Positions 1-64,000 of a DNA stretch of 64,000 nt are shown piece by piece; position 1 is the first letter of the stretch, and every line of letters starts with the position of its first letter. The translations under genes and the position numbers were made by a program. This DNA comes from Candidatus Pseudoruminococcus merdavium (GTDB lineage: Bacteria; Bacillota; Clostridia; Oscillospirales; Ruminococcaceae). A model generated the notes under the pieces. It did not search any database. It worked only from the letters and a program-made list of their open reading frames with translations, and was not told the origin of the DNA. The stretch spans positions 1-64,000 of the forward strand of contig CAJFSS010000003.1 of the NCBI GenBank assembly GCA_904419745.1. Reading direction: 5' to 3'.

Positions 1-2
1 AA

Positions 3-28
3 AAGCCGCAGGAAAAACCCTGCGGCTT
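3..28 (-). terminator. Intrinsic terminator after the flavin reductase gene
   Basis: A ten-base stem (AAGCCGCAGG paired with CCTGCGGCTT) with a short A-rich loop lies just downstream of the minus-strand gene ending at 41. Read on the minus strand the stem runs into TTTT at the window edge. Confidence 0.8.
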
Positions 29-40
29 GTTTAGCTTTGT

Positions 41-580
41 TTATAAAAGAATTTTGTCAATTTTCTCCTCTTCCCTGCGTACAAGCAAGCGCTCAATTTC
101 TCCTACATAGGAAATATGGTAGTCTTTTGTTGGATAAACGGTTTCCGGTATGGTCTTGTCAACGAATTGCTCCGGATGAAAGGCGTCACGATATAGTTTG
201 CGGCAGAGAAAGACGTAACTTGCCTCCTCATAATACACCGAATTTCCGTCAATGATAGGGGTAAAACCGCACTCTTTCACTTTGTCAACATCTCTTCCGG
301 ACAGGCGTCCTGCTGTTTCTAGGGATTTGTGGTAGTCCTCGTCAAAAAAGCATAAGGTAAAGGTATCGCTGTTTTCCATAAATTCATAGGTATATCGCTG
401 AGGACGCACAAATACATTGACAATATTACGTCCCCACAGGACTCCAAAAGTTCCCCAGCTCACGGTCATCATATTGAAACCGTCGTCCTTTTTAGCACTT
501 AACAGGCCCCATTTGTCTCCAATTAAGCGGAAAACATTGTAATCAAAATGTTTTGGATTAATTTCAAAAAATTTTGGCAT
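41..580 (-). CDS. Flavin reductase family protein (FMN-binding)
   Basis: A 179-residue protein of the flavin reductase-like family, which binds FMN and reduces flavins or acts as a small flavoprotein. The N-terminal half shows the usual pattern: a start of the form NPKHFDYNVFRLIGDKWGLLSA, followed by MMTVSWGTFGVLWGRNIV and then VRPQRYTYEFMENSDTFTL. The length is normal for the family. The start has a strong Shine-Dalgarno (GAGGAGG) seven to eight bases upstream. It lies 55 bases downstream of the small membrane gene at 636-824 on the same strand, so the two may share a transcript. The physiological substrate cannot be told from sequence. Confidence 0.88.
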   Translation of the reverse strand: MPKFFEINPKHFDYNVFRLIGDKWGLLSAKKDDGFNMMTVSWGTFGVLWGRNIVNVFVRPQRYTYEFMENSDTFTLCFFDEDYHKSLETAGRLSGRDVDKVKECGFTPIIDGNSVYYEEASYVFLCRKLYRDAFHPEQFVDKTIPETVYPTKDYHISYVGEIERLLVRREEEKIDKILL

Positions 581-635
581 AACAAATACCTCCTCAAAAT
601 ATACTATGCGAAATTGCTCTTAAGAAGAGCGCTGG

Positions 636-824
636 CTATTCTTCATCCTCGTTAAAAAAAGAAAGGTCGTCTTCTATTCCCACACTTTTGCTGAGTTCTT
701 TATTTGTCCCGGAGATATTCCCGACGATTCGGACGCCGCCTTTTGTCGGTGCCAACAAAAAACCAACCAGAATTCCGGAAAGCAAACTGACGAGGGAAAG
801 CAGGAAAACAGTACTTTTTTTCAT
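636..824 (-). CDS. Small single-pass membrane protein, unrecognised
   Basis: A 62-residue protein with a short positively charged N-terminus, one hydrophobic segment (about residues 5-27, ending in FLLAPTKGG) and an acidic C-terminus (FFNEDEE). The 'LLAPTKGG' end of the membrane segment resembles YtxH-like small stress proteins, but the match is too short to assign. A clear ribosome-binding site (AAGAGGA) precedes the ATG. It is upstream of, and in the same direction as, the flavin reductase gene. It may instead be an N-terminally anchored extracytoplasmic peptide. Confidence 0.6.
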   Translation of the reverse strand: MKKSTVFLLSLVSLLSGILVGFLLAPTKGGVRIVGNISGTNKELSKSVGIEDDLSFFNEDEE

Positions 825-1163
825 TCGTGTTCCTCTTTTCTACTAATAATCTATTGTTTTATATTTCCTGAAAATTTGTAATTGAAAATAGGTCGTCCTT
901 ATGGAGTCTCAAAAGGATCTGAATAAAAATAGGGATAGTCCTTTAAAAACTTGCGAAGGACATATAATCACTGCTATGCAGTTATTATACCATAAGAAAC
1001 GCTTGTAGTAAGCATAGGATTTGTAAAAAAATTTGGGCAAACTGCTAAATAATATGTAAAAATATTTCATTTATTCCAAGTTATTCTATAATTGATCCCA
1101 TGGTTTTATGGAACGATAAGAGAAACTATGTTATGATACAAAAGAAAGGAGAGAGATATTTCT
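825..1163. other. Intergenic region between divergent genes; no gene seen
   Basis: This is 339 bases of AT-rich sequence between divergently transcribed genes, so it should hold promoters in both directions. A TATAAT at 1087-1092 is a candidate -10 for the nitroreductase gene, but I see no convincing -35 at the right distance. No ORF or RNA structure stood out. Confidence 0.5.
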
Positions 1164-1742
1164 ATGGATATCCTAGGACTGGTAAAGAAAAATAGAAGTT
1201 ATCGTAAGTACAAAGAATCTGAGCCTGTTTCCAAAGAACAACTGAAAGGTTTTGTCAATGCAGCGCGTTTTACTGCGTCCAGCGTCAACCTTCAGCCTTT
1301 GCGTTATTTGTTGTCCAATGAACAGAAGACCAATCAAAAAATCTTTGCACATACAAAATGGGCGCGTCTGCTCAAGAATTATGACGGTCCAGAAATAGGA
1401 GAACGGCCATCTGCATATGTTGTTGTGGTACAGGACAAAAAGGTGGCGGAAAATACACAACGGTTTCTTGTGGATGTAGGAATAGTTTCCCAGACCATTC
1501 TGCTCGCCGCAGTGGAAGCGGGATTGGGGGGAATTATGATCCGTAATTTCGTTGCGGAGGATCTGGCACGTGACCTGGAGTTGGAGGAGCGTTATGTTCC
1601 GATGATGATCTTGGCGATCGGTGTTCCAGATGAGGAGATTATTCTGGAAGAAATAGAAGAAGGTTGTTCTACTGCCTATTACCGAGATGAAAAAAATATT
1701 CATCATGTCCCTAAACGCAGACTGGATGATATCCTTTTATAA
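1164..1742 (+). CDS. Nitroreductase family protein
   Basis: A 192-residue NAD(P)H-dependent FMN oxidoreductase of the nitroreductase family. The N-terminus carries the typical 'KNRSYRKYKESEPVS' FMN-phosphate-binding start, then 'AARFTASSVNLQPLRYLL', where the SxNxQP pattern contacts FMN. The middle holds the 'DVGIVSQTILLAAVEAGLGGIMI' helix and the C-terminus the 'MILAIGVPDEE' strand. It is somewhat shorter than many family members but has all core motifs. The start follows AAAGGAGAGAG. It is monocistronic and ends at a hairpin terminator. Its natural substrate is unknown. Confidence 0.9.
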   Translation: MDILGLVKKNRSYRKYKESEPVSKEQLKGFVNAARFTASSVNLQPLRYLLSNEQKTNQKIFAHTKWARLLKNYDGPEIGERPSAYVVVVQDKKVAENTQRFLVDVGIVSQTILLAAVEAGLGGIMIRNFVAEDLARDLELEERYVPMMILAIGVPDEEIILEEIEEGCSTAYYRDEKNIHHVPKRRLDDILL

Positions 1743-1744
1743 AT

Positions 1745-1785
1745 TATAAACATCCCCTGCATATACAATGCGGGGGATGTTTATA
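1745..1785 (+). terminator. Terminator-like hairpin after the nitroreductase gene
   Basis: An almost perfect stem (TATAAACATCCCC paired with GGGGATGTTTATA, extended by GCAT/ATGC around one mismatch) lies directly after the stop codon at 1742. The AT ends of the stem take the place of a long U run. Confidence 0.75.
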
Positions 1786-1932
1786 CAATGAATAAATATA
1801 AACTATCTTACTTTTTACTTTTATAACTTCAATTTTATGAGTAAAATGAGATGTACATTGCAGATTTAAGGCGGATAATAAATAGGAACAGAGATCAATC
1901 GGCAGGATAATTTGGTGAAAGTAATAAAAAAT

Positions 1933-1953
1933 GCATAATTAGAATATTTATGC
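1933..1953. promoter_or_regulatory. Upstream inverted repeat, possible second ArgR site
   Basis: GCATAA (1933-1938) is mirrored exactly by TTATGC (1948-1953) around nine AT-rich bases. This is the size and base bias of an ARG box, and it lies just upstream of the arg promoter. ArgR often uses paired sites, but the fit is weaker than the one on the promoter. Confidence 0.4.
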
Positions 1954-1963
1954 GGTTATAGGG

Positions 1964-2001
1964 TTGATTTTTTAAAAAGAGAATGTATAATTATAAATAC
2001 A
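1964..2001 (+). promoter_or_regulatory. arg operon promoter overlapped by an ARG-box-like palindrome
   Basis: TTGATT at 1964-1969 and TATAAT at 1986-1991 are spaced by 16 bases. The -10 sits inside TGTATAATTATAAATACA (1984-2001), an 18-base element with perfect TGTAT/ATACA ends. It resembles the 18-base ARG boxes bound by the arginine repressor ArgR. Binding there would block RNA polymerase directly. No argR gene is in the window. Confidence 0.65.
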
Positions 2002-2044
2002 GAAAGCAAATAAATTCATGATACATTCTCAGGAGGAATACACA

Positions 2045-3274
2045 ATGGAAAAAAAGTATAACAAAGTGCTGCTGGCCTACTCCGGCGGGTTGGATACTTC
2101 TATTATTATCCCATGGCTTAAAGATCACTATGGATGTGAAGTCATTGCGGTGGCGGCAGATGTCGGGCAGGAGGCGGAACTCGACGGACTGGAAGAAAAG
2201 GCTATTAAAACTGGGGCTTCCAAACTCTATATTGAAGATTTGAAAGACGAACTGGTCAATGACGTTATCTTCCCATCTCTGAAAGCCGGCGCGGTTTACG
2301 AAGGAAAATATCTTCTCGGTACAGCGTTTGCAAGACCGATTATTGGAAAACGCCTGGTGGAAATTGCGAAGAAGGAGCATGTAGACGCCATTGTCCATGG
2401 CTGTACGGGAAAAGGCAACGATCAGGTGCGTTTTGAACTTGCTATTAAGGCTTTTGCACCGACCATGCCGATTATTGCCCCATGGAGAATATGGGAGCTC
2501 AAATCCCGGGATGAAGAAATTGACTATGCGATTTCCAAAAATGTCCCCATCAAATTGACCAGGGAAACGAATTATTCCAAGGATAAAAACCTCTGGCATC
2601 TCTCCCATGAGGGCCTGGATTTGGAAGACCCGGCCAATGAGCCGCAGTATAACAAAGAGGGCTTCTTGGAAATGGGTGTTTCCCCGGAACAGGCCCCGGA
2701 TAAACCCACTTATATTACCATTGGTTTTGAAAAGGGAATTCCTGTTTCTTTGAATGGAGAAAAAATGGATGGAGTCACCCTGATCCAGAAGCTCAACAAA
2801 CTCGGCGGAGAAAATGGAATTGGCCTTGCTGACATCGTTGAGAACAGGCTGGTTGGTATGAAGTCCAGAGGGGTCTATGAGACTCCGGGCGGAACCATCC
2901 TCTACGAGGCACATGATATCCTTGAGACTATCTGTGTAGATAAAGAGACGCAACACTTCAAACAGCAGGTTGCCCTCAAGTTTGCGGATATTCTTTACAA
3001 CGGCCAGTGGTATACTCCGCTGCGGGAAGCACTCTCTGCTTTTGTGGATGAAACGGAAAAGAATTGCACCGGTGAAGTCAAACTCAAACTCTATAAAGGA
3101 AATGTGATCAACGCCGGAGTGACCAGCCCCTACACCCTCTATGATGAGGAGACGGCAAGCTTTGGCGAGGACGACAACTACAATCAGAACGATTCCGCGG
3201 GCTTTATCAATCTCTTTGGTCTTCCTATCAAGGTCAAGGCAATGTTGGATGAAAAACGCGGTATGAACAAATAA
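2045..3274 (+). CDS. argG: Argininosuccinate synthase
   Basis: Joins citrulline and aspartate with ATP to make argininosuccinate, the penultimate step of arginine synthesis. The N-terminal PP-loop '[16 protein letters not shown]' is intact, as is '[14 protein letters not shown]' further on. The length of about 409 residues is normal. I take ATG 2045 over the in-frame ATG at 2018 because AGGAGGAATA lies at the right distance from 2045. It is the first gene of the arg operon, 97 bases before argH, and a hairpin in that gap may lower downstream expression. Confidence 0.97.
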
Positions 3275-3293
3275 ACACATCCTGAGAAAAGGA

Positions 3294-3336
3294 CAGGGGA
3301 ACCATAATTTTTGTAAGGTTCCCCTGCTCCGTTTTT
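3294..3336 (+). terminator. Terminator-like hairpin between argG and argH
   Basis: CAGGGGAACC (from 3294) pairs perfectly with GGTTCCCCTG (to 3326) across a 13-base loop, followed by CTCC and GTTTTT. It looks like an intrinsic terminator inside the operon. It could act as a partial terminator or processing site, setting a higher level of argG than of the genes behind it. Confidence 0.65.
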
Positions 3337-3371
3337 CAAAATCACAGTTTTTATAAAGGCGGGAGCTGTAG

Positions 3372-4757
3372 ATGAGCGAGAAGAAAATGATGTGGGCCGG
3401 CAGGTTTTCCAAACAAATTGACAGCAGGGTGAATGATTTCAATTCCTCCATCCCCTTTGACTGCCGGATGTTTGAACAGGATATCCGGGGAAGTATTGCC
3501 CACGCCACTATGCTTGGGAAGCAGGGCATTATCCCACAGGAAGATGCGCAAAAAATTATCTGGGGATTGCAGGCCATTCGGGAAGATATTAAAACAGGAG
3601 CGCTTCCCATTGATATGGAAGCGGAAGATATCCACATGTTTGTGGAAGCGGAGCTCACCAAACGGATTGGTACAGCGGGCAAGCGCCTACATACGGCAAG
3701 GAGCCGCAATGATCAGGTAGCTCTGGATGATCGGATGTATGTCGCCGACCAAATTGACGAATTGGTTCCACTTGTCAAGGAGTTTGTCAAAACCCTGTGT
3801 GAAAAGGCGCAGGAAAACTTGCATACGGTTATGCCGGGATATACCCATTTGCAGCGTGCACAGCCGGTTACGTTTGCCCATCACCTGATGGCCTATGCCG
3901 AAATGCTTCGCCGGGATCTGGCTAGGCTGAATGATACGAAGGATCGTACCCTGGAAATGCCGCTTGGCAGCGGGGCGCTCGCCTCCACCACCTACCCAAT
4001 TGACCGTCAGATGGTCTGTGATCTGCTCGGATTCCATCAGATTACCAAAAATAGTTTGGATGGGGTTTCGGACAGGGATTTTATGATTGAACTGTTAAGC
4101 ACATTGTCCATCCTGATGATGCACCTCTCTCGGTTTTCCGAGGAAGTTGTGCTCTGGTGCAGCTGGGAATTTAAGTTTGTGGAACTTGACGACGCCTATG
4201 CAACCGGTTCCTCCATTATGCCGCAGAAAAAGAACCCGGATATCACCGAGCTGGTACGCGGAAAAACCGGCCGGGTATATGGCGATTTGATGACCTTACT
4301 CACGATGATGAAGGGTCTGCCCCTTGCCTATAACAAGGATATGCAAGAGGATAAGGAAGCGATGTTCGACGCTATTGATACGGCAAAAATCTGTCTTGTC
4401 ACTGTGATCCCAATGGTGCGGACCATGAAAGTCCTTCCGGAGAATATGAGAAAGGCCGCAGCAAAGGGCTTTATCAATGCTACGGACTGCGCGGATTATC
4501 TCACCAAAAAGGGCGTCGCTTTCCGAGATGCTTACAAAATCACCGGACAGCTGGTGGCGCTCTGTATCCAAAAAAATACGATTTTGGAGGAACTTCCTCT
4601 GGAAGATTATCGGGCACTCAGTGAAGTCTTTGAGGAGGATATCTATCAGGCTATCAATCTGAATACCTGCGTCAATGGCAGAAATGTGCCCGGAGGCCCG
4701 GCGCCCCAGGCGGTACAGGCCCATATAAAAGATGTTGAAAAATTTATAGAGAAATAA
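3372..4757 (+). CDS. argH: Argininosuccinate lyase
   Basis: Splits argininosuccinate into arginine and fumarate, the last step of the pathway. It belongs to the fumarase/aspartase superfamily. The family signature 'GSSIMPQKKNPDITELVRGK' lies near residue 280, and 'HTARSRNDQVALDDR' and 'MPGYTHLQRAQPVTFAHH' carry further active-site residues. At 461 residues the length is normal. GGCGGGAG precedes the ATG. It follows argG and is separated from argC by 45 bases. Confidence 0.97.
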   Translation: MSEKKMMWAGRFSKQIDSRVNDFNSSIPFDCRMFEQDIRGSIAHATMLGKQGIIPQEDAQKIIWGLQAIREDIKTGALPIDMEAEDIHMFVEAELTKRIGTAGKRLHTARSRNDQVALDDRMYVADQIDELVPLVKEFVKTLCEKAQENLHTVMPGYTHLQRAQPVTFAHHLMAYAEMLRRDLARLNDTKDRTLEMPLGSGALASTTYPIDRQMVCDLLGFHQITKNSLDGVSDRDFMIELLSTLSILMMHLSRFSEEVVLWCSWEFKFVELDDAYATGSSIMPQKKNPDITELVRGKTGRVYGDLMTLLTMMKGLPLAYNKDMQEDKEAMFDAIDTAKICLVTVIPMVRTMKVLPENMRKAAAKGFINATDCADYLTKKGVAFRDAYKITGQLVALCIQKNTILEELPLEDYRALSEVFEEDIYQAINLNTCVNGRNVPGGPAPQAVQAHIKDVEKFIEK

Positions 4758-4802
4758 ACTGTTTTACAATATTTCTATGTAATGATTGATCGGGAACGAG
4801 GG

Positions 4803-5849
4803 ATGATGATGGAAACTATCAAAGTAGGAATTATTGGGGCTACTGGGTACGCAGGTGTGGAACTCATCCGCTTACTGCTCGGACACCCAAAAGCAAAAAT
4901 CACAGCATTGTGCTCCGTGAGTTTTGAGGGAAAACCCATCAGTGAGATCTATCCGGCGCTGTATCAGATAAACGACGACATCCTGGTGGATGAGGACACC
5001 GTCATCGATCAGTGCGATGTGGTCTTTGCTTCTGTTCCGCACGGCGTGTCGGAGCAACTTGCAGTCAAATGTCTTTCAAAGGGGAAACTCCTGATAGATT
5101 TGGGCGCGGATTTCCGCCTGCATGAGGAACAGGACTATCAGCAGTGGTATCATGGCAGTTATCAGCACCCTGAAGCCCATGCCCATGCCATCTATTCCAT
5201 CCCGGAAATCACCGGCGATGCAGTCAAGTCCGCACAGGTGATTGCAAACCCGGGCTGTTACCCCACCAGCATTGCTATTGGCCTTGCTCCGGCGCTGAAA
5301 AACGGCCTTATCTCCAAAAAGGGTATTGTCATAGACTCCAAATCCGGGGTCACCGGAGCCGGCAGGGGACTTACACAAAATACCCATTACCCGGAATGTA
5401 ACGAGGCGTTCGCTCCATATAAAGTCGGCACCCACCGCCATACCCCGGAAATTGAACAGATGCTCTCTGAATTAGCGGGAGAAAAACTCACTGTCACCTT
5501 TGTACCCCATCTGCTTCCGGTTAACCGGGGGATTGTTTCCACTATCTATGCGGATCTTGCAAAGGAGATTTCTGCCCAGGAAATTCATCAGATTTACCAA
5601 CAGATGTACGGCAAAAAGCAGTTTGTCCGTGTACTAAAGCTCGGGGATATCCCAAACCTGAAAAATGTTCGATACTCCAATTATTGTGATGTCGGTATCT
5701 TTGTGGATGATCGGGCAAAGAAACTGATTGTTGTCTCCGCCATTGACAATATGGTCAAAGGGGCAGCGGGGCAGGCAATTCAGAATATGAACCTCAAATG
5801 CGGGATGGATGAGGACTGTGGGCTTCACCTGGTGCCGCCAGCCATTTGA
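4803..5849 (+). CDS. argC: N-acetyl-gamma-glutamyl-phosphate reductase
   Basis: Reduces N-acetylglutamyl phosphate to the semialdehyde with NADPH. The Rossmann start 'VGIIGATGYAGVELIRLL' is followed by the active-site cysteine in 'VIANPGCYPTS' (around residue 147). Three ATG codons in a row (4803, 4806, 4809) could start it. I take the first because GGAACGAGGG sits just before it, but 4809 is equally plausible. An in-frame ATG at 4782 has no ribosome-binding site. The stop codon lies 17 bases before argJ. Confidence 0.95.
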   Translation: MMMETIKVGIIGATGYAGVELIRLLLGHPKAKITALCSVSFEGKPISEIYPALYQINDDILVDEDTVIDQCDVVFASVPHGVSEQLAVKCLSKGKLLIDLGADFRLHEEQDYQQWYHGSYQHPEAHAHAIYSIPEITGDAVKSAQVIANPGCYPTSIAIGLAPALKNGLISKKGIVIDSKSGVTGAGRGLTQNTHYPECNEAFAPYKVGTHRHTPEIEQMLSELAGEKLTVTFVPHLLPVNRGIVSTIYADLAKEISAQEIHQIYQQMYGKKQFVRVLKLGDIPNLKNVRYSNYCDVGIFVDDRAKKLIVVSAIDNMVKGAAGQAIQNMNLKCGMDEDCGLHLVPPAI

Positions 5850-5866
5850 CAGGGGAGGAAACCAGT

Positions 5867-7090
5867 ATGGAATTTCAAAAGATAAACGGCGGTATTTGTG
5901 CGCCGCTTGGATTTACGGCAGCGGGAATCCACTGTGGAATTAAACCGAATAACCCCAAAAAGGATCTGGCGCTTATCTTCAGCCGTGTCCCTTGTAAAGC
6001 CGCTGCGGTCTACACCACCAACAAGGTAAAGGGCGCCCCGATTACGGTGACAAAATCCCACTTGGAGGATGGGCACGTACAGGCGGTCATTGTCAATTCT
6101 GGAAATGCCAATACCTGCAATGCGGATGGAGTCCAGAAGGCAGAGCAGATGTGTTCTCTTGCAGCGAAAGAGCTGGGGATTCACGCACAGGATGTCATTG
6201 TCGCCTCCACAGGGGTCATTGGACAGCCGCTCCCCATCGAGCCGATTGCTTCCCATGTGCGGCAGCTCACTGAGGCTCTGAGTGCAGACGGCAGCACCGA
6301 TGCGGCGCAGGCCATCATGACTACGGATACCCGTATTAAGGAGATTGCAGTGGAGTTTTCTGTGGATGGAACTGTCTGTCGGATTGCCGGCATTTCCAAG
6401 GGCTCCGGGATGATTCACCCGAATATGGCGACCATGCTTGGGTTTCTTACCACGGATGTGAATATCAAAAAATCCCTTCTTTCACAGGCTTTGTCAAAAG
6501 TGGCAAAGGATACATTCAACATGGTCAGTGTAGATGGGGATACTTCCACCAACGATATGGTCAGTATCATGGCTTCCGGACTTGCAGGAAATAAAAAAAT
6601 TAAAGAACAAGGTACCCCGGGCTACCAGGCTTTTTATGGCGCATTGATGGGGGTCTGCACCTATCTCGCCCGTATGATGGCAAAGGATGGGGAAGGAGCT
6701 ACGAAACTTATCGAGTGTAAAGTACACGGGGCGTCCAGTGATGAACAGGCCAAAATTGTGGCAAAATCTATTGTCATGTCCAACCTAACCAAGGCGGCTG
6801 TGTTTGGTGCAGACGCCAACTGGGGTCGTGTCCTGTGCGCCATCGGCTATGCACAGACGGAAGTGGATGTCCAGAAAGTGGACGTCACGTTTGAAAGTAA
6901 AGCGGGAAGCATCCTCGTCTGCCAAAACGGAGCGGGAGTTGCATTTGATGAAGCACTCGCGAAGAAAATCCTGCTCGAAGAGGAGATTGTCATTGACGTC
7001 AATCTCAACAGCGGCAAGTGTGAAAAGACCGCTTACGGCTGTGATTTGACCTATGACTATGTAAAGATCAACGGCGATTACCGGACATAA
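5867..7090 (+). CDS. argJ: Bifunctional ornithine acetyltransferase / N-acetylglutamate synthase
   Basis: Transfers the acetyl group from N-acetylornithine to glutamate, so that the acetyl group is recycled. Members may also acetylate glutamate from acetyl-CoA. The self-cleavage site is visible in 'GSGMIHPNMATMLGFLTTD', where the chain is cut before the Thr of the ATML motif to give two subunits. The length is about 407 residues. ATG 5867 is chosen because AGGGGAGGAA precedes it; the earlier in-frame ATG overlaps argC. With argJ present and no argA in the window, the acetyl-recycling route is indicated. Confidence 0.96.
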   Translation: MEFQKINGGICAPLGFTAAGIHCGIKPNNPKKDLALIFSRVPCKAAAVYTTNKVKGAPITVTKSHLEDGHVQAVIVNSGNANTCNADGVQKAEQMCSLAAKELGIHAQDVIVASTGVIGQPLPIEPIASHVRQLTEALSADGSTDAAQAIMTTDTRIKEIAVEFSVDGTVCRIAGISKGSGMIHPNMATMLGFLTTDVNIKKSLLSQALSKVAKDTFNMVSVDGDTSTNDMVSIMASGLAGNKKIKEQGTPGYQAFYGALMGVCTYLARMMAKDGEGATKLIECKVHGASSDEQAKIVAKSIVMSNLTKAAVFGADANWGRVLCAIGYAQTEVDVQKVDVTFESKAGSILVCQNGAGVAFDEALAKKILLEEEIVIDVNLNSGKCEKTAYGCDLTYDYVKINGDYRT

Positions 7091-7112
7091 ATGAAAAGTG
7101 AGGGGAACGGAC

Positions 7113-7970
7113 ATGGAGATTTCTTACAGCGACAAAGCGCAGGTATTGGCGCAGTCGCTTCCATATATTCAGAAATATTACAACAAAGTGGTTGTCATTA
7201 AGTATGGCGGCAATGCCATGAAAAGTGAAGAACTCAAGCAGGCGGTCATGAGCGATATCGTGCTGCTGTCCCTCGTCGGTATTAAGGTAGTGCTGGTACA
7301 TGGCGGCGGCCCGGAAATCAATGAAATGCTCACAAAAATTGGCAAAGAATCCCGTTTTGTCGGTGGACTGCGTTATACAGATGCAGAAACCGCGGAGATT
7401 GTGCAGATGGTGCTTGCCGGCAAGGTCAACAAAAGCCTGGTCGCCCTGCTTAAAAAACACGGCGGAAGGGCGATCGGCCTGTGCGGGATGGACGCTGGGA
7501 TGTTCACCTGTAAAAAGCACAATGCGGGAGAGGATATTGGTTATGTCGGAGATATTGTGGATATTGATACGAAAATTATAAGGGATTCTCTGAATAATGG
7601 ATATATTCCGGTGATCGCCACCGTCGGCTGTGATGAAGAGGGGAATGTCTATAATATCAATGCAGATACGGCGGCGGCGAGCATTGCCGCCGCCCTCCAT
7701 GCCGAAAACGTCATCCTAATGACGGACGTCCGCGGCCTTCTCAAAGATAAAGACGATGAGTCCACCCTGATGCCGGAAGTCAGTGTCAGTGAAGTCCCCT
7801 ACCTTATCAGTCAGGGGATTATTTCCGGGGGAATGATTCCAAAAATTGAATGTTGTGTGGAGGCGGTACGCCGAGGAGTCAAGAAATCCGTCATCATTGA
7901 TGGAAGGATTCCCAATTCCATCCTCATTGAAATGTTATCGGATGCCGGAATCGGCACGATGTTTTATTAA
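7113..7970 (+). CDS. argB: Acetylglutamate kinase
   Basis: Phosphorylates N-acetylglutamate. It has the amino-acid kinase fold, with 'VVIKYGGNAM' and 'VLVHGGGPEINEML' near the N-terminus. About 20 residues precede the first strand ('KAQVLAQSLPYIQKYY'). Such an N-terminal helix is known from arginine-inhibited hexameric enzymes, so feedback inhibition by arginine is likely (inference). ATG 7113 has AGGGGAACGG upstream; the GTG at 7098 is less suitable. It lies 22 bases behind argJ and 14 bases before argD. Confidence 0.96.
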   Translation: MEISYSDKAQVLAQSLPYIQKYYNKVVVIKYGGNAMKSEELKQAVMSDIVLLSLVGIKVVLVHGGGPEINEMLTKIGKESRFVGGLRYTDAETAEIVQMVLAGKVNKSLVALLKKHGGRAIGLCGMDAGMFTCKKHNAGEDIGYVGDIVDIDTKIIRDSLNNGYIPVIATVGCDEEGNVYNINADTAAASIAAALHAENVILMTDVRGLLKDKDDESTLMPEVSVSEVPYLISQGIISGGMIPKIECCVEAVRRGVKKSVIIDGRIPNSILIEMLSDAGIGTMFY

Positions 7971-7984
7971 AGGAGAAACCAGCC

Positions 7985-9163
7985 ATGTTTGAACAGCTAA
8001 AGGCACAGGATCAACAGTATATTATGAATACTTATGGACGGTTCGACGTTGCCATCAAATCCGGAAAAGGGGCTTCCTGCGAAGATTTTGACGGAAAGTC
8101 CTTTATTGATTTTGGCAGCGGAATTGGGGTAAACTCTCTGGGATACTGCCATACTGCCTGGGTACAGGCAGTCACGGCACAGGCAGGACAACTCAACCAT
8201 ACCTCCAATCTGTACTATACCAAGCCCTGCGGGGATTTGGCCAAAAAGCTCTGTGATTTGACCGGATATCAAAAGGTGTTTTTTGGCAATTCCGGTGCAG
8301 AGGCAAATGAAGGAGCCATAAAAATTGCCAGAAAGTACGGGATTGATCACTACGGGCCATCCCATACCAAAATCATCACTCTGGTCAATTCCTTTCATGG
8401 AAGGACAGTTACGACGTTGGCGGCAACTGGACAGGATGTATTCCATCAGTCCTTTTTTCCATTGACAGAGGGGTTTGACTATGCTCTTGCCGGGGATATT
8501 GAGGATGTCAAGACAAAGGTGGATGAAAATACGGCGGCAATCCTTGTTGAATTCATCCAGGGAGAAGGCGGGGTTCTTCCGCTGGAAAAAACCTTTGTCA
8601 AACAACTGGAAACCCTTTGTCAGGAGAAGGATATTCTCTTGATTGCAGATGAAGTACAGACCGGCGTCGGCCGTACCGGGACGTTTTACTGCTATGAACA
8701 GTACGGCGTCCATCCAAACCTTGTTACCAGCGCCAAGGGCCTTGGCGGAGGATTGCCCATTGGGGCCATTCTCGCAGATGAGAAAACCTGCAAAGTGTTT
8801 GGGGCAGGCGATCATGGTTCCACCTTTGGCGGTAATCCGATTGCATGTGCGGGGGCAAACTGCGTGGTGGATGTGGTTGGCCAGCCGGAATTCCTAGAGC
8901 AGGTTCGGCAAAAGGGCGCATATTTGAAAGAAAAGCTGAGTAAAATGCCCCATGTAAAGGATATCCGCCAGATGGGACTGATGATTGGCTTTGATTTGGA
9001 TACAGGTACTTCCGCACAGGTGGCGGCAGAATGTGTCCGGGAAGGCCTGTTGGTTTTGACTGCAAAACAGGCTGTTCGTCTACTCCCGCCGCTTACCATT
9101 ACTTATGAGGAAATTGATAAGGGTCTTGCTGTTCTGGAACAGGTTTTGAAGACCATCGTTTAA
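7985..9163 (+). CDS. argD: Acetylornithine aminotransferase
   Basis: A PLP-dependent class III aminotransferase that makes N-acetylornithine from the semialdehyde using glutamate. 'FFGNSGAEANEGAIKIARKY' binds PLP phosphate, 'LIADEVQTGVGRTG' holds the PLP-binding Asp, and the Schiff-base lysine lies in 'TSAKGLGGGLPIGA'. It is 392 residues, a normal length. AAAGGAGAAACC precedes the ATG. Position and context favour ArgD over the related GabT or catabolic RocD. Confidence 0.95.
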   Translation: MFEQLKAQDQQYIMNTYGRFDVAIKSGKGASCEDFDGKSFIDFGSGIGVNSLGYCHTAWVQAVTAQAGQLNHTSNLYYTKPCGDLAKKLCDLTGYQKVFFGNSGAEANEGAIKIARKYGIDHYGPSHTKIITLVNSFHGRTVTTLAATGQDVFHQSFFPLTEGFDYALAGDIEDVKTKVDENTAAILVEFIQGEGGVLPLEKTFVKQLETLCQEKDILLIADEVQTGVGRTGTFYCYEQYGVHPNLVTSAKGLGGGLPIGAILADEKTCKVFGAGDHGSTFGGNPIACAGANCVVDVVGQPEFLEQVRQKGAYLKEKLSKMPHVKDIRQMGLMIGFDLDTGTSAQVAAECVREGLLVLTAKQAVRLLPPLTITYEEIDKGLAVLEQVLKTIV

Positions 9164-9181
9164 ACGGAAAGGAGAATATCA

Positions 9182-10087
9182 ATGAAACATCTTCTGAAAA
9201 TGCTGGATTTAACTTCGATTGAGATTAAGGAGATTCTGAATCTGGCAGACCAGCTCAAATATGAAAACCAGCATGGAATCAAACACCACCGCTTGGAGGG
9301 ACAGAGCCTGGGGATGATTTTCCAGAAATCCTCCACCCGTACCCGTGTTTCCTTTGAAGTCGGCATGTACCAGCTTGGAGGACAGGCGCTGTTCCTCTCC
9401 AATCGGGATTTGCAGATTGGGCGTGGAGAGCCGGTGCAGGATACCGCTCGGGTTCTCTCCCGGTACCTGGATGGGATCATGATCCGCACATTTGCCCAGC
9501 AGGAAGTGGAGGATTTGGCGCATTACGGTTCTATTCCGGTAATCAACGGCCTGACGGATTTCTGCCACCCCTGCCAGGTACTGGCGGATCTGCTCACCAT
9601 TCGAGAATATAAGGGGCGCTTAAACGGCCTGAAAATGTGCTATATCGGGGATGGGAACAATATGGCAAATTCCCTGATTGTCGGCGGATTGAAAACGGAT
9701 ATGAAAGTCGCCATAGCGGCTCCGGCAGGTCACGAGCCGGATAAACAAGTCCTTGATTTTGCAAAGGAATACGGGGATTCCTTCACCTTGACGGATGATA
9801 TTCTTGTAGCGGCAGAAGGCGCAGACGTATTACTCACCGATGTCTGGGCGTCTATGGGACAGGAAGCCGAGGCGGGGGAGCGTAAAAAAATTTTCTCCGG
9901 TTATCAAATCAACGAAAAACTACTCGAACGCGCCAATCCCGGCGCTTTGGTGCTCCATTGTCTGCCGGCGCATCGCGGAGAGGAGATCACAAACGAAGTC
10001 CTAGAAGCTCATCCCGAAATTTTTGATGAAGCGGAAAACCGTCTTCATGCACAAAAAGCGGTTATGGTCAAATTGATGGAAAAATAA
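9182..10087 (+). CDS. argF: Ornithine carbamoyltransferase (anabolic)
   Basis: Makes citrulline from ornithine and carbamoyl phosphate. The carbamoyl-phosphate loop 'KSSTRTRVSFEVG', the 'HPCQVLADLLTI' motif and the ornithine-binding 'HCLPAHRGEEI' are all present. At 301 residues it is of normal length. It is the last gene of the operon and ends at a strong terminator. The operon also holds synthetic genes only, which favours an anabolic rather than a deiminase-pathway role. Confidence 0.96.
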   Translation: MKHLLKMLDLTSIEIKEILNLADQLKYENQHGIKHHRLEGQSLGMIFQKSSTRTRVSFEVGMYQLGGQALFLSNRDLQIGRGEPVQDTARVLSRYLDGIMIRTFAQQEVEDLAHYGSIPVINGLTDFCHPCQVLADLLTIREYKGRLNGLKMCYIGDGNNMANSLIVGGLKTDMKVAIAAPAGHEPDKQVLDFAKEYGDSFTLTDDILVAAEGADVLLTDVWASMGQEAEAGERKKIFSGYQINEKLLERANPGALVLHCLPAHRGEEITNEVLEAHPEIFDEAENRLHAQKAVMVKLMEK

Positions 10088-10123
10088 AAACCATCCCCTG
10101 CCAGTTGGCAGGGGATGGTTTTT
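10086..10123. terminator. Bidirectional terminator between argF and the rRNA methyltransferase gene
   Basis: AAAAACCATCCCCTGCC pairs exactly with GGCAGGGGATGGTTTTT around an AGTT loop. It has T runs on both strands and lies between convergent genes, so it can serve both. Confidence 0.9.
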
Positions 10124-10141
10124 ATCAGAAAAGGAAAATCC

Positions 10142-11347
10142 TTATTTTTCATCACAGACCTGAAAAATATAAAATTTCAGGTAATAGGAAGTTTCATCTG
10201 AAGCCCACAAAATAGGATGATCGGGACCTTGCGTCCGGTACTCCACCTGCCGTAAGCGTTTATGCGCCCCTCTTGCAGCTTCCCGGATGGTCTTGGCAAA
10301 GAGTTCCGGCACCATAAAATGGGAACACGAACAGGTGGCAAGGTATCCGCCGTCTTTGATAAGTTTCATGCCGCGCAGGTTGATTTCCCGGTAACCTTTG
10401 ACCGCGTTTTTGACAGAACTGCGGGATTTTGTAAAGGCCGGCGGGTCCAGAATGACAAGGTCAAAGGATTCTCCCCGTCTCTCCAGTTCCGGAAGAAGGT
10501 CAAAGACGTCTGCGCACTGGAATTTAACGATGTCGGATAACCCGTTGAGCTCTGCGTTTTCCCGTGCCTGTGTCACGCCTAACTCAGAGGCGTCCACTCC
10601 GAGTACACTGCTGGCCCCGGCAATTCCAGCGTTGAGGGCAAAGGAACCCGTATGGGTAAAACAGTCAAGCACGCGCCCGCCTTTGCAAAAACGCTGGATG
10701 GCGCGCCGGTTATATTTCTGGTCAAGGAAAAATCCGGTTTTCTGTCCTTCTGCCACATCCACCAGGTATTTCACACCATTTTCTGTAATGGGGACTTTGG
10801 TTTCAAACGGCTCGCTGAGAAATCCCTTAAACGGTTCCATTCCCTCCCGGCGTCGTACTTTGGCGTCGCTGCGCTCATAGATCCCACGGATATGGACGCC
10901 GTCTTTTTCCATTACTTCACATAACAGACGGAGGATTGTTCTTTTCAGCCGGTCAATGCCAAGCGCCAAAGATTCCACGACCAGCACGTCGGAAAACTTG
11001 TCCACCACCAATCCGGGGAGGAAATCCGCTTCGCCAAAGATAACCCTGCAACTGTCTGTTTCCCCAACCACTTTCCGGTAATCCCAGGCTGCCTGGACTC
11101 TCCCGCGCAGGAAGGCCTCGTCTACAGTAGTATCCGCCTTGCGGGAGAGCATCCTCACTGTAATTTTCGAACGTCGGTTTAAAAAGCCCACGCCCATGGG
11201 GTAACCGTCAAAATCCAGTACGTTCACCAGGCCGCCGTCTTCCGCGTCCCCGGTGATCTCTGCGATTTCATTGTCATAAATCCATGCGCCGCCCGCTTTC
11301 AGTGTGCGTCCTTCTCCCTTTTTTAAGTGCACGGAAGCTTTCTGCAT
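10142..11347 (-). CDS. Class I SAM-dependent rRNA methyltransferase (RlmI-like)
   Basis: A COG1092-type 23S rRNA cytosine-5 methyltransferase of about 401 residues. An N-terminal PUA-like domain ('LKKGEGRTLKAGGAWIYDNEI') is followed by the SAM-binding 'VLDCFTHTGSFALNAG', the 'VILDPPAFTKSRSS' motif and a cysteine motif 'ATCSCSHFM'. I place the start at ATG 11347, with AAAGGGAACGG upstream. The 85 residues that could be added upstream overlap the promoter of the divergent exonuclease and do not look like the family. Exact target base not provable from sequence. Confidence 0.9.
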   Translation of the reverse strand: MQKASVHLKKGEGRTLKAGGAWIYDNEIAEITGDAEDGGLVNVLDFDGYPMGVGFLNRRSKITVRMLSRKADTTVDEAFLRGRVQAAWDYRKVVGETDSCRVIFGEADFLPGLVVDKFSDVLVVESLALGIDRLKRTILRLLCEVMEKDGVHIRGIYERSDAKVRRREGMEPFKGFLSEPFETKVPITENGVKYLVDVAEGQKTGFFLDQKYNRRAIQRFCKGGRVLDCFTHTGSFALNAGIAGASSVLGVDASELGVTQARENAELNGLSDIVKFQCADVFDLLPELERRGESFDLVILDPPAFTKSRSSVKNAVKGYREINLRGMKLIKDGGYLATCSCSHFMVPELFAKTIREAARGAHKRLRQVEYRTQGPDHPILWASDETSYYLKFYIFQVCDEK

Positions 11348-11498
11348 ATTGCCGTTCCCTTTCTGGTTTGAGTTTTTTCCATTATAATGCAAGGAACAAA
11401 AAAGTGCAATCACTTTCCTTGTAGGGGATGGGGTGGTATACTGGACAACAGGAAAAGAAATGGAATGGGGACGGGAAAGCAAAAAGGGGTAGTTTTTC

Positions 11499-12173
11499 AT
11501 GCAGCATATTTTTCTAGATTTTGAAATGAACCAGATTCCAAGGGCAGACAGACCGGAGGGAAGTCGGATGCACAGTGAGATTGTGGAAATCGGGGCGGTC
11601 AAACTGGATAAGGACTACCAACAGATTGACCGTTTTTCCTGTTATGTCAGGCCGGAACGTGCACCCATCTGTAAAAAGTGTACGGAACTCACTGGGATTA
11701 CGGATGAAACAGTGAAAAATGCAAAACCACTCGCGCAGGCACTCGAAGAATTTATTTCCTGGATCGGGGAAGGCCAAGTGCGCATTTATTCTTGGAGCAA
11801 TACGGATTTGCGGCAACTAAAAACCGAGTGCCGGGAAAAGGGAATTTATCCGAATGGGTTAGAACCCCCATTTCGGCGGTGGATGGATTTCCAGCGTATT
11901 TACACCCGGTTAATGGGCCTGTCCAATCGCTCAAGGCTTTCGTTGAAAAATGCCATTGGTACGGTGGAGGAGGATTTCTCCGGCAGCCAGCACAGTGCGG
12001 CGGACGACGCCCAAAATTCCGCTTCCCTGCTCACAATGGTGATGCGCGAACCGGAGGAATTCGCCCGCCGGACAAGAGTAATTACCCAGTCGGTCAATAA
12101 TAAGCATCTGCAGCAATCCACGCTTGGGGATATGTTTCCCGGACTGCTCGGCGCTTTTTCAGAGCAAAAATAA
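11499..12173 (+). CDS. DEDDh 3'-5' exonuclease family protein (KapD/ERI-1-like)
   Basis: A 224-residue exonuclease of the RNase T/DnaQ fold. The first Asp and Glu are in 'FLDFEMNQ', the second Asp region is 'YSWSNTDLRQL', and the His/Asp pair is in 'HSAADDAQNSASLL'. The arrangement resembles KapD and ERI-1-like RNA exonucleases more than the polymerase III epsilon chain. It starts on the opposite strand from the rRNA methyltransferase, 151 bases away, and ends 40 bases before the SDR gene. Its substrate, DNA or RNA, is not clear. Confidence 0.85.
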   Translation: MQHIFLDFEMNQIPRADRPEGSRMHSEIVEIGAVKLDKDYQQIDRFSCYVRPERAPICKKCTELTGITDETVKNAKPLAQALEEFISWIGEGQVRIYSWSNTDLRQLKTECREKGIYPNGLEPPFRRWMDFQRIYTRLMGLSNRSRLSLKNAIGTVEEDFSGSQHSAADDAQNSASLLTMVMREPEEFARRTRVITQSVNNKHLQQSTLGDMFPGLLGAFSEQK

Positions 12174-12213
12174 AGGGAAAGAAAATGCTGTTTTGATAAG
12201 GAGGAAAAGATGG

Positions 12214-13005
12214 ATGAGTATGCAAGGAAAAGTATGTGTGGTCACTGGAGGGGCTCTAGGAATTGGGCAATGCCTGACCAGAGAATTTGCCAAGCGGGGT
12301 TGCAAAATTGCCTTTTTGGATAAGGATCGTGCCGCTGGGGAGAAAAACTTGGACTGGCTCCATGCCCATGGCTTTGAAGCCCTGTTTGTCCATGGGGACG
12401 CAGGAAAACAGCAGGATTTAGAACGGTTCGCCCACAATGTTACGAGTCACTATGGACAGGTGGATATCCTGCTCAACAACGCCTGCTTTTCAAACCGTGG
12501 ACTGCAAAGCGCCTGTGGATATGAGGATTTTTTGGAAGTACTGCGCGTCGGCGTGGCAGCGCCTTATTATCTGACGCAGCTGTTTTTGCCAGTATTTACA
12601 CCATATGCGAGCATTGTGAATCTGTCGTCCACCCGTGCCCGTCAGTCCCAGGCGGATACGGAAAGTTATACCGCCGCCAAAGGAGGAATTTCTGCGCTCA
12701 CCCATGCCATGGCAGTCAGTCTTTCCGGAAAAGTGAGGGTCAATTCCATCTCCCCGGGCTGGATTGAAACGCAGGGAACCAGGGAGGAAACATTCTGTCC
12801 ACAATACAGCAAAGGGGATCTCCTTCAACATCCATCCGCCAGAGTGGGTACTCCAGAGGATATTGCCCGTGCCGCTCTGTTTTTGTGTGAGGAGGAAAAT
12901 GACTTTATCAACGCCGCCGATCTCGTGGTGGACGGCGGGATGTCCCACCTGATGGTCTACCATGCGGACAAGGGATGGGAATACCATCCGGATTTCCATG
13001 AGTAA
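12214..13005 (+). CDS. SDR family oxidoreductase
   Basis: A short-chain dehydrogenase of 263 residues using NAD(P). 'VVTGGALGIGQCL' is the TGxxxGIG cofactor motif, 'LLNNACF' the NNAG-like motif, and the catalytic triad lies in 'NLSSTRARQ...ESYTAAKGG' (Ser, Tyr, Lys). The C-terminus 'DFINAADLVVDGGMSH' is typical. ATG 12214 follows AAGGAGGAAAAG; the ATG six bases later is an alternative, and the upstream in-frame ATG overlaps the exonuclease gene. Substrate not known. The next gene overlaps its end. Confidence 0.9.
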   Translation: MSMQGKVCVVTGGALGIGQCLTREFAKRGCKIAFLDKDRAAGEKNLDWLHAHGFEALFVHGDAGKQQDLERFAHNVTSHYGQVDILLNNACFSNRGLQSACGYEDFLEVLRVGVAAPYYLTQLFLPVFTPYASIVNLSSTRARQSQADTESYTAAKGGISALTHAMAVSLSGKVRVNSISPGWIETQGTREETFCPQYSKGDLLQHPSARVGTPEDIARAALFLCEEENDFINAADLVVDGGMSHLMVYHADKGWEYHPDFHE

Positions 13006-13261
13006 GGAAAAACAACCCGGCGCCTATCTGCTGCGGTGTGCGGACGGTTCCCTCTATGCTGGCTGGACGAACGATATTGAACAGCGGCTCCTCTGCCATA
13101 ACCGGGGACGCGGGTCAAAGTACACCCGTTCCCGCCTGCCCGTCACATTAGCATATTGGAAAGAGTGCGCAGACCGGTCGGAAGCCATGCAACTGGAAGC
13201 GCGCCTTAAACAGATGAGCAGGGCGCAGAAACTCGCCCTGATTGAACATAATTCAGTTTAG
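12998..13261 (+). CDS. GIY-YIG nuclease domain protein
   Basis: An 87-residue single-domain GIY-YIG protein of the YhbQ/UvrC-N type. 'GAYLLRCADGSLYAGWTNDIEQRLLCHN' carries the GIY/YIG-like strands and the catalytic Tyr and Arg. 'AMQLEARLKQMSRAQKLALI' holds the metal-binding Glu region. The start ATG 12998 overlaps the SDR stop by eight bases, which suggests translational coupling. Members are thought to act on nucleic acid, but roles of these small proteins are poorly known. Confidence 0.88.
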   Translation: MSKEKQPGAYLLRCADGSLYAGWTNDIEQRLLCHNRGRGSKYTRSRLPVTLAYWKECADRSEAMQLEARLKQMSRAQKLALIEHNSV

Positions 13262-13271
13262 AAAGTGCAAC

Positions 13272-13312
13272 AAATCTTTTCACCGTTTCTTATCCGGCCT
13301 GTGAAAAGATTT
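13272..13312. repeat. 12-base perfect inverted repeat
   Basis: AAATCTTTTCAC at 13272-13283 is mirrored exactly at 13301-13312 around a 17-base centre. It lies ten bases after the GIY-YIG stop and upstream of rubrerythrin. No U run follows on the plus strand, so it is a poor classic terminator. It could be a transcript-end structure or a regulatory site. Confidence 0.5.
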
Positions 13313-13395
13313 CACCTGAAAGATCCTGCGTTTCGGTATAAGGAAAATGTTTCCCGTTCATACTAGGATAGAAATTTTTTTCGGGAGGCAAGAAC

Positions 13396-13932
13396 ATGGA
13401 TTTTGAAAACAGCAGGACAAAGGCAAATTTGTATTCCGCATTTGCAGGGGAATCCCAGGCAAGGACAAAGTACAATGTCTATGCGGATCAGGCTAGAAAA
13501 GAGGGATATCAGCACCTGGGCGACCTCTTCGATACCACTGCGGCAAATGAATGGGCACATGCGACCATGTGGCTCAAGCATATCAACGGCGGGGCAATCA
13601 AATCTACCACGGACAACCTGGTAGACGCTATGGCAGGAGAGCATTTTGAGTGGTCGGAGATGTATAAAGAGTATGCCCAGGTGGCCAAGGAAGAAGGCTT
13701 TACCCAGATTGCAGCGGAGTTTGAACTGGTTGCAGGCATTGAAAAAATGCATGAAGACCGTTACCGGAAAATGAGCGACGATTTGAAACAGCAGATGGTT
13801 TTCAAAAAGCCCACTTCCGTATCCTGGATATGCCGTAATTGCGGTTATGTCTATGAAGGGGCGGAGGCTCCAAAAATCTGCCCTGTATGTAAATACCCAC
13901 AAGCGTTCTTTGAAGTCAAATGTGAAGCATAA
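13396..13932 (+). CDS. Rubrerythrin
   Basis: A 178-residue diiron protein that reduces hydrogen peroxide in anaerobes. A four-helix ferritin-like domain (residues 1-140) carries the metal-binding Glu and His residues ('FAGESQARTKYNVYAD', 'ANEWAHA', 'ELVAGIEKMHEDRY'). A C-terminal rubredoxin-like domain binds one iron through two CxxC pairs ('CRNCGYVYEG' and 'CPVCKYPQ'). FeO4-type spacing of the Cys pairs is normal. GGGAGG precedes the ATG. It is monocistronic, with a strong terminator. PerR control is common for such genes, but I see no clear PerR box. Confidence 0.96.
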   Translation: MDFENSRTKANLYSAFAGESQARTKYNVYADQARKEGYQHLGDLFDTTAANEWAHATMWLKHINGGAIKSTTDNLVDAMAGEHFEWSEMYKEYAQVAKEEGFTQIAAEFELVAGIEKMHEDRYRKMSDDLKQQMVFKKPTSVSWICRNCGYVYEGAEAPKICPVCKYPQAFFEVKCEA

Positions 13933-13968
13933 AACCAATCCCCGGACAATTGTCCGGGGATTGGTTTT
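13931..13968. terminator. Perfect palindromic terminator after rubrerythrin
   Basis: A 38-base perfect palindrome starts AAAACCAATCCCCGGACA and ends in TTTT, directly after the rubrerythrin stop. Confidence 0.9.
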
Positions 13969-14059
13969 ATGCTTGCTGTAATCTTGATTTTCCAGGAATG
14001 AAACAGTACAATACCAATAGGGCTGGCTTTTGCCGCCCTGTTTTTACGGGGGAAATAAT

Positions 14060-14263
14060 ATGGAAGGAAATATAAGGGCAAATTTAAAACCGGGAATGAC
14101 AGTGGATATTGTGCTCAAAGCAGATCAGCGTACGGGCAAGCTGACCAGAGGGCATGTTAAGCGGATTTTGACAAAAAGCCCCACCCACCCGCATGGGATC
14201 AAGGTGATGCTTGAAGAACAGGATATGGTCGGCAGGGTACAGAAGATTATCAAGGAGGAATAG
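14060..14263 (+). CDS. YwbE family protein
   Basis: A 67-residue basic protein matching the YwbE/DUF2196 family: 'NLKPGMTVDIVLKADQRTGKLTRGHVKRILTKSPTHPHGIKVMLE' is the family core almost throughout. The family's function is unknown. The fold looks like a small beta barrel that may bind RNA (inference). ATG 14060 follows GGGGGAAATAAT; an in-frame ATG at 14030 has no ribosome-binding site. It ends two bases before the ArsC/Spx-like gene, so the two are surely cotranscribed. Confidence 0.88.
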   Translation: MEGNIRANLKPGMTVDIVLKADQRTGKLTRGHVKRILTKSPTHPHGIKVMLEEQDMVGRVQKIIKEE

Positions 14264-14264
14264 C

Positions 14265-14618
14265 ATGATTTTTTTGTGGTATCCGAAATGCAGTACTTGC
14301 AAAAAGGCGGCAAACTGGCTCAAAGATCAGGAAATTGAATTTTCTGCCAGAGATATCAAGGAGGAAAACCCGACTGTAGAGGAATTACGGGAATGGTACC
14401 ATAAAAGCGGCTTGCCTTTAAAAAAGTTTTTCAATACAAGCGGGCTTCTCTATAAATCTATGAACCTTAAAGAAAAGCTCCCTCAAATGGAGGAGGAAGA
14501 ACAGCTTGCCCTATTGGCTTCGGACGGGATGCTTGTCAAACGTCCAATTCTTGTCCGTGGGGAAACGATCCTTGTTGGATTCCGGCCGGCAGAATGGGAA
14601 GTTCAGCTCAAAGGATGA
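14265..14618 (+). CDS. ArsC/Spx family thioredoxin-fold protein
   Basis: A 117-residue protein of the ArsC/Spx/MgsR family. The N-terminal 'WYPKCSTCKKAANWL' carries a CxxC redox pair. It is followed by the family block 'ARDIKEENPTVEELREWYHKSGLPLKKFFNTSG' and ends in 'LVKRPILVRGETILVGF'. Database tools usually call these 'arsenate reductase family protein', but a true arsenate reductase role is not supported without ars genes nearby. CAAGGAGGAATAGC precedes the ATG. The next gene overlaps its stop by four bases. Confidence 0.88.
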   Translation: MIFLWYPKCSTCKKAANWLKDQEIEFSARDIKEENPTVEELREWYHKSGLPLKKFFNTSGLLYKSMNLKEKLPQMEEEEQLALLASDGMLVKRPILVRGETILVGFRPAEWEVQLKG

Positions 14619-15199
14619 GAAAACCGTTGAAACAGAAAGAGAATGTGCTTCAAATAATGGGAAAAGCCGCGCAGAAGCTACTTGCCCTCGGTCTGTTGGT
14701 GGTTTTCCTCACGGGATGTTCTACGCCGGAGAACGCGAGCATGGAAGACCGAGAGGTCATGGGGATGAATATGACCTATTTTGACGGACAAATGGATATT
14801 TCTGTCCATGGAGGGGTTTTTCTCGCGCAGGGAGAGCCCGTCTCCTTTACTGCTTCCACACAGACTCTCAGCCAAGTGATTGCTCCTCAGTGGCGTATTG
14901 AGCCGCAAGGTGCAGCCATGATTGTACAGCAACAAACGGAGGGAAATATATCTCGGGTAATTGTACAGGCAGATGCCCCCGCGCAGTTTGAACTTATCGC
15001 CTATGCGGGAACCCAGCAGGCGGTTGCCAAAATCCAGGTACATGTAACAGATGAGCAATTTGATGCGCTGGTACAGCGGGCGTCCGGGCTTCCAGAAGAA
15101 AAATCCAGAAAAAAATTACTCTCACAGGCACAGAAAATTGACGGGACTGGAGAAAAAATGACCCGTCTGTACTATGAATTAGAGGAAGCCTGCCGATGA
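14615..15199 (+). CDS. Putative lipoprotein of unknown function
   Basis: A protein of about 194 residues with a lipoprotein signal: a basic start, a hydrophobic run ('LLALGLLVVFL') and a lipobox 'LTGC' with the lipidated Cys near residue 35. The mature part looks like a beta-rich domain ('PQWRIEPQGAAMIVQ', 'PAQFELIAYAG') and an end with charged helices. I do not recognise the family. The ATG at 14615 overlaps the previous stop (ATGA), which suggests coupling; the ATG at 14657 gives a more usual signal length but has no ribosome-binding site. Confidence 0.7.
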   Translation: MRKPLKQKENVLQIMGKAAQKLLALGLLVVFLTGCSTPENASMEDREVMGMNMTYFDGQMDISVHGGVFLAQGEPVSFTASTQTLSQVIAPQWRIEPQGAAMIVQQQTEGNISRVIVQADAPAQFELIAYAGTQQAVAKIQVHVTDEQFDALVQRASGLPEEKSRKKLLSQAQKIDGTGEKMTRLYYELEEACR

Positions 15200-15202
15200 A
15201 CA

Positions 15203-15233
15203 AAACCCCGCCGGATCGTTCCAGCGGGGTTTG
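15203..15233. terminator. Terminator between lipoprotein and cyclophilin genes
   Basis: AAACCCCGC pairs with GCGGGGTTT around a 12-base loop between two convergent genes. Confidence 0.8.
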
Positions 15234-15245
15234 TATTCAAGATAG

Positions 15246-15764
15246 TTACAGGGTTTCCGGTTCTGGATACTCCACGCCAAATGTTTCGACGGTCACAGAT
15301 TCCATGATTTCGTCGTTATAGGGTTTATCGGCATGGTTGCGGTTGACAGAGACAATTCTCTGGGCTTCTTCGATTCCCTCAATGACTTTGCCAAATGCGG
15401 CATACTGCCCATCCAAATGGGGAGCGTCATCGACCATGATGAAAAACTGTGAGCCGGCGCTGTCCGGATGGGAGGAACGTGCCATGGAAATTACTCCGGT
15501 GGTGTGCTTGAGATTGTTTTCAAACCCATTTGCGGAAAATTCCCCTTTGATGCGGTAGCCAGGCCCTCCGATGCCGATTCCCTGTGGATCTCCGCCTTGA
15601 ATCATAAAGCCGGGGATAACGCGGTGGAAAATCACTCCATCATAAAAGCCCTTTTTTACCAGGGAAATAAAATTGTTGACGGTATTGGGGGCGATTTCCG
15701 GATACAGTTCAACTTTGATTGTGCCGCCGGATTTCATCTGAATGGTTACAATTGGATTTGGCAT
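15246..15764 (-). CDS. Peptidyl-prolyl cis-trans isomerase, cyclophilin type
   Basis: A 172-residue cyclophilin that speeds proline isomerisation in protein folding. 'GVIFHRVIPGFMIQGGDPQGIG' holds the catalytic Arg and the FMQGGD motif, and 'GSQFFIMVDDAPHLDGQYAAFGKV' is the second active-site block. There is no signal peptide, so it should be cytoplasmic. I take ATG 15764, with AGAAAGGGG seven to eight bases upstream; the ATG at 15770 is too close to that site and the longer frame upstream is unlikely. Confidence 0.93.
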   Translation of the reverse strand: MPNPIVTIQMKSGGTIKVELYPEIAPNTVNNFISLVKKGFYDGVIFHRVIPGFMIQGGDPQGIGIGGPGYRIKGEFSANGFENNLKHTTGVISMARSSHPDSAGSQFFIMVDDAPHLDGQYAAFGKVIEGIEEAQRIVSVNRNHADKPYNDEIMESVTVETFGVEYPEPETL

Positions 15765-16183
15765 AAACATGCCCCTTTCTTGATTTTTTCTGGGAGTACT
15801 CCATCTTGTACGGGCAAAAGTCCTGACAAGTTTGTATGGCAGTGCCATGACGCCTTGACAGGAGTACCATCCCGTTCACAAGCATTATTATAACACAGCC
15901 TCTGGATAGGACAACAGCAATTTGAATTGGAAATGAAAATCCTGTATCTCCATCTTTCCGTTCAGAGGATGATTTTCCATTGTGTTTAAAAAACCACTGT
16001 GATGGAATTATGAGCAATTTCCTCTGGAATTCCTGTCAAATACCGTGTTCGGATCCCTGATTATTTTCTCGGTGGATAATCTTAAGCGAAAGAACATACA
16101 GGGAAGTGGGGAAATCCGATTTGTGAAATAGCTATGGAAACCGGATGTAGGAGAAACTGATTTTAAAAAGATACAAAAAGGGA
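15765..16183. other. Intergenic region, about 420 bases, no gene seen
   Basis: Holds the 5' regions of the divergent cyclophilin and methyltransferase genes. I saw no plausible ORF, RNA structure or strong promoter pair. Confidence 0.4.
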
Positions 16184-16981
16184 ATGAACAGCGTGGCAAG
16201 AAATGAAAATAAGATTTTTGGACATTATCGTTTAAAAAAAGAAGATGAACGTGCTGCTTTATCGCGCTCATCAAGCCTTGAATTCCATTATACAAAAAAA
16301 CATTTACAATCACTGATCAAAGCGACTGATAGAGTACTTGAGGTTGGCTGTGCCACAGGATATTATGGTTTTCATTTTGCTGATAAATGCCGAGAATATT
16401 TGGGAATTGATATCGTTCCAGATCATATCAACTTATTTCGGGAAAAAATAGCTGAAAGCCAGATTAAAAATATTTCGTGTCAAATTGGCGATGCCACGAA
16501 CTTACATGGGATAGAAAATAATAGTTTCGATGTGGTCTTGTGCCTGGGGCCCATGTACCATTTACCGCCAGATGAAAGGGAATTGGTTTTTGCAGAATGT
16601 GCCAGAGTGTGTAAAACGGGGGGCATCATTGCTTTTGCTTATATCAATAAAATAGGGGTTTATGCCGGCGCATGTATTATGGATAGTTGTTATCCAAATG
16701 AGCAGGCAAATAGATGCGTTCTGGAAAACGGTACAGATGATTTAAAGCCGGGCGTATTCTTCTATACCACACCGGAGGAAATGAATGCAACTGCAATAAA
16801 ATATGGACTAAGCAAGATCAAAAACCTTGGAACCGATTTTTTTATAACCATGAACCTTGTTAATGCAATGAGTGATGAGGAGTTTGAACTTATGCGCCCA
16901 CTTTATGATCAAATGACAAGTTATGAGAGTTGTACGGGTATGGCAAACCATGCTTTGATGGTATGTAGAAAGAATGTATGA
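16184..16981 (+). CDS. Class I SAM-dependent methyltransferase
   Basis: A 265-residue methyltransferase. Motif I is 'VLEVGCATGYYGFHFAD', the acidic residue ending strand two is in 'YLGIDIVPDHI', and 'FDVVLCLGPMYHLPPDER' is the strand-four motif. The N-terminal 30 residues are basic. The substrate is unknown; small-molecule targets are common in this group. The start could also be GTG 16193, which is better spaced from AAAGGGA. Base use is clearly AT-richer than in the neighbours, and the gene opens an accessory patch that runs to about 18.6 kb, so recent transfer is likely. Confidence 0.82.
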   Translation: MNSVARNENKIFGHYRLKKEDERAALSRSSSLEFHYTKKHLQSLIKATDRVLEVGCATGYYGFHFADKCREYLGIDIVPDHINLFREKIAESQIKNISCQIGDATNLHGIENNSFDVVLCLGPMYHLPPDERELVFAECARVCKTGGIIAFAYINKIGVYAGACIMDSCYPNEQANRCVLENGTDDLKPGVFFYTTPEEMNATAIKYGLSKIKNLGTDFFITMNLVNAMSDEEFELMRPLYDQMTSYESCTGMANHALMVCRKNV

Positions 16982-17031
16982 AACTGACAATGTATGTTTT
17001 AATATGTCCATGATTTTTATATCTTCAAATA

Positions 17032-17433
17032 TTATATTTTTTTCTCAAGCATATTGCTAATAGTAATCAAAATAATAGGCTGAACTGTAATAATGACCCC
17101 AGTAACAATTGCTGGAATTGCATAATCTAAACAAATAAATATGACGGTTGCTAAACCCAATAGTGTGGTATTAATCATATTTGTTACATTTCCTGCTTTT
17201 TCTTTGATCATAATATTACGTTCGTCCATAATACTGATTTTGTAATCAGCATCATTTTTTAACATTTTGTTATGCAAAACTTGAACATGAGAAACACCAA
17301 AAACCGCACTAAATAAAATCGCAAGTCCAATATCTACCATTTTGGGAAAATCTGCAAAAAGCATGGTAAGGACTAACAATAATGAAATGATATAACCAAT
17401 GTACCAAATTTGATATTTATTTTTCATCTTCAT
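17032..17433 (-). CDS. Membrane protein with DUF2178-like motif, partner of an XRE regulator
   Basis: A protein of about 133 residues with four predicted membrane segments in two pairs. Between them a cytoplasmic stretch carries 'DERNIMIKEKAGNVTN', like the conserved DER/KAG motif of DUF2178-type proteins. The function is unknown. GAGGAGGAAA precedes the ATG, and the gene overlaps the end of the XRE regulator reading frame by 17 bases. Such pairs of a short XRE regulator and a small membrane protein are widespread in Firmicutes. AT-rich. Confidence 0.72.
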   Translation of the reverse strand: MKMKNKYQIWYIGYIISLLLVLTMLFADFPKMVDIGLAILFSAVFGVSHVQVLHNKMLKNDADYKISIMDERNIMIKEKAGNVTNMINTTLLGLATVIFICLDYAIPAIVTGVIITVQPIILITISNMLEKKI

Positions 17434-17629
17434 TTTCCTCCTCATAGATAAAGATTTCTTCAATGTTCATATGGAAGTATCTTGCGATTTTAAAAGCTAA
17501 GATAATAGAGGGATTATATCGTCCATTTTCTAAAGAACCTATTGTTTGGCGAGATACTTCTAGTGCAGAAGCTAAATCTTCTTGTTTAATACCTCTTTGC
17601 TTTCACAATTCTTCTAACCGATTTTTCAA
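17417..17629 (-). pseudogene. XRE-family regulator interrupted by an in-frame TGA
   Basis: Read on the minus strand from TTG 17629 (AAGGGGATAT upstream), the frame gives LKNRLEEL, then TGA at 17603-17605, then KQRGIKQEDLASALEVSRQ, TIGSLENGRYNPSIILAFKI and a tail ending in EEENEDEK, closing with TAA at 17417. Without the TGA this is a complete 70-residue XRE repressor of the YozG-like type, where that position is normally Arg (CGA/TGA differ by one base). No good restart codon lies between the stop and the recognition helix. It is either a true nonsense mutation or a sequencing error. Promoter and operator remain intact. Confidence 0.85.
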
Positions 17630-17643
17630 AATATCCCCTTTTC

Positions 17644-17665
17644 TATGGAAAGTAAACTTTCCATA
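17644..17665. promoter_or_regulatory. 22-base perfect palindrome, likely operator of the XRE regulator
   Basis: TATGGAAAGT, two central A bases, then ACTTTCCATA: a perfect palindrome covering the expected transcription start, between the -10 box and the ribosome-binding site of the regulator. A half site (ATGGAAAG on the minus strand, about 17704-17711) lies upstream of the -35. This is the place for an autoregulatory operator. Confidence 0.75.
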
Positions 17666-17670
17666 TCTTT

Positions 17671-17698
17671 ATTATAACAAAAATAACGTTCATGTCAA
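17671..17698 (-). promoter_or_regulatory. Consensus sigma-A promoter of the XRE/membrane gene pair
   Basis: On the minus strand a perfect TTGACA (17693-17698) and a perfect TATAAT (17671-17676) are spaced by 16 bases. This is the best promoter match in the window. With the repressor broken it may be constitutive. Confidence 0.85.
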
Positions 17699-17735
17699 GT
17701 ATGCTTTCCATTTTTACTAATCATCCTACAATCTT

Positions 17736-18139
17736 CTAGTTGCTATCCTTATGAAGCGTCAGCTCATACTGTGATACCTGTGTTGCCTTTGTCTGGTTGT
17801 CAAGGCTGATAGCGTTCTGTACTCAACCGTCAGAAAACAAAAGATGTGCAAAGTCATCGTCCGTAAAGCTGTCGATATGGTCGGCAATGTTGTGGGCAAT
17901 CGCCGTGTCCTTTCTGCATAGCTCGTCTATCACATGGAGAAGTCCTCGCTGATCGCTCTGGGTCACGGCTCGCACGCTTTTCTAAGGACGGGGAACTTCT
18001 CACTTTCCTTAGAGGAAATCCCTGTAAGGAATGTGAGAATGTCTATCGTCAGACTTTCAGCGTCCTTGTGGATATAGAAAAAGCCGTCCATTTCTGAACG
18101 GCTGGAAATAGAAAAGGAACACCTGTCTGGGCGTTCCAT
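17736..18139 (-). pseudogene. Decayed gene of unknown family, probable mobile-element relic
   Basis: Reading the minus strand from ATG 18139 gives about 45 residues of good-looking protein (MERPDRCSF..., FFYIHKDAESLTIDILTFL, ...KFPVLRKA). After a frameshift near 17970 comes about 50 more (RAVTQSDQRGLLHVIDELC, IADHIDSFTDDDFAHLLFSDG). An in-frame TGA follows, then VQNAISLDNQTKATQVSQYE and a TAG at 17736. One frameshift and one stop codon thus break a frame of about 130 residues. I do not recognise the family. The style recalls accessory genes of Firmicute conjugative elements (inference). Confidence 0.6.
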
Positions 18140-18162
18140 AATCTACTTGCGATATTCAATTT

Positions 18163-18267
18163 TTAGTTTTTAAATACTGATATGCTGTACCATGTCTCGG
18201 CATAGCTGGGATTTACCCTCGTATCAAAGCTCAATCCGTAGTAGTAAATTGGTAGTATTTCAGTGTT
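18163..18267 (-). pseudogene. C-terminal remnant of an unknown gene
   Basis: A minus-strand frame of 34 residues, beginning NTEILPIYYYGLSFDTRV and ending WYSISVFKN before TAA at 18163. It is open only back to a TAG at 18268; beyond it the same frame reads ILDFTPYLGA, suggesting an older, longer gene. It lies 23 bases upstream of the relic at 17736-18139 and in the same direction, so the two look like neighbouring genes from one lost element. Confidence 0.4.
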
Positions 18268-18785
18268 CTAAGCCCCTAAATATGGCGTAAAATCAAGGAT
18301 TTTGATAGATAACCTGTGAAAATATTTTAAAATAGTAGGGAATCTGTCAGCACAAATAATGGTGCTGAGCAGATGCCACAAGCGGTGATTTTTTGAGGAA
18401 AATCATCTAATCGAAACAAAAATATTGTTTTTATGCGGACTTGAGAAATTTGATACCCTGTCGCCAACAAACATAGTCCAGCCATTTCTCTTTGCTTTTT
18501 TAAAATAAACCCAGTCGAGACGCCTCTCTTTCAACAGCGTCTCGACTGGGTTTTAGTATCAAGAATTTTCTGTTTTTCCAATGGGGTTTCTTGCTGTAAA
18601 ATGACATGCAGCTGCTAGACAAATGGAATGTTGACAACACGCATGTAGTGAGGAGAGACTGTTCACAGCATATGCCCATTTACAAGAAAAAACCATGTCA
18701 TGAGAGGATGGTTATCATCTGGGGAAACTTGCTGACCGGATTGCGCTTTTTTAAGATTTCCTACGGAAAATAAAGTTTGAAAAAA
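18268..18785. other. Non-coding stretch between the relic and ypeB
   Basis: About 520 bases with no intact gene. It holds a strong hairpin at 18507-18553. The rest looks like degraded sequence or the edge of the former element. I found no direct repeats that would mark its ends. Confidence 0.5.
18507..18553. terminator. Perfect 17-base stem, likely bidirectional terminator
   Basis: AAACCCAGTCGAGACGC pairs exactly with GCGTCTCGACTGGGTTT across a 13-base loop, with TTTT after it and an A-rich flank before it. It lies some 230 bases downstream of ypeB on the minus strand, so it may end that transcript or have belonged to the lost element. Confidence 0.7.
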
Positions 18786-20132
18786 TTAAAGCGTCAGCGT
18801 CCCGCTTTCATCTTCCACCAGGATAAGAATCCTCTCTTCTTCCCCAGTCTGTGTATCAATATAGACCAGGACGTTCTCACCGCCGCTTCCCTCGCATAGA
18901 AATTCATAGCAGTAAGCCTCATTAAGCCCATCGGTTGGAATTACGGCCATCTGATAGTTTTTTACACTCAGTTCGCTGCTTAAAATAGCGGCGGCTTCCC
19001 CGGAAGTGAGTTTTGGCTGTTCCAAATTGCGGGCTTTATGATTGGTCAGGTATCCTCTGGCGTCGTATCCGCAGACTTTCCCTTCATCCAGGCAAACGGA
19101 TACCTTGATTAAATCCGTATAACAGGTGGCTTCCCCTTCTATCGATGCAAAATTGATGGTGCATACTCCATTTGAAATTTCATAATAGGTGTTTTTCATT
19201 CCGGAAAGCCCCATGGAAGAGAGGAAACGCGCCCCAATCTGGACGGCATGGTCAACGCTGTATCTTTGTTCGCCATGTTCTTTTGAGCAAATTTTGTAAA
19301 TTAAATATCCGCCTCTTTTGGAAACGGCCGCCTCTTCCGGGCCATAAACAAATCGGTAGGCGGGCATAATCCCCTCTTCTTCGGATTCCTCCATGATTTG
19401 ACTGGCGTCTTCAATTCCAAAGGCTTTTGCTGCAATTTCTTTTGCCTCTTCCTTGGAAATTTCCGCTTTATCTTTCAAAACAAGGGGTTCTCTTTGGAGC
19501 AGGTGGTCGGAAAACGGACCGTCGTAAATCAGGGAAGGATAACTGACAAAATCATCTTCCAGTTCTGCAAAACCGGAGAGGTTTGCCACCTGGGTGGAAC
19601 TGTCTTCCTCCACCTCCGCGGTCAAAAGCTGTTCTAAGTCCGTAATCCCCGCATCCAAGTCGCTTTTCATCTGTGTAACAGAATCATTCATCTGTTTTGC
19701 GTATTCTCCCAGGGTAACCAGGGTGTCGCGTTCTTCCTGCGTAATTTCCCCATCACCAATCACTTTTTTGGAAAGTGTCATGGAGTATTCCCCAACCTGG
19801 GACAGGAACCGGTTTGTGTTTTGAAGATGAAAATCACTGACCGGCAAACGGGAAAGACAGTTTTTGGCAATCCCAGCTTCTTTCCAAAGTTTTGCAGACA
19901 GTCCGGAAATCTGGGCAGGTGTGGAAGCGTAGCGGCTTTTTTCCAGGGTAACTGATAAACTGGAAAGGGAATCCGATAAATCAGAAAGTGCGTACTGGTA
20001 TTCGTATTCCACTTGGGTTCGGAACTGTTCTTCTGCCCGGTAACTCTGTACCAAGGCGCCTGTGCATACGAGGATTCCGGCTACAAGAAAACAGACAGCA
20101 CGGATTATGGCCCTTTTAGAAATTGTCATCAT
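18786..20132 (-). CDS. ypeB: Germination protein YpeB
   Basis: A 448-residue spore protein. In Bacillus, YpeB stabilises the cortex-lytic enzyme SleB in the dormant spore and is cut during germination. It has an N-terminal membrane anchor ('RAVCFLVAGILVCTGALVQSY', about residues 7-28), a helical domain rich in Leu/Ser, and C-terminal PepSY-like repeats ('SKEEAKEIAAKAFG', 'LTSGEAAAILSSEL'). ATG 20132 follows GGAGGAAC. sleB, the usual partner directly upstream, is not here: the upstream neighbour is a divergent desulfurase gene. The presence of ypeB indicates a spore former. Confidence 0.92.
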   Translation of the reverse strand: MMTISKRAIIRAVCFLVAGILVCTGALVQSYRAEEQFRTQVEYEYQYALSDLSDSLSSLSVTLEKSRYASTPAQISGLSAKLWKEAGIAKNCLSRLPVSDFHLQNTNRFLSQVGEYSMTLSKKVIGDGEITQEERDTLVTLGEYAKQMNDSVTQMKSDLDAGITDLEQLLTAEVEEDSSTQVANLSGFAELEDDFVSYPSLIYDGPFSDHLLQREPLVLKDKAEISKEEAKEIAAKAFGIEDASQIMEESEEEGIMPAYRFVYGPEEAAVSKRGGYLIYKICSKEHGEQRYSVDHAVQIGARFLSSMGLSGMKNTYYEISNGVCTINFASIEGEATCYTDLIKVSVCLDEGKVCGYDARGYLTNHKARNLEQPKLTSGEAAAILSSELSVKNYQMAVIPTDGLNEAYCYEFLCEGSGGENVLVYIDTQTGEEERILILVEDESGTLTL

Positions 20133-20240
20133 AATATGTTCCTCCATCGGTCATATTTGGAAAGATAACCTGCTTCGGCGAAAATTACAGGCATATTCTG
20201 CCCGGATTTTATTAAAAATATGTAAATGCTGCGTTTGTAA

Positions 20241-20269
20241 TTGCATTACCCACCCTAAAAATGTATAAT
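20241..20269 (+). promoter_or_regulatory. Promoter of the desulfurase-thiI-fusion operon
   Basis: TTGCAT (20241-20246) and TATAAT (20264-20269) are spaced by exactly 17 bases, about 70 bases upstream of the desulfurase start. Confidence 0.75.
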
Positions 20270-20336
20270 AAAAGCTGTATTTCTGCGAAAAAGCGGGAAA
20301 AAAGGCGAAAGCGGGAAGTAAAAGGTGATCCAATCG

Positions 20337-21473
20337 ATGCTTCATTATCTGGACAATAGTGCAACCACTGCAGTAGATCCGCAGGTTGCAGATTTGATTT
20401 ACAAAACCATGATCGACTGCTATGGTAATCCCTCCTCCTTGCACGACCTGGGGCTGCAGGCGGAACAGGTCGTACAGCGGGCGGCAAAGCAGATTTGTGC
20501 ATGCATTGGCGCCAAGCCGGGAGAAATCTATTTCACATCCGGTGGGACGGAAGCCAATAATTTGGCGGTATTTGGGGCGGCCTATGCCAAACGGAGAACA
20601 GCAAACCGGATTGTTACCACTGCAATCGAGCATTCCTCTGTGTTAGAATCCTGTCAGCAACTGGAAAAAGAGGGATTTGAAGTGGTCTTTGTAAAACCGG
20701 AGCAGGATGGGACTCTGCTGGCGGAAAAAATTGTGGAAGCGGTCAACGACAACACTTCCCTTGTCACGGCAATGCTTGTCAACAATGAAACAGGCGCCGT
20801 GCTGGATATTGCAGAAATGGCAAAGGCTGTACACAGGAAAAATCCGGATACTCTGGTGCATTGCGATGCGGTACAGGCTTTTGGAAAACTGCCGGTTTCT
20901 GTGCGCTCGCTTGGTGTGGATTTGCTCACCGCAAGCGGGCATAAAATTCACGCGCCAAAGGGAATTGGATTTCTCTATAAATCCGCAAAGGCGCGGATTT
21001 TGCCCCGCACCTTTGGAGGAGAACAGCAAAAACGCCTGCGCCCCGGGACAGAATGTGTACCATTGATTGCAGGCCTTGGGCTTGCGGCGGAACTTTCCTG
21101 TGCAAAAATACAGGAACATACACAGAAGATCAGAGAGCTAAACGAAATGCTGCGGGAAAGGGTCTGTAAAATTCCCGAAGTTTTTCTCAATTCCCCCAGG
21201 GACGCGTCCCCTTACGTACTCAATATTTCGGCAGTAGGACTTCGTTCGGAAATTTTGCTGCATTTTCTGGAACAAAACAAAGTCTATGTTTCCAGTGGAT
21301 CCGCATGCGCACAGGGGGCAAAAAGCCATGTGCTTGAAGCGATGGAGCTTGATCGCCGCCGGGTAGATAGTGCCATCCGTATAAGCTTTAGTAAATATAG
21401 TGCCAAAGAGGATGTCGAGGCATTTGCAGACAGTCTGATACTGGCCAGACAAAAACTTTTCAGGAGCAGATAA
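20337..21473 (+). CDS. Cysteine desulfurase, NifS/NifZ type, partner of ThiI
   Basis: A class V PLP aminotransferase of about 378 residues that takes sulfur from cysteine. The PLP lysine is in 'TASGHKIHAPKGIGFLY' and the persulfide cysteine in 'SSGSACAQGAKSHVLEAM'. 'NNETGAVLDIAEM' is also typical. ATG 20337 follows GGTGAT; GTG at 20325 is an alternative. The stop codon meets the thiI start directly. In Bacillus subtilis the desulfurase NifZ next to ThiI supplies sulfur for 4-thiouridine, and the same role fits here. Confidence 0.93.
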   Translation: MLHYLDNSATTAVDPQVADLIYKTMIDCYGNPSSLHDLGLQAEQVVQRAAKQICACIGAKPGEIYFTSGGTEANNLAVFGAAYAKRRTANRIVTTAIEHSSVLESCQQLEKEGFEVVFVKPEQDGTLLAEKIVEAVNDNTSLVTAMLVNNETGAVLDIAEMAKAVHRKNPDTLVHCDAVQAFGKLPVSVRSLGVDLLTASGHKIHAPKGIGFLYKSAKARILPRTFGGEQQKRLRPGTECVPLIAGLGLAAELSCAKIQEHTQKIRELNEMLRERVCKIPEVFLNSPRDASPYVLNISAVGLRSEILLHFLEQNKVYVSSGSACAQGAKSHVLEAMELDRRRVDSAIRISFSKYSAKEDVEAFADSLILARQKLFRSR

Positions 21474-22646
21474 ATGAAAGAGATCATACTCATTAAAAAT
21501 GGAGAAATCGCATTAAAAGGACTGAATCGAGCAACTTTTGAAGATATTATGATAAAGAATATGCGCCGTCGGCTTTCCGTGCTTGGAAAATTTAAAATCA
21601 CCAGGGCACAATCCACAGTTGCTGTTGAACCGGAAGATGAAGAGATTGACCTGGACGAAGCAGTGGAAATTCTCAAAAAGGTTTTTGGCATTGCAGCTAT
21701 GTCCCGTGCCCTTGTCACGGAGAAAAATCTTGGAACAATCCAAAAAGATGCCGCCGAATACCTGAAGGATACCCTTTCAGAAATCCGGACATTTAAAGTA
21801 GAGGCAAAACGTTCGGACAAGAGTTTTCCCTATCAGTCTCCGGAAATTTGTCGAGAGGTTGGGGGATATCTGCTTTCAAAAAATCCTCACCTCAAGGTGG
21901 ACGTCCATCATCCGGACGTCATTGTTACAGTGGAAGTCCGCGACTTTGCCGCTTATGTTCATGCCGGCGTTATCCATGGTGCGGGGGGAATTCCTATTGG
22001 TTCCAGCGGAAAGGCAATGCTGCTGATATCGGGCGGTATTGATAGCCCGGTAGCGGGATATATGATGGCAAAACGTGGTCTTATTTTGGATGCGATCCAC
22101 TTTGTCAGCCCCCCTTATACCAGTGAGCGGGCCAAGTTGAAAGTTCTGGAACTTGCACAGAAGATGTGCGAATACTGTGGGACGATTAAGATGCATATTG
22201 TGCCTTTTACCCATATCCAAGAACAGATCCGGCAGCATTGCCCGGAAGATCTGTTTACAATTATTATGCGCCGTTTCATGATGCGAATTTCGCAGCGTGT
22301 GGCAAAGGCGAGTAGTTGTGAGGCACTGATTACGGGGGAGAGCATGGGACAGGTCGCCAGTCAGACGCTGAAAGCAATTGCTTGTACGGACAGAGTGTGT
22401 TCCATGCCGGTATTTAGGCCCCTGATTGGAATGGACAAAAATGAAATTATTGAAATTTCCCGTAAAATAGACACTTTTGAGACATCAATTCTTCCTTATG
22501 AGGACTGCTGTACCGTGTTTACCCCACGGCATCCGCGGACAAAGCCAAGTCTTTCTATGGTGGAACATGCGGAGGAAGTACTGGAGATCGAATCCCTGAT
22601 TGAAGAGGCGGTTTCTGGAATTGAAGTGGAAACGGTACGCCTGTAA
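21474..22646 (+). CDS. thiI: tRNA 4-thiouridine synthase ThiI
   Basis: Adenylates and thiolates uridine 8 of tRNA. It has 390 residues: an N-terminal ferredoxin-like and THUMP region (1-165), then the PP-loop ATPase 'LLISGGIDSPVAGYMMAKRG' near 183. The C-terminal rhodanese domain of the enterobacterial enzyme is missing, as in Bacillus, where a dedicated desulfurase feeds it. 'VCSMPVFRPLIGMDKNEI' and 'DCCTVFTPRHP' are family blocks. It follows the desulfurase with no gap. The fusion gene starts 24 bases later, so all three share the promoter at 20241. Confidence 0.95.
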   Translation: MKEIILIKNGEIALKGLNRATFEDIMIKNMRRRLSVLGKFKITRAQSTVAVEPEDEEIDLDEAVEILKKVFGIAAMSRALVTEKNLGTIQKDAAEYLKDTLSEIRTFKVEAKRSDKSFPYQSPEICREVGGYLLSKNPHLKVDVHHPDVIVTVEVRDFAAYVHAGVIHGAGGIPIGSSGKAMLLISGGIDSPVAGYMMAKRGLILDAIHFVSPPYTSERAKLKVLELAQKMCEYCGTIKMHIVPFTHIQEQIRQHCPEDLFTIIMRRFMMRISQRVAKASSCEALITGESMGQVASQTLKAIACTDRVCSMPVFRPLIGMDKNEIIEISRKIDTFETSILPYEDCCTVFTPRHPRTKPSLSMVEHAEEVLEIESLIEEAVSGIEVETVRL

Positions 22647-22670
22647 CCTGCCTGGAAAGAGAGGTTTTCT

Positions 22671-25346
22671 ATGAATGCAGAGATTATTGTAGTCGGTAGC
22701 CAGGAACGGGTAGCCGACGCGGCACTGAAAAATGCGGAGTATCTGCGCGGACAGTTAAAAAATATTGGGATTACTTTGTCCGGGCAATCCGCCGCCCTGA
22801 CAAATCCGGGACGGCTGGAACGCATGTTTGCTTCCGCACTGGATCGCAGCGATGTTGTTATTATCACTGGAGGCCTTGGGGTTGAAAAGGATGATATTTC
22901 CAAAGACTGTATCTGCCAGACCTTGGGACTTTCTCTGGAGCTGAACGAAGAAGTCCTCAGCCGTGTCAAAGCCTATGTTGACCGGGCCGGGGAAAGTATG
23001 AACGAAGCCTATGTCCACCAGGCAATGTTTCCCCGCCATGCAGTCATTTTTAAAAATCAGATTGGAGTTTCCTGTGGTTTTGCCATCAAAGGGACAAATA
23101 AGCAGATCCTTCTTTTACCGGTACAGCCAGAAGAACTCACGGAAATGTTTGAATCGGAAGTTTTGCCTTTTTTGGAGCGAAACTCGTCCAATGCGACAGC
23201 AAACCATATATTAAAGCTGTCCGGACTTTCGCTTGTTGAAGTGCAGGAAAAACTTGGAGCATTGGCAGGTATGTCCAATCCATCTGTGGAAGCAGTGGAG
23301 AAAGACGGGGAAGTGTTTGTCCAAATCCATGCAATGGCAAATACCCGCCACCATGCGGAAAATGCCTGTGCTGCTGTGGTAAAACAGGTTTCCCAGTTGT
23401 TGGGTGACGCAGTGTATGGCCAGGATGAAGAGCGCCTTGAGCAGGTAGTCTGTCAAAAATTACATACTTGCGGTAAAACAGTTTCCCTATGCGAGCTTGG
23501 CAGCGCCAATGCCATTGGAAAACGGCTGCTTTCTGATAAATATGGGGTTTCTGTTCTCCTTGACAGTGGCATGAATGAACCCCTGTCCTATCTCCCTAAA
23601 AAAATTACTGACAAATACTCCCCCGTGAGTAAGGAAGCGGCCGCTTATCTGGCCAAGGCGGCAAGCGATTTGACGCAATCTTCCTTTGGCGTGGCTTTTG
23701 TGTCCCCAACGCAAAAGGCCATTTCTCTGTCGGGCAAAACACCAAAAAACCTGGTCTATGCGGCTGTCTATCAGGATGGAAAAGGATGGGTACAGGAGTT
23801 CCCTGCTACTGCACAGTCCATTGAACAGGCCGGTTCCTGGGCGTTTCAGATTCTACGACTGTGCTTAGATGGATCGGAGTCCGTCATGACGCAGGCCTAT
23901 GAGGTCAATCATGCAGGCGTGCTCAAGGAGCCAAAAAATCGGAACGAACAAGGGCTGGAACAGGAAACCACAGAAAATTCCGTGGAACAACAAAAAAAGG
24001 AAAAACACAAATCCGGTAAAAAGCCCTGGTATAAAAAAGTGCTTGGATATTGTATCCCTTCCAAAAATGATTCTGTGGGGGAAATTATCCGCAAAATCTT
24101 CTTTACTTTGGGTACACTGGTTTGTATTGGATGCCTGATTTTTATTGCGGTACATTATGCGTCCTATTTTAATGCCCAAAGGCAAAATGAATCATTAAAA
24201 CATCTGTTGACCGAATCCACCAGTATCCCAAGTGATTATCCGGAGAATTATTTGGAAAAGTTCGCCGGACTTTATAAAATCAATCCGGATATTGCCGGGT
24301 GGCTGGAAATTGAAAATACAGGAATTGATTATCCTGTGGTTCAGGGAGAAGATAACAACACTTACCTGGATAGAAACTTCCGGAAAAAGAAGGACAAACG
24401 CGGAACCATTTTTATGGATTATCGGAATGACGCGCGCATAAAAGGCTCCAATATGGTACTGTACGGAAGTAATTTAAATGATAGCACCATGTTCAGCAAC
24501 CTGGTCAATTATAAGGAAATCAGTTACTATCAGGAACACCCGATCATTCAGTTTGATACGGTCTATGAAGAGGCTCAGTGGAAGATTATTGGTGCGTTTT
24601 TGACAACGTCTGAGGGGACGGATACCAATTCTCTCGCTTTTGGAGAATTTCTCTACCCAAGAAGCCAGGAGGACTTTGACTGGTATATCAATGAGGTTTC
24701 TATCCGTTCCTATTTGAATACTGGAGTGGATGTGGAGTTTGGTGACACACTGTTGACCCTTGCTACCCCGACTGAAGAGTTGAACAACGGATATTTTGTT
24801 GTGGTAGCCCGCCAAGTCCGGGATGGAGAGGGCGCAGAAGTTGACACGGCTGCTGCCACACAGAACACAAGTCCGCTGATGCCGGAAAGCTGGTATCTGA
24901 AGTACGGTGGAAGCGCACCGAGTGGTGTGACTGCAACACCGAACCCGCTTGGCGGATATGCAAATGTCAAAGAGAATATGTTTGGCTATGTCGATCCGGA
25001 TGCGGAGCAGACGGTCTCTTCCGATGTCGAAAGCGAGGAGAGTAGTTCTCCTGAACCAGAAGATACTTCTTCCGAAGAGGAAGAGCAGACCTATACTCCT
25101 CCTGCTTCTTCTACGCCGCAGATTGCTCTGCCAGAAGAACCGGAAGAACCTTATGTCCCACCAGCTGAACCGGAAGAACCAGAAACTCCTCCTGTTTCCA
25201 GTAACACCTCATCAGAAGTGGAGAATTCGTCAACACCGGAGGAACCAGAGGAGCCAGAGGAATCAAATCCTGGGTCTGGCTCACCATCCAGTTCCCCTTC
25301 CTCAGAAACTTCATCAGATAATACAACGCAGTCATCGACAGAATAG
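22671..25346 (+). CDS. CinA-like / degenerate class B sortase-like fusion membrane protein
   Basis: An 891-residue protein. Residues 1-165 match the MoaB/CinA N-terminal domain (ITGGLGVEKDD near 65). Residues about 245-410 resemble the CinA C-terminal amidase domain, but the ESCTGG motif reads ELGSAN. A charged linker leads to one membrane segment (about 476-497). Residues 538-718 have the class B sortase fold (GWLEIENTGIDYPVVQ, GTIFMDYRND, MFSNLVNY), but the catalytic His block YGHH is YGSN (598-601), the TLSTC cysteine is Pro (TLATP, 700), and the Arg is missing. The end (about 775-891) is a Ser/Pro/Glu-rich repeat tail. It should be cytoplasmic at the N-terminus and extracellular behind the anchor. 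Two dead enzyme folds suggest binding or scaffolding. Third gene of the desulfurase-thiI operon. Confidence 0.85.
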   Translation: MNAEIIVVGSQERVADAALKNAEYLRGQLKNIGITLSGQSAALTNPGRLERMFASALDRSDVVIITGGLGVEKDDISKDCICQTLGLSLELNEEVLSRVKAYVDRAGESMNEAYVHQAMFPRHAVIFKNQIGVSCGFAIKGTNKQILLLPVQPEELTEMFESEVLPFLERNSSNATANHILKLSGLSLVEVQEKLGALAGMSNPSVEAVEKDGEVFVQIHAMANTRHHAENACAAVVKQVSQLLGDAVYGQDEERLEQVVCQKLHTCGKTVSLCELGSANAIGKRLLSDKYGVSVLLDSGMNEPLSYLPKKITDKYSPVSKEAAAYLAKAASDLTQSSFGVAFVSPTQKAISLSGKTPKNLVYAAVYQDGKGWVQEFPATAQSIEQAGSWAFQILRLCLDGSESVMTQAYEVNHAGVLKEPKNRNEQGLEQETTENSVEQQKKEKHKSGKKPWYKKVLGYCIPSKNDSVGEIIRKIFFTLGTLVCIGCLIFIAVHYASYFNAQRQNESLKHLLTESTSIPSDYPENYLEKFAGLYKINPDIAGWLEIENTGIDYPVVQGEDNNTYLDRNFRKKKDKRGTIFMDYRNDARIKGSNMVLYGSNLNDSTMFSNLVNYKEISYYQEHPIIQFDTVYEEAQWKIIGAFLTTSEGTDTNSLAFGEFLYPRSQEDFDWYINEVSIRSYLNTGVDVEFGDTLLTLATPTEELNNGYFVVVARQVRDGEGAEVDTAAATQNTSPLMPESWYLKYGGSAPSGVTATPNPLGGYANVKENMFGYVDPDAEQTVSSDVESEESSSPEPEDTSSEEEEQTYTPPASSTPQIALPEEPEEPYVPPAEPEEPETPPVSSNTSSEVENSSTPEEPEEPEESNPGSGSPSSSPSSETSSDNTTQSSTE

Positions 25347-25377
25347 AAAAAGCCCCTGGAATTCCAGGGGCTTTTTT
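25347..25377 (+). terminator. Terminator of the thiI-fusion operon
   Basis: AAAAGCCCCTGG and CCAGGGGCTTTT form a perfect stem right after the stop codon at 25346, followed by TT. Confidence 0.9.
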
Positions 25378-25476
25378 ACTGGCAGGGGATAGGAACTGCA
25401 CAGATTCACAAAAAATCTGTGTTTTCCCATGCCCCCCTGTGGTATTATGAAAATAGAGAAAAGGAGATGTCCCATA

Positions 25477-25674
25477 ATGGAACAGAAAAAAATAGACCGA
25501 ATCAGTCAACTGTCCCGCAAACAGCGGACAGTGGGACTAACAAAGGAAGAAAAGCTGGAACAGGCACAGCTTCGGCAAGAGTACCTGCAAACTATCCGAG
25601 AGAACATAAAGGCAACCCTTGACAGGGCCTATGTTGTGGAAAAGGATGGAGCGGTTAAAAAGCTTAGACAATAA
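25477..25674 (+). CDS. DUF896 (YnzC-like) protein
   Basis: A 65-residue protein of the UPF0291/DUF896 family: 'IDRISQLSRKQRTVGLTKEEKLEQAQLRQEYLQTIR' is the family core, a two-helix hairpin. The B. subtilis relative YneA-operon protein YnzC is a small helical protein linked to the SOS operon there, but its role is unclear. The start ATG 25477 follows AAAGGAGATG. It lies just behind the operon terminator and may be transcribed together with the hydrolase gene that begins about 20 bases later. Confidence 0.88.
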   Translation: MEQKKIDRISQLSRKQRTVGLTKEEKLEQAQLRQEYLQTIRENIKATLDRAYVVEKDGAVKKLRQ

Positions 25675-25694
25675 AGTAAAGGATGGACAAAGGC

Positions 25695-26627
25695 ATGGCA
25701 ATCAATAAAGTGATGAGACAGGCGCTCAAAGCGTTGTCCTATCCGGATTTGGATACCAAACACACTTATAAGTTACAGCGTGCGGCGATTAATTTGACCC
25801 ATGCCCATGTTCTGCGCCCTTTTTATAAAATTTGGGATCATAAGGTGGATGCAGGCGATCATCAAATTCCTGTACGGATTTTCTCACCAGAAGTAAAAGG
25901 GGATTTCCCCGTCCTGCTGTTTTTTCATGGAGGAGGCTGGGTGACAGGGAATATTGACAGTTATGATAAAGTGTGTACCAACATGGCGCGGATTACAAAA
26001 CACCGGGTTGTTTCCGTGGACTATCGTTTGGCACCGGAGTATCCCTTCCCGGCAGGCTTGCATGACTGTTATCGAGTGGCAAAAGAAATCTATAAAAATC
26101 CCTCCCTGCTTGGAATAAAAACAAACGAAATTACCCTTATCGGGGACAGCGCTGGTGGAAATCTGGCGGCTGCGGTTTCTTTGATGGCAAGAGACCGGGG
26201 AGATTTTTTACCTCACAGGCAGATCCTTATTTATCCTGCAACATACAATGATCATAGTGAGACCTCCCCTTTTCCATCTGTCCATGAAAACGGGGAAGGG
26301 TATCTGCTGACCAGCAAAAAGGTCTGTGATTATCTGGATTTGTACCAGGGAAAAGACGAGGATCGCCTGAATCCCTACTTTGCCCCACTACTTTCCAAGC
26401 ATTTGGATCATCAACCGGATACCTTAATTATAACCGCAGAATATGATCCTTTGCGAGATGAAGGGGAGGCATATGGAAAAAAACTAATGCAGTTTGGAAC
26501 CCATGTGAAGATGTACCGGATGCATGATGCGCTCCATGGATTTATGTCTTTAAGCCCTCGGTTTTCCCATGTAAAAAAGGCATACCGTTATATCAACCGG
26601 TTTCTCAGTGAGGAGAGAGAGGAATGA
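25695..26627 (+). CDS. Alpha/beta hydrolase, HSL/acetyl-esterase family
   Basis: A protein of about 310 residues of the hormone-sensitive-lipase family. 'LFFHGGGWVTGN' is the oxyanion-hole HGGGW motif, 'LIGDSAGGNLAAAVSL' holds the nucleophilic Ser, 'EYDPLRDEGEAY' the Asp and 'DALHGFM' the His. No signal peptide, so it acts in the cytoplasm. ATG 25695 is preferred over 25683 because AAAGGATG lies at a better distance. Its stop overlaps the acyltransferase start by four bases (ATGA), so the two proteins are probably made together and may act on the same ester. Confidence 0.9.
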   Translation: MAINKVMRQALKALSYPDLDTKHTYKLQRAAINLTHAHVLRPFYKIWDHKVDAGDHQIPVRIFSPEVKGDFPVLLFFHGGGWVTGNIDSYDKVCTNMARITKHRVVSVDYRLAPEYPFPAGLHDCYRVAKEIYKNPSLLGIKTNEITLIGDSAGGNLAAAVSLMARDRGDFLPHRQILIYPATYNDHSETSPFPSVHENGEGYLLTSKKVCDYLDLYQGKDEDRLNPYFAPLLSKHLDHQPDTLIITAEYDPLRDEGEAYGKKLMQFGTHVKMYRMHDALHGFMSLSPRFSHVKKAYRYINRFLSEEREE

Positions 26628-27907
26628 GATCTGTAAAAAGTGAAAATTGGAATAAATTAGATAATGCAGCAAAAATTTTTCCGCCGACCAGTAACGAAAG
26701 GGATACCAAAGTGTTTCGGTTTTCCTGTCAGCTCAAAGAACCTGTAGATGGACTGCTGCTACAACAGGCGCTGGACGATGTTATCGGGAAATTTCCCATA
26801 TTCTGTTCCGTACTTAAACGAGGAATGTTCTGGTATTATTTAGAACATCGGGAAACACGGCCCCTTGTTTTGCCGGAACACAGGCCCCCTTGTAGTGAAC
26901 TGTACGACCGCAATCGCAAGAACCTGCTGTTTGAGGTAACCCATTTTCGCCGGAGAATCAATTTGGAAATCTATCATGCCCTGTCGGATGGGACAGGGGC
27001 ATTGCAATTCTTGCGCACATTGGTCTGTCGCTATCTATCTTTGGCGCATCCGGAAATCTCAGGAGATCCGGTTTCTGAACTGGATTATGATGCCTCCTCC
27101 TTTGAAAAGGGGGAGGACAGTTTTCTCAAATACTATGACCCGAAAAAGAAAGTAAAAAGGGAAAAGATGATTCGTGCTTATCAGCTAAAAGGGACTTTGC
27201 TGCCGGAAAATCGGCAGCGTGTTGTGGAAGGGACTATGCCGGTTCAACAAGTCCTCCGCGCTGCAAAATCCCATGGGGCGACCTTGACAGAATATCTCTG
27301 TGCGCTGATGCTCTTGGCAATCGCCAAACAAATGCCAGTAACAGCGCGCCGCAAACCAGTTTCCTTGGATGTTCCCATTAATTTGCGTAATTATTACGAA
27401 TCTGCAACAGCAAGGAATTTTTTCGGCGTCATGCAGGTGCGTTGTCGGTTTGAACGGCAAGAAGATCTAGTCCTGGAACCAGTGCTAGCCTGCGTGAAAC
27501 AAACTTTTCAGCGGGAATTGGCCAAGGATAAAATCGAAGAGAGAATGATCCAGCTTTCAGCGATGGAACACAATGTGGTGGCAAGGGCGGTTCCTCTCCC
27601 CATAAAGGATATGGTGCTTGGTTTTGCCAGCAAATATGCGAGAGTCGCAACTACGGGTTCTCTATCCAATGTGGGGAGCATTACAATGCCAGAATGTGTA
27701 CAGTCTTATATCGACCGTTTTGATTTGATGACAGGGACGGATAAGATCCAGGCATGTGTTTGTTCTTATCTTGAACAATTGACAATCACTTTCATGAGCG
27801 GATTTGCCTCTACAGAAGTACAAAAACACTTTTTCCGAATGTTATCTGCGGAGGGGATCCCAGTGTGTATTGAAACTTCTCCCATGCCTGAAATTGAGGA
27901 GGGATAA
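26624..27907 (+). CDS. Condensation/alcohol acetyltransferase-like protein
   Basis: A 427-residue protein of the chloramphenicol acetyltransferase/condensation superfamily, close to 'alcohol acetyltransferase' (AATase/PapA-like). The catalytic motif HxxxDG appears as 'HALSDGTGAL' near residue 117. A second family block reads 'RKPVSLDVPINLRNYY', followed by 'ARNFFGVMQVRC'. It likely transfers an acyl group to a hydroxyl or amine, but substrates cannot be read from sequence. Upstream it overlaps the hydrolase gene, and the DUF6320-like gene follows after two bases. Confidence 0.8.
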   Translation: MRSVKSENWNKLDNAAKIFPPTSNERDTKVFRFSCQLKEPVDGLLLQQALDDVIGKFPIFCSVLKRGMFWYYLEHRETRPLVLPEHRPPCSELYDRNRKNLLFEVTHFRRRINLEIYHALSDGTGALQFLRTLVCRYLSLAHPEISGDPVSELDYDASSFEKGEDSFLKYYDPKKKVKREKMIRAYQLKGTLLPENRQRVVEGTMPVQQVLRAAKSHGATLTEYLCALMLLAIAKQMPVTARRKPVSLDVPINLRNYYESATARNFFGVMQVRCRFERQEDLVLEPVLACVKQTFQRELAKDKIEERMIQLSAMEHNVVARAVPLPIKDMVLGFASKYARVATTGSLSNVGSITMPECVQSYIDRFDLMTGTDKIQACVCSYLEQLTITFMSGFASTEVQKHFFRMLSAEGIPVCIETSPMPEIEEG

Positions 27908-27909
27908 GG

Positions 27910-28578
27910 ATGAAAACCTGTGAAAAATGTAGAATTACCGTTGGGGCAAATCGAGAGTTTTGCCCGCTTTGCCAACGAAAACTCTCGGGAGAAGCAGAAC
28001 AGGGCCAGGAAGAAATTTTTCCGCATTTGCCCTTCTATTATAAGCAGTACCATTTGTTTTTTCGTATCCTGATATTTGCGTCAATAACGGCTGGGGCAGT
28101 ATCACTGTTGACAAACTTTCTGATACCCACTAGGATCTGGTGGTCTTTGATTGTTATTGCAGGAATTGTGTGTATGTGGATGATCCTTGCAACGGCTATC
28201 AAAAAAAGGCACAATATTACAAAGGGAGTCTTATCTCTGGCTGTGCTGATTTCTGTTTGTACTGGGGCTATCGATTATTCGACAGGATTTTACCGTTGGT
28301 CTGTCAACTATGTTATTCCAATATTACTTTTATTTGCAATGCTTGCCATTGTAATTTTAGCCCGCGTGCTGCACAGCCGTACGGAAGATTACCTGATTTA
28401 CCTGATTGTCAATGGACTGTTTGGCCTGGTACCGCTGCTATTCCTTCTTTTGGGATGGATAACTGTACGTTGGCCTTCCTTGTGCTGTATTATGGTAAGT
28501 TTTTTATCATTGGCTGGCATTTTTGTGTTTTCCAAAATGGATCCAAGAGCGGAATTGAAAAAGAGATTACACATATAA
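27910..28578 (+). CDS. Zinc-ribbon membrane protein, DUF6320-like
   Basis: A 222-residue protein. The N-terminus holds a zinc ribbon with two Cys pairs ('CEKCRITVG...FCPLCQRKL'). About six hydrophobic segments follow from residue 55 onward, ending in a short basic tail. It looks like the DUF6320 family, whose function is unknown. It is the third gene of a tight cluster with an esterase and an acyltransferase, which suggests a membrane partner for lipid or envelope ester chemistry (inference). Confidence 0.72.
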   Translation: MKTCEKCRITVGANREFCPLCQRKLSGEAEQGQEEIFPHLPFYYKQYHLFFRILIFASITAGAVSLLTNFLIPTRIWWSLIVIAGIVCMWMILATAIKKRHNITKGVLSLAVLISVCTGAIDYSTGFYRWSVNYVIPILLLFAMLAIVILARVLHSRTEDYLIYLIVNGLFGLVPLLFLLLGWITVRWPSLCCIMVSFLSLAGIFVFSKMDPRAELKKRLHI

Positions 28579-28750
28579 TGGCTGGCTCATTTTATACGGT
28601 CACAAATTTAGTTTTTGTTTGAAATTTTAACAAGTATTACAATTGGATAGAAAACGTGGAAAATGCTTAAAAATAGCGGGATTTTTATATAACAAGAAGA
28701 TTATCACATTTTTGTACAATATTTTTTAAGAGGATTTCTCCGCTTTTTTC

Positions 28751-28779
28751 TTGCGATACATGGCCTGGAAGTGTATACT
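28751..28779 (+). promoter_or_regulatory. Promoter of the BTAD regulator gene
   Basis: TTGCGA (28751-28756) and TATACT (28774-28779) are spaced by 17 bases, 58 bases before the start codon. Confidence 0.65.
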
Positions 28780-28836
28780 GGGACTAGAAGAAGAACCCTA
28801 CTGGTTGATTTTTTGCTAGAAGAGGTGGATGTTTGA

Positions 28837-30084
28837 ATGGGCGGTAAACAGGATATCCGGAAAAATTCCTTTTTAATAAAAATGTTCGGTAAGTTTTCCA
28901 TTCAGTATGGGGATCGTATCATTACGGATGATATTGGTCGTGTAAAAAAAGTTTGGATGTTGATTGAATATTTGATTGCTAACCGGGAAAAAGCTGTTTC
29001 CCAGGAAAAGCTGATTGAGGTGCTTTGGAGTGAGGAAGAGTGTGAAAATCCTACGGGCGCGCTCAAAAACCTTGTTTACCGGGCAAGGAATGTTCTAAAA
29101 AAACTGGGCGAAACAGTCGGACACGAAGCGATCCAGTATGTTCGGAATACCTATGCATGGAATAATCAGATTCCCTGCCATGTGGACGTGGAAGAATTTG
29201 AAGAAATGTGCCAGAAGGCAGCGTCCCATGATTGTGATGTTGAAAGTAAGATTGACTGTTATCAACGTGCCATTCGGTTATATAAAGGGGAGTTTTTGCC
29301 CAAATCCTCTTATGCGGATTGGGTTGTGGCAAAAAATGCCCACTATATGACCGCCTATAATGACTGTGTACTCCAGGCGGCGTCCCTTTTGGAGCAAGAG
29401 GAACGGTATGAAGAAGTGATTCATCTCTGTGAATCTGCAATTGCCTATACTCCTTATGAAGAACGGATTCACTGCCATTTACTTGGGGCATACGCAAAGA
29501 TTGGGCAGTATAACAAGGCGGCTTCCCATTATGAATTCATTTCAAAATTGTTTTATAAAGAGTTTGGCGTCAGTCTCAGTGAGGAGACGCGTCAGCTATA
29601 TAAAATGATTGCAAAGGATATGCATAGCCTGGAAATGGATCTTAAAGTAATCCGGGATGATTTGAAAGAAGCGTCTGTTTGCGGCAAAGGGGCGTACTAC
29701 TGTACGGATTATGATGTGTTCAAGAGTATTTATCAGGTGCAGGCAAGGCTGATTATGCGTACGGGCTTTTCCATTCATATTGGCTTAATCACCATGACAG
29801 ATCGGCAGGGCAATGTCCCGCCCTCCCATGTCGTTCAACCAATGATGGAAGTACTCCGGGAAACGGTAACCAGCAGCTTGAGAAAAGGGGATGTGGTCTG
29901 GCGCTACAATTCTGCACAGCTGGTGATTATGTTGCCCATGACCACTTATGAAAGTGCAGAAATGGTCATGGACAGGCTGCTTTTTAATTTTCGAAAGGTG
30001 AATAAACGCAATGATATTGAGCTTCGGACAATGCTCTGTGTGGTAGAGCCGGTCGAAAAACCATACGGGTTGCCCCGGGCTTAA
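28837..30084 (+). CDS. BTAD-domain transcriptional regulator with a GGDEF-like tail
   Basis: A 415-residue regulator. Residues about 8-105 form an OmpR-like winged helix ('SFLIKMFGKFSIQYGDR', 'SQEKLIEVLWSEEE', 'LKNLVYRARNVLKKL'). Residues about 110-255 form the bacterial transcriptional activator domain, with TPR-like helices ('YKGEFLPKSSYADWV', 'ERIHCHLLGAYAKIGQYNKA'). The last 140 residues resemble a GGDEF domain in outline: 'VTSSLRKGDVVWRYNSAQLVIMLP' stands where GGDEF proteins have the R-x-GD-x-x-R-GGDEF strand, but the GGDEF residues are lost, so it should bind a ligand or dimerise rather than make c-di-GMP. Target genes are unknown; the class B sortase downstream is one candidate. Confidence 0.8.
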   Translation: MGGKQDIRKNSFLIKMFGKFSIQYGDRIITDDIGRVKKVWMLIEYLIANREKAVSQEKLIEVLWSEEECENPTGALKNLVYRARNVLKKLGETVGHEAIQYVRNTYAWNNQIPCHVDVEEFEEMCQKAASHDCDVESKIDCYQRAIRLYKGEFLPKSSYADWVVAKNAHYMTAYNDCVLQAASLLEQEERYEEVIHLCESAIAYTPYEERIHCHLLGAYAKIGQYNKAASHYEFISKLFYKEFGVSLSEETRQLYKMIAKDMHSLEMDLKVIRDDLKEASVCGKGAYYCTDYDVFKSIYQVQARLIMRTGFSIHIGLITMTDRQGNVPPSHVVQPMMEVLRETVTSSLRKGDVVWRYNSAQLVIMLPMTTYESAEMVMDRLLFNFRKVNKRNDIELRTMLCVVEPVEKPYGLPRA

Positions 30085-30319
30085 TCGGTTATCAAAACCA
30101 TTTTCCATGGGGTTCTCTTACTCCCTACTCCAGCGTAAAGGGGTAGATGCTACTATCCTGATGGAGTACTTTTTCTGCTTTTCATAGATATAGTTTCATA
30201 TTATTTATCCTGAAACTTAAAAGAATATAGCAAAAAAAGAGTTTTTTCTACATTTGTGACTGGTGTGTGACTGTCATAAGGTATGATAGAAATAGAAACC
30301 AACGCAAAGGAGAAGGCCT

Positions 30320-30799
30320 ATGTTTTCCATGAAATCAAGGGTGAACACCATGGACACTGTTGTGCAGCTGCACATCCTCTCCTATGAGGATGGTTTTTTG
30401 GAAGGCATCATTTATAGTGAGTATTATAACAGACAAAGAAAATTTTATGATTTATGTGGAATGCTAAGCGCAATGGAAAGCCTTTATGATACTCTTTCGT
30501 TTCCGCAGGCAACTTATCAGCATCGTAGTTTTACATGTGCAACAAAATTTCGGGGAACACCGCAAAATGAGGAGATGAATTCCATGGCTCGACGCACACA
30601 GGCAAAGGGAGAGGCAACTTTTGTTATTCATGTCCAGTTTCGGCAAAATGCCACATGGCAGGGGACAATCCAATGGGTGGATGAAAAAAAGGAGCAGCAT
30701 TTTCGCAGTACATTGGAAATGCTCCGATTATTGGACGACGCGCTTGCCGATGGAAATACCCGGGTTGACTGGGAAGATATAGAAATCTCCCAAGGCTGA
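30320..30799 (+). CDS. Conserved-looking protein of unknown function
   Basis: A 159-residue soluble protein I do not recognise. The N-terminus has 'TVVQLHILSYEDGFLEGIIYSEYYNRQRKFYDLCGML', the C-terminus 'FVIHVQFRQNATWQGTIQWVDEKKEQHFRSTLEMLRLLDDAL'. The pattern of strands followed by a helix ('FRSTLEMLRLLDDAL') is reminiscent of small PilZ-like or RHS-like beta barrels, but this is weak. A strong AAAGGAG ribosome-binding site and its own terminator support a real gene. It is single in its transcription unit. Confidence 0.65.
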   Translation: MFSMKSRVNTMDTVVQLHILSYEDGFLEGIIYSEYYNRQRKFYDLCGMLSAMESLYDTLSFPQATYQHRSFTCATKFRGTPQNEEMNSMARRTQAKGEATFVIHVQFRQNATWQGTIQWVDEKKEQHFRSTLEMLRLLDDALADGNTRVDWEDIEISQG

Positions 30800-30816
30800 T
30801 TCTTTCATAAGTACTG

Positions 30817-30846
30817 GCAGAGTGAATTTTCACTCTGCTTTTTTTT
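30817..30846 (+). terminator. Terminator after the unknown 159-residue gene
   Basis: GCAGAGTGAA pairs with TTCACTCTGC around a TT loop and is followed by eight T bases. Confidence 0.92.
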
Positions 30847-31066
30847 CATTTTGTGCTATAATAGCTAAGACATGGGCTATATTTTGTTTGGATATCTATG
30901 TAAGAAAGTCTCTGGGAACATAAAATCCGTTTTCCAGTTAGTACAAATGAAAAAATTTACAAGGGCTTCTCTATTTTTTCAGAATCTCTAGGTATAATCA
31001 AAATAATATGGGATATTGTGCTGCTAGAAATACCCCTAGATTTTTACCCGGTTTGGAGGGAGTATA

Positions 31067-31822
31067 TTGCCAAAAAAGAAAAAGTCCGGCGGAGGAGTGC
31101 TTCGCACCCTAATCCTGATTATCTGCATTGGGGTTTTTTGCTTTTCCGCCTATGAACTTATCAAGATTTTCCTTGAATACAATGAGGGCGCACAGGAATA
31201 TCACAAAATCGAACAATATACCAATGAACCTGTTGAAAGTGGTTCATCGGAATTTTCTGTAGATTATGAAGGGCTGCGCGCAATCAATGATGAAATCGTC
31301 GGCTGGATCCGTGTTCCGGATACGACGATTAATTACCCGATTATGCAGACAGGGAATAACGATTATTACCTGTCCTATACGTTTGAACGCAATACAAACA
31401 TTGCGGGGAGCATTTTTATGGATTACCGCAATGCAGCGGATTTTTCAGACCGTAATACTATTATTTATGGGCATCATATAAAAAATGGAAAAATGTTTGC
31501 GGATTTACGCCATTATACAGATGAAGATTTTTATAAGAAACATCCGATTATCTATTTAAATACTCCCGGAGAGGGAAACGTGGAGTACGAGATTTTTTCT
31601 TTTTATCTGACTGGAAATTACCGAAGTACTTATGGAGAGACTTATACCTACCAGTTTGCAGACGATCAGGCCTATCAGGAATATCTTAATATGATTACTT
31701 CCCAGTCCCAATATGATACTGGGGTGGAAGTCTCTGTTGACGATAGCATCATTACACTCTCCACATGCACCAACCGTACGGATGATGAGCGATACATTGT
31801 CCACGCAAAGAAGATTTCTTAA
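31067..31822 (+). CDS. srtB: Class B sortase, apparently active
   Basis: A 251-residue transpeptidase that cuts a sorting signal and joins proteins to peptidoglycan. It has a basic N-terminus, a membrane anchor ('LRTLILIICIGVFCFSAYEL', about 9-30) and an extracellular sortase domain. All three catalytic residues are present: His in 'YGHH' (134-137), Cys in 'TLSTC' (234) and Arg in 'DDERY' (242). The start is TTG 31067, with GGAGGGAG upstream. It is a useful in-window reference for the degenerate sortase-like domain at 22671-25346. No sorting-signal substrate is encoded nearby. Confidence 0.93.
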   Translation: MPKKKKSGGGVLRTLILIICIGVFCFSAYELIKIFLEYNEGAQEYHKIEQYTNEPVESGSSEFSVDYEGLRAINDEIVGWIRVPDTTINYPIMQTGNNDYYLSYTFERNTNIAGSIFMDYRNAADFSDRNTIIYGHHIKNGKMFADLRHYTDEDFYKKHPIIYLNTPGEGNVEYEIFSFYLTGNYRSTYGETYTYQFADDQAYQEYLNMITSQSQYDTGVEVSVDDSIITLSTCTNRTDDERYIVHAKKIS

Positions 31823-31836
31823 AGAGGGATGACAGC

Positions 31837-32478
31837 ATGACCACAGTGTATACAGTCCGCCATGCACAGTCGGCGGGCAATCTTAAAAAAATATTTCAGG
31901 GGAGATTGGATATTGGCCTGTCCGAAATGGGAATGGAACAGTTGGAACCACTGTCCAAACGGTTTGAACACGTTGCTGTTTCCGCCGTCTACTCCAGCCC
32001 TCTCAAACGCGCAAGACAGACAGCGGAGGCAATTTGTCATGTTTGTCATGCACCGCTTATTATAGACCAGAGGCTGATTGAAATTGATGGGGGCGCTTTC
32101 CAGGGAAAACGGTATGAAGAACTTGCTGTCCTGTTCCCGGAAAGATATCAGGCTTGGGTACACCATGCCGGGGCATTTGAAGCCCCAGATGGGGAATCCA
32201 TGCGGCAAGTCTATGATCGGATGCGTTCGGCGCTCTGTGAGATTGTGAGAAAACATGTTGGGGGGACAATCGTTCTTGTCTCCCATGGGTGCGCGATCTG
32301 TAACTTGATGTGTTATGTACACGGAACAGGAGTGGAACAGGTTTGCCTTTCAGGATGCAGCCAGAATACGGCGATTTCCCGAATTGACTTTGATGAGGAG
32401 CTCCGCCCCAAAGTGATTTTTGAAAATGACGCCTCCCATCTGCCTCGGCAGTATGAAGTTCCCTGCGCTATTGTATAA
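31837..32478 (+). CDS. Histidine phosphatase family protein
   Basis: A 213-residue member of the phosphoglycerate-mutase-like family. The phosphorylated His is in 'TVRHAQSAGN' (the RHG motif, here RHA), the general-acid Glu is in 'IEIDGGAFQGKRYEEL', and the second His is in 'VLVSHGCAICNL'. It may dephosphorylate a small metabolite; substrate unknown. It lies 14 bases after the sortase gene and 12 before ruvX, within a run of four closely spaced genes. Confidence 0.9.
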   Translation: MTTVYTVRHAQSAGNLKKIFQGRLDIGLSEMGMEQLEPLSKRFEHVAVSAVYSSPLKRARQTAEAICHVCHAPLIIDQRLIEIDGGAFQGKRYEELAVLFPERYQAWVHHAGAFEAPDGESMRQVYDRMRSALCEIVRKHVGGTIVLVSHGCAICNLMCYVHGTGVEQVCLSGCSQNTAISRIDFDEELRPKVIFENDASHLPRQYEVPCAIV

Positions 32479-32490
32479 AGAGGTGGAAAT

Positions 32491-32919
32491 ATGAAGATTA
32501 TGGCGGTAGATTACGGAGATGCACGTACAGGACTTGCTGTATGTGATAAAACGGAAATGCTGGCTTCCCCAGTTGGAGTGATCAGAGAGTATAATATCGG
32601 AAAAACTCTGCAAAAGGTTGCAGACGCTGCAAAAGAATGCGGGGCGCAACTGATTATTGTCGGACATCCGCTGAATATGAATGGCACGGCAGGAGAACGG
32701 GCGAAAAAGTGCGAAGACTTTGCCAAAAACCTTTCTGAGCTTGTGGAGGTTCCGGTTAGACTGTGGGATGAACGGAGTACCACAGTTACTGCGCACCAAT
32801 ACTTAAATGATACGGATACACGTGGGAAAAAACGCAAAGCCGTGGTTGATGCAGTTGCGGCAACTGTGATTTTGGAAAGCTATTTAAATTATAGGAAGAA
32901 CCATCCGGGAGAGGAATAA
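32491..32919 (+). CDS. ruvX: Holliday junction resolvase-like / pre-16S rRNA nuclease (YqgF)
   Basis: A 142-residue RNase H-fold nuclease. 'IMAVDYGDARTGLAVCD' carries the first Asp, 'LIIVGHPLNMNGTAGERA' the middle motif, and 'RLWDERSTTVTAH' with 'VVDAVAATVILESYL' the remaining acidic residues. In E. coli the family matures the 16S rRNA 5' end; a role at Holliday junctions has also been proposed. GAGGTGG precedes the ATG. It ends one base before the kinase gene. Confidence 0.93.
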   Translation: MKIMAVDYGDARTGLAVCDKTEMLASPVGVIREYNIGKTLQKVADAAKECGAQLIIVGHPLNMNGTAGERAKKCEDFAKNLSELVEVPVRLWDERSTTVTAHQYLNDTDTRGKKRKAVVDAVAATVILESYLNYRKNHPGEE

Positions 32920-32920
32920 C

Positions 32921-33502
32921 ATGAAAGGGATAGGTCGAGTGATTTTTGTGGCGGGGCTTCCTGCAGCGGGCAAAACCACCTACGCTGTTCACCTTGCCAA
33001 GAATGTTGGAATCCCCCTGCTCAGCAAAGATGCAATGAAGGAGCATTTGCATGATGCACTGCACTATGATCCGGTCGATCAGGAAACATCCCATCGATAT
33101 GGTGCGGCTGCCTATGAGGTATTTTACTATGCAGCGCGGCAGGTCATGTGCTGTAGATATCCCTTGATTTTGGAAAGCAATTTTCCCCCGCAGGCAGCGG
33201 AAGTGCTCCGCCCCATGCTTTCCCAATATGGATACCAGCCTTTAACACTTCTCTTCGATGCGGATTTAAACGTGCTGCATAAAAGGTTTGTAGAATGGGA
33301 TCATACCCCTGAACGCCATGCGGGCCTTGTCTTAAAAAGTGGGATCTATGAGGATTTTGCTGTATTTTCCAAAGCCGTTTTACCACTGCGAGACTTCTCT
33401 GTGGGTGGAGTACAAAAGAAGGTCGATACCACTAATTTTGAAAACGTTGATTATCCTGCTCTGGATCAATTGGTGGAGCACTTTCTGAGAACAACCTGTT
33501 GA
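32921..33502 (+). CDS. P-loop kinase / zeta-toxin-like ATPase
   Basis: A 193-residue P-loop protein. Walker A is 'FVAGLPAAGKTTYAVHLA' (from about residue 7), followed by 'LLSKDAMKEHLHDAL' and 'LILESNFPPQAAEVL', the order seen in small-molecule kinases of the AAA_33/zeta type. No antitoxin gene is adjacent, so a metabolite kinase is more likely than a toxin. It follows ruvX after one base. A terminator lies behind it. Confidence 0.85.
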   Translation: MKGIGRVIFVAGLPAAGKTTYAVHLAKNVGIPLLSKDAMKEHLHDALHYDPVDQETSHRYGAAAYEVFYYAARQVMCCRYPLILESNFPPQAAEVLRPMLSQYGYQPLTLLFDADLNVLHKRFVEWDHTPERHAGLVLKSGIYEDFAVFSKAVLPLRDFSVGGVQKKVDTTNFENVDYPALDQLVEHFLRTTC

Positions 33503-33520
33503 AAGTGGTCCCTATAAAAA

Positions 33521-33566
33521 AGCCTTTGTCCCTAAGGGAATTTTCCCATGGGACAAAGGCTATTTT
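33521..33566. terminator. Bidirectional terminator between kinase and TauE genes
   Basis: AGCCTTTGTCCC (33521-33532) pairs exactly with GGGACAAAGGCT (33550-33561). A nested GGGAA/TTCCC stem fills the loop. T runs lie on both strands, between convergent genes. Confidence 0.88.
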
Positions 33567-33937
33567 TGTTCTTTTTTTTGGTTTTTGGAAAACAGTTCCC
33601 TAATTCCGAGAATTAGGACAAAAATCGCAAAGGCCTTTCCAATCAAAGTGGGATCGATTTGGTGAGCAATCAAGGAACCCCCTATTGCGCCAATTATTCC
33701 GAAAGGAGCGCATTTGAGAGCAAGCTTGTAGTCAATGCGTTTGTTTTTTAGATGAATAAGGATTGACACAACAGCAATGGGAAGAAAGAAAATCAGGTTA
33801 ATTCCACCGGCTTGCGTCTGCGACATGCCAAGAAACAGGGAGAGATAGAGCACAAGGATTCCGCCCCCTCCAAGGCCCAGAGAACTCACAAACCCGGCAA
33901 TCAGACTGGATAAAAAGATAATAGGTAAACTGGTCAT
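33560..33937 (-). CDS. TauE/SafE family protein, half-length (second of pair)
   Basis: A 125-residue membrane protein with about four segments. 'AGFVSSLGLGGGGILVLYLSL' is the glycine-rich motif of the TauE/SafE anion-transporter family. Full-length members (about 250 residues) hold two such repeats. ATG 33937 overlaps the upstream gene by four bases (ATGA), so the two halves are made together and probably form a heterodimer. The end is lysine- and glutamine-rich ('SKNQKKEQK'). Confidence 0.82.
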   Translation of the reverse strand: MTSLPIIFLSSLIAGFVSSLGLGGGGILVLYLSLFLGMSQTQAGGINLIFFLPIAVVSILIHLKNKRIDYKLALKCAPFGIIGAIGGSLIAHQIDPTLIGKAFAIFVLILGIRELFSKNQKKEQK

Positions 33938-34299
33938 TTGAGCAATAACCGGATGGCCGCATAAATCATGAACAGGCCAAACGCCTTTCTGAGTAAGTTC
34001 CCGGATATTTTTGACATGGCAAAGGCCCCGATAATCGCTCCGAGTAACCCTCCTGGAAGATAGGGAAGGGCATCTGAAATTTGTACGCTCCCATTCATTA
34101 GGTAGATAATGGCACTGACAAGGGAGACCGGCAAAATTACTGCCAGAGAGGTGGCGTGTGCCTTTTTTAACGGGACATCTGCGCATTTTATGAGTGGAAC
34201 TGCTGCAATCCCTCCACCAGCACCGAATAACCCATTTAAAATCCCACATAAGGTGCCAATTAAAGCGGGTGCTGATTTTTTAAGCCTGATTTTTTTCAT
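33934..34299 (-). CDS. TauE/SafE family protein, half-length (first of pair)
   Basis: A 121-residue membrane protein with about four segments. 'LCGILNGLFGAGGGIAAVPLI' is the family's glycine-rich repeat, 'HATSLAVILPVSLVSAIIYL' the following helix. The start ATG 34299 is chosen because it precedes a basic MKKIRLKK start; the longer frame from 34341 adds unrelated residues. It likely pairs with the gene overlapping its end to rebuild the two-repeat fold. Substrates in this family include sulfite and sulfoacetate; here unknown. Confidence 0.82.
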   Translation of the reverse strand: MKKIRLKKSAPALIGTLCGILNGLFGAGGGIAAVPLIKCADVPLKKAHATSLAVILPVSLVSAIIYLMNGSVQISDALPYLPGGLLGAIIGAFAMSKISGNLLRKAFGLFMIYAAIRLLLK

Positions 34300-34392
34300 C
34301 CGTTCACATTCCCTTTGTTGGTTTACAGATAGTATTCCCAAACAGCTTCAGAATATTGAAGAAATAGGAAAGGAATTGATACAAAGCTGCTT

Positions 34393-34429
34393 AAAAGAAC
34401 CCGCCTCTTAAAAAGAGGCGGGTTCTTTT
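34393..34429 (-). terminator. Terminator between YfhO and TauE genes
   Basis: AAAAGAACCCGCCTCTT pairs with AAGAGGCGGGTTCTTTT around an AAA loop. It begins at the stop codon of the YfhO gene on the minus strand. Confidence 0.88.
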
Positions 34430-36971
34430 AATTATCAGGGAAATTTGAAGGCTCGTCTTGAGATGGTTTCGGCGTGTTATCTAAAGGAGTTTCAGAATCG
34501 AAGAAAACACCGGGGGTCCTTTGCTGGTTTTCCAATTCGATAGCAGGTACTTCTTCTGGAGAAGCGCCATGCATTACTTTTTGAATGCTTAAAAAGTCCT
34601 CTGTTTCCAAACCGGTCTCCGGTTTTTGGTAATATTCTGGGCGCCGTCTTTTGTCCAAACGTATCCATAACAAATACAACAGGAACAGTATGATGAACCC
34701 GCCGCTGAGTAAGAGACCGGGAACAAGCCCTGGCGTCATGTAATCAAAGCGGATGGTTACATCCTGTCCAGCCGGGCAGCGCACTGCCATGAACCCAACG
34801 TTGCACCGGATAATATCCGCCCGTTCTCCATTGACGGTAGCGGTGAATCCCTTCTCATAGGGAACAGAGAAAAAGACAATTTTTTCCTCATCCAAATTTG
34901 TTTTGGCAGTAAACCCACGGCTGTCTGTCTCAAAGGAATAGGCGCTGGTCAAAGCCCGTTCTTTTGCATCCATGACATGGGATTGTAGAAGAATATCAGA
35001 GCGTTCACTGGATGGGAGATGTTCCAAAATATCGCTGTATTTCTGTTCTTCACCGTCTTCCAGCAAAATGGCTTTTAACATTGCCTTCGACTTGGCTTTA
35101 TCCGTAAGGGTGTCATATTCACTTCGGGTAATATAATAATCATAGGTAAATCCCATTGGGACATATGCTTCATTTTCATAGATATCAAACCCATTTTGGC
35201 TGTCATAGTAGGTGAACCCGTCCATGGGTGTATATCCTTCTGCTTTTTCCTGGTTGACAAAACAGTATTTGACACTTAACAGGGAACGAAGCGCCGCATA
35301 GGATTGATCCGGACGGGATCCAACGGAACGTTCAATTCCCATGGAGGTATAAAATTCCATGATCGAAGGGGGAACAATGGAGTGGAATGCCTGGATTGTG
35401 GGCATGTCCCAAAACATGGCCTCATTGTCCATGCCCTCATAGACATCCGTTCGATAAAAACTATCCTGTTCGAGTGTGATGTGATCTTTTCCGTGCAAGG
35501 CGGTTTCAATAATCCACTTATCGTCATAGGAGTGTGTTTTTCCAATGGCAATAAAATAGATGGAATAAAATACAGTGATAAAACATAAGGCGACAAGGGA
35601 GCATTGATAGAGCAGATGTTTTTCCCGTTTAAACATCCGAATCAACATAATAACCAGGATTAGGGAAATAACTGCAATCCCAACATAAACCCAGAACCGA
35701 TCAGGATAGGTATACAGACCAATCTGTTCTTCCCCATCCACTTCTGTTGGCGTAAAACCGACCATGATGGTAAAAAGCGCCACCGCACCTGCTGTCCATT
35801 TGATTCCTGAGGCAAAATATTCCGTATGCTCATCCAAAGAGGCGGCGGTCATGGTTGCCATAATCAATAATGGCATGTAGTACCATCGGGCATAGTATGC
35901 CCCGTTGAGCAGGAAAAAGACGGAGTTTAGTCCCGGGACCAGCGCAAAAAACAGGCAGATCGCTAAAAGTCTTGTAAAACCATGTTTTGGTCTCGCCTTC
36001 ATATAGGCGATGACGCCCGTCATTGTAAACAAGGGCAGATAAGCGGAAAGGGAAGCCCATTTGTTGTCTGCATCTGGGAAAAAGTTTGGCCGCGCTGGAA
36101 TATCGGGTGGGAAAAACATACTTGCAATAATATTGGGATACCGCTGTTCTCTGCCGTATAACCAAAAATTAAACCCAGTCAGAAAACTGAAGGTACGGGG
36201 ATTGTCCGCAATTGCAAGATACGAAGGCAGTAGGACTGCCGCTGCCATCCCAACGCCAAACACGGACTCGATAGCCAGACTGATGAAAGTACGCAAATCA
36301 ATGCGGAATTCCCTGTCCATAAGCATACGTGCAAAGAAATAGAGTACCAGAAAGGCGACCTGGCCTGCAAAAAAGAAATAGTTCAGCGAGGCCATAAAAA
36401 AGACCATCAAACCAAAAACTCCACGTTTTTTCTCGACCACGGCAAGTTCCAACGCGAGCAAAAGTAATGGGAAAAAGGCCGTGACGTCATTGAAGTGATT
36501 AAAAAATACATTGTATACATTGAATCCCGAAAATGCATAGAGCAGCGCGCCAATCAGGCTCATGTTCTGGTTTTGGCAGAAACGGCGGATGTATGCATAA
36601 GAGGTGACGGCGGCAACCGCGAATTTCAGCACAAACAGTGGCGCCATCAGATAAGGGACCATGGCGCTTGGAAAGAGCAGAGTTAGCCAGAAAAAGGGGC
36701 TTGTAAGGAGATAAAAAGTATATGAACCGATAAAGTTGACGCCCAAATCCGTATTCCAATCCCAAAAAATATTTCCACTGAGGACACTGTCATGGGCATG
36801 CTGATAAAAGGGGATCTGCTGGACATTAAAGTCCCCATAAAACAGGAAATACCCCTGGTCGTAAATAACAAATGGCAAAAAAATTACTGCGGCTATTGCA
36901 GCGGCAAATAAAAAAACCTTCCAATAGCGCTCCTTATTTTTGGACTGTAATGTGGAAATCTGCAAGCGCAC
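34428..36971 (-). CDS. YfhO family membrane protein (GT-C glycosyltransferase-like)
   Basis: A protein of about 847 residues with some 13 membrane segments in the first 480 residues, an extracellular region, a last membrane segment ('LLLSGGFIILFLLYLLWI') and a charged cytoplasmic tail. The order and blocks such as 'YGDFNVQQIPFYQHAHDS' and 'GALLYAFSGFNVYN' fit the YfhO family, which in Gram-positives helps glycosylate lipoteichoic acid or exopolysaccharide. The start is probably GTG 36971, with AGGAAGGGGG upstream; ATG 37001 has no ribosome-binding site. It stands alone, 190 bases from the divergent GNAT gene. Confidence 0.88.
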   Translation of the reverse strand: MRLQISTLQSKNKERYWKVFLFAAAIAAVIFLPFVIYDQGYFLFYGDFNVQQIPFYQHAHDSVLSGNIFWDWNTDLGVNFIGSYTFYLLTSPFFWLTLLFPSAMVPYLMAPLFVLKFAVAAVTSYAYIRRFCQNQNMSLIGALLYAFSGFNVYNVFFNHFNDVTAFFPLLLLALELAVVEKKRGVFGLMVFFMASLNYFFFAGQVAFLVLYFFARMLMDREFRIDLRTFISLAIESVFGVGMAAAVLLPSYLAIADNPRTFSFLTGFNFWLYGREQRYPNIIASMFFPPDIPARPNFFPDADNKWASLSAYLPLFTMTGVIAYMKARPKHGFTRLLAICLFFALVPGLNSVFFLLNGAYYARWYYMPLLIMATMTAASLDEHTEYFASGIKWTAGAVALFTIMVGFTPTEVDGEEQIGLYTYPDRFWVYVGIAVISLILVIMLIRMFKREKHLLYQCSLVALCFITVFYSIYFIAIGKTHSYDDKWIIETALHGKDHITLEQDSFYRTDVYEGMDNEAMFWDMPTIQAFHSIVPPSIMEFYTSMGIERSVGSRPDQSYAALRSLLSVKYCFVNQEKAEGYTPMDGFTYYDSQNGFDIYENEAYVPMGFTYDYYITRSEYDTLTDKAKSKAMLKAILLEDGEEQKYSDILEHLPSSERSDILLQSHVMDAKERALTSAYSFETDSRGFTAKTNLDEEKIVFFSVPYEKGFTATVNGERADIIRCNVGFMAVRCPAGQDVTIRFDYMTPGLVPGLLLSGGFIILFLLYLLWIRLDKRRRPEYYQKPETGLETEDFLSIQKVMHGASPEEVPAIELENQQRTPGVFFDSETPLDNTPKPSQDEPSNFPDN

Positions 36972-37163
36972 GCGCCCCCTTCCTTGAGTGGTTGTCCCCA
37001 TTAGTATATCATAAAGAGTAGGGATTGGATATATGGTATTTCAGCAAAATCGGACTTGTCCTTTTCTATTATACAAGATATACTGAAAAGAAAAAGCAAA
37101 AACATTGTCCTATCCTGTTTTGAGTGAGAGGGGATAGGAAGAGTGTATGGACGGGAGGAACGA

Positions 37164-37715
37164 ATGGAACCGTTAATGACAAAAGAACTGCGTCTTCGGC
37201 AGATGGAACCCGGGGATAGGAAAAACATGTTTGCACTGGCTCGGGAACAAGATGTTGCCAAATACATGCATTTTTCCAGACATGAGCATATTTCCAAGAC
37301 GGACGAGATGATTGAAACCTATTTGGAAAAACAACGGAAAGGATTGGCACTGCCCTATGTAGTGGAGGAACTGGCAAGTGGAAAATTTGTCGGGGTATTT
37401 GTGCTAAAACGGGAAAGCGTGGAGCAACCCGGCTACTCCATTACCGCCTTCTTCGCGCCGGATAGCTGGGGAAAGGGGTATCTTACGCAGATCCTAATCC
37501 GCGTAAAGGAATACGTCCTGCATACACTGAAAATGGAATACCTGGAAGCCTATGTGGTTGAAGAAAACATCGGTTCCTGTAAAGGCTGTGGGAAAGCCGG
37601 TTTTTTCCTGTATCAGCAGCAGACTTTTGATGACTGGGATGGGGTTTTAAATGTCTACCGGGTAAATCGGAATGGCAGCATTACAGAAACGGAAAAAATC
37701 CACAAAGAAGATTGA
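37164..37715 (+). CDS. GNAT family N-acetyltransferase
   Basis: A 183-residue acetyltransferase of the RimJ/RimL-like group: 'LRLRQMEPGDRKNMFALARE' at the start, 'GYSITAFFAPDSWGKGYLTQIL' carrying the acetyl-CoA-binding loop, and 'EYLEAYVVEENIGSCKGCGKAGF' near the end, where N-x-x-S is the typical motif. ATG 37164 follows GGGAGGAACG. The substrate is unknown. The end overlaps a TTGACA box that may start the following small transcript. Confidence 0.87.
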   Translation: MEPLMTKELRLRQMEPGDRKNMFALAREQDVAKYMHFSRHEHISKTDEMIETYLEKQRKGLALPYVVEELASGKFVGVFVLKRESVEQPGYSITAFFAPDSWGKGYLTQILIRVKEYVLHTLKMEYLEAYVVEENIGSCKGCGKAGFFLYQQQTFDDWDGVLNVYRVNRNGSITETEKIHKED

Positions 37716-37740
37716 CAATTATAATCTTTTGTGGTAGGGT
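37712..37740 (+). promoter_or_regulatory. Possible promoter of the short peptide gene
   Basis: A perfect TTGACA (37712-37717) overlaps the GNAT stop. At 17 bases a poor -10, TAGGGT, follows (37735-37740). A better TATAAT lies too close. Its position upstream of the 41-residue ORF suggests a separate small transcript. Confidence 0.4.
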
Positions 37741-37797
37741 AATCTATAGTTGTTAAGAATTTGTTAAAATTTATTGGAAGAAAGGCAGGTGGACAGT

Positions 37798-37923
37798 ATG
37801 TTGAACCGTAATGGTAAGAATTTGGCATTGTCTATCATTGGCATAGCGCTGAATTGGAATTCTTTGATACAGGAATATTGCGTGCAGATACTCGGCTGTC
37901 CACTGGCTAAAGTGGAATGTTAG
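37798..37923 (+). CDS. 41-residue peptide, unrecognised
   Basis: A short ORF starting MLNRNGKNLALSIIGIALNW and ending CVQILGCPLAKVEC, with three Cys residues in the last 14. The GGCAGGTGG before the ATG is an acceptable ribosome-binding site. It sits alone between a promoter-like TTGACA and a strong terminator, so the unit of about 290 bases looks self-contained. It could be a small secreted or membrane peptide, a toxin-like peptide or a signal. No maturation or export gene is next to it. I do not recognise any family; coding status is unproven. Confidence 0.45.
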   Translation: MLNRNGKNLALSIIGIALNWNSLIQEYCVQILGCPLAKVEC

Positions 37924-37961
37924 TCTCAGTTGTATAAATTTATCTTACTTATACAAATTGG

Positions 37962-38000
37962 AAAGGCATATCTGCGCAAATGCGTGGATATGCCTTTTTT
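37962..38000 (+). terminator. Terminator of the short peptide transcript
   Basis: AAAGGCATATC pairs with GATATGCCTTT across a 14-base loop, with six T bases after it. It overlaps the in-frame region upstream of the kinase-like gene, which supports the later start of that gene. Confidence 0.85.
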
Positions 38001-38030
38001 GTTTGTACTTTTTGGAGGAGGGAATGGAAT

Positions 38031-38900
38031 TTGGCGGTAGTGTTGTCACTCGATGGAATGGAGTTTTCCCTACAAAAACATCAGGATTTTTCGTGGATTC
38101 ATCAAATAGGAACCGTGTTTTGTGTGTTTGACAAACAGGATTCCGGAAATCTCTGCTTTGGGGTATCCCGTGGAGAGGAGAGATACTTTGTCAAATATGC
38201 TGGTGCCGTAACAGGGCGCTGTCCGGACGAACCGTGTCGGGCTGTTGAGCGTTTAAAAGCATCTGGGCAAGTATATCGGGATTTGCGGAGAGCCCCCGGC
38301 CTTATCCGGTTACAAGATTGTTTTCAGACAGAGTACGGGTATGCACAGGTTTTCGATTGGGTGGAAGGGGAATGTATGCATGCCCACTGGACTTTTGACC
38401 AATTTGAGAAATACACGGACCCTCGATCTTCGTTTTACCGTTTTACCCACCTTCCACTTGAGGAAAAACTCTCTGCAATGCAAACGGTTGTCGGCTTTCT
38501 GTGCTTTGCTGAGAAAGCGGGATATACCGCTGTGGATTTTTATGACGGTAGCCTGCTCTATGATTTTGACAGAAAACGCATGCATATCTGTGATGTGGAT
38601 TTGTTTCAAAAGGGACCGATTATCAATCGAATGGGAAAATTCTGGGGTTCTTCCCGTCTCCAATCTCCTGAGGAGCAGACCATGGGCGCAGTTGTGGATT
38701 CTGTCAGTAATGTCTTTATGCTCGGCGCGCTGATGTTTGAAATGCTTGGCGGGGGAGGCCGTAGCCGTTGCCTGGAACAATGGACAGCGGGAGAATCCCG
38801 GTACCGAGTAGCCCTGCGCGCGGTGGAGCCCAAGCGGGAAGCACGGTACCCATCCATTTCTGCTTTTGCTGATGCGTGGGATCACGCCGGGGCCTTGTAA
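38031..38900 (+). CDS. Protein kinase-like protein
   Basis: A protein of about 289 residues with a reduced kinase fold. 'LCFGVSRGEERYFVKYAGA' stands for the beta-3 strand with the ATP-binding Lys. The catalytic loop is 'GYTAVDFYDGSLLYDFDRKRMHICDVDLFQKGP', where D-x-x-D and 'CDVD' take the place of HRD and DFG. Similar small kinases of Bacilli carry 'DFYDGS' and 'CDID'. Its target is not known. TTG 38031 is the likely start, with GGAGGAGGG upstream; any earlier start would run through the terminator. Confidence 0.75.
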   Translation: MAVVLSLDGMEFSLQKHQDFSWIHQIGTVFCVFDKQDSGNLCFGVSRGEERYFVKYAGAVTGRCPDEPCRAVERLKASGQVYRDLRRAPGLIRLQDCFQTEYGYAQVFDWVEGECMHAHWTFDQFEKYTDPRSSFYRFTHLPLEEKLSAMQTVVGFLCFAEKAGYTAVDFYDGSLLYDFDRKRMHICDVDLFQKGPIINRMGKFWGSSRLQSPEEQTMGAVVDSVSNVFMLGALMFEMLGGGGRSRCLEQWTAGESRYRVALRAVEPKREARYPSISAFADAWDHAGAL

Positions 38901-38907
38901 CAGAAAA

Positions 38908-38933
38908 GCTCCCCTGTAATGCAACAGGGGAGC
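38908..38933. terminator. Bidirectional terminator between kinase-like and HEPN genes
   Basis: GCTCCCCTGT pairs with ACAGGGGAGC, with AAAA before it. It lies between convergent genes. Confidence 0.8.
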
Positions 38934-38952
38934 AATACCGACGGAAAATCCA

Positions 38953-39411
38953 CTATCCCTTGCGATCGGAGAGGGCACGTGGGGTTTTATCTTCATCATC
39001 CTCATCAAAAATAGTATCCAGGATAAAATTGTACATATCGGTTGCCATGGCGACTGCTTTTTCAATTTGGGAACGGGTTAGAACAAAGGGAACGTCGGTT
39101 GGATACCGGGTAGAAATATAAAAGCTGTTGAGAAAGACGCTTTCGTCCAAAAATTCAGTAAAAGCACCGTCATAAGCACATGCTTTTTTGCAAAGCCAGG
39201 TCAAGTTGTGCCCATCATAGAGGTTGCCGGTTTCCATGAGCAGAAACCCCTTGATTGCCTTTTCAATACACTGTTGGCAATGGAAAGCACAGGCAAGATA
39301 GCAGGCTTCATCTGTTGAAAGCATTCTTGCTGCGCGGATATCCGTATAGGCGCGCATAATCCAATCCCGAAAACGGCGGCTGTCAGAACCACGGGTTTTA
39401 CGTCTACTCAT
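38953..39411 (-). CDS. HEPN domain protein
   Basis: A 152-residue helical protein with the HEPN pattern: 'RRFRDWIMRAYTDIRAARMLS' and 'CYLACAFHCQQCIEKAIKGFLL' are the two core helices, followed by 'HNLTWLCKKA'. A late 'YISTRYPTD' block is typical of HEPN proteins paired with nucleotidyltransferases. The common RNase motif R-x4-6-H is not clear here, so RNase activity is doubtful. The ATG overlaps the partner gene by eight bases (ATGAGTAG), so the two are translated together. The C-terminus is acidic. Confidence 0.85.
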   Translation of the reverse strand: MSRRKTRGSDSRRFRDWIMRAYTDIRAARMLSTDEACYLACAFHCQQCIEKAIKGFLLMETGNLYDGHNLTWLCKKACAYDGAFTEFLDESVFLNSFYISTRYPTDVPFVLTRSQIEKAVAMATDMYNFILDTIFDEDDEDKTPRALSDRKG

Positions 39412-39706
39412 AAATCACCAGCCCCGTTCGGTTTAGTTTCCACGCAAAGGAACCGAGCTCCCCAATGAGCTGTTCCCACTCGCTCCGAGTATATACAAGT
39501 AGATCAAAAGGGATTTCACAGTCTGCATCTAGATAGACGCTGCGCTCAATCTCCTCTTTGTTGTCGGTCGGGGACACAATGCACAGTTTAAAACTGGTTA
39601 CATTGCCGGACAAATCTTTTTTCTGACTAAAAAGAATGATTTTATCTGGATGAAAGTGGCTGATGATAAAACAGGAAACTGTGTCAATGGGAGAACCTTT
39701 TTCCAT
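39404..39706 (-). CDS. Degenerate nucleotidyltransferase-like partner of HEPN
   Basis: A protein of about 100 residues in the position normally held by an MNT-type antitoxin. 'FHPDKIILFSQKKDLSG', '...VTSFKLCIVS' and 'IPFDLLVYTRSEWEQL' follow the layout of such domains, but the GSxxxG motif reads FSQKKD and the S-D-x-D aspartates are replaced (SFKL). It therefore cannot catalyse AMP transfer in the usual way. ATG 39706 follows GGGAAGTG; GTG 39718 is an alternative. It may neutralise HEPN by binding alone. Confidence 0.6.
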   Translation of the reverse strand: MEKGSPIDTVSCFIISHFHPDKIILFSQKKDLSGNVTSFKLCIVSPTDNKEEIERSVYLDADCEIPFDLLVYTRSEWEQLIGELGSFAWKLNRTGLVIYE

Positions 39707-39960
39707 GGTTTGATACACTTCCCTTCTATGGAATCAAGGTGAAATACATGTTTTCTTCTTTTCCATCATATCAAATTTTTGGAAAGAGCTCAAGCGGATA
39801 GGAAACTGGTAAATGTGCACAGTTTCCCGAGGGAAAAATCTGTTTGTGCATGTTGTATAAATCAAAAAATTGAAATAGAAATAAATTTTCCAATGCTATA
39901 CAATGGGTACAGTTGGGAAATTTTAAAAAGGTATAGAAAAATAAGAGGAGGAATGGAACC

Positions 39961-41721
39961 GTGTTACAGATCAAGTGGGTTTGGAAAAACCTTAAGGGGT
40001 ACCATGGCCGTTATATTGCCGGCCTGTTTTTGGCACTGATTGCATCGGCAATGGTGATTATCAATCCGCAGTTGACCCAGCTGCTTATTGACTATGTCAT
40101 TACCGGGCAACCGGATGAAACTGGGCAAATTGTCCACTATACTCAGTACTTGCTGCCGCTTGTCGGGGCAATGTGCCTGGTACAGCTCATCCGTGTATCA
40201 ATGAACGTCGGTGCGGCTTATACAATGGACTACTGTGCCCAGGGAATGAAGGTCAATATTCTTACAGTACTGTTTGACAAAGTGCAGACGCAGGACATGG
40301 CCTACTATGACCGCAACCGTACTGGCGACCTGATGACCCGAATGACTGGGGATACCGACAACGTACGCTTTACTGTGGGATGGGCGGTCCGTCGCCTTGT
40401 AACAGCGATCTTTCTCTTTGTTGCTACGATTATCTATTTTTTCACGATCAATGTCTATTTTACCCTTTCCATGCTGGTTATTACGCCGATTCTTCTAATT
40501 GTTTCCATCCGCTTCCGGAAAAAGGTGCGTTCCAAGTATGCAATTTTGAGAGAACGGCTTTCTGAAATGAATACCAATGCCCAGGAAAACATCGAAGCAA
40601 ACCGAATTGTCAAGGCTTTTGCAAGAGAAGATTTTGAAAAGCAGAAATTTGACGAAAAAAACCGAAACTATCGGGAAGCTAGCCTAGATGCAAACTTTAC
40701 CTGGTTGCGTTACATGCCAATCATGGAATTCCTATCCAATTCCCTGACCATTATTACGGTTTTGGTTGGAGGCCTGTTCATTATCCTTGGACAGTTGACC
40801 CCTGGACAGCTTTCCGCTTTTTCAACACTGTCCTGGGCAGTGTCCCAGCCGATGCGCGATCTCGGTATGATTTTAAACGATCTCCAGCGGTTTTCTGCAT
40901 CCGCAAACAAGGTCATTGAAATGTACTATGGGGTGCCAAACATCGTGGATAAAGACAAAGCAAAACATTCGGATCGTCGGATAGGAGGCTCTGTCAAATT
41001 TGAAAATGTCAGTTTTTCTTTTGGCAACAACCAGGTTTTCGACCACATTAACTTTGAGGCAAACCCTGGGGAAACCATTGCCATTATGGGCTCTACTGGG
41101 TCTGGAAAAACTTCCCTTGTCAACCTGATCGCCAGATTTTATGATGTCAGCGGTGGACGGGTCCTGGTGGACGGTGTGGATGTACGCGACTGGCATTTGC
41201 AATCGCTGCGTTCCAATATTGGCATGGCAACACAGGAGGTATTCTTGTTTTCCGATACGATTGACGGCAACATCGCCTATGGTGATTCCGACATGCCTGA
41301 ACAGGAAACTCGGCGTTTTGCCCATGTGGCGGCAGCAGATTTTATTTATGGGCTTCCGGATGGATTTGAAACCATCATTGGCGAGCGCGGAGTCGGGCTT
41401 TCCGGCGGACAAAAGCAGAGACTTGCGTTGGCGCGTGCTCTTGCCATTAAGCCGCCTATCCTGATACTGGACGATACAACCTCCGCGGTCGATATGGAAA
41501 CGGAAAAAGAGATTCAAAAGAACCTGTCCGAATTGGATTTTTCCTGCACAAAGTTTATCATTGCGCAGAGAATTTCCTCGGTCAAAGATGCAGATAAAAT
41601 TATCATCCTCGGAGATGGAAAAATTCAGGAGATGGGTACTCACGAAGAACTGCTTAGAAAACGCGGGTACTACTATGAGATCTTCAGCCTCCAGCACGAG
41701 GGAGCAAAGGTAGGTGCATAG
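39961..41721 (+). CDS. Heterodimeric ABC exporter, degenerate-site subunit
   Basis: A 586-residue half-transporter with six membrane helices (about 15-310) and a nucleotide-binding domain. Walker A is 'GSTGSGKTSL', the signature 'LSGGQKQR' is intact, but Walker B reads 'LILDDTTSAVD' (Asp in place of the catalytic Glu) and the switch His is Gln ('FIIAQRISS'). This is the non-catalytic half typical of BmrC-like heterodimers. The start is GTG 39961 behind AGGAGGAAT; no usable ATG is in frame. It ends three bases before its partner. Likely exports drugs or lipids. Confidence 0.93.
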   Translation: MLQIKWVWKNLKGYHGRYIAGLFLALIASAMVIINPQLTQLLIDYVITGQPDETGQIVHYTQYLLPLVGAMCLVQLIRVSMNVGAAYTMDYCAQGMKVNILTVLFDKVQTQDMAYYDRNRTGDLMTRMTGDTDNVRFTVGWAVRRLVTAIFLFVATIIYFFTINVYFTLSMLVITPILLIVSIRFRKKVRSKYAILRERLSEMNTNAQENIEANRIVKAFAREDFEKQKFDEKNRNYREASLDANFTWLRYMPIMEFLSNSLTIITVLVGGLFIILGQLTPGQLSAFSTLSWAVSQPMRDLGMILNDLQRFSASANKVIEMYYGVPNIVDKDKAKHSDRRIGGSVKFENVSFSFGNNQVFDHINFEANPGETIAIMGSTGSGKTSLVNLIARFYDVSGGRVLVDGVDVRDWHLQSLRSNIGMATQEVFLFSDTIDGNIAYGDSDMPEQETRRFAHVAAADFIYGLPDGFETIIGERGVGLSGGQKQRLALARALAIKPPILILDDTTSAVDMETEKEIQKNLSELDFSCTKFIIAQRISSVKDADKIIILGDGKIQEMGTHEELLRKRGYYYEIFSLQHEGAKVGA

Positions 41722-41724
41722 CAA

Positions 41725-43509
41725 ATGGCTCGAAATAAATTTGATGTCGACGAAAATCTAGAAACCCCCTTTAATATACAGCATTTAAAACGCAGTTTTG
41801 TCTATATTAAAAAACACTTAAAACTCCTGATTTTGGCACTGGTTGCCAGTATTATCGGTTCCCTTGCCTCGCTTTGCGGGCCCCTGCTTACTCAGGATGC
41901 ACTCAACAATGCGGTTCCGCAAAAGGATATCCCGCATCTTATCTGGTGCGGTGTTTTGTTGACCGTTACAATTGTCATATCCATTGTTATGGTCTGGGTT
42001 CGTTCCCGTATTGCAACCAAAGTGGGCCAGGAAATTGTATTTGATATGAGGACGGATTTGTTTGCGCATTTGCAGGAACTCCCGTTTTCGTATTATGACG
42101 ACCGCCCACATGGAAAAATCCTGGTGCGTGTGGTACAGTACATCAACAATGTCTCCAATATGCTATCGAACGGGCTTCTCAACTTTATTATGGAGTTTAT
42201 CAACTTGATTTTTATTGCCATATTTATGTTGATTGCCAATGTGAAATTGGGACTTGTCATTTTAGCGGGACTTCCCGTACTGCTTCTCATTGTGTGGTTA
42301 ATTATGCCGGCGGAGCGCCGCGCATGGCAGCGTTTTTCCAATAAAAACTCCAATATGAACGCCTATATCCATGAAAGCATTAACGGGGCTAAAGTTACCC
42401 AGGCGTTTGCAAGAGAAAAAGAGAATGCGGGAATTTTCCACAAACTTTTGGAAGCCTGCCGGACGACGTTTTTAAAGGGTGTTGTCTGCTCTAACTGGGT
42501 CTGGTTTTCTGTGGATAATATTTCCCAAATTGTCACGGCTTTTGTTTATGTGGCGGGAGTATTCTGGATTCAGCCAATCGTTGAATTTGGTACCCTGATT
42601 GCCATGGGAAACTATGCTTCCCGTTTCTGGCAGCCGATTTTGAACATTGCGGATATCTATAACGAAATGATTAACACTCTTGCCTATTTGGAACGTATTT
42701 TTGAAACCATGGACGAACCGGTCAAAATTAAAGACGCAGAAGACGCCTATGAACTTCCACCGATTAAAGGGGAAGTGGAGTTTCAGGATGTTGTGTTTGA
42801 ATATGAACCGGGGCATCCAATCCTCAAGGGTATGAACTTCAAAGTGCGCCCGGGAGAAAGTGTTGCACTGGTTGGACCAACAGGTGCTGGAAAAACAACG
42901 GTAATTAACCTGATTAGCCGGTTTTATGATATTGCTTCCGGACATGTGCTTATCGATGGGCATGAGGTGAACCGGGTAACGCTACACTCCCTGCGCAGCC
43001 AAATGGGAATTATGATGCAGGACAGTTTTATTTTCTCGGGAGATATCCGGGAAAATATCCGCTATGGCAAACTGGATGCCACTCAGGAGGAAATTGAACG
43101 AGCGGCAAAAACTGTCCGGGCGGATGAATTTATCCATTCAATGGAACGTGGATATGACACTCCTGTGAATGAGCGCGGAAGCCGTCTCTCTCAGGGACAA
43201 AAACAGCTCATCTCCTTTGCACGCACCTTGATTTCTGATCCGAAAATCCTGATTCTGGATGAGGCTACCTCTTCCATTGATACAAAAACAGAACGCCTGA
43301 TGCAGGAAGGAATTAACCAAATGCTTAAGGGCAGGACTTCCTTTATCATTGCGCACAGGTTGTCCACCATCAAAAACTGCGACCGTATCATGTATATTGA
43401 CGATGGGAGAATTGTGGAGAGTGGGAGCCATGAGGAACTGATGGAGCGAAAAGGGGAGTACTACAAACTATATACTGCGCAGCTTCAGGAGATGTCGCTT
43501 CCCGCTTAA
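41725..43509 (+). CDS. Heterodimeric ABC exporter, catalytic subunit
   Basis: A 594-residue half-transporter with six membrane helices and a nucleotide-binding domain. Walker A 'GPTGAGKTTV', Walker B 'ILDEATSSID' with the catalytic Glu, and the switch His in 'FIIAHRLST' are canonical, but the signature is 'LSQGQKQL' rather than LSGGQ. Paired with the upstream subunit, one composite site is fully canonical and the other degenerate. The start lies three bases after the upstream stop. Confidence 0.94.
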   Translation: MARNKFDVDENLETPFNIQHLKRSFVYIKKHLKLLILALVASIIGSLASLCGPLLTQDALNNAVPQKDIPHLIWCGVLLTVTIVISIVMVWVRSRIATKVGQEIVFDMRTDLFAHLQELPFSYYDDRPHGKILVRVVQYINNVSNMLSNGLLNFIMEFINLIFIAIFMLIANVKLGLVILAGLPVLLLIVWLIMPAERRAWQRFSNKNSNMNAYIHESINGAKVTQAFAREKENAGIFHKLLEACRTTFLKGVVCSNWVWFSVDNISQIVTAFVYVAGVFWIQPIVEFGTLIAMGNYASRFWQPILNIADIYNEMINTLAYLERIFETMDEPVKIKDAEDAYELPPIKGEVEFQDVVFEYEPGHPILKGMNFKVRPGESVALVGPTGAGKTTVINLISRFYDIASGHVLIDGHEVNRVTLHSLRSQMGIMMQDSFIFSGDIRENIRYGKLDATQEEIERAAKTVRADEFIHSMERGYDTPVNERGSRLSQGQKQLISFARTLISDPKILILDEATSSIDTKTERLMQEGINQMLKGRTSFIIAHRLSTIKNCDRIMYIDDGRIVESGSHEELMERKGEYYKLYTAQLQEMSLPA

Positions 43510-43585
43510 TGGGATGGATAGAAATGGAGGGATGGAACTTTTCCTCCCTCCATTTTTACAACCTGTTGATAGAGGAGACAGTGAA

Positions 43586-44383
43586 ATGGACGAGATAAAA
43601 CAGAATCAGCTGGCCTGGTCTCAGCTCACCCAGGAACATTATCAAACCTTTTTAAAAGCGTTCCAAGATGGAACATACCGGTTTAGTCAAAAAATAGAAG
43701 AGGAACTGGGCGAACTCCGCGGGAAAAAGATCCTCCATTTGCAGTGTAATACTGGCGCAGATACCATTTACCTTGCACAGCTTGGGGCTGCCCAGGTAAC
43801 CGGTGTGGACTTGGTGCCGGAAAATATTCAGGCTGCCTGTCGGATGGCACAGGAACTTGGAGTGAGCAATACGAGGTTTTTTGTCAGTGATATTATGGAA
43901 CTCACGAAACGCCACCATGAACAATACGATCTGATTTTTGTCAGTGAGGGTGCGCTGATCTGGATACCGGACAAAGAAAAATGGGCGCAGATTGTCTCTT
44001 CGCTGTTAAATCCCGAAGGGGAGCTATATCTCAATGACGCGCATCCTTTTTTCCTTATTTTTGATGAAGAAAAGTTTTCAAAAGGGGAACTGAAAGTTCG
44101 GTATCCCTATTTTGAAACGGAGCCCGTAGTGGAAACTGGCCTTGGAGGGTATGCAGGAAAAGTGCATGCGGTAGAACACTATACCTGGATGTACACAGTC
44201 GGGATGTTGTTTGAATGCTTGACTAAGGCAGGAATGACGATTGAATATTTTCACGAGTTTGACGGATATATGTGCGATATTGGGGGAATGGAGCGGGAGA
44301 AAGATGGGTTGTTTTACTCAAAGAAGTTTCGGGGAAAACTTCCAATGACCTTTAGCCTGCGTGCCAGAAAAAACTCCCGCTAG
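43586..44383 (+). CDS. Class I SAM-dependent methyltransferase
   Basis: A 265-residue methyltransferase. Motif I is the variant 'ILHLQCNTGADTIYLAQLGA', then 'VTGVDLVPENIQAACRMA' and 'YDLIFVSEGALIWIPDKEKW'. The LQCNTG form is seen in a group of putative small-molecule methyltransferases. ATG 43586 follows GATAGAGGAG; the in-frame ATG at 43514 is unlikely. It lies 76 bases behind the ABC exporter and may be cotranscribed with it, so it could modify or detoxify a compound handled by the pump (inference). Confidence 0.86.
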   Translation: MDEIKQNQLAWSQLTQEHYQTFLKAFQDGTYRFSQKIEEELGELRGKKILHLQCNTGADTIYLAQLGAAQVTGVDLVPENIQAACRMAQELGVSNTRFFVSDIMELTKRHHEQYDLIFVSEGALIWIPDKEKWAQIVSSLLNPEGELYLNDAHPFFLIFDEEKFSKGELKVRYPYFETEPVVETGLGGYAGKVHAVEHYTWMYTVGMLFECLTKAGMTIEYFHEFDGYMCDIGGMEREKDGLFYSKKFRGKLPMTFSLRARKNSR

Positions 44384-44556
44384 GGCACAATCCATGAAAG
44401 AAGAGAAAGAGATGAATGTAATCGCAGTTGGCAAAGCATGGTACCGGACGGCGAATGCATGAAGCGGATGGTCCCTAATAGACGTTTGATTTTGGTTTGC
44501 CGTCCGACATTTTGGCTTTGCATCTTTTCGTTAATATAGAAAGGAGCAAAGTCGAC

Positions 44557-44843
44557 TTGGTTTTATTTGTACAGGAACTAAAGTCCTTCGTCCTGTTCCA
44601 GCTTGGACAGTTTGTCTCCTTGTTCGGGAGCAGATGACGAGCTATGGCTTGGGATTGTGGGCTTATCAACAGAGTGGTTCGGCATTTTCCACTTCTTTAT
44701 TATTCGTGTGTTATCTTGTACCCGAGGTCCTGCTCAATTTTACTGAAGGGAGCGTTGGAGACAGGATTTTAAAAAAGCGCCTGCTTCTTGTTTCCGATGC
44801 ATTGTCTGCCGGGATTTCTAAGGAAACTCCTCAGCTGGGATAG
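44557..44843 (+). pseudogene. MFS transporter N-terminal fragment, frameshifted and truncated
   Basis: From TTG 44557 (AAAGGAG upstream) the frame reads LVLFVQELKSFVLFQLGQFV, SLFGS, then meets a stop at about 44631. One base off, the frame continues MTSYGLGLWAYQQSGSAFST, SLLFVCYLVPEVLLNF..., GDRILKKRLLLVSDALSAG, the start of a major-facilitator protein. One deleted base after 'FGS' explains the shift. After 'DALSAG' homology stops (ISKETPQLG, TAG at 44841), so roughly the last 85 percent is gone. Promoterless relic, not functional. Confidence 0.8.
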
Positions 44844-44870
44844 AAATTAACCGGAACAGTTTTGGAACAA

Positions 44871-44905
44871 AAATGGGAATCTCTAGCAATAGAGGTTCCC
44901 ATTTT
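44871..44905. terminator. Hairpin terminator between MFS relic and flippase gene
   Basis: AAATGGGAA...CTCTA pairs with TAGAG...TTCCCATTT around GCAA with one mismatch. It lies between convergent units and has TTTT on the plus strand. Confidence 0.75.
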
Positions 44906-44926
44906 ATATATGGCGTATGTTCAGCA

Positions 44927-46393
44927 TCATTCTTCATGATTTGGAAGGATTCGTTTTAAGACGGTGCTTGTGAATTCCCTTACAATGGAATCTTTCGCAA
45001 AGTAAAGTACAGCAAAATAAAAACAGACGCATATTCCAATGGTCAAAAGGCCATCCATCGCAAATGCAAGATTTAGTTTGGAAATTCCCCACCGGATGGG
45101 GAAAAAGAGCAGGGACAGCAGCAGGTAGTTTCTGCTGTGGGACGTCAATAATTGAAACTGGGGATTCAACGATTTTACAGCACGGTATTCAAAGAAAACC
45201 AAAACTGTTTCTGCTATTGCTGTGGTAGCGACCAAATGGGACGGTGTGACAGCGTTGCCAAAAACGAGTAGGGAATTGAGCAAAAAGTTGATGGCTCCAC
45301 TGAAAAAAGTCAAACGCATAATCAGCCGTTCCTGTCCATAGAGATAGAGCACCTGGTTTGCAAGGATTAGATCCAAGCATCGGATAAAATTGCGCAGGGC
45401 AAATGCGGAAAGGACTATTCCCGCATCGGTATATTGAAAACCGCCATATAATTGCATAATAAAAGAACCCATCATGGCGGCCCCCATATTCATGGGAAAA
45501 GTAATTAAAAGATAGCTGCGGGAGGATTTTCCCTGTAACCGAAGATACTCTGTTCCCTTGCCCTCGCTAAGAAGCTTGGAAAGGCGCGGAATGGAGACGA
45601 GGACAATGGGATTGATAATATTTAGCAGGGTATCGAACAGGGTTTGGGAAAGCACATAATAGGAGACATTGGTGACGGGCCCTCCGAAACGGCTTAAAAA
45701 TAGCCGATCCAGTTGGGTAAACAGCAGTCCGGAATTGGAAATCAGCACAAGGCAGGACAAAGTCTTGATAATGGGAGAAACTTGGGGTATTCGGATAGTA
45801 AAACAAAATTTCACCTTGGTTTTCAGATAAAGAAAGCTGATAAGATTATTGAGTAGATTGGAAAGGGAGAGCAGTAGCGCATAAACAGCGACGTCATCCG
45901 ATTTTTTGACAAACAAAAATATGGCAAAGACATAGAGAATCCGCACTATAATGGTCTTACCCATGATAAAGCTGTAGTTTTCATAGGCTTCATTCATCCA
46001 TTCGGTTAAAAAAATATTTGCCAAAATTTGAATGGACAGCGCGGCGTAAATTGCGAAATCAGCATTTTCCCGTAGTCGGGTAAAATATAATAGAAACAGG
46101 CCAAACCCTGCTAAATTTGTAATCACGCCAATTCCAAAAAGTATAGTGAACAGCTGGGAGGATTTTTCCCTGTCTTCCCGGATTCGGCTAATGGTGCGAA
46201 TACCATAATTATAAATTCCAAAACCCGCAATGGGGATTAAAACAGAAATAATGGTCAGTGCGTCATTGTAGCGCCCATACAGCTCTTTGTCAAACAGCCT
46301 TGCAAGATAAGGGCCAATTACCAGAGGAATGCAGATGTTAAAAATGCTCAAAAGCATTTTGAGCATGGTATTTTTGAAAATGGATTTCTGCAT
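44927..46393 (-). CDS. Polysaccharide flippase (Wzx/MATE-like)
   Basis: A 488-residue membrane protein with about 12-14 segments. The N-terminus 'MLKMLLSIFNICIPLVIGPYLARLFDKELYGRYNDALTI' is typical of oligosaccharide flippases, which move lipid-linked sugar units to the outer face. 'GIYNYGIRTISRIRED' is another family block. ATG 46393 follows GGGAGGACAT; the frame upstream (to 46498) is unlikely. A sugar transferase gene lies upstream on the same strand beyond a terminator, so both may serve surface polysaccharide synthesis. Confidence 0.88.
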   Translation of the reverse strand: MQKSIFKNTMLKMLLSIFNICIPLVIGPYLARLFDKELYGRYNDALTIISVLIPIAGFGIYNYGIRTISRIREDREKSSQLFTILFGIGVITNLAGFGLFLLYFTRLRENADFAIYAALSIQILANIFLTEWMNEAYENYSFIMGKTIIVRILYVFAIFLFVKKSDDVAVYALLLSLSNLLNNLISFLYLKTKVKFCFTIRIPQVSPIIKTLSCLVLISNSGLLFTQLDRLFLSRFGGPVTNVSYYVLSQTLFDTLLNIINPIVLVSIPRLSKLLSEGKGTEYLRLQGKSSRSYLLITFPMNMGAAMMGSFIMQLYGGFQYTDAGIVLSAFALRNFIRCLDLILANQVLYLYGQERLIMRLTFFSGAINFLLNSLLVFGNAVTPSHLVATTAIAETVLVFFEYRAVKSLNPQFQLLTSHSRNYLLLSLLFFPIRWGISKLNLAFAMDGLLTIGICVCFYFAVLYFAKDSIVREFTSTVLKRILPNHEE

Positions 46394-46549
46394 AATGTCC
46401 TCCCTCTGTGGACATTTCCACAAAAACTGAGAATCTATCAAAAGAAAAGAGGTTTTGTCCACAATACCATATTCAATACAGAAAGTAAAGAAATCCACTG
46501 GAAAACATCTACGAATTTTCCAGTTTATTCTAAAATTTTGAAAAAGGAC

Positions 46550-46587
46550 AAACCCCCGGTATGAAAAATTTTCATACCGGGGGTTTT
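46550..46587 (-). terminator. Terminator of the sugar transferase gene
   Basis: A near-perfect stem starts AAACCCCCGGTATGAAAA and is mirrored to 46586. T runs lie on both sides. It lies between the sugar transferase and flippase genes, both on the minus strand. Confidence 0.9.
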
Positions 46588-46600
46588 CTGTATCCCCACA

Positions 46601-47323
46601 TTACTTTTCAGAATCTTTTTTGTTTTCCGGCAAATCGGAGCCTTCCGCATAAAATTTATGGAACAAAACAACCCCCACGGTGCGGAAAATAATCTTTAAG
46701 TCCGTCAAAGGAGAAAAGGTTTCAAGATATTCCCGGTCATACATTACCTTTTCGTCAATGGTGACCAGATCCCGACCACTCACCTGGGCAAGCCCCGTGA
46801 CTCCTGGACGAAGTGCATAGACCCCATACTGCATTCGCTTTTCATGGACTTCTGTTTCCGTTTCAACCAGAGGGCGCGGGCCAATCAGGCTCATATCCCC
46901 TTTCAGGACATTGAAAAACTGGGGTAGTTCATCCAAGCTGGTTTTACGAAGGAAATTACCCACTTTTGTAATATAACAGTCTGCATTCTTCATCTCAGCG
47001 GTTGCAACATTTGCCGGAGCATCCGTACTCATGGTACGGAATTTATAAACCCGGAAGGATTTTCCGCCCCTGCCGACACGGTTCTGTTTAAAAATTGCCG
47101 GCCCTTTGGAATCACATTTGATTGCAATGGCACAGGCAATTAGCACCGGAGACAGCACAATCACTGCAATCAGTGCAAGAAAAATATCCAAGACACGTTT
47201 AAAATGGCCGTATACCTTTTGTGCTCTGGTCAAAGTATATCCCTGCTCTTTTTTAGCAACGCGAACGTTACTTCGATAAGCCCTGCGAACAGTAACATCC
47301 GTCAGTATTGTCCGATTTTCCAC
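46601..47323 (-). CDS. Undecaprenyl-phosphate sugar phosphotransferase
   Basis: A 240-residue enzyme that puts the first sugar phosphate on undecaprenyl phosphate. One membrane helix ('[26 protein letters not shown]') is followed by the family motifs '[21 protein letters not shown]', '[25 protein letters not shown]' and '[14 protein letters not shown]'. It is the short, catalytic-domain form. The start is GTG 47323, behind GGAGGAATT. Likely the initiating step of a capsule or exopolysaccharide pathway whose other genes are not in this window. Confidence 0.93.
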
Positions 47324-47523
47324 AGTAATTCCTCCTGCTGTATCCGAATCCCAAACGGCGTAATACCATCAGCAAATGTGGTGCAGATATGCTTTAATAT
47401 TACCTTTTTCGAAATTGGATGTCAATCATTGCACAAGAAAAGCTGTGTTTTTTTGTGATTTCAGTGATATCAAACCATAAAGATTGATTAAATTCAGGTA
47501 AAATCACATGAGTTGTTCATAAA

Positions 47524-48450
47524 TTATCCAAAAATTCCTGTGGAAAGATACCGTTCTCCAGAATCAGGGCACAGGACAACAATGCGCTTTCCTTGGGGTT
47601 GCAAATTTTTCGCATACTGGATGGCTGCAAAAATAGCGGCCCCGGAACTGATACCAACAAGAATGCCTTCCCGTTTTGCAATCTCCCGGCAGGTCTCAAA
47701 AGCGTCCTGTTCCGTTACCCGCATAATGGTGTCCCACACGGAGGTGTCCAGAGTTTCTGGGACAAACCCTGCGCCGATCCCTTGTAGCCCATGCGGACCG
47801 CTTTTCCCTTCTGAAAGCACAGGGGAGCCCTGTGGTTCTACGGCGACAATACAAATGGAAGGATTTTTTTCCTTGAGGTATTTCCCTGTCCCGCTGATAG
47901 TTCCACCGGTTCCAATACCGGAAACAAAGACATCAAGCTCACCGTCAGTATCTTCCCAAATTTCCGGGCCCGTTGTTTCATAGTGTGCCCTGGGATTGGC
48001 CGAATTAACAAACTGTCCTGCCAAAAATGCATGCTTTGTTGTTTTGCATAACTCCTGGGCCTTTTGAATTGCGCCCTGCATCCCTTCCTTCCCAGGAGTC
48101 AACACCAATTCCGCCCCATAGGCCTTGAGTAGATTTCTCCTCTCTTGGCTCATGGTTTCCGGCATGGTCAAGATGACGCGTAACCCCAATGTGGAGGCGT
48201 AAGATGCAAGGCCGATTCCCGTATTTCCACTGGTAGGTTCTATAATCACTGCATCCTGTGTGAGTTTTCCCTGGCGAATGGCGTCTTCCAGCATGGAACG
48301 TGCGGCACGGTCTTTGACACTTCCGGCAGGATTATACGCTTCCAGTTTTGCAATGATTTCTGTTTTTAAACGATATTTTCTCTCCAGGTTTGCCAAACGG
48401 ACAAGCGGCGTGTGCCCGATGAGTTCTTTGATTCCCTGATAAATATTCAT
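47524..48450 (-). CDS. cysK: Cysteine synthase A (O-acetylserine sulfhydrylase)
   Basis: Makes cysteine from O-acetylserine and sulfide. It has 308 residues and uses PLP. The PLP Lys is in '[14 protein letters not shown]' (about residue 44), the '[11 protein letters not shown]' loop binds substrate and '[13 protein letters not shown]' the phosphate. ATG 48450 follows GGAGGGAAAG; the upstream extension is unlikely. CysE, its partner in the cysteine synthase complex, is encoded some 12 kb away under a T-box, so the two are regulated separately. Confidence 0.95.
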
Positions 48451-48620
48451 TGAGGCTTTCCCTCCATGTTCTGCCAGGCCAATATGACTTACTTTTGGCT
48501 TGGAGTAGTAACTTGGCACTGTTATTAGTATATGTGAAATAGGGGAGTAATAATAAAACGGAGCGGAGAATTTATGCGGCGGATACGAATGTCCCTTTTT
48601 ATAATAACGGAAACAAAAAT

Positions 48621-49052
48621 TTAATCTTCCCCAATTGCTTTCATAAAGAATGGATAAACATCTTCCACAATCTGTACGCCACGGATTACCAGTTCATGGG
48701 CAATTGCCCCGGCGGTATCCGGAGTAATTACCGCATCTGCGAAAGCGGATATTTCATTGTCCTGATCCAGGACAAACCGATACCAGCGGTAGTCCAGATT
48801 TTGTTCATTGAGCAGGGGATAAATAGCAGATTGTTTCTCCAAATCAGGAATTTTTGCAATGGACCAGATACGGACGGCCAGGTTGGTTCCCTTAGAATTT
48901 ACAATAAGGTGTAACCGAATGGAATTGATATTTTTCCCGCGAAAACGGATCCGTATCAATTCCTGTCCCGCTTTATTCGGATGTTGTAAAACATAGTATT
49001 TGAGTTCCTTTTCATCAAAATATTGCAAAATACTCTCCATGGATTGATTCAC
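48621..49052 (-). CDS. YbjN-like protein
   Basis: A 143-residue protein of the YbjN/type III chaperone-like fold: '[14 protein letters not shown]', then strands '[11 protein letters not shown]' and '[19 protein letters not shown]', then '[32 protein letters not shown]'. The family has no settled function. It starts after GGAGGGGATTTG. It stands between cysK and a small gene of the same orientation. The assignment is by pattern only. Confidence 0.68.
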
Positions 49053-49144
49053 ACAAATCCCCTCCTGGATATTTGGTTCAAAGGAATGGATACTTATCTT
49101 TGACTACTATTATAGCTGGGAAATGGAAAACAGACAATGGCCTG

Positions 49145-49462
49145 TTATGCCAGGCATTCCCGGTATTGCTGGGTCAGTCGTCGGTCCAGACAGGAGGTAC
49201 AGGGGAGACCCCCTTTTTGAAACGCCTTTTCACACCGGCTTTGCAGTAGGGACAAGACATCTTCCAAAGAGGCAATCTCTTCACTGGGGTTCAAAACTTC
49301 AAAACTGGTGGCTTTTAATGCCTCTCCGTTTTGAAGAGAAATCTGCGCAATATAGCAAAGACTTCCCCCATAATCCACCACGCCAACCTGTGGACGGTAG
49401 ACGGTTTTGTCCACAATAATCGCCTGATGTTCGATTGATTTTTTTAAAAGCTGTTTGTCCAT
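49145..49462 (-). CDS. Small protein of unknown function with CxxC
   Basis: A 105-residue protein I do not recognise. It has strands in 'VYRPQVGVVDYGGSLCYIAQISLQ', then 'ATSFEVLNPSEEIASLEDVLSLLQSRCEKAF' and a late 'CTSCLDRRLTQQYRECLA', where CTSC could bind a metal. ATG 49462 follows GGAGGAAAT. It lies downstream of secA on the same strand, beyond the secA terminator. Confidence 0.6.
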   Translation of the reverse strand: MDKQLLKKSIEHQAIIVDKTVYRPQVGVVDYGGSLCYIAQISLQNGEALKATSFEVLNPSEEIASLEDVLSLLQSRCEKAFQKGGLPCTSCLDRRLTQQYRECLA

Positions 49463-49487
49463 ACAAATTTCCTCCATTTTGAAAAAT

Positions 49488-49512
49488 ACCCGCTGGAACA
49501 TTCCAGCGGGTA
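49488..49512 (-). terminator. secA terminator
   Basis: TACCCGCTGGAA and TTCCAGCGGGTA form a perfect stem just past the secA stop on the minus strand, followed by TTTTT. Confidence 0.85.
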
Positions 49513-49525
49513 AACGGATGATCCC

Positions 49526-52270
<2,745 letters not shown>

Positions 52271-52346
52271 GTTTTTAGTCACCTCATATTTTCCAATCCG
52301 GCTTTTTAGCCGCATCTTATTGTCTGTATTGTATAAACCAAATTTT

Positions 52347-52376
52347 ATTGTACCCTCCCACCTGTCTGTTTGTCAA
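52347..52376 (-). promoter_or_regulatory. secA promoter
   Basis: On the minus strand TTGACA (52371-52376) and TACAAT (52347-52352) are spaced by 18 bases, about 75 bases before the GTG start. Confidence 0.75.
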
Positions 52377-52451
52377 TTGAATCCTTTGGCGAAAAGCCGC
52401 GAAACGGCAGTGTTTACAGAACTTTTACAGCTGGAAAGAAGATGATTTTTA

Positions 52452-52480
52452 TTGATGTTCTTTACCCGGTGCATTATAAT
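52452..52480 (+). promoter_or_regulatory. Promoter of the 203-residue membrane protein gene
   Basis: TTGATG (52452-52457) and TATAAT (52475-52480) are spaced by exactly 17 bases. The expected transcript start, near 52487, lies only about eight bases before ATG 52495. Confidence 0.75.
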
Positions 52481-52494
52481 GGGATAAGGCCAGA

Positions 52495-53106
52495 ATGGAA
52501 AGGATGATTTCGCCTTTGAATATTGAGGTCTATGAGTCGCGAAAAAGGAATGCGTTTACAAAATTTTTCCCTTGGCTTACGGGAATTGCAGTCATTGGGC
52601 TGTGTGTGGCTCTTATCTTGACGTTATCCCATTTTTCGGGGCGTAAAACGGGGTTTCTCTCGCAGTTTTATGAAAAACTCTCGGCAACCACGGTACAGGT
52701 GCAGGCTCTGCTGGAGAGCGGAACTCAGGAGGATCTGGTACATGCGGCTCTTTCCCTAACCGTACTGGATACCATTATGGAAGACGGGAGAAAGTTTGTA
52801 GATCCTGATATTTTCTATAATTACCAGTTTGGCGGATTTGACAACATTGCCCAGACGTTGTTGTCCGGGATGGAGTACAATGGAACTGTGCTGTGTGAAG
52901 GTTTTTTCCAGGATGGAAAGCTCTCTCCTTCCGAAAAGGAGTATCTCACGGCGCTGGGAAACGATTTAAATACATTGAAAGAGTCCCTGTCCCAAAACGG
53001 CCAGGCGAATACAGGGATATCAATCAAAACATTCAATGGGCATACCCATGTCCTGTTTTCGAAATATTCTGATATCCTGTCATTGGGGCTTTCAAATGGT
53101 GAATAG
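52495..53106 (+). CDS. Membrane-anchored protein of unknown function
   Basis: A 203-residue protein with a basic N-terminus, one membrane helix ('FFPWLTGIAVIGLCVALILTLSHF', about 24-47) and an outside part with helices ('VQVQALLESGTQEDLVHAALSL', 'LSPSEKEYLTALGNDLNTLKESL'). The outside layout, in which 'DGKLSPSEKEYLTALGNDL' precedes a helix, is like the N-terminal helical part of YpeB in this window ('DGEITQEERDTLVTLGEYA'), so a spore-envelope role is possible (weak inference). The start is uncertain: ATG 52495 has no ribosome-binding site and would be nearly leaderless; ATG 52504 or TTG 52516 are alternatives. Confidence 0.68.
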   Translation: MERMISPLNIEVYESRKRNAFTKFFPWLTGIAVIGLCVALILTLSHFSGRKTGFLSQFYEKLSATTVQVQALLESGTQEDLVHAALSLTVLDTIMEDGRKFVDPDIFYNYQFGGFDNIAQTLLSGMEYNGTVLCEGFFQDGKLSPSEKEYLTALGNDLNTLKESLSQNGQANTGISIKTFNGHTHVLFSKYSDILSLGLSNGE

Positions 53107-53203
53107 TTTGCTCATCACCCGGCGGTTTATTTCCGCCTTACAGGAAAGGCCGATGGCAGTAAAAATACGGAAAATCTTATATACCTAGGAGGTTTTTGAG
53201 AGA

Positions 53204-54151
53204 TTGGGCAAACAAAAACAGACGTTTAAAACCAGCATTGGCGGCCAGGCGCTGATCGAGGGGATTATGATGCGGGGGCCAAAGGCGGTTTCCATGGCGA
53301 CCAGGTTGCCGGATGGGACGATTGATGTGGAAATGATTCCAGGAGCTGTTAAACAGCGTTCCAAACTACTGAAGCTTCCCATCATCCGCGGGTGCGTTAA
53401 CTTTGTGGATTCCCTGAGAGTAGGCTATAAATGTATGATGAAATCAGCGGAAAAGGCGGGAATTGACGAGGAAGAAGCGGAGCCTTCCAAATTCGAGCAG
53501 TGGCTGGACAGAGTGTTTTCGGATAAATTCGCAAATGTCCTGATGGGGGCGGCGTCCGTTCTGGGCGTGGTTTTGGCAGTATTCCTATTTATCTACCTGC
53601 CGGCATTGGCCGTGAAGGGATTGTCTATGCTTGTCAACCTGGGATGGACAAAATCCCTGATTGAAGGGCTAATTAAAATTGTGATTTTTATCCTCTATCT
53701 GGCGGCAGTGTCCCGCATGGAGGAAATCCATACCACGTTTTGCTACCATGGCGCGGAGCATAAGACAATCGCCTGCTATGAGGCTGGAGAGCCGTTAACT
53801 GTGGAAAATATCCGCAGACAAATCCGGTTTCATCCACGCTGTGGAACCAGTTTTATTTTGATAGTCCTGATTATTGGGATTTTGGTATTTTCCATGCCAA
53901 TTATTCCATGGGACAATATTCTGTTGCGATCCGGGATTAAAATTTTGCTAATGCCAGTGGTCGTGGGCGTGGCATATGAGCTTATCAAACTTGCCGGCCG
54001 GTATGATAACCCGGTGACCAAAATCATCTCTGCACCGGGGTTGTGGCTACAACGGCTGACCACGAATGAGCCGAATGACAGCCAGATTGAGGTGGCGATT
54101 GCGGCAATGGAACGTGTCATTCCGCAGGAAAAAGGCCTGGATCGGTGGTAA
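53204..54151 (+). CDS. DUF1385 membrane protein
   Basis: A 315-residue DUF1385 protein. 'SIGGQALIEGIMMRGPKAVSMATR' is the family start, 'YHGAEHKTIACYEAGEPLTVENIRRQIRFHPRCGTSFILIV' the core block, which contains His and Cys residues that could bind metal. About four or five membrane segments lie around it. The function is unknown. The start is TTG 53204, with AGGAGG upstream. It lies one base before prmC; this gene pair is common in Clostridia, usually with prfA behind it. Confidence 0.92.
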   Translation: MGKQKQTFKTSIGGQALIEGIMMRGPKAVSMATRLPDGTIDVEMIPGAVKQRSKLLKLPIIRGCVNFVDSLRVGYKCMMKSAEKAGIDEEEAEPSKFEQWLDRVFSDKFANVLMGAASVLGVVLAVFLFIYLPALAVKGLSMLVNLGWTKSLIEGLIKIVIFILYLAAVSRMEEIHTTFCYHGAEHKTIACYEAGEPLTVENIRRQIRFHPRCGTSFILIVLIIGILVFSMPIIPWDNILLRSGIKILLMPVVVGVAYELIKLAGRYDNPVTKIISAPGLWLQRLTTNEPNDSQIEVAIAAMERVIPQEKGLDRW

Positions 54152-54152
54152 A

Positions 54153-55010
54153 ATGACAAAAAAAGAGGTTTTTTTTGCGGCGAAAGAAATCTTGCAGCCT
54201 TTTTGTGGCGAATATGCGGCGCAGGAAGCCCGCTTTTTGCTGGAATTCCTGTGTGGATGCGACCACACAGATTTACTCCTTCATGGGGAGGAACCGGTGG
54301 CAGAAGAGCAGGGGAACAGGCTTCTGTCCGCTGCTCATAAAAGGGCGCGAGGGTACCCGCTGCAATACCTTACCGGGCGTACTCTCTTTTTGGGAATTCC
54401 CCTGTTTGTCGGCGAAGGGGTACTGATTCCTCGCAGCGATACAGAATTTGCGGTCATGCGTGCTGTGGAACTGATGCGGGGACGCCCCCATCCAGTTGTG
54501 GCGGACTTATGTAGTGGAACAGGCTGCATTGCCTTGGCGATGGAGCAGGAGGTTCCGGATGCGGACTACTACGCGGTGGAATGGGAACCAAAAGCCTGTT
54601 TTTACCTGGAAAAAAACATTGGTTCACTGCGATCTGGGGTACGCGCTATCCGTGCAGATGTCACGGTACGGAAAAGCGCAGCGTTTCTTCCAGAATGCGA
54701 TTTGATTGTTTCGAACCCGCCTTATATCCGGGAAGGTGAGCGTGGGCTTATGGGGAAGGATGTTCTCGCTTATGAACCGGAAAGCGCTCTGTTTGCAGGA
54801 GAAAACGGGATGTATTTTTATCGGAAAATTATCGAAAATTTTCTTCCGGTACTAAAACCCGAAGGGTATTTCGTGTTTGAAATTGGATTTTCCCAGGGAA
54901 AGGAAATACAAGAACTGCTTGCAGACAGTGGGATGGACGAAATACGGATTGAGCAGGATTTTTCCGGCAACGATCGTGTGGCAAGCGCCAGAAAAAGAGG
55001 AAATAGGTGA
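54153..55010 (+). CDS. prmC: Release factor glutamine methyltransferase
   Basis: Methylates the Gln of the GGQ motif in release factors RF1 and RF2. It has 285 residues: an N-terminal helical domain ('EARFLLEFLCGCD'), 'PLQYLTGRTLFLGIPLFVGEGVLIPRSDTE' and the SAM site 'VADLCSGTGCIALAM'. The catalytic 'IVSNPPYIREGE' (NPPY) is intact. ATG 54153 lies one base after the DUF1385 stop. prfA, the usual next gene, is absent; recA follows instead. Confidence 0.94.
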   Translation: MTKKEVFFAAKEILQPFCGEYAAQEARFLLEFLCGCDHTDLLLHGEEPVAEEQGNRLLSAAHKRARGYPLQYLTGRTLFLGIPLFVGEGVLIPRSDTEFAVMRAVELMRGRPHPVVADLCSGTGCIALAMEQEVPDADYYAVEWEPKACFYLEKNIGSLRSGVRAIRADVTVRKSAAFLPECDLIVSNPPYIREGERGLMGKDVLAYEPESALFAGENGMYFYRKIIENFLPVLKPEGYFVFEIGFSQGKEIQELLADSGMDEIRIEQDFSGNDRVASARKRGNR

Positions 55011-55022
55011 GACTAAATAAGG

Positions 55023-55051
55023 TTGCGCTTACACAGTCTGTGTTATATAAT
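55023..55051 (+). promoter_or_regulatory. recA promoter
   Basis: TTGCGC (55023-55028) and TATAAT (55046-55051) are spaced by 17 bases. A GAAC at 55064-55067 starts a possible LexA box, but the second half (GATT for GTTC) fits poorly. Confidence 0.65.
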
Positions 55052-55106
55052 AGTATCGATTACGAACAAATGATTTTGAAGCGATTATAGGGAGGATTCA
55101 TCCAAT

Positions 55107-56231
55107 ATGGCGGATAAACAAAAGGCATTGGAAACGGCACTTGCGCAGATAGAAAAGCAATTTGGCAAAGGCGCTGTCATGAAGCTGGGACAGGCTACGA
55201 CCATGAACGTGGAAGCTATTCCGACCGGATCGATTGCGTTGGATATTGCGCTTGGGATCGGCGGATTGCCCCGCGGAAGGATTGTTGAAATATATGGGCC
55301 GGAGAGCTCCGGTAAAACCACGGTGGCGCTCCATGCAGTAGCAGAAGCCCAAAAGATGGGCGGCGAAGCCGCTTTTATTGACGTCGAGCATGCGCTGGAT
55401 CCGGTTTATGCAAAGGCGCTGGGCGTGGATATTGATTCCCTTTTGGTTTCCCAACCGGATACCGGGGAGCAGGCCCTTGAAATTACCGAGGCGTTGGTGC
55501 GTTCCGGCGCTATTGATATTATCGTTCTGGACTCCGTTGCGGCGATGGTTCCCCGTGCGGAAATTGAAGGAGAAATGGGTGATTCCCATGTCGGTTTACA
55601 GGCAAGGCTGATGTCCCAGGCACTCAGAAAGTTGACTTCCGTTATTGGAAAATCGAACTGTGTTGCCATTTTTATTAACCAGCTCAGGGAAAAAGTCGGC
55701 GTGGTTTATGGAAATCCGGAAGTAACGCCGGGCGGCCGTGCACTGAAATTCTATTCTTCTGTCCGTCTGGATGTCCGCCGGGTGGAGCAGTTAAAATCCG
55801 GCACCGAGGTCATCGGAAACCGTACTCGGGTTAAAGTAGTGAAAAATAAGGTCGCTCCGCCTTTCCGGGAAGCAGAATTTGATATTATGTATGGACAGGG
55901 AATTTCCAAAGAAGGGGAGACCCTTGACCTTGCCGTTAAACTTGATATTGTCAATAAAAGCGGTGCATGGTTCAGCTACAATGGGGAACGCCTAGGACAA
56001 GGACGCGACAATGTAAAAAATTATTTTGCTGAACATCCGGAACTCGTGGAGGAAATTGATAAGAAGATCCGTGAAAACGGTGACAAGCTCCTTGGTATGC
56101 GAGGGAACAAGTCCAAAAAAGGGATTGCTCCGGTAAAAACGGAACCAGTTGGGCAGCCTGTTACCCCCTCTCCGGAAAAATCTGCTTCCAAGGAAATTAA
56201 AGTGGATATTGAAGTGGATGACGAATTGTAA
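55107..56231 (+). CDS. recA: Recombinase RecA
   Basis: Coats single-stranded DNA for strand exchange and triggers LexA cleavage. It has 374 residues: Walker A '[15 protein letters not shown]', Walker B region '[24 protein letters not shown]', and the '[17 protein letters not shown]' block with loop L2 '[15 protein letters not shown]'. The C-terminal part has a long acidic end. AGGGAGGATTCATCC precedes the ATG. Its stop codon overlaps the recX start by one base. Confidence 0.97.
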
Positions 56232-56866
56232 TGCGCATTACACAGGCCAAACAGAAAAATGCAAGATATCTCTATCTTTACATAGAAGGGGAGTACGCTC
56301 TCGCCGCCCATGTGGAGGCATTTGCCGCCATGGGTCTCAAAGAAGGGATGGAGATTACCCCTGCCCAGCTTGAAGAACTCCGTGTGAGGACGGATACCAT
56401 CAAAGCAAGGGAAAAAGCATACCATCTGCTCTCTTACCGGGATTATTCCAAAAAGGAATTAATTGACAAGCTGGGGAATAAGGTGGAACGTGAGGTGGCC
56501 GAGGTGGTGACAGACCGGATCGAAGAACTGGGCTATCTCAGCGATGAGGAATATTCTCGGAAACTCGTCCGCAGTCTTTCCAGAGAAAAAATGCTCTCTG
56601 AGCGTTCTATCCGCAGGGAACTTGCCCTCAGGGGGATTGCCCCGGAACTTGCCGAGGAGGCAATGGAGGAGTTGGAAGAGGATGACGTGACGCGAATTTT
56701 GCGCCTGATTCATCGGAAGTTTGAGCGCAAACTCACGGATGAGACGGGAGTGAGGCGTGTTTATGCCGCATTGATGCGTAGAGGATACGCCTACAGCGAT
56801 GTGCGCGCAGCGTTACAGCAGTATTTAGAGGAGAAAAACTGGCAGCAGGAACTGCCTCAGGAATAA
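56231..56866 (+). CDS. recX: Regulatory protein RecX
   Basis: A 211-residue modulator that binds in the groove of RecA filaments and usually limits RecA activity. It has the family's repeats of three helices: 'AREKAYHLLSYRDYSKKELIDKL' and 'EELGYLSDEEYSRKLVRSLSREKMLSERSIRRELALRGI' are typical. Its ATG shares a base with the recA stop (TAATG), so both are translated together. A short gap leads to rimO. Confidence 0.93.
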   Translation: MRITQAKQKNARYLYLYIEGEYALAAHVEAFAAMGLKEGMEITPAQLEELRVRTDTIKAREKAYHLLSYRDYSKKELIDKLGNKVEREVAEVVTDRIEELGYLSDEEYSRKLVRSLSREKMLSERSIRRELALRGIAPELAEEAMEELEEDDVTRILRLIHRKFERKLTDETGVRRVYAALMRRGYAYSDVRAALQQYLEEKNWQQELPQE

Positions 56867-56914
56867 ATATACCGGGCTTTACAGAAAAGCCCTGTTTTCA
56901 TACAGGAGGAAACC

Positions 56915-58276
56915 ATGGCTACACGTGTAGGAATGATGTCCCTTGGGTGTCCCAAAAACCAGGTGGACGGGGAAATGATTTTGGCGAGCTTTGCAAACGC
57001 GGGATATAAAATTTCCGAAGATCCGGCGCTTGCAGATGTCGTCATCATCAACACTTGCGGTTTTATTGAGGACGCGAAAAAAGAATCCATTGAAACGATT
57101 CTGGAGTTTTGCACCTTAAAAAAAGAAGGGCGTATCAAGTGCGTTGTGATAACTGGATGCCTGTCGGAACGCTACCGGGAACAGGTGGCGCAGGAACTTC
57201 CGGAAGTCGACGTGATTTTGGGAATTGGGAAAAATGAAGAGATTGTGGGACTTGTGGAGCAAGCCCTGGCGGGGGAACGAGTCGTTGCCTTTGACGAAAA
57301 AGAAAAACTGCCCCTTTCCGGGGACAGGGTACTCACAAACCTTCCATTTTATGCTTACCTGAAAATTGCCGAGGGGTGCAACAATCGTTGCTCCTACTGT
57401 GCTATCCCGATGATCCGCGGACGTTATCGCAGCAAGCCAATGGAGGAAATCCTGGATGAAGCGCGCCGCTTTGCACGCAACGGCATTACGGAATTGATTG
57501 TAGTCGCCCAGGACCCAACTCGCTATGGGGAGGATCTCTATGGGGAAAACCGGCTTCCGCAGCTTTTGACGGAGCTGTGCAAATTGGAGGGGATCCGCTG
57601 GATCCGCACTCTGTACACTTATCCGGAACGGATTACCGACGAACTGCTGGACGTACTGGCAAAAGAGGAAAAACTTGTAAAGTACCTGGATATCCCAATG
57701 CAGCACTGCGATGGAGAAATCCTCAAACGGATGCACCGTGTGGGCGATAAGCACAGCCTGCTTGCACTGATTAAAAAAATCCGGGAACGTGTGCCCGGCA
57801 TTTCCCTGCGTTCCACACTGATTGTCGGTTTTCCCGGGGAGACGAAGGCACAGTTTGCAGACCTGTGCGATTTTGTCAAGGAGGCAAAATTTGACCATCT
57901 CGGCTGTTTTGCCTATTCTGCAGAGGAGGGGACTCCCGCGGCCTCTTTCCCGGATCAAATCGACGAGGAGGTCAAACTCCATCGCGCGGAGATCATTATG
58001 GATGAACAGTACACCATTCAGGAACGTAAGATGAATCGGATGATCGGCAAAACCGTGACCGTGGTGGCGGAGGGATATGACCGCTATGCGGAGTGCTATT
58101 TTGGGCGTACAGATAAGGACGCCCCGGATATTGACGGAAAAGTGTTTTTTACCTCCCCGAAAGAAAACAAACCAAAGGTCGGGCAGTACCTGACAGTCAA
58201 AATCACCGACACACTGGACGGGGATCTTGTGGGCGACCGGGTAGAAGAGGGGGGATCCCATGAACACGCCGAATAA
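56915..58276 (+). CDS. rimO: Ribosomal protein S12 methylthiotransferase RimO
   Basis: A radical-SAM enzyme that adds a methylthio group to an aspartate of ribosomal protein S12. It has 453 residues: the N-terminal MTTase domain with three cluster cysteines ('SLGCPKNQVDGE', 'INTCGFIEDA', 'VITGCLSERY'), the radical-SAM 'CNNRCSYCAIPMIRG' and a C-terminal TRAM domain. The 'SLGCPKNQVD' start and its use of 'SLGCPKN' set it apart from MiaB. AGGAGGAAACC precedes the ATG. It overlaps pgsA by 17 bases. Confidence 0.95.
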   Translation: MATRVGMMSLGCPKNQVDGEMILASFANAGYKISEDPALADVVIINTCGFIEDAKKESIETILEFCTLKKEGRIKCVVITGCLSERYREQVAQELPEVDVILGIGKNEEIVGLVEQALAGERVVAFDEKEKLPLSGDRVLTNLPFYAYLKIAEGCNNRCSYCAIPMIRGRYRSKPMEEILDEARRFARNGITELIVVAQDPTRYGEDLYGENRLPQLLTELCKLEGIRWIRTLYTYPERITDELLDVLAKEEKLVKYLDIPMQHCDGEILKRMHRVGDKHSLLALIKKIRERVPGISLRSTLIVGFPGETKAQFADLCDFVKEAKFDHLGCFAYSAEEGTPAASFPDQIDEEVKLHRAEIIMDEQYTIQERKMNRMIGKTVTVVAEGYDRYAECYFGRTDKDAPDIDGKVFFTSPKENKPKVGQYLTVKITDTLDGDLVGDRVEEGGSHEHAE

Positions 58277-58820
58277 GCTGACCGTCCTTAGGATGGTACT
58301 CATTCCGTTTTTTTTGTTTTTCCTGCTCTTTGATTTGCCGCATCATTATCTCTATGCTCTGATCCTGTTTGCGGCCGCCTCCTTTACAGATTTTCTTGAT
58401 GGCCATATCGCAAGACGGGATGGGATTGTCACAGATTTTGGGAAATTTTTGGATCCAGTCGCTGATAAATTGCTCGTGACCTCGGCTCTTATCTGCTTTA
58501 TTGAGCTTGGGTTTACCAGCAGCATCGTTGTAGTGATTATCATTGCAAGGGAATTCATTGTTACTTCCCTGCGGATGGTGGCGGCAAGCAGCCAGGTTAT
58601 AGCGGCTAATATTTGGGGAAAACTGAAAACTGTCAGCCAAATGGTAGCTGTCATTGCAATTTTATTTATGCAGGAATGCGTGCAGGCGGGTTGGCTCCCG
58701 GATTCTTTCCCAGCATTGACGATCGGTCATGTCCTGATGTGGATTGCCGCAGTGCTCACCCTATTTTCCGGTCTGACTTATTTGAAGGACAACTGGAAAT
58801 ATGTCAATACCGCAAAATAG
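58260..58820 (+). CDS. pgsA: CDP-diacylglycerol-glycerol-3-phosphate phosphatidyltransferase
   Basis: Makes phosphatidylglycerophosphate, the first committed step to phosphatidylglycerol and cardiolipin. It has 186 residues and several membrane helices. The CDP-alcohol motif is clear in 'DFLDGHIARRDGIVTDFGKFLDPVADK'. ATG 58260 lies inside the end of rimO, with AGAGGGGGGATCC upstream. It ends the recA-recX-rimO-pgsA run at a terminator. Confidence 0.95.
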   Translation: MNTPNKLTVLRMVLIPFFLFFLLFDLPHHYLYALILFAAASFTDFLDGHIARRDGIVTDFGKFLDPVADKLLVTSALICFIELGFTSSIVVVIIIAREFIVTSLRMVAASSQVIAANIWGKLKTVSQMVAVIAILFMQECVQAGWLPDSFPALTIGHVLMWIAAVLTLFSGLTYLKDNWKYVNTAK

Positions 58821-58842
58821 CTAGGTTGAAAAAAGTAAAAAT

Positions 58843-58880
58843 AAGTCCCCCGCTGCCTAATAGCAGCGGGGGACTTTTCA
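58843..58880. terminator. Bidirectional terminator between pgsA and cysS
   Basis: AAGTCCCCCGCTGC pairs exactly with GCAGCGGGGGACTT around a six-base loop. It has T runs on both sides and lies between convergent genes. Confidence 0.9.
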
Positions 58881-58888
58881 TCTGTCTT

Positions 58889-60295
58889 TTAACTTAGGAA
58901 AAGAATTTGAGGACCCTGTGGAGTATCCTTGACCTCCACACCAAGTTCCTTGAGCTTATCCCGGATTTCATCTGCGGTTTTGAAGTCTTTTGCTTTTCTG
59001 GCAGCCGTGCGCTGTTCTACCAGAGACCTGATTTCATCGGAAATACCGTCGTCTTCCTTGCGATTGTACAGCAACCCAAGGACTCCGCATAGCTCGTCAA
59101 ATGCTTTGGAGGCGGCAGTCAGGTATTCGCGGTTCTTTACCTGGTTTGTACTGATCTGAGTATTGATGTCGCGGGCAAAATCAAAGAGTACAGCAATCGC
59201 ATCCGCGGTATTGAGATCGTCGTCCATGGCCGCAATGAACTGTTCTCTCCGCTGATGGATGCTTTTTTTCAGATCTTCCATATTAGATGGGATTTCCTCG
59301 TTTGCATTTTGCAGCGCAAAATCCAGGTTGTCCCGGCAAGTGTAAAGACGCTCCAGTGCAGCTTTGCACTGCTCAATAATTTCCACACTGTAGTTAATGG
59401 GGCTCCTGTAGTGGGCATTGAGCATCATAAAGCGGATAGGTTCATAGCCAAATTTATCCGCAACATCCCGGACAGTGAAGAAATTTCCAAGCGATTTGGA
59501 CATCTTCCGGTTGTCGACATTAATGTACCCGTTGTGCATCCAGTAATTGGCAAATGGAACGCCGTGGGCGCATTCGCTCTGCGCGATCTCGTTTTCATGG
59601 TGCGGAAAGATCAGATCCTGCCCGCCGCAGTGGATGTCAATGGTATCCCCAAGGTATTTTCCTGCCATGGCAGAACATTCGATATGCCAACCCGGCCGGC
59701 CGTCCCCCCACGGAGAGGGCCAGAAGGGTTCTCCGGGTTTTACACCCTTCCACAGGGCAAAATCCATTGGGTTTTCTTTGTGCTCGCTCACGTCAATGCG
59801 AGCTCCAGCTTCGAGATCCTCCAAAGGCTGATGGGAGAGTTTCCCGTATTCTGCAAATTTGGCCGCACGGAAATAGACGTCTCCATTTTGCGGGTAAGCA
59901 TATCCTTTGTCCACCAGCTGCTGAATAATATGAAGGATAGCGTCGATGTTTTGCGTTGCCTTGGGATGGATCGTTGCAGGGCGGACATTGAGTCCGGCAG
60001 CGTCTTTCTGATATTCTGCAATATATTTTTCTGCAATGTCTGAAACCGTGACCCCTTCCTCGTTGGCACGGCGAATCATCTTGTCGTCGATGTCTGTGAA
60101 GTTCTGGACAAAATTGACTTCGTAGCCGCGGTATTCCAGGTACCGGCGCAGAACGTCAAATACACAGATGGGCCGCGCGTTGCCGATATGGATGAAGTTG
60201 TAGACTGTCGGTCCACAGGCATAAATCCGCACCTTGCCCGGCTCAATGGTTTTCAATTCTTCTTTCTGTCTGGTCAGGGTATTAAACACTTTCAT
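58889..60295 (-). CDS. cysS: Cysteinyl-tRNA synthetase
   Basis: Charges tRNA-Cys. It has 468 residues of the class I type. '[17 protein letters not shown]' carries the HIGN motif (about residue 36-39) and a zinc Cys, '[35 protein letters not shown]' the zinc site, and '[10 protein letters not shown]' the KMSKS loop. It overlaps cysE by 14 bases on the minus strand and so is expressed from the same T-box-controlled transcript. Confidence 0.97.
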
Positions 60296-60938
60296 TTTTT
60301 CTCTCTCCTTCGAGCATGGATATTCTTCTTTGCAGAGTTTCTATTTTGTAACGCAGAGCGCAGAGTTCTTGAGAAACGGGATCTGGAATGTGGATTTGAT
60401 CCAGATCATATCCGACGCGCTTGCCATGTTTGCGCACAACTCTTGCCGGGACGCCGGCTGCCGTCGAATTTTCTCCTACTGCTTCCAAAACCACGGCATT
60501 TGCCGCAATCTTGACATTGTCCCCGATGGTAAACGGGCCGAGTACTTTGGCGCCCGCTCCGACAAGGACATTATTGCCGAGTGTGGGATGTCGCTTTCCC
60601 TTATCTTTGCCAGTTCCGCCCAGGGTTACACCTTGATAGAGGGTGCAATTTTCCCCGATGATGGTGGTTTCCCCAATAACAACCCCGCTTCCATGGTCAA
60701 TAAATAGCCCCTTTCCGATAGTGGCTCCGGGATGGATTTCAATTCCGGTAAAAAAGCGGGCCATCTGGGAAATCAACCGTGCGAAAAAGAACAGATGCCT
60801 ACGGTACAGCCGGTGAGCAATCCGGTACCAGAATATGGCATGGAAACCGGAATACAGCAACGCCGCCTCCAGGGAAGAACGGGAAGCTGGATCTCTTTGT
60901 CGTACGGCATTTAAATCCGCGCGAATGGTATCAAACAT
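60282..60938 (-). CDS. cysE: Serine O-acetyltransferase
   Basis: Makes O-acetylserine, the substrate of CysK. It has 218 residues: a short N-terminal helical part ('[21 protein letters not shown]'), then left-handed beta-helix hexapeptide repeats ('[43 protein letters not shown]') with the catalytic His. The length is that of the short Gram-positive form. AAGGAGGGC precedes the ATG. The T-box leader directly upstream should switch it on when tRNA-Cys is uncharged. Confidence 0.95.
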
Positions 60939-60967
60939 GTCACATGCCCTCCTTAGTGGAATCCACG

Positions 60968-61240
60968 GAAAAACAAAACGCCCCCATACCCATCCGGTTT
61001 TCCGGATTGTACGGAGGCGATTTCAGCTGACTGAAAACCCGCGGTTCCACTCCTATTTGTCACTTTCGAACAAACGAGCCCAGGTAACGCCGGCTCACTG
61101 CGCACAGGGATACTGGAAAAACGTTCCCCCTGCGTGCTTTATGGACGCATTTCACTCCCAGCTCACCTGCACGGACGTTTTCAGCCTGTGACGTCCGTTC
61201 TCTATCCAGGGCTTTGGTTGCTACTTCTTCCATATCAAAC
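60968..61240 (-). promoter_or_regulatory. T-box riboswitch, probably Cys-specific
   Basis: On the minus strand the T-box bulge reads GTGGAACCGCGG (61032-61051 region), the near-consensus tRNA 3'-end binding site. Behind it CGCCTCC...GGGGGCG forms the terminator stem with GTTTTGTTTTT. Stem I lies further upstream (about 61140-61210), and a TGC at 61147-61149, in GTGAAATGCGTCC, is the candidate Cys specifier codon. The antiterminator would compete with the terminator. It should control cysE-cysS by charging of tRNA-Cys. Confidence 0.88.
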
Positions 61241-61274
61241 GCATTTCAAAATATTCTATTGGCATTGTATGTTT

Positions 61275-61303
61275 AAAATACCACATTCGTTCCAAAAGTG
61301 CAA
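61275..61303 (-). promoter_or_regulatory. Promoter of the T-box/cysE/cysS transcript
   Basis: On the minus strand TTGCAC (61298-61303) and TATTTT (61275-61280) are spaced by 17 bases, upstream of the T-box stem I. Confidence 0.55.
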
Positions 61304-61420
61304 GCCTTCTGTAAGGAATCTAATTCATTAAACTTTTTTCCTGTCAATGGATATAAAACGGGAATAGAGAGAGTTTGGAACAAAAAAATGCCGCCCCCAC
61401 TATTGCAGGAACAGCACCCC

Positions 61421-61497
61421 TGGTGGACGATACAAGACTCGAACTTGTGACCCTTCGCACGTCAAGCGAATGCTCATACCAACTGAGCTAATCGTCC
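61421..61497 (-). tRNA. tRNA-Val, anticodon GAC
   Basis: The minus strand folds into a full cloverleaf: acceptor GGACGAT/ATCGTCC, D arm GCTC..GAGC, anticodon stem TTCGC/GCGAA with loop TTGACGT (anticodon GAC), T arm ACAAG-TTCGAGT-CTTGT, then A and an encoded CCA. The GAC anticodon reads GUC and GUU, so Val. Confidence 0.96.
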
Positions 61498-61973
61498 ATA
61501 TTTATTGTCCTCACTGGACTGTGCTATCAATTATAGCCTGTCCATGTTTAAAAATCAATAGGGATTTTTAAAACAATATTAAGAGAATATATATTATATT
61601 TTTGTATAATTTGTCAATATATAGGGACTTTGGATACTAAAACCATATTTTGAGAAAACAAGTGCGGTTATGGAATGCCGCTTGCGCCAAAATAAAATCA
61701 CCGGTAGTAATTGCATTTGTCAGCGTGAGAAAAGACAAAAGTATAGCGTATAAAAAGTGGATAGTCTATGACCGTTGTGAGATTGTACCGATTTTTTTCT
61801 CTCTTTTGCCCGTGGTTATCGCCATTATACAAAGATAAAGTTTCCTTTCCACAAACATCTGTTTTATGCTATAATAGTTTCGATTGTTATACTTAGGGAA
61901 ATTGCCCCTTATTAACGATGAACCAGAAAAAGGCACTGGCACATGGATAGGTGTAGGAGGATAGATTGCGTTC
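61498..61973. promoter_or_regulatory. Intergenic region with promoters of tRNA-Val and ruvC
   Basis: No convincing gene. On the minus strand a perfect TTGACA (61612-61617) precedes an AT-rich stretch with several -10 candidates, for the tRNA. On the plus strand TGCTATAAT (extended -10, TATAAT at 61870-61875) lies about 98 bases before ruvC, with only a poor -35. A 62-codon frame at 61650-61838 has no ribosome-binding site. Confidence 0.5.
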
Positions 61974-62597
61974 ATGGTAATTCTCGGGATTGACCCCGGC
62001 TATGCGATCGTGGGCTGGGGAGTGATTGAATATGTACATAGCCATTTTCGGGTGATAAACTTCGGTGCCATTACTACGCCTGCTGGGATGCCGTTTGAAG
62101 AGAGGCTGGAACGCATTTATGATGAGATGACCCTGTTGCTCTCCCGTTACCACCCGGACGCGATGGCGGTGGAACAGTTGTTTTTTTCCACAAACCAAAA
62201 AACCGGTATTGATGTGGCACAGGCAAGAGGAGTCATTCTGCTTGCCGCCAAAAAGCAAACGGTGCCAATGTTTGAATATACGCCGCTTCAGGTTAAGCAG
62301 TCCGTAGTTGGCTATGGACAGGCGGTGAAGAAGCAGGTGCAGGAGATGACCCGCATGTTGCTTTCCCTGAAAGCGGTCCCTAAACCGGATGATACAGCGG
62401 ATGCACTGGCGGTTGCCATCTGCCACGCCCATTCTTCCGGATCGAACGCCAGTATTGGACGGCTTTTGGGCTCGACAAAGGGAAAGAGCCAAAAACAAGT
62501 TCTTGCTGATTATTATGAAAAGTTATACAACGAACAGCAGAAAAAGAAGAGGATGAATCAAAATGCTGTACAGTCTAAGAGGAACCCTCATCCATAA
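61974..62597 (+). CDS. ruvC: Holliday junction endonuclease RuvC
   Basis: Cuts Holliday junctions within the RuvABC resolvasome. It has 207 residues, about 35 more than the E. coli enzyme, with a basic tail. The acidic residues are in 'VILGIDPGYAIVGWG', 'AVEQLFFSTNQKTGIDVAQARGVILLAA' and 'KPDDTADALAVAICHAH'. AGGAGGAT precedes the ATG. Its tail overlaps ruvA by 35 bases. Confidence 0.95.
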   Translation: MVILGIDPGYAIVGWGVIEYVHSHFRVINFGAITTPAGMPFEERLERIYDEMTLLLSRYHPDAMAVEQLFFSTNQKTGIDVAQARGVILLAAKKQTVPMFEYTPLQVKQSVVGYGQAVKKQVQEMTRMLLSLKAVPKPDDTADALAVAICHAHSSGSNASIGRLLGSTKGKSQKQVLADYYEKLYNEQQKKKRMNQNAVQSKRNPHP

Positions 62598-63168
62598 AGA
62601 GGAGAACATGGCCGTGGTGGAATGCGGCGGTGTGGGATACAAATGTATGATGCCCCTGTCTACAATCTCTAAACTGCCCTCTACGGGCAGTGAGGTGACG
62701 GTCTATACCCACTTGAATGTGAGGGAGGACGCCATTGATCTCTTTGGGTTTTATGAGATGGCGGAATTAAACTGCTTTAAAATGCTGACCTCCGTCTCCG
62801 GAGTGGGGCCAAAAGCAGCGCTGTCCATCCTTTCCAATTTGAGCCCGGAACGGTTTGCCCTGTGCGTTGCGTCCAATGATGTCAAATCCCTGACGCGCAG
62901 CCAGGGAATTGGACCTAAAATTGCCCAGCGTATTATTCTGGAGCTGAAGGATAAGGTCAAAAATGACGATATTGTCAAAGGCGTGGGGGATACTGCGGTG
63001 TTTACCGGCGGTGCTCTCAGTTCCAATGCGGGGGAGGCGGTCAGCGCCCTGGTGGTGCTTGGCTACGCGCAGTCGGACGCTGCTTCCGTGGTTGCGAAAC
63101 TCCCGCCGGAAATGTCGATTGAAGAGATGATAAAACAGGGATTAAAGCAGCTTGCAGGGCAGGTGTAA
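62563..63168 (+). CDS. ruvA: Holliday junction branch-migration protein RuvA
   Basis: Binds the four-way junction and loads RuvB. It has 201 residues: an OB-like domain I ('MLYSLRGTLIHKEENMAVVECGGVGYKCMMP'), helix-hairpin-helix domain II ('LTSVSGVGPKAALSILSNL' and 'SQGIGPKIAQRIILELKDK') and domain III for RuvB contact ('AVSALVVLGYAQSDAASVV'). It overlaps the ruvC end and lies four bases before ruvB. Confidence 0.95.
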   Translation: MLYSLRGTLIHKEENMAVVECGGVGYKCMMPLSTISKLPSTGSEVTVYTHLNVREDAIDLFGFYEMAELNCFKMLTSVSGVGPKAALSILSNLSPERFALCVASNDVKSLTRSQGIGPKIAQRIILELKDKVKNDDIVKGVGDTAVFTGGALSSNAGEAVSALVVLGYAQSDAASVVAKLPPEMSIEEMIKQGLKQLAGQV

Positions 63169-63171
63169 CAG

Positions 63172-64000
63172 ATGGACGAACAGGAAATGGATTTTGAAAA
63201 CCGGATAGTCTCCCCAGAGTATGAGGGAATGGACAGCGATGTTGAATACACCCTGCGCCCAAAAACCTTGCACGAATATATTGGGCAGAAAAAAGCCAAG
63301 GAAAACCTTTCGATCTTTATCGAAGCAGCCAAAGGCAGGGCGGAAGCGCTCGATCATGTGCTGCTCTACGGCCCTCCGGGACTTGGTAAGACCACCCTTG
63401 CCGGAGTCATAGCCAATGAGATGAATGTCAATGTGCGCATTACCTCCGGCCCGGCAATTGAAAAACCAGGGGATTTGGCCGCTCTGCTGACCAATCTCAA
63501 CGAAAACGATATCCTCTTTATTGATGAAATCCACAGGCTTTCCCGCAGTGTGGAGGAAGTTCTTTACCCCGCAATGGAAGATTATGCACTGGATATTATT
63601 ATCGGCAAAGGCCCTGCAGCGCGCTCCATCCGTATAGATTTACCGAAATTTACTCTTGTAGGGGCTACTACAAGGGCGGGGCAGCTCACTTCTCCGCTGC
63701 GCGACCGTTTTGGCATCCAGCTGCGGCTGGAGCTGTACACCTATGAGGAACTTAGCGAAATTGTGACAAGAAGCGCCGGGATTCTCGGCGTCCAGGTGGA
63801 TGGAAAAGGCGCTTATGAAATCGCCCGGCGTTCCAGAGGGACTCCGCGAATTGCAAACCGTCTGCTCAAGCGGGTACGCGATTTTGCAGATGTCATTGGA
63901 AACGGGATTATTACGGAAGAAATTGCCCATGAAGCGCTCAACCGCCTGGAAATTGATGATTTGGGGCTGGACAGCACCGACAGGAGAATGCTGGAGGCCA
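63172..64000 (+). CDS. ruvB: Holliday junction helicase RuvB, partial at window edge
   Basis: The AAA+ motor that drives branch migration. The frame opens at ATG 63172 ([19 protein letters not shown]) and runs off the window after 276 codons, so about 60-70 residues are missing. Walker A is '[20 protein letters not shown]', Walker B '[16 protein letters not shown]', sensor 1 '[20 protein letters not shown]' with the arginine finger, and sensor 2 '[21 protein letters not shown]'. Third gene of ruvC-ruvA-ruvB. Confidence 0.97.

Follow-up and report, generated by a model that had tools for sequence, protein, structure and literature searches.

The window analysed here, a stretch of 64,000 nucleotides, encodes an 891-residue protein in which a CinA-like half is joined through one transmembrane helix to a class B sortase fold and which, as read from its residues, is catalytically dead in both halves. 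The fusion arose from cinA and srtB, which are neighbours in an operon arranged iscS-thiI-cinA-srtB-spoIID. Its product is, on balance, probably a pseudoenzyme that spans the membrane and would serve as a non-enzymatic scaffold at the cell wall. This reading is upheld by recurrent losses in the family, by purifying selection in a related genus and by losses in the window copy that strike the catalytic residues specifically. The features of the locus are:

18789..20147, reverse strand: ypeB, spore germination protein (PF14620/PF20769), divergent neighbour
20325..21473, forward strand: iscS/nifS-like cysteine desulfurase (Pfam Aminotran_5, 1.6e-75), first gene of the conserved cluster
21474..22646, forward strand: thiI, tRNA 4-thiouridine synthase (TIGR00342, 380 bits), directly upstream of the fusion ORF
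22671..25346, forward strand: CinA-class B sortase fusion ORF, 891 aa, without catalytic residues in either half
22671..23195, forward strand: COG1058/MoCF domain, aa 1-175, with GGLG....DD retained, GPT gone and LPGPPxE changed to LPVQPEE
23196..23435, forward strand: CinA KH domain, aa 176-255, with Leu188 as the equivalent of the Mg2+-site Glu187
23436..23906, forward strand: degenerate NMN-deamidase (PncC/CinA C) domain, aa 256-412, with ESCTGG changed to ELGSAN
24096..24170, forward strand: single transmembrane helix, about aa 476-500 from sequence (AlphaFold2 helix 469-514)
24237..24830, forward strand: class B sortase fold, about aa 523-715 (profile, alignment and Foldseek)
24831..24926, forward strand: C-terminal extension conserved in fusion-type sortases, about aa 715-750 (NP.PLMP..WY....GG.P, from the alignment)
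24927..25343, forward strand: acidic Ser/Pro/Glu tail (S/P/E/T), counting 34 D/E and 1 K/R over the final 146 aa
25347..25376, no strand assigned: strong terminator-like 13-bp hairpin, directly 3' of the fusion ORF
31067..31819, forward strand: separate class B sortase with His, Cys and Arg intact, the sole other sortase-family match in the window genome

The fusion ORF of 891 codons starts 24 bp downstream of the thiI stop codon, with a Shine-Dalgarno-like AGAGAGG located 5' of its ATG. The protein matches the profiles of MoCF/COG1058 (E 7.9e-20), CinA_KH (2.8e-12) and class B sortase (TIGR03064, 170.2 bits against a cut-off of 153.75). The CinA half scores under the NCBIfam equivalog cut-offs, and its MoCF-KH-PncC domain order and fold are present. 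An AlphaFold2 model of the full-length protein, made from a 46-sequence alignment of mostly active relatives, has a mean pLDDT of 89 and exhibits both the CinA and the SrtB folds. Foldseek matches this model to Thermus CinA (E 1.6e-30) and to B. anthracis SrtB (E 1.3e-19, TM 0.90). Profiles, model and Foldseek agree with the initial annotation, which had assigned a CinA part, a membrane helix, a class B sortase and an acidic tail to this single ORF. The C-terminal extension of the sortase is modelled with a pLDDT of 87-95 by block, and the most degenerate relatives (sortase bit scores 21-62) still model as CinA, SrtB and SpoIID folds. A similar low-complexity spacer is found in the tail position of relatives, followed by SpoIID or Big2 domains. 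The CinA part is predicted to lie inside the cell and the sortase outside, which fits the Lys-rich stretch (aa 442-456) located N-terminal to the membrane helix; an N-in topology is normal for class B sortases.

In the sortase fold, alignments place Ser600 (24468), Pro700 (24768) and Tyr708 (24792) at the positions of the catalytic His, Cys and Arg. These are the three losses initially annotated, and those of His and Cys are also read directly against S. aureus SrtB. Among positions 90% conserved in active relatives, the window sortase retains 38 of 41 non-catalytic ones (93%), which falls inside the range of active sequences, versus none of the three catalytic ones. If six of these 44 positions were lost at random, all three catalytic residues would be among them with a probability of 0.0015. 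The reported change of ESCTGG to ELGSAN likewise holds in the CinA half, where the Ser of ESC is replaced by L276 and, with Thermus numbering given first, Glu187 by Leu188, Lys301 by Asn302 and Thr340 by Val344; four of the five checked site residues are thus gone and D75 is retained. In Thermus CinA, Glu187 of the KH domain is assigned to Mg2+ and Lys301 is the general base, with Thr340 also assigned (PMC4246079).

Many genera of the same family encode full-length relatives, as do several further families of the order; named records come from Merdimmobilis, Acetanaerobacterium, Massilioclostridium, Negativibacillus and Provencibacterium, all Oscillospiraceae in the broad NCBI sense. An assembly or frameshift artefact joining two genes, which had been named as a possible source of this ORF, is ruled out, the fusion being found again across many genera. 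Domain maps show a conserved cluster across the order, iscS-thiI-cinA-srtB-spoIID with ypeB divergent, and this arrangement is shared by dozens of genera of gut bacteria. Among 110 loci with distinct ThiI, which were picked by homology to the window sortase or CinA with thiI required and so give no unbiased census, 68 have cinA fused to srtB, 38 have the two adjacent and 4 are arranged otherwise; fusion or adjacency is therefore seen in 106/110, and SpoIID is often fused too. The gene does stay next to thiI in its relatives, and its place behind a desulfurase and thiI, which had been called unexpected, is normal for it, with iscS present in 98 of these thiI-selected loci. Every intermediate architecture exists among the relatives: three separate genes cinA, srtB and spoIID (L043, L064, L066), fused cinA-srtB (L038, L040, L067), fused srtB-spoIID (L041) and triple fusions (L042, L044, L046, L048-L050 and others). 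In the class-level search, which scored two candidates per genome, the best matches listed from outside the order were CinA-only, with no fusion among them.

SpoIID is the third partner of this operon and was absent from the initial annotation. Among 83 operon copies, a motif scan finds its Glu101 equivalent retained in 81, and most genomes encode a separate canonical SpoIID elsewhere. No SpoIID gene or domain is located downstream of the window fusion, where a DUF896 gene follows the terminator; the sole SpoIID match in the window genome is at C5:37424. Big2 Ig-like C-termini replace SpoIID in the fusion sortases of five loci, identified by Pfam for L063 and by sequence and BLAST matches for L023, L027, L030 and L061. 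The ypeB gene is divergent beside iscS-thiI in 36/110 loci and is undetected in the clade with divergent dead sortases; this neighbourhood makes a link to sporulation possible. Farther downstream, a tight gene set of its own occupies positions 25683-28578 of the window and encodes an alpha/beta hydrolase, a protein resembling acyltransferases (weak PapA_C match) and a DUF6320 membrane protein. A Negativibacillus locus (L060) has relatives of the hydrolase and of the acyltransferase-like protein beside iscS-thiI.

The initial annotation had described both halves as dead, and this is true of the copy in the window but not of the family as a whole. The His, Cys and Arg are retained in 127/151 sortase domains of the locus set (a few of the other 24 are cut off by a contig end), and intact fused CinAs are numerous. 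Death of the sortase in all orthologues is ruled out. The fusion recurs across genera, most orthologues have the sortase triad intact, and by the initial annotation's own reckoning orthologues that retain the triad make this copy a mutated one. The clearly dead sortases are those of the window, G026 (S/P/D), G083 (K/G/T), G050 and a clade of about 13 loci, and second sortases are dead in L150/L196 and in L177/L180/L191. In the latter three loci the second sortase domain is fused to SpoIID and lacks His and Cys (L177:3671-6955, L180:7291-10230, L191:7209-10043), and the preceding CinA-sortase is intact. Loss of the triad requires at least six changes on the ThiI tree of the 110 loci, and one dead-sortase locus (L072) is nested in a supported active clade, although the window locus itself has no firm place on this tree; the sortase has been inactivated several times independently, at least six. 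Within the G025 genus, Nei-Gojobori estimates of omega between species, made at dS 0.19-0.59, are 0.12-0.22 for the dead sortase, 0.03-0.14 for the dead CinA and 0.035-0.075 for SpoIID, and both dead regions are under purifying selection. The window genus consists of one genome, as does that of G026, and no close relative of the window gene is found in the collections. Retention of the fold in the window copy is indicated by its retained residues, while selection was measured in the related dead genus.

Decay of a redundant copy would explain part of this pattern. The fused copy may be a relaxed paralogue, degenerating once the genome held a stand-alone CinA (C4:8200-9312, with its five signature residues DESKT intact) and the sortase at 31067, an explanation that we regard as rather unlikely. 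Intact copies of both enzymes in the window genome speak for it, as does the distribution of CinA in the family sample: another copy is found in 21 of 26 genomes with a degenerate operon CinA versus 2 of 24 with an intact one (Fisher p=1.8e-7, which is optimistic as the genomes are not independent), and an operon CinA with an intact signature is nearly always the only one in its genome. In nine genomes an intact cinA directly precedes the degenerate cinA', which is mostly sortase-fused and otherwise eroded, and this points to tandem duplication. The window copy also lacks the SpoIID domain, and G031 and G141, of one genus, show that decay can come after inactivation, since their outer part has dwindled to a short tail. 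What is left of the degenerate cinA' at L076:6292-7416 and L094:5850-6878 is KH-CinA-C and a membrane helix followed by a short tail, with almost all of the outer part gone. Against decay, the window gene exhibits an intact reading frame, a ribosome-binding site and a terminator, the conserved non-catalytic sortase positions are retained as given above, and dead copies elsewhere are under purifying selection and have lasted across the clade of about 13 loci.

Another explanation is that the outer half alone matters, with CinA a passenger of the fusion and the pseudo-sortase and tail forming a membrane-anchored wall binder or SrtB decoy. Erosion is greater in the CinA C domain, where 7/22 near-invariant positions are retained, than in the sortase, and vestigial MoCF is all that is left of CinA in three relatives (L059, L105, L173). 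We nonetheless find this quite unlikely, as the CinA fold is predicted with high confidence, dead CinA is under purifying selection in the related genus and SpoIID proteins also retain a degenerate CinA. The latter is encoded in about 20 loci of other families, where the operon order is CinA-C (intact PncC)-srtB-srtB-X-SpoIID. Region X, which makes up the N-terminal ~320 residues of that SpoIID protein, does not match Pfam, and hhalign identifies it as a degenerate CinA (probability 98, E 8e-14). This cryptic CinA is seen on the SpoIID proteins of L141, L143-L145, L154-L157, L163-L165, L169, L172, L176, L179, L181, L184, L185 and L192. Attachment of degenerate CinA to different wall proteins suggests that the cytosolic CinA fold is itself useful, and its presence on SpoIID without a sortase means that the CinA handle has been re-used. 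The pseudo-CinA could also belong to a ligand-responsive receptor that still binds ADP-ribose or NMN-like nucleotides and would thereby signal NAD turnover to the wall. ADP-ribose has been put forward as a signal (PMC3680494), and the COG1058 half retains GGLG....DD and 17/26 near-invariant positions. Such a receptor is very unlikely, since several ligand and metal residues are gone (GPT, LPGPP, E187, K301, T340) and the window copy has no remaining downstream effector enzyme. Of the sensing or scaffolding function initially suggested in place of enzymatic work, non-enzymatic scaffolding stands as the best current reading, and sensing is kept as a rival.

In the scaffold reading, the CinA fold, which forms a dimer in Thermus CinA (PMC4246079), would be a handle for dimerisation in the cytosol and would catalyse little or nothing. 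The one membrane helix would carry the tether outward, where the sortase fold and its C-terminal extension may bind a sorting signal, a partner enzyme or a peptidoglycan stem without cleaving it. Among partners, the intact sortase at 31067 is the obvious candidate. Sorting signals of the TIGR03063 type, a model only 29 residues long, match in 8/148 family genomes and not in the window genome. The acidic tail would reach into the wall, in the position that SpoIID occupies in relatives. More broadly, degenerate CinA may be a reusable cytosolic module of transmembrane wall proteins (SrtB, dead SrtB and SpoIID), coupling the inside of the cell, possibly through NAD-derived nucleotides, to wall processing via recurrently evolved pseudo-sortases. 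We offer this as a tentative and rather doubtful proposal; if true, such a module would be a trans-membrane device of a new kind, for control or for scaffolding.

Each part of the fusion belongs to a known fold, and the domain combination is undescribed in the open-access literature, as the initial annotation had supposed. No description of CinA with sortase, of SpoIID with sortase in an arrangement like this or of inactive sortases was found among 5.39 million open-access papers, and we know of no described pseudo-sortase and of no CinA built into a transmembrane protein. The cinA-srtB-SpoIID operon of gut Oscillospiraceae is a strong 'Rosetta stone' hint of joint action at the cell envelope, as it ties the NAD-recycling CinA to a class B sortase and a SpoIID lytic-transglycosylase-type domain. 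The repeated loss of catalysis with the fold retained provides natural experiments on the sortase fold without its chemistry.

Three known systems can be compared with the fusion protein. The SpoIID lytic transglycosylase (C. difficile 5i1t; PMC6221140) is the third gene or a fused domain in many relatives, whereas it is absent from the window protein. CinA/COG1058-PncC (T. thermophilus 4ct8; PMC4246079) has the same MoCF-KH-PncC order and predicted fold, but the window CinA half differs from it in the loss of E187, K301, T340 and ESCTGG and in being tethered to a membrane helix. The closest match to the outer half is SrtB (TIGR03064; S. aureus 1ng5/4lfd, B. anthracis 2oqw, C. difficile 4ux7), which shares with it the fold, the N-terminal membrane anchor, about 30% identity and most conserved structural positions. 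Unlike SrtB, the window sortase has its catalytic His, Cys and Arg all replaced, is preceded by a cytoplasmic CinA part of about 450 residues and is followed by the conserved C-terminal extension and acidic tail.
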